Shown: one piece after another, positions 1 through 9,423 of the stretch
Layout: every line of letters begins with the position of its first letter
How positions within the stretch are numbered: position 1 is the first letter of the stretch
Notes under the pieces: generated by a model
The model's input: only the letters and a program-made list of their open reading frames with translations
What the model was told of the DNA's origin: nothing
Database searches by the model: none
Made by a program: the position numbers and the translations under genes
Assembly (NCBI GenBank): GCA_037442505.1
Contig: JBBIPZ010000016.1
Span: 44,558 to 53,980 of the forward strand
From: JBBIPZ01 sp037442505 [NCBI: Deltaproteobacteria bacterium]
GTDB taxonomy: Bacteria; CALINM01
Length of the DNA stretch: 9,423 bases
Direction: 5' to 3'

Positions 1-1
1 G

Positions 2-823
2 GCTCTAAATTTTACTGACAAAAAAGACGTATTTAAGGGCATAGAAGCAATTGGCGTTTTAAAGGCTGATGTTGATAATCTGGGACTCATATTTGGATGT
101 GGTTTTAGAAAAGAAAGGTTTACTTTGTCTCGACTTGCTAATTTAAGCAGACAGCTAAATAACTTTTTCACTATCTTTTTGCCTTACACACTTAAGACTG
201 ATGCAAAGTTTAAAAATATTTATACCGTTTTTACTGGTGGAGATGATTTATTTTTAATTGGTCCCTGGAATACAATAATTGACTTTGCTCAATTTATCAA
301 CGACGAGTTTAGAAAATATGTTTGCGAAAATAACGATGTTACCTTGTCAGCAGGTATCACTGTTAATAAACCCGATACTCCAATTGTTGTAATTGCTGAA
401 CAGTCAGAGAAAGCTTTGAAAAAATCAAAAAAAGGTAGGAAAAATCGAATAACTTTATTTGGTGAAACTGCTGAATGGAGTGAGTTTAGGGAGCTTATGG
501 AAATAAAAAACACATTTGAGAAATGGCTTGAAAATGAAACAATTAACAATGCAATGATTTTTAGGCTTAATGAGTTTATAGAAACACGAAAACAGGAACA
601 GGAAATATTGAAGGGGCAAGTAATTACTATCGAGGATATGGAATGCTTTAAATGGAGGGCAAAATTCAAATATACCGTTGTTAGAAACATAGGCAAAAAG
701 CTTAAAGATGAGGAAAAGCAGAAACTTATTGATGAGTTTATGAAAATAGAAACATGTCTTGAAAAGTTTGGTGGAGCTTTAAAAATACCATTATGGCAAG
801 TAATTTATAATAATAGAAAATAA
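2..823 (+). CDS. cas10: Cas10/Csm1, C-terminal part (5' end outside window)
   Basis: This is the large subunit of the type III-A effector complex, which makes cyclic oligoadenylate when target RNA is bound. The frame is open from the window edge, so the gene is 5'-truncated here and 273 residues are visible. Visible residues 21-28 (KADVDNLG) match the start of the second Palm domain. The GGDD motif of the cyclase site lies at visible residues 79-82 (bases 236-247), followed by LFLIGPW. The last 100 or so residues are charged and helical, as in the small C-terminal D4 domain of Csm1. A TTG at 125 could be read as a start but lies inside conserved Palm sequence, so it is not the real one. The HD nuclease domain and first Palm domain would be upstream and cannot be judged. 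csm2 follows after 14 bases. The intact GGDD agrees with the cOA-dependent nuclease downstream. Confidence 0.95.
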   Translation, partial: ALNFTDKKDVFKGIEAIGVLKADVDNLGLIFGCGFRKERFTLSRLANLSRQLNNFFTIFLPYTLKTDAKFKNIYTVFTGGDDLFLIGPWNTIIDFAQFINDEFRKYVCENNDVTLSAGITVNKPDTPIVVIAEQSEKALKKSKKGRKNRITLFGETAEWSEFRELMEIKNTFEKWLENETINNAMIFRLNEFIETRKQEQEILKGQVITIEDMECFKWRAKFKYTVVRNIGKKLKDEEKQKLIDEFMKIETCLEKFGGALKIPLWQVIYNNRK

Positions 824-837
824 AAAGGAGGTTTAAA

Positions 838-1284
838 ATGGATATTGAATTCAAAAAAAATGGCAAGCTTGATCCTGAACTATTTTCTCAAAAAGCTCAA
901 AAGGTGGCTGAAGAAATTTCTAATGAGCGATCAGGTTCTTCTGGTGGACCTAATCAACAAAGTCAATTGAGAAAATTTTATGATGAAGTTTTAAGATTTG
1001 ATAGTATGCTAAAAGCTGTTCAGCCTGGAAATCAAGAAGCTGAGTTTGAAAAAATTTTACCCTATATCAAAATGCTAAATGCAAAAGCAGCTTACGCTGA
1101 AGGCAGAGGTCTTGTAACAAGTAAGTTTAAAGATTTTATTTCTCAAGCTTTAAAGCAGATAAAGACAAAAGCGGACTTCGATATATTTGTTGGATTGTTT
1201 GAAGCTTTTATGGGATTTTATAAATATTATGAAAAAGATAAAAGTTCACAAAAGAATAATAATAAAGGAGGGAATAGAAGATGA
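838..1284 (+). CDS. csm2: Csm2, small subunit of the type III-A complex
   Basis: Csm2 is the small helical subunit that lines the inside of the Csm complex along the crRNA-target duplex. The 148-residue product lies exactly between cas10 and csm3, the usual place for csm2. Its middle part (about residues 43-125) matches the family pattern: a first helix around LRKFYDEVLRFD, then FEKILPYIKMLNAKAAYAEGRG and a helical tail. The N-terminal 40 residues look flexible (SGSSGGPNQQ) and the C-terminus is a Lys/Asn-rich tail (residues about 136-148). A strong AGGAGG at 826-831 stands 6 bases before the ATG. The stop overlaps the csm3 start in an ATGA, suggesting translational coupling. Csm2 is poorly conserved, so the call rests on motif resemblance plus position. 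Confidence 0.92.
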   Translation: MDIEFKKNGKLDPELFSQKAQKVAEEISNERSGSSGGPNQQSQLRKFYDEVLRFDSMLKAVQPGNQEAEFEKILPYIKMLNAKAAYAEGRGLVTSKFKDFISQALKQIKTKADFDIFVGLFEAFMGFYKYYEKDKSSQKNNNKGGNRR

Positions 1285-1979
1285 AGCTTAAACTTATCAA
1301 GATCAAAAAACTCAATGGCAAAATAGTTCTTAAAAGTGGACTTCATATAGGTTCTGGTAATATGGAAATGCATATAGGCGGCACAGATAATCCTGTTATA
1401 AAACATCCTCATACACTTGAGCCATATATTCCAGGCTCATCGCTAAAAGGAAAAGTTCGTAGTCTTATGGAACTTGCAAGTGGTTTAGTGCCTTATGCTG
1501 AAGACAATGGAGGGCTTGTCACAGCAAAGGTTCTAAATAAATTACAAGATGAAAGCCTTAAAAAAGAAGCTCAGGCAATACTAAAAATTTTTGGTAGTGG
1601 TGGTGCCGATGCGGATGAAGATCATGGATTAGGACCAACAAGGGTTTCATTCAGTGATTGCTATCTTGATGAGGATTGGAAGAAAAAGGCTCAGGTAAAC
1701 AGGTGGCAACTTACAGAAGTAAAGTCTGAAAATAAGATAAATCGTATAACTGGTACCGCACTACATCCCCGTTTTATTGAAAGAGTCCCAGAAGGTACGG
1801 TGTTCAACTTTAGCTTGACATTTAAAATTCTTGATGAAAGCGATGAAGAATTATTTAAGAAGATCCTCAATGGACTAAAACTACTCGAGATGGATACTCT
1901 TGGTGGTAGTGGTAGCCGTGGATATGGCAGTATCAAATTTGAGGGATTAACTTGTGATGGGGAGCCTATTAATTTTTGA
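1281..1979 (+). CDS. csm3: Csm3, backbone RAMP subunit and target-RNA nuclease
   Basis: Csm3 forms the repeated backbone of the Csm complex and cuts bound target RNA at 6-nt intervals. The protein has 232 residues, close to the family norm. The RAMP start is clear (GKIVLKSGLHIGSG, residues 13-26). The loop IGGTDNPVIKHP follows, in which Asp36 matches the catalytic Asp of known Csm3 proteins (Asp32/33 in well-studied ones), so RNA cutting is likely intact. YIPGSSLKGKVRSLME is the conserved RAMP helix motif, and TLGGSGSRGYGSIKF near the C-terminus is the glycine-rich loop. Translation is probably coupled to csm2 through the ATGA overlap. GGAGGG lies just before the ATG at 1281. Confidence 0.97.
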   Translation: MKLKLIKIKKLNGKIVLKSGLHIGSGNMEMHIGGTDNPVIKHPHTLEPYIPGSSLKGKVRSLMELASGLVPYAEDNGGLVTAKVLNKLQDESLKKEAQAILKIFGSGGADADEDHGLGPTRVSFSDCYLDEDWKKKAQVNRWQLTEVKSENKINRITGTALHPRFIERVPEGTVFNFSLTFKILDESDEELFKKILNGLKLLEMDTLGGSGSRGYGSIKFEGLTCDGEPINF

Positions 1980-1993
1980 ATAATAAGTTTCAA

Positions 1994-1999
1994 AAGGAG
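1994..1999 (+). promoter_or_regulatory. Ribosome binding site that fixes the csm4 start
   Basis: AAGGAG lies 6 bases before the ATG at 2006. It favours that ATG over the in-frame TTG at 1976, which overlaps the end of csm3 and has no good site at a suitable distance. The N-terminus starting at 2006 (MRTYEITIKP) also matches the usual start of Csm4 proteins. Confidence 0.8.
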
Positions 2000-2005
2000 T
2001 TCTTA

Positions 2006-3028
2006 ATGAGAACCTATGAAATAACAATAAAACCAATCTCTGGTTTTGGTACGCTAATAAAGGGAGACACACTTTTTGGACATATATGTTGGCAGGCAAT
2101 TTATGACAGCTCTTTATTTGATAAGAGCTTAGGTGATTTACTCAGTGATTATAACAAAAATCCCTTTTTGGTTATATCTTCTGCTTTTCCTAAGATAGGT
2201 GATTTATACGCACTTAAACGTCCAGATATGCCACTTGACAAGCTCTTTAACTTTAGCAGTTTAAATAAAAAAGATATTTTAGCTAAACGTAAAGAACTAA
2301 AAGAAAAACGCTTGATGCTTGTTGGTGAAAAAAGTCCGTTAAGTGATTTAAAAAATGCTTTATATTTGAATGATGATGAGTTGTTTTGTAAAATACTGGC
2401 TCAAGAATTAAGCCCGTCTTACCGAAAGAAAAACAAAAAAAGTGTTACTGTATCATTCTCACAGCCACATAATACAATAAACAGATTAACTGGAACTACT
2501 GGTGAAGGACAATTTACTCCATACACAACAGAACAGACAGTATTTTCAACATCAATAGAATTAGCCATCTTTGCGGGGATAAGAGGTGACATTACAATCG
2601 AACAGCTAATTAAGGCATTGAAAATAGTTGGCAGCACAGGTTTTGGAAAAGATGCCTCCATTGGGCTTGGCAAATTTGATGTGAAAGATTATAAAGAATT
2701 AGACTTTAAATCACTGGGAAGTAACAATCCTAATGCTACTTATGTTCTTTCACCTGTTGTACTAAGCGAAAATAATTACAAAAAAATATATTTTTCACCT
2801 TTCGTGAGATTTGGCAGGCATGGTGATATATTAGCAAAGTCTAAAAACCCTTTTAAAAATCCTGTTATAATGGCAGATGAGGGTGCAGTATTAATTCCTA
2901 ATAATTTTGATTTTTCAAAACCATATATCGGCAAGGCGATTAACGGGATATCAAAAGTAGAACCAAAGGCAGTAACTCAAGGGTATTCTTTATACATACC
3001 TGTAAAAGTGGAGGAAATAGATGAATAA
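2006..3028 (+). CDS. csm4: Csm4, crRNA 5'-handle-binding RAMP subunit
   Basis: Csm4 pairs with Cas10 and caps the 5' handle of the crRNA at the foot of the Csm complex. The chosen start gives 340 residues. Residues 1-30 show the typical opening, with GTLIKGDTLFGHICWQ at about 15-30. The middle carries SFSQPHNTINRLTGTTGEGQFTPY-type sequence, split here only for description, which is the conserved strand around the His/Arg-rich part of Csm4. GSTGFGKDASIGLGKF at about 209-224 is the glycine-rich loop. The C-terminal 120 residues form the second RAMP-like half. The 3' end overlaps csm5 by 8 bases. Family membership is firm; no key residue appears missing. Confidence 0.95.
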   Translation: MRTYEITIKPISGFGTLIKGDTLFGHICWQAIYDSSLFDKSLGDLLSDYNKNPFLVISSAFPKIGDLYALKRPDMPLDKLFNFSSLNKKDILAKRKELKEKRLMLVGEKSPLSDLKNALYLNDDELFCKILAQELSPSYRKKNKKSVTVSFSQPHNTINRLTGTTGEGQFTPYTTEQTVFSTSIELAIFAGIRGDITIEQLIKALKIVGSTGFGKDASIGLGKFDVKDYKELDFKSLGSNNPNATYVLSPVVLSENNYKKIYFSPFVRFGRHGDILAKSKNPFKNPVIMADEGAVLIPNNFDFSKPYIGKAINGISKVEPKAVTQGYSLYIPVKVEEIDE

Positions 3029-4136
3029 AAGTAAACAGGTTAAAATAAGACTACATGTTTTATCTCCAATCCACATAGGATGTGGAGAAGTGTATGAGCC
3101 AACAAGTTTTATTATAGATGAAAATACAAAAAAACTCATAGAATTTGATCCCTTTGATTACATTAAATCATTAACCCAAGCCGAGAGTAAAGAATTCGAA
3201 AAGGTTGTTTCAGGAGACAAATTACTTGCTATTTTCAAAACAATAAAGCGTTTTTATAAGCGTCAGATAAAGTGCAAAGAAGTGGATGTAACTGATTATC
3301 TTATAGAACACTATAAAAAAATTCTTGAGATGGGCTCACATGACAAAAAAGCGGTAATAAATCAATTTACAATAGAGAAAACAGCATATAATTCAAACTC
3401 CCAAAAACCCTATATTCCTGGCTCTTCATTAAAAGGAGCATTAAGGACCGGTTATTTAAATGCATTAGCAAAAGAAAAAGGAATCACTAAACGGCAGGGC
3501 AAATCTGATGAACTTGAATCTCTTCTTTTAGATAGGCTAGATGGAAAACAAAAAATGTCTTCAGATCCATTTAGAATGGTCAAAGTTTCAGACCTTTTAC
3601 CGGTTAACAATGTGGCAACCAAAATACTATACGCAGTTAACAAAAAGAAGAAAAAAAACGATAAAGAGTTACTTACTGAAAAAAGCGGAATTTACCAGAT
3701 TTTTGAAACTTTGCAACCTGGGGCAAGTTTTGAAGGTACATTAAAAATAGACACTCCTGAAAAAAACTCCGGTATAAATAAACCAATTGAATTGGAGAAG
3801 TTATTACGCTCTGCACACTCTTTCTATGCCTCAAACTTGAATGAAGAAAAAAAATATTTAAGTGAATCTTTAAATATTGGACACAAGGCTGATATACTGG
3901 GTAATTCAAATTTTAAATTCGAAAAATCAGCTTTTCTTATCCGTATTGGAAAGCATTCGGGAGCAGAAGCGGTAACAATTGATGGATGCAGAAAAATAAA
4001 AATTATGCAAGGTCGCGGAAGGGATGATAGATCGAGCGAAAATTCAACTACTTTCTGGCTCGCATCAAATGAGCCAAAACCAGTTATTTATGATAGGCTC
4101 ATCCCCTTTGGATGGGCAGTGCTGGAGGTTGTATGA
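3021..4136 (+). CDS. csm5: Csm5, RAMP subunit at the crRNA 3' end
   Basis: Csm5 caps the Csm3 filament near the crRNA 3' end and helps crRNA maturation. The 371-residue product has the RAMP start LHVLSPIHIGCGEVYEPTSFI split over residues about 11-31 (key residues SPIHIG and the YEPT segment). YIPGSSLKGALR at residues 131-142 is the conserved helix motif. A Lys-rich stretch near residue 210 (KKKKK) is probably a surface loop. The C-terminus has a Gly/Arg-rich RGRD segment followed by a final strand, as in other Csm5 proteins. GGAGG at 3010-3014 precedes the ATG by 6 bases. The stop overlaps the next gene in an ATGA. Confidence 0.94.
   Translation: MNKSKQVKIRLHVLSPIHIGCGEVYEPTSFIIDENTKKLIEFDPFDYIKSLTQAESKEFEKVVSGDKLLAIFKTIKRFYKRQIKCKEVDVTDYLIEHYKKILEMGSHDKKAVINQFTIEKTAYNSNSQKPYIPGSSLKGALRTGYLNALAKEKGITKRQGKSDELESLLLDRLDGKQKMSSDPFRMVKVSDLLPVNNVATKILYAVNKKKKKNDKELLTEKSGIYQIFETLQPGASFEGTLKIDTPEKNSGINKPIELEKLLRSAHSFYASNLNEEKKYLSESLNIGHKADILGNSNFKFEKSAFLIRIGKHSGAEAVTIDGCRKIKIMQGRGRDDRSSENSTTFWLASNEPKPVIYDRLIPFGWAVLEVV
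4124..4128 (+). promoter_or_regulatory. Ribosome binding site that fixes the start of the CARF nuclease gene
   Basis: GGAGG lies 4 bases before the ATG at 4133, which overlaps the csm5 stop as ATGA. An in-frame ATG at 4112 would add seven residues (MGSAGGC) unlike a CARF start and would put the site inside the gene. Starting at 4133 places the first CARF strand (VQVCLVS) at residue 4, as expected. Confidence 0.7.
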
Positions 4137-5290
4137 ATAAAGTACAAGTATGCCTTGTATCAGAACAAACTATTCCAAATATACTAAGCATTTATGACTT
4201 CAAGCCCGATGAGATACTTTTCTTAAGCACAAAAGTGATGAAAGAAAAGGGTAAAGTAGCTCACATTATTAATGCTCTTAAGGAAATAGGTCTTGATTAT
4301 AAAAATAAATACACCGAACTTGTAGTAGTTGAAAATTCTTTATTAGATTGTAAGAAAAAATTTGATGAATGGATTGCGGGAAAAGAAAATTCTGAGTTTT
4401 TAATCAATTTAACATGCGGTACAAAGATAATGTCTATAGCTGCTTACGATTATTTTAAGGATTATGGTAGTAAAATGGGATACATTCCTATAAACAGTAA
4501 TGTCTTTATATTTATTTTTCCCAAAAATATTAACAATGTTGAAAAAAAAATAAATCTTAAACTAAAAGTGAATGCTTATCTTAAAGCATATGGACTTAAG
4601 ATTTTTAACCAAGACAAACTTATTATAAATAATCAAGAAGCGGAAAATAGACGCGAACTTACAAAATATATAGTTGAAAACTATGAAAAAGTAAAACCAC
4701 TATTACAAAGGTTTAGTGAAAAACTGAGGAAGCATCGCGGTGATAAAAAAGGTTTCTTATGGTCTACTTCCTACAGCCCTGAATCAACTGAAGAAAAAGA
4801 ATTATTTGACAAAATTGGTTTTATTAAAGAAGGAAATGAGTATAAAAAGCAGTTAAGTCAATCAGAAATAATTTGTCTAACTGGTGGCTGGCTCGAAGAA
4901 TTTTGTTACAACGAACTTTTACAATTTAAAGGCAATGGAATAGATGATATTTTAATTAGCGTTGGGGTAAAAGATCAAAAAGATAATCAAAATGAGTTTG
5001 ATGTTATGTTTACAAAAGACAATACTCTATATACTATAGAATGTAAATCTCTTGAGCAGGCTAATGATCCTAAAACTGACGCTTTATACAAGATTGCAGC
5101 CTTACAAAAGGAGTTTGGTCTTAAGGTGCATAGCTTCTTTGTTAGCACATCGCCTAACATTTTAAAAGATGGCGAGTTAAAACCATCAATCAAAGCAAGG
5201 GCAGAACAGTTAAATACAACTGTGATAAAACCGGATAATGTTATAAAGTTTGCATCAATTATATCTGATGAACTCAAACTTAATCAATAA
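4133..5290 (+). CDS. Card1/Can2-like CARF nuclease activated by cyclic oligoadenylate
   Basis: The 385-residue product joins an N-terminal CARF sensor (about residues 1-140) to a C-terminal PD-(D/E)xK nuclease (about 245-385), the layout and length of Card1 and Can2 (DUF1887 family). The CARF part starts with the strand VQVCLVS and has NLTCGTK at 92-98, the usual ligand-loop motif. The nuclease part shows GGWLEEFCYNEL (Glu255/256), NEFDV (Asp290) and IECKS (Glu303, Lys305), so the metal-binding and catalytic set looks complete. Members of this family studied so far are switched on by cyclic tetra-adenylate and degrade single-stranded DNA and RNA, or nick plasmid DNA, causing dormancy. That this one uses cA4 is inferred from the family. 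It sits right after csm5 where csm6 is often found, and no HEPN motif (RxxxxH) is seen in a fitting place, so it is not Csm6. Confidence 0.93.
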   Translation: MNKVQVCLVSEQTIPNILSIYDFKPDEILFLSTKVMKEKGKVAHIINALKEIGLDYKNKYTELVVVENSLLDCKKKFDEWIAGKENSEFLINLTCGTKIMSIAAYDYFKDYGSKMGYIPINSNVFIFIFPKNINNVEKKINLKLKVNAYLKAYGLKIFNQDKLIINNQEAENRRELTKYIVENYEKVKPLLQRFSEKLRKHRGDKKGFLWSTSYSPESTEEKELFDKIGFIKEGNEYKKQLSQSEIICLTGGWLEEFCYNELLQFKGNGIDDILISVGVKDQKDNQNEFDVMFTKDNTLYTIECKSLEQANDPKTDALYKIAALQKEFGLKVHSFFVSTSPNILKDGELKPSIKARAEQLNTTVIKPDNVIKFASIISDELKLNQ

Positions 5291-5303
5291 TGGGGAATAT
5301 CTC

Positions 5304-5552
5304 ATGCAGATTATTATAGATCTTAGCGAACTTTACACAGACACCGAAACAGCAAAAATTGCTAAACTTGCCGAATACACAGAAAAAGTCTTAAAACTCG
5401 CTGGTTCTGGCAATGAAGTAATACTCAAAGGTCAGGCACCTATCTGGCTTTATTTAAAAATAGCACATGCTTTACATGGCAAGGCATCAAAACTTATATA
5501 TAACTCTCCTGTGACTGGTGATTTAACCATATTTGACCATACTCCCTTTTAA
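5304..5552 (+). CDS. Csx3-like small protein, possible cOA-degrading off switch
   Basis: The ATG at 5304 gives 82 residues, with GGGG at 5292-5295 as a modest ribosome site. The in-frame TTG at 5250 lies within the preceding gene and is unlikely. Residues 38-63 (EVILKGQAPIWLYLKIAHAL and on) match the Csx3 core, in which a strand is followed by G-x-(G/A)-P-x-W-L and a helix with His (here His55 and His58). TGDLTIFDHTPF at the C-terminus resembles the closing strand and His-x-P segment of short Csx3 proteins. Csx3 is known as a cA4 ring nuclease and RNA-binding protein, so placement 13 bases after a cA4-type effector suggests a counter-enzyme. The YDP-(x)-R region of archaeal Csx3 is replaced here by IYNSP, so an acid and an Arg thought important elsewhere are missing. 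Activity is therefore uncertain. Family call is by motif only. Confidence 0.68.
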   Translation: MQIIIDLSELYTDTETAKIAKLAEYTEKVLKLAGSGNEVILKGQAPIWLYLKIAHALHGKASKLIYNSPVTGDLTIFDHTPF

Positions 5553-5583
5553 TAAATTCATCTACAAAAATCTGATAACGATG

Positions 5584-5628
5584 TAAAGAAACAATTCCAC
5601 AACGTTTTCAAAACGTTACATTTCTTTA
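5584..5628 (+). promoter_or_regulatory. Nested inverted repeat between the two gene blocks
   Basis: The 132-base gap 5553-5684 holds two nested perfect inverted repeats. The inner one is AACGTTTT-c-AAAACGTT (5601-5617). The outer arms are TAAAGAAA (5584-5591) and TTTCTTTA (5621-5628). The two centres are 3 bases apart, so an RNA hairpin would have an uneven internal loop. T-rich sequence follows but no clean U-run, so a rho-independent terminator is weak. A repressor operator for the downstream block, or a mixed terminator/operator, is as likely. A weak -35-like TTGTCC at 5630-5635 with TATTTA at 5651-5656 (spacer 15) is the best promoter-like pair I can see before the AGGAGG of the next gene. 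Confidence 0.4.
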
Positions 5629-5684
5629 TTTGTCCAATTTTCTGTCTTACTATTTAAGTAATAACAATAAAGGAGGCAAAAAAT

Positions 5685-5984
5685 ATGGAAAACAAAAATA
5701 TCATATCACAAAAAATTATTTACACACATCATTCAATAGTTACCCTAAGCAAACGTCGTATAAATGTGGAAATGGTTGAAAAAGCTCTTGAATACGGAAG
5801 ACATATTTATGCTAACGGCGCTCATATCTGTTTTGTGGGCAAAAAAGAAGTAAAAAGAGCAAAAAATATGGGAGTTAATATACAAAATCTCGATGGGTTA
5901 AATCTAATTATGCAGGAGCAAGATGGCAAAATAATTTTAGTTACAGGTTTCAAAAACAGCTCTTTAAAAAGATATAAACATTAG
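5685..5984 (+). CDS. DUF4258-like small protein heading the adaptation block
   Basis: The 99-residue protein resembles the DUF4258 family: an opening strand and helix with THHS...SKRRI (His15, His16, Arg24, Arg25), then a helix VEKALEYGRHIY. Next comes a strand with the GKKEVKRAKNMGV segment, then LDGLNLIM, and a closing DGKIILVTGFKN...KRYKH (Asp80 to the end). DUF4258 proteins are often small, found in many thermophiles and cyanobacteria, and suspected to be toxin-like (RelE/BrnT-like fold); no function is firmly known. AGGAGG at 5671-5676 is 8 bases before the ATG. cas2 begins 10 bases after its stop, so it belongs to the adaptation transcript. No antitoxin-like partner gene lies beside it. 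A role in spacer uptake, in control of the operon, or as an unrelated passenger cannot be told apart here. Confidence 0.7.
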   Translation: MENKNIISQKIIYTHHSIVTLSKRRINVEMVEKALEYGRHIYANGAHICFVGKKEVKRAKNMGVNIQNLDGLNLIMQEQDGKIILVTGFKNSSLKRYKH

Positions 5985-5994
5985 GGGAGCAAAA

Positions 5995-6276
5995 ATGACA
6001 AGGGTGTTATATTTGGTGGCTTACGATATTACCGATCCAGGAAGGCTTTACAAGGTGCACAACGTGATAAAAAACTTCAGCACCGGAGGGCAAAAGTCTG
6101 TGTATGAATGTTTTTTAACCGATAGAGAGCTGGAACTGATGCTTAAATATCTTTGCAAGGTAATAAATATAAAAAATGACAGATTACACATATTTGTGAT
6201 GGATGGTAGAAGTAGAACGCACACCTTAGGGATAGCAGTTCAACCAAGAGATCCAAAATTCTTTTTCATTGGATAA
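5995..6276 (+). CDS. cas2: Cas2, copy A
   Basis: Cas2 bridges two Cas1 dimers in the spacer-integration complex. The 93-residue product has the ferredoxin-like Cas2 fold pattern: first strand VLYLVAYDITDPGR with the conserved Asp11, helix LYKVHNVIKNF, the segment TGGQKSVYECFLT, a second helix and the strand RLHIFVMD. The C-terminal tail TLGIAVQPRDPKFFFIG is of the kind that contacts Cas1 and is typical of Cas2 proteins paired with a standard Cas1, which follows 15 bases downstream. GGGGAG at 5984-5989 precedes the ATG. It differs strongly in sequence from the second Cas2 at 8035-8328. Confidence 0.95.
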   Translation: MTRVLYLVAYDITDPGRLYKVHNVIKNFSTGGQKSVYECFLTDRELELMLKYLCKVINIKNDRLHIFVMDGRSRTHTLGIAVQPRDPKFFFIG

Positions 6277-6291
6277 AGGAGGTTATAAATT

Positions 6292-7260
6292 ATGGGAACA
6301 ATTTATATCGACAGAAAGGACGTTCATATAAAACTTGATGGCGATGCATTAACATTTTATGTAAATGGAACCAAAGAGGGACAGGCACCAATTTATCCTT
6401 TAAAAAGAGTTGTAATTGTTGGCTCCGTGACAATAGATACAAAAGTGTTGCATCGTCTTGCCAATGACAATATAAGCGTAATTTTCCTAACAGGTAAAAA
6501 TTTACGATTTGGGGGAATGTTACACGGTTTTTTGCACAACAACGCAATAATCAGACTAAAGCAGTACGAAGCAACAAAAACGGACTTTCCTGTGCAGTTT
6601 TCCAAAAATTTGGTATGCAATAAAATTAAGTCTCAGATCGAATTTTTAACTGAATTGATAGATTTACGAAAAGATTTAAGAAATGATTTTATAACGGCAA
6701 TAAAAACTTTGTTAGAAATCACTGCAAAAGTGAATCTTCAGGATATAGGGATAGATTCGGTTAGAGGATACGAAGGAGGTGCAGCGGCGGTTTATTTTGA
6801 TACATTTACAAAGCTGTTTCCAGCCTCATTAAATTTTAATAAAAGGACTAAGAGACCGCCCGAAGACCCCGTTAATGCATTACTTTCGCTGTGCTATACC
6901 ATTCTTCATTTTGAAATGGTGAGAGAGATACAGCTAATTGGCTTAGACCCCACCATAGGATTTTACCATACATTTGAATATGGCAGGGAATCCTTGGCAT
7001 GCGATTTTGTGGAACCTTTCAGGGTAAAAGTAGATAAATTTGTCTGGCAGTTATTTAAAGACAGAACTTTCACAAAAGACGATTTTAGCAATGAAAAAGA
7101 ACGGGCGGGCTGTTATCTAAAGAAGCAAAGTAGGGCAAAGTTCTATCCGATTTTAGAAGAATGGCTGACAGAATTAAGACCTCAATTAAGGTCGTATGTA
7201 AGAAATTTTACAAGGAGTATAGCAGATGAAGAAGACATTATATCTGAACAAGATAACTAA
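6292..7260 (+). CDS. cas1: Cas1, copy A, intact CRISPR integrase
   Basis: This is the spacer integrase of CRISPR adaptation. The 322 residues have the N-terminal beta domain (1-80: TIYIDRKDVHIKLDGDALTF region, PLKRVVIVGSVTID, ISVIFLTGKN) and the helical catalytic domain. All metal-binding residues are present: Glu161 in RGYEGGAAAVYF, His226 in IGFYHTFEYGRESL and Glu241 in CDFVEPFR (Asp238 beside it). The segment KRPPEDPVNALLSLCYTIL (185-204) is the standard Cas1 signature between them. AGGAGG at 6277-6282 precedes the ATG by 9 bases. The 3' end overlaps the next gene by 35 bases. No Cas4 or reverse transcriptase fusion is present. Confidence 0.98.
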   Translation: MGTIYIDRKDVHIKLDGDALTFYVNGTKEGQAPIYPLKRVVIVGSVTIDTKVLHRLANDNISVIFLTGKNLRFGGMLHGFLHNNAIIRLKQYEATKTDFPVQFSKNLVCNKIKSQIEFLTELIDLRKDLRNDFITAIKTLLEITAKVNLQDIGIDSVRGYEGGAAAVYFDTFTKLFPASLNFNKRTKRPPEDPVNALLSLCYTILHFEMVREIQLIGLDPTIGFYHTFEYGRESLACDFVEPFRVKVDKFVWQLFKDRTFTKDDFSNEKERAGCYLKKQSRAKFYPILEEWLTELRPQLRSYVRNFTRSIADEEDIISEQDN

Positions 7261-8023
7261 ACATTTTATCAAAGTAGATGGCCCATCTCTTTGGGTAAAA
7301 ACTAAAACTACCTCTGGATACAGAATACCTTTAAGGAGTATAGAAACAGCTGTCATAAACGCAAATGCAGATTATGATTGGAATATGATATCAACGATAC
7401 TATTTTCTGGGATTCCCACTATCTTTTACAAAGGCAAGGAGATATTAACGATTCATTCCATACCATATTTAGAAAATGGTTATTTTTATGAACTGTCACA
7501 GAGGGCAGCAAAAAACAAAAAAGAAATATTGTCAAAAGTAAGATTTTTGCTACTAACTACCAAAAGAGAAACTGAAATAAAGACATTAAAAACTTTATCT
7601 GAAAATCATGGAAAAGCTTTTGAAGAAAGAAATTATAAAAACGACCAGTATAGATATGAGATTCTTCAATTATCCGAAACAAATTTTATACAATATTCTG
7701 TAGTAAAAAAATTTTTAAGAGGTTTATTACGTCAGATAATTATTAAATCCTGTATAAACAAAAGCATAGACCCAAAAGTAGGCATTTGCTTTCAAGATGA
7801 GAAACTGGGGATAGTTAAAGATATATCGTTTTCAATTGATGCAGAAATGGATTTAATTGCGGTGAAGTTCTTCAAAATAAAACAGCAAAGCTTCTGGGAG
7901 AGCTCTAACTGGCTTTCAGATGCGGGGATAAAAATGTTAGCTATATTATTCGAAAAGCGAAAGGAACAAATTAAACACAAAATAAACGAAACAATAGACA
8001 AAATTATCGATATAATTTATTAA
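7226..8023 (+). CDS. Degenerate Cas1-like paralogue, copy B, probably catalytically dead
   Basis: The 265-residue protein reads as a shortened Cas1. Residues 1-73 follow the Cas1 beta domain: TLYLNKITKHFIKVDGPSLW, then PLRSIETAVINAN and a helix, then SGIPTIFYKGKE, in the same order and spacing as Cas1 copy A. In the second half, SIDPKVGICFQ (180-190) lines up with GLDPTIGFYHT, so the catalytic His is Phe189. IVKDISFSIDAEMDL (196-210) lines up with LACDFVEPFRVKVDK, keeping the Asp (199) but replacing the catalytic Glu by Phe202 and losing the PFR. Glu151 in LSETNFIQYSV may match the first catalytic Glu. The RPPxDPvNALL block is missing, which accounts for most of the shorter length. The reading frame is clean and has its own AAGGAG at 7212-7217, so it is a maintained gene, not decay. 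A structural or DNA-binding partner role is inferred. My alignment is by eye. Confidence 0.72.
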   Translation: MKKTLYLNKITKHFIKVDGPSLWVKTKTTSGYRIPLRSIETAVINANADYDWNMISTILFSGIPTIFYKGKEILTIHSIPYLENGYFYELSQRAAKNKKEILSKVRFLLLTTKRETEIKTLKTLSENHGKAFEERNYKNDQYRYEILQLSETNFIQYSVVKKFLRGLLRQIIIKSCINKSIDPKVGICFQDEKLGIVKDISFSIDAEMDLIAVKFFKIKQQSFWESSNWLSDAGIKMLAILFEKRKEQIKHKINETIDKIIDIIY

Positions 8024-8034
8024 AGGACAAAACA

Positions 8035-8328
8035 ATGAAAGCGAACTACTTAGTATGTTATGATATAAAAGATGAAAAAAGACTTGCAAAAGTTTATAAA
8101 ACCTTGTCAGGTTTGGGCATTCACTTGCAATATTCAGTTTTTTATTGTAAATTTGACTGGGAGCAGCTAATGAGAATTAAAGAGATATTAAAAGAACTAA
8201 TAAATGAGAAAGAAGATGATGTTAGAATTTATCCGCTGCCAGAGAAAACAAAGGTACTGGCATTAGGTGCTGGTTACATAATACCAGATGGTATAAAGGT
8301 GATATTAAATGAAAATTCCATTTCTTAA
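8035..8328 (+). CDS. cas2: Cas2, copy B (divergent second Cas2)
   Basis: The 97-residue product is a second Cas2: first strand NYLVCYDIKDEKR with Asp10 conserved, helix RLAKVYKTLSGLG, then HLQYSVFYCKF, a long helix, and the strand DDVRIYPLP. The HLQYSVF and DDVRIYPLP forms belong to another Cas2 subgroup than copy A (which has GGQKSVYECF and a PRDPKFFFIG tail), so the two are not a recent duplication. AAAGGA at 8022-8027 precedes the ATG, 11 bases after the end of the degenerate Cas1, and the 3' end overlaps cas6 by 20 bases. It is probably made together with Cas1 copy B and may pair with it. Being Cas2 is secure; partner choice is inferred. Confidence 0.93.
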   Translation: MKANYLVCYDIKDEKRLAKVYKTLSGLGIHLQYSVFYCKFDWEQLMRIKEILKELINEKEDDVRIYPLPEKTKVLALGAGYIIPDGIKVILNENSIS

Positions 8329-9247
8329 AATGACATTTTTAATCGAGGCAGAAGAAGAGTTATATCTACCATACTTCAAAGGCTCAACATTTCGTGGTGT
8401 TTTTGGCAACACTTTTAGAAAGCTCGTATGTGCGTTAAAAAGAGAGAACTGTAGCAGTTGCATTTTAAAACAATCTTGTATATATGCGTATATTTTTGAA
8501 ACATCACCCAAAGAAGACCAAAAATTATCAAAAATAAAAAACTACAGCACCATTCCTCGCCCGTTTGTAATCGAACCACCTTTAAACAACGGCAAAATAT
8601 ACAAACCTGGTAGCCAATTAGACTTTTCAGTAATACTTATTGGAAAGGCGATACAGTATGTACAGTATTTTATTTACACATTTCATCAATGTGGCAGGAC
8701 AGGTATTGGTAAAGGTAGAGGCAAATTTCAACTTATATCCGTTTCTTCAAATAAAGAGCAAATATATAGTGGTGTAAATAATGAAATAAAATTGCCACCG
8801 CATCAATTTATAGAAATTCCAGAGGATATTGATTTTGACAATTCAGAAGAAGAGCTTACTCTGGAGTTTTTAACTCCGGCTAGGATTAAGCACAAGCGGG
8901 ATTTAGTAGTAGAACTTAACTTTTCAATACTAATTAAGGCATTATTATTTCGTTTTAATTTTCTCAACTTTTACCATGTCGATGAAAGGGAAGCTGCATT
9001 TGATTACAAAAAATATATTGCAAAAGCTAAAGAAAATGTGATAAAAGAAAATAATACCTTTTGGTGGGACTGGGAGCGTTATTCCAACAGACAGGGCGGA
9101 AGGATGAAATTAGGTGGGATATGTGGTAAAATAACATATAAAGGTAAAATCAAGTCTTTTTTGCCGCATCTAAGAGCTGGGGAGATACTTCATGTTGGGA
9201 AGGGGACGAGTTTTGGACTTGGGAAATTTGTAATAATCGAAAACTAA
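8309..9247 (+). CDS. cas6: Cas6, pre-crRNA processing endoribonuclease
   Basis: Cas6 cuts the array transcript within each repeat to make crRNAs for the Csm complex. The 312-residue product has the usual opening of the larger COG5551-type Cas6: LYLPYFKGSTFRGVFGNTFR (residues 18-37). Four cysteines follow (Cys41, 48, 51 and 57) in a C-x6-C-x2-C-x5-C cluster that probably binds a metal, then PRPFVIEPP and the CGRTGIGKGRGKF loop (128-140). The second RAMP half (from about 183) ends in the glycine-rich HVGKGTSFGLGKFVI. The catalytic residue is not certain; His223 is a possible candidate. A modest ribosome site (AAAGGTG, 8295-8301) stands before the ATG inside cas2 copy B. It is the last gene before the candidate array. 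Confidence 0.93.
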   Translation: MKIPFLKMTFLIEAEEELYLPYFKGSTFRGVFGNTFRKLVCALKRENCSSCILKQSCIYAYIFETSPKEDQKLSKIKNYSTIPRPFVIEPPLNNGKIYKPGSQLDFSVILIGKAIQYVQYFIYTFHQCGRTGIGKGRGKFQLISVSSNKEQIYSGVNNEIKLPPHQFIEIPEDIDFDNSEEELTLEFLTPARIKHKRDLVVELNFSILIKALLFRFNFLNFYHVDEREAAFDYKKYIAKAKENVIKENNTFWWDWERYSNRQGGRMKLGGICGKITYKGKIKSFLPHLRAGEILHVGKGTSFGLGKFVIIEN

Positions 9248-9382
9248 TTATTTCAAGTATTTAGAGGGTATAGTTCTTTGGAAATTAAATAGTGTCAAGC
9301 ATTTAGGTTACTATAAATGATGCGAAAAATTCCCGCAACCCTGTCGATAACATACTGAAACAAAAGAACAAAAAGATAGGGG
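9248..9382 (+). promoter_or_regulatory. Likely CRISPR leader, no gene seen
   Basis: This stretch between cas6 and the candidate first repeat has no sizeable open frame with a ribosome site. It is AT-rich, contains an extended -10-like TTACTATAAAT around 9308-9318, and becomes purine-rich with short A runs just before the repeat. TGCG...CGCA (9321-9324/9334-9337) and CAACCC...GGGTTG (9336-9341/9381-9386) are short inverted pairs; the second reaches into the repeat start. The leader call is inferred from position next to cas6 and the candidate repeat. No strong terminator for the cas operon was seen here. Confidence 0.45.
9253..9306 (+). repeat. Direct repeat pair TCAAGYATTTAG
   Basis: TCAAGTATTTAG at 9253-9264 recurs as TCAAGCATTTAG at 9295-9306, one mismatch in 12. 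The start-to-start distance is 42 bases, about four helical turns, which would put both on the same DNA face. Both sit in the putative leader, so they could be protein-binding sites; chance in AT-rich DNA is possible. Confidence 0.4.
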
Positions 9383-9421
9383 GTTGTAGGAAATAAGACC
9401 TCAAATCAAAGGGATTGCGAC
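9383..9421 (+). CRISPR. Candidate first CRISPR repeat, array cut by window end
   Basis: The 39-base segment begins GTTGTAGG and ends GGGATTGCGAC. The ending resembles the ATTGAAAC-like 3' end that becomes the 8-nt crRNA handle in many type I and III repeats. The ends can pair (GTTGTA with TGCGAC, using G-U pairs), as in repeats with terminal inverted ends. It follows cas6 at typical distance and length. Only one copy fits in the window, so the array is not proven and the exact repeat borders are estimates. The last two bases (9422-9423) would begin spacer 1. Confidence 0.5.
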
Positions 9422-9423
9422 TT

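What the first reader, a model, noticed from the sequence alone, without database searches (positions are those of the whole stretch)
7226..8023. A maintained, catalytically degenerate Cas1 paralogue inside the adaptation operon
Seen: a 265-residue frame right after an intact Cas1 keeps the Cas1 beta-domain pattern and the (I/L)DPxxG motif, but has Phe189 in place of the catalytic His and Phe202 in place of the catalytic Glu, and lacks the RPPxDPvNALL block. Known: Cas1 needs Glu/His/Glu(Asp) to bind metal and integrate spacers. Inferred: it is a non-catalytic subunit, perhaps forming mixed dimers with Cas1A, choosing or holding prespacers, or giving integration polarity. Its clean frame, own ribosome site and 35-base overlap with cas1 suggest selection to keep it.
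Basis: partly seen in the sequence, partly recalled or inferred. Interest (0 to 1): 0.85.

Follow-up and report, generated by a model that had tools for sequence, protein, structure and literature searches.

The report
Inactive Cas1 partner of CRISPR integrase
Beside the enzyme that writes new memories into a bacterial CRISPR array sits a second, worn-down copy of the same enzyme that has been kept across several bacterial phyla, probably as the non-cutting half of the machine.

Summary
ORF 7226-8023 is a Cas1-fold protein (model pLDDT 82.6; Z 22.0 to solved Cas1) beside an intact Cas1A. By profile alignment, Phe189 and Phe202 stand at the catalytic His and Glu. It is not a local oddity: of 83 loci chosen for a close Cas1A, 53 carry such a Cas1B right after cas1A, 50 of them as cas2a-cas1A-cas1B-cas2b. 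Relatives occur in 46 of 395 genomes of L005's phylum and 20 of 369 of L014's class. Cas1A and Cas1B fall on two sides of one branch, with correlated divergence (r 0.85); the upstream and downstream Cas2s split likewise. Cas1B is under purifying selection, yet its N-terminal domain is kept and its catalytic domain loosened. Its model fits the non-catalytic protomer of a solved casposase complex (TM 0.76 versus 0.52). Best reading: a dedicated non-catalytic Cas1 protomer, paired with Cas1A and docked on Cas2. No complex has been shown. PADLOC already has a profile titled 'Cas1, diverged variant, second in the loci' (51 of 53 members; window only E 0.049), so the family is catalogued; I found no account of its function. 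Caveats: many relatives keep one or two catalytic residues, and 15 related loci lack Cas1B.

The parts
5995..6276 (+). cas2a, upstream Cas2 (93 aa)
   Evidence: PF09827 E 5.1e-14; falls among the 65 'upstream' Cas2 rows, split from the 81 downstream rows by one branch, support 97
6292..7260 (+). cas1A, catalytically intact Cas1 (322 aa)
   Evidence: PF01867 E 9.5e-74; E161, H226, E241 and RPPEDP present and conserved in its clade; AF2 model pLDDT 85.7
7226..8023 (+). cas1B, degenerate Cas1 paralogue (265 aa), the subject of the finding
   Evidence: PF01867 23.1 bits; AF2 Cas1 fold; F189 and F202 at the His and Glu positions
7226..7465 (+). N-terminal beta domain of Cas1B (about residues 1-80), the better conserved half of the family
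   Evidence: mean pairwise identity N/C 0.474/0.314 in 50 close loci, 0.339/0.187 in 40 distant loci
7766..7834 (+). IDPKVG motif to F202: degenerate active-site region of Cas1B (residues 181-203)
   Evidence: hhalign with Cas1A; column counts
8035..8328 (+). cas2b, downstream Cas2 (97 aa)
   Evidence: PF09827 E 7e-21; downstream side of the Cas2 tree
8309..9247 (+). cas6 (312 aa)
   Evidence: PF10040 E 8.2e-17
9386..9421 (+). first CRISPR repeat, 36 nt, cut off from its array by the window's end
   Evidence: same GGGATTGCGAC end as arrays held with related loci, e.g. 17 copies in L003 and 20 in L005 (downstream of the module) and 94 in L013 (the copies listed lie upstream of it)
2..4136 (+). 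type III-A effector genes: cas10 (3' end), csm2, csm3, csm4, csm5
   Evidence: csm4 TIGR01903 E 6.1e-29, csm5 TIGR01899 E 8.4e-22; cas10, csm2 and csm3 named from order and read from the ORFs, not scanned against a library here

Best explanation
Cas1B is a dedicated non-catalytic Cas1 protomer. In the solved Cas1 complexes described in the passages I saw, Cas1 works as asymmetric dimers: one protomer joins DNA, the other does not, and in the Cas1-Cas2 complexes that other one lies against Cas2. There, one gene does both jobs. Here the jobs are divided between two genes: Cas1A is the catalytic protomer, and Cas1B takes the non-catalytic, Cas2-facing place, holding the dimer together and gripping or capping the prespacer end. 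Two different Cas2s (Cas2a and Cas2b) bridge the halves. Shown by computation: fold, loss of catalytic residues, conserved operon, separation from Cas1A by one branch, correlated divergence with Cas1A, purifying selection, inverted domain conservation, and a monomer model in the non-catalytic conformation. Inferred: Cas1A-Cas1B pairing, Cas2 docking, prespacer gripping, and any effect on polarity.
For: (1) Cas1 fold over the whole protein: Z 22.0, rmsd 3.3, 259 residues aligned. (2) Model TM-score 0.76 (rmsd 4.5) to casposase chain A and 0.52 (rmsd 9.1) to chain B; best VIA chain is C; the structure paper's legend calls A and C noncatalytic and B and D catalytic (passages of PMC6977970). In the one control, the Cas1A model made the same way does not take that conformation (0.61 and 0.63, rmsd 18.1 and 14.2). 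(3) Motif loss: E161 82 of 82 Cas1A versus 9 of 53 Cas1B; RPPxDP 81 of 82 versus 0 of 53; E241 82 of 82 versus 7 Glu plus 4 Asp of 53. (4) Next to cas1A in 53 of 53 loci and 45 of 46 loci of L005's phylum. The cas1B frame overlaps the cas1A stop in 72 of 92; longest-frame starts inflate this, but the median is -23 bases. Cas2 on both sides within 3 kb in 50 of 53. (5) One branch separates 82 Cas1A from 51 Cas1B (SH-aLRT 100); Mantel r 0.85 over 51 loci, 0 of 2000 permutations. (6) Median dN/dS 0.169 (Cas1B) versus 0.121 (Cas1A) over 13 pairs. (7) Conservation inverted: N domain kept and C domain loosened in Cas1B, the reverse of Cas1A in the distant set. In known complexes the non-catalytic protomer is the one beside Cas2 (passages of PMC6395717; passages of PMC8102632), and the C-terminus of the b protomer caps the overhang (passages of PMC10284694).
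Against: No complex was predicted or assayed: co-folding was not on offer. Fifteen related loci have no cas1B, 12 of them with Cas2 on both sides, so it is dispensable in some lineages. In the close clade His189 (30 of 51) and a possible Glu139 (34 of 51) persist, 21 rows with both, so inactivity is not certain for all members. The tree is a quick one without bootstrap, warns of long Cas1B branches, and might group them falsely, so a single origin is not proven. Correlated divergence also follows from plain shared descent. The window copy has a long branch (1.91, against 0.52 for its Cas1A) and is more AT-rich than its neighbours, which could mean relaxed constraint there. The conformer argument rests on monomer models, and the Cas1A control fits neither conformer well.
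Confidence: 0.6

Rival explanations
1. Cas1B is not part of the integrase hexamer but a separate DNA- or RNA-binding accessory that picks or delivers prespacers, or links adaptation to the type III effector.
For: Net charge of the window protein is +14 against +2 for its Cas1A; a type III backbone gene is found in the held flank of 27 of 52 Cas1B loci; the C-terminal domain diverges strongly, as if freed for a new job.
Against: The N-terminal beta domain, which pairs Cas1 protomers in solved structures (passages), is the better conserved part. Median net charge is 8 for Cas1B against 9 for Cas1A, so the charge is not a family trait. Divergence tracks Cas1A, which shared ancestry also explains.
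Confidence: 0.2
2. Cas1B keeps partial activity (for example at one of the two integration sites, or as a nuclease) in part of the family, so it is a specialised rather than a dead enzyme.
For: 21 of 51 close-clade rows keep both Glu139 and His189; Asp199, aligned with Cas1A Asp238, is kept in 50 of 51.
Against: None of 51 has all three positions, and only 2 have Glu or Asp at 202; the window has N139, F189 and F202; in the joint alignment 0 of 53 Cas1B rows have His at H226, though a gap there is misplaced in the close clade. The equivalence of position 139 with Glu161 is uncertain.
Confidence: 0.12
3. In this particular genome cas1B is a decaying relic of a once useful duplicate.
For: Longest branch among the 11 close-clade Cas1B in the tree; AT-rich codons; departs from the clade at 6 of 32 conserved columns (17, 30, 42, 46, 56, 184). 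Stops inside the match occur in relatives: G008, G320 and G233.
Against: 265 codons open with a ribosome site and overlap; D18, G19, P20, S21, R33, P35, Y142, G186, D199 and E243 are kept; 6 of 32 departures is not extreme (L128 10, L011 and L113 7); the model is confident.
Confidence: 0.08

Closest known systems
PADLOC PDLC01185 'Cas1, diverged variant, second in the loci'
   Same: Position directly after cas1; matches 51 of 53 family members at E 0.01 or better, best 3.6e-121
   Different: The window protein matches only at E 0.049, 11.3 bits. A profile title only, with no mechanism. Generic Cas1 profiles match as many members (51 of 53) and score better than it on L007 and L013, whereas L034 matches it at 3.5e-101, so the close clade lies outside its core
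Cas1 integrase (PF01867)
   Same: Fold, operon with cas2 and CRISPR array
   Different: Catalytic Glu, His and Glu and RPPxDP absent in the window; 57 residues shorter than its Cas1A; conservation inverted between domains
Non-catalytic Cas1b protomer of Cas1-Cas2 complexes and of casposase (chains A and C of 6opm)
   Same: Model conformation and the proposed role
   Different: There it is the same gene product as the catalytic protomer; here it would be a separate gene
Heteromeric enzymes with a pseudo-enzyme partner in general (recalled, no call)
   Same: A catalytically inactive paralogue kept as a structural partner
   Different: I know of no described case for Cas1; my paper searches of open-access PMC found none

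Membership tests
Cas1 (PF01867) | Sequence profile above curated cut-off | tested here: met
   window 23.1 bits versus 22.3; 52 of 53 family members match at E 0.01 or better
Cas1 (PF01867) | Cas1 fold (N-terminal beta domain plus helical domain) | tested here: met
   Model pLDDT 82.6; Z 22.0 over 259 residues
Cas1 (PF01867) | Metal-binding Glu, His and Glu/Asp of an active integrase | tested here: not met
   F189 and F202 at His and Glu, K138/N139 at the first Glu; 0 of 51 close relatives have all three
Cas1 (PF01867) | Integrase activity with Cas2 | not testable with these tools
   needs biochemistry
PADLOC PDLC01185 diverged second Cas1 | Second Cas1-like gene right after cas1 | tested here: met
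PADLOC PDLC01185 diverged second Cas1 | Profile match | tested here: inconclusive
   window E 0.049 over residues 5-71; 51 of 53 members of A4 match; hhalign links the close and the proteobacterial sets at E 1.1e-18
Cas1-solo / casposase | Lies outside CRISPR loci, or with PolB in a casposon (recalled; Cas1-solo also passages) | tested here: not met
   embedded in a type III-A operon with a CRISPR repeat
Non-catalytic protomer of a heteromeric integrase | Adopts the non-catalytic conformation | tested here: inconclusive
   monomer model favours it, TM 0.76 versus 0.52; complex not modelled
Non-catalytic protomer of a heteromeric integrase | Physical complex with Cas1A and Cas2 | not testable with these tools
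   no co-folding tool, no assay

The most novel reading that the evidence does not exclude
A four-gene, fully heteromeric CRISPR integrase: two Cas1A-Cas1B heterodimers bridged by a Cas2a-Cas2b heterodimer. Every subunit type has been duplicated and specialised, so the two halves of the machine are genetically different. This would hard-wire which prespacer end is integrated first and give orientation without the PAM-guarding Cas4 or DEDDh factors used elsewhere (the latter partly recalled).
Probability: 0.25. Interest if true: 0.85.

Novelty: new variant of a known kind. Interest (0 to 1): 0.6.

Why it matters
The Cas1-Cas2 integrases described in the passages I saw build their asymmetry from identical Cas1 chains. 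A lineage that gives the non-catalytic place its own gene, beside two distinct Cas2s, would let the role of that protomer be studied by mutation without touching catalysis. It would also offer a direct test of where spacer polarity comes from in type III systems. By the record titles the arrangement is found in Nitrospirae, Acidobacteria, Aminicenantes, Deltaproteobacteria and many proteobacteria, so it is a stable solution, not an accident. Annotation that counts it as a second active Cas1 would be misled.

Tried and rejected
Searches with the window protein alone found no relatives in plasmids, phages, viral contigs or genome contigs; relatives came only through the neighbouring Cas1A. phmmer against PDB sequences found nothing. 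BLASTP between the window's Cas1A and Cas1B found nothing and single-sequence hhalign was weak; only profiles link them.

Assembly artefact or one-off pseudogene: rejected, because the arrangement recurs in dozens of independent genomes. One searched phylum (L013's) gave only the two genomes already in hand, of 199.

I first noted that all Cas1B lack the catalytic Glu residues and that His is lost only in the window (note). The column counts corrected this: 9 of 53 have Glu in the E161 column, 11 of 53 Glu or Asp in the E241 column, and His is also replaced in 21 of 51 close-clade rows. I also first took the window copy to be the most diverged of its clade; by branch length it is the longest of the 11 close-clade rows in the tree, but at conserved columns three of 51 rows depart more.

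E. coli chain classes could not be mapped to catalytic or non-catalytic from the texts seen, so only the casposase mapping is used. The Cas1A model fits neither conformer well between its domains, which limits the control. Polarity from array repeats: in 10 arrays repeat mismatches were too few to test it. Paper searches cover open-access PMC only, and papers were seen as listings or passages, never whole.

Rows dropped: L074 Cas1A (split between two frames) from the Cas1A set; L010 (N-terminally incomplete frame) and L074 Cas1B from trees and dN/dS; L084, L085, L086 and L094 as repeats of L006, L005, L003 and L004; L104 and L127 (broken) from dN/dS. One of 53 rows of A4 also matches Cas2, an over-long frame left in. 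Of 65 pairs computed, 13 had dS between 0.05 and 1.5 in both genes and enter the dN/dS medians. The window's own genome is not held.

Full report
WHAT IS THERE. The window is most of a type III-A CRISPR-Cas locus: the end of cas10, csm2, csm3, csm4, csm5, a Card1-like CARF nuclease (4112-5290), a Csx3-like gene (5250-5552), a small ORF, then cas2a, cas1A, cas1B, cas2b, cas6 and the first CRISPR repeat (cas10, csm2 and csm3 are named from order). The repeat at 9386-9421 ends in GGGATTGCGAC, which is shared with arrays held with related loci: 17 copies in L003 and 20 in L005, downstream of the module, and 94 in L013, where the copies listed lie upstream of it. In the 10 arrays examined nearly all spacers are distinct (87 of 92 in L013, all in the other nine). 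These adaptation modules have therefore been used, at least in the past.

THE FRAME. 7226-8023 encodes 265 residues, starts 35 bases inside cas1A, and has AAGGAG before its ATG. None of 20,000 random sequences of like composition is open over that length. Pfam places it just above the Cas1 cut-off. The AlphaFold model (12 sequences, pLDDT 82.6, pTM 0.81) is a complete Cas1 fold: Z 22.0, rmsd 3.3, 259 residues aligned to T. maritima Cas1.

THE ACTIVE SITE. Profile-profile alignment with Cas1A (E 6.5e-10) puts Phe189 at His226 and Phe202 at Glu241. Glu161 falls at Lys138 beside Asn139. Across the joint alignment, Cas1A has E161, H226 and E241 in 82 of 82 rows and RPPxDP in 81 of 82. Cas1B has Glu at E161 in 9 of 53, RPPxDP in 0 of 53, and Glu or Asp at E241 in 11 of 53; at H226 none of 53 has His, but there a gap is misplaced in the close clade. 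Within the close clade of 51 Cas1B, His189 is kept in 30, a possible Glu139 in 34, Glu or Asp at 202 in 2, and all three in none. Inactivation thus looks piecemeal, and the window has lost all three.

HOW WIDESPREAD. With two plasmid loci and the window, 53 of 83 have a second Cas1-like frame directly after cas1A. All 11 loci with the closest Cas1A (49-57% identity) have it. Of the 53, all have a Cas2 upstream and 50 also one downstream within 3 kb; of 15 related loci without Cas1B, 12 have both Cas2s; of 15 outgroup loci none has the upstream one. In the phylum of L005 (Nitrospirota by NCBI ranks) 46 of 395 genomes match at E 1e-15, four of them already among the loci above. In 45 of the 46, cas1A is adjacent (in L125 only a contig-edge piece); L127 is a degraded locus without it. 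All 46 have a downstream Cas2 and 40 an upstream one in the held stretch. In the class of L014's Methylobacter genome, 20 of 369 match; for the 16 of these that one search had searched, a Cas1 lies adjacent in all 16. Phylum of L009: 5 of 198. Phylum of L013: 2 of 199, both already known. A type III-A or III-B backbone gene is seen in the held flank of 27 of 52 Cas1B loci, many flanks being short.

ORIGIN AND SELECTION. In a quick tree (SH-aLRT only) of 82 Cas1A and 51 Cas1B a single branch (support 100) separates the two, so one origin suffices. The tool warns of long Cas1B branches, so it is not proven. On the Cas1A tree, presence of Cas1B needs 9 changes (shuffled mean 24.5); the 15 loci outside the outgroup that lack it are most simply read as losses. 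Pairwise distances of Cas1A and Cas1B correlate at r 0.85, and at 0.80 within the 40 distant loci (0 of 2000 permutations each). The Cas2s upstream of cas1A (65) and downstream (81) also fall on two sides of one branch (97), the ordinary Cas2s on the downstream side (only 91 columns, so inner order is weak). Nei-Gojobori dN/dS, 13 non-independent pairs with usable dS of 65 computed: median 0.169 for Cas1B and 0.121 for Cas1A. Cas1B is kept by selection but evolves faster (mean identity 22% versus 44%). No pair includes the window, so selection on this very copy is inferred from its open frame.

WHICH PART IS KEPT. In Cas1A of the distant loci the C-terminal domain is the more conserved (N 0.402, C 0.484), as in Cas1A without a partner (0.390, 0.442) and in the outgroup (0.351, 0.413). 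In Cas1B it is the reverse: 0.339 versus 0.187 (distant), 0.474 versus 0.314 (close). In the close set Cas1A is nearly even (0.568, 0.539). In Cas1 dimers the N-terminal beta domains pair, and a strand of Cas1 meets the Cas2 tail (passages of PMC6977970). A protein that keeps this half while its catalytic half drifts is what a structural partner should look like.

CONFORMATION. The casposase paper describes dimers with a catalytic and a noncatalytic monomer and names chains B and D catalytic, A and C noncatalytic (figure legend). The Cas1B model scores TM 0.76 (rmsd 4.5) to chain A and 0.52 (9.1) to chain B, and VIA picks chain C. Other entries show a like two-class split (for example 4xtk, 2yzs, 7cr6 and E. 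coli entries), but I could not map those chains from text. The Cas1A model, made the same way, does not adopt that orientation; it fits neither chain closely. This is suggestive, not proof: both are monomer predictions.

MECHANISM. In E. coli the 3' overhangs enter Cas1a while Cas2 lies beside Cas1b and far from Cas1a (passages of PMC6395717). In the Megasphaera complex a C-terminal hairpin of the b protomer caps the PAM end (passages of PMC10284694). In the RT-Cas1 complex the Cas2 tail meets the non-catalytic Cas1b (passages of PMC8102632). The simplest reading is that Cas1B has taken the b place for good, leaving chemistry to Cas1A. Where Cas1B is absent, Cas1A presumably fills both places, as in other systems. 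Whether two Cas2s make the halves unequal and so give polarity is the bold extension, untested here.

KNOWN OR NEW. PADLOC holds 'Cas1, diverged variant, second in the loci'. It matches 51 of 53 members at E 0.01 or better, as do two generic Cas1 profiles, but the window only at 0.049. A methanotroph paper notes a III-A system with two copies of cas1/cas2, also in Acidithiobacillus ferrivorans (passage of PMC6119699). Nine paper searches (open-access PMC only) gave no account of function.

VERDICT. Observation confirmed; interpretation supported as the likeliest, at 0.6, pending a complex.

Noticed in passing
window 9386-9421: First repeat of the CRISPR array (36 nt), cut by the window's end; its 3' end is conserved in arrays of related loci.
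   Followed up: yes
window 4112-5552: Card1-like CARF nuclease gene overlapping a Csx3-like gene (ring nuclease family), i.e. a probable cyclic-oligoadenylate effector and off-switch side by side.
   Followed up: no
window 5685-5984: 99-residue ORF between csx3 and cas2a with only a weak DUF4258 hit (E 0.015) and no PADLOC hit.
   Followed up: no
L001, L002, L015, L017, L019, L033, L037, L039, L044, L047, L048, L050, L054, L060, L063: Related loci without Cas1B, 12 of 15 with both an upstream and a downstream Cas2: natural comparison set.
   Followed up: partly
L010 (G008), L104 (G320), L124 (G233): Stop codons inside cas1B matches, reported by the tool: occasional decay.
   Followed up: no
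L123, L124, L126: cas1A-cas1B-cas2b with no upstream Cas2 found in the held stretch: Cas1B without Cas2a.
   Followed up: no
L065 15199-15756 (-): A further weak Cas1-like frame some 3 kb from the module.
   Followed up: no
L074: cas1A split between two frames while cas1B looks intact.
   Followed up: no
L001: cas2-cas1-cas2 beside BREX genes on a Sphaerotilus plasmid.
   Followed up: no
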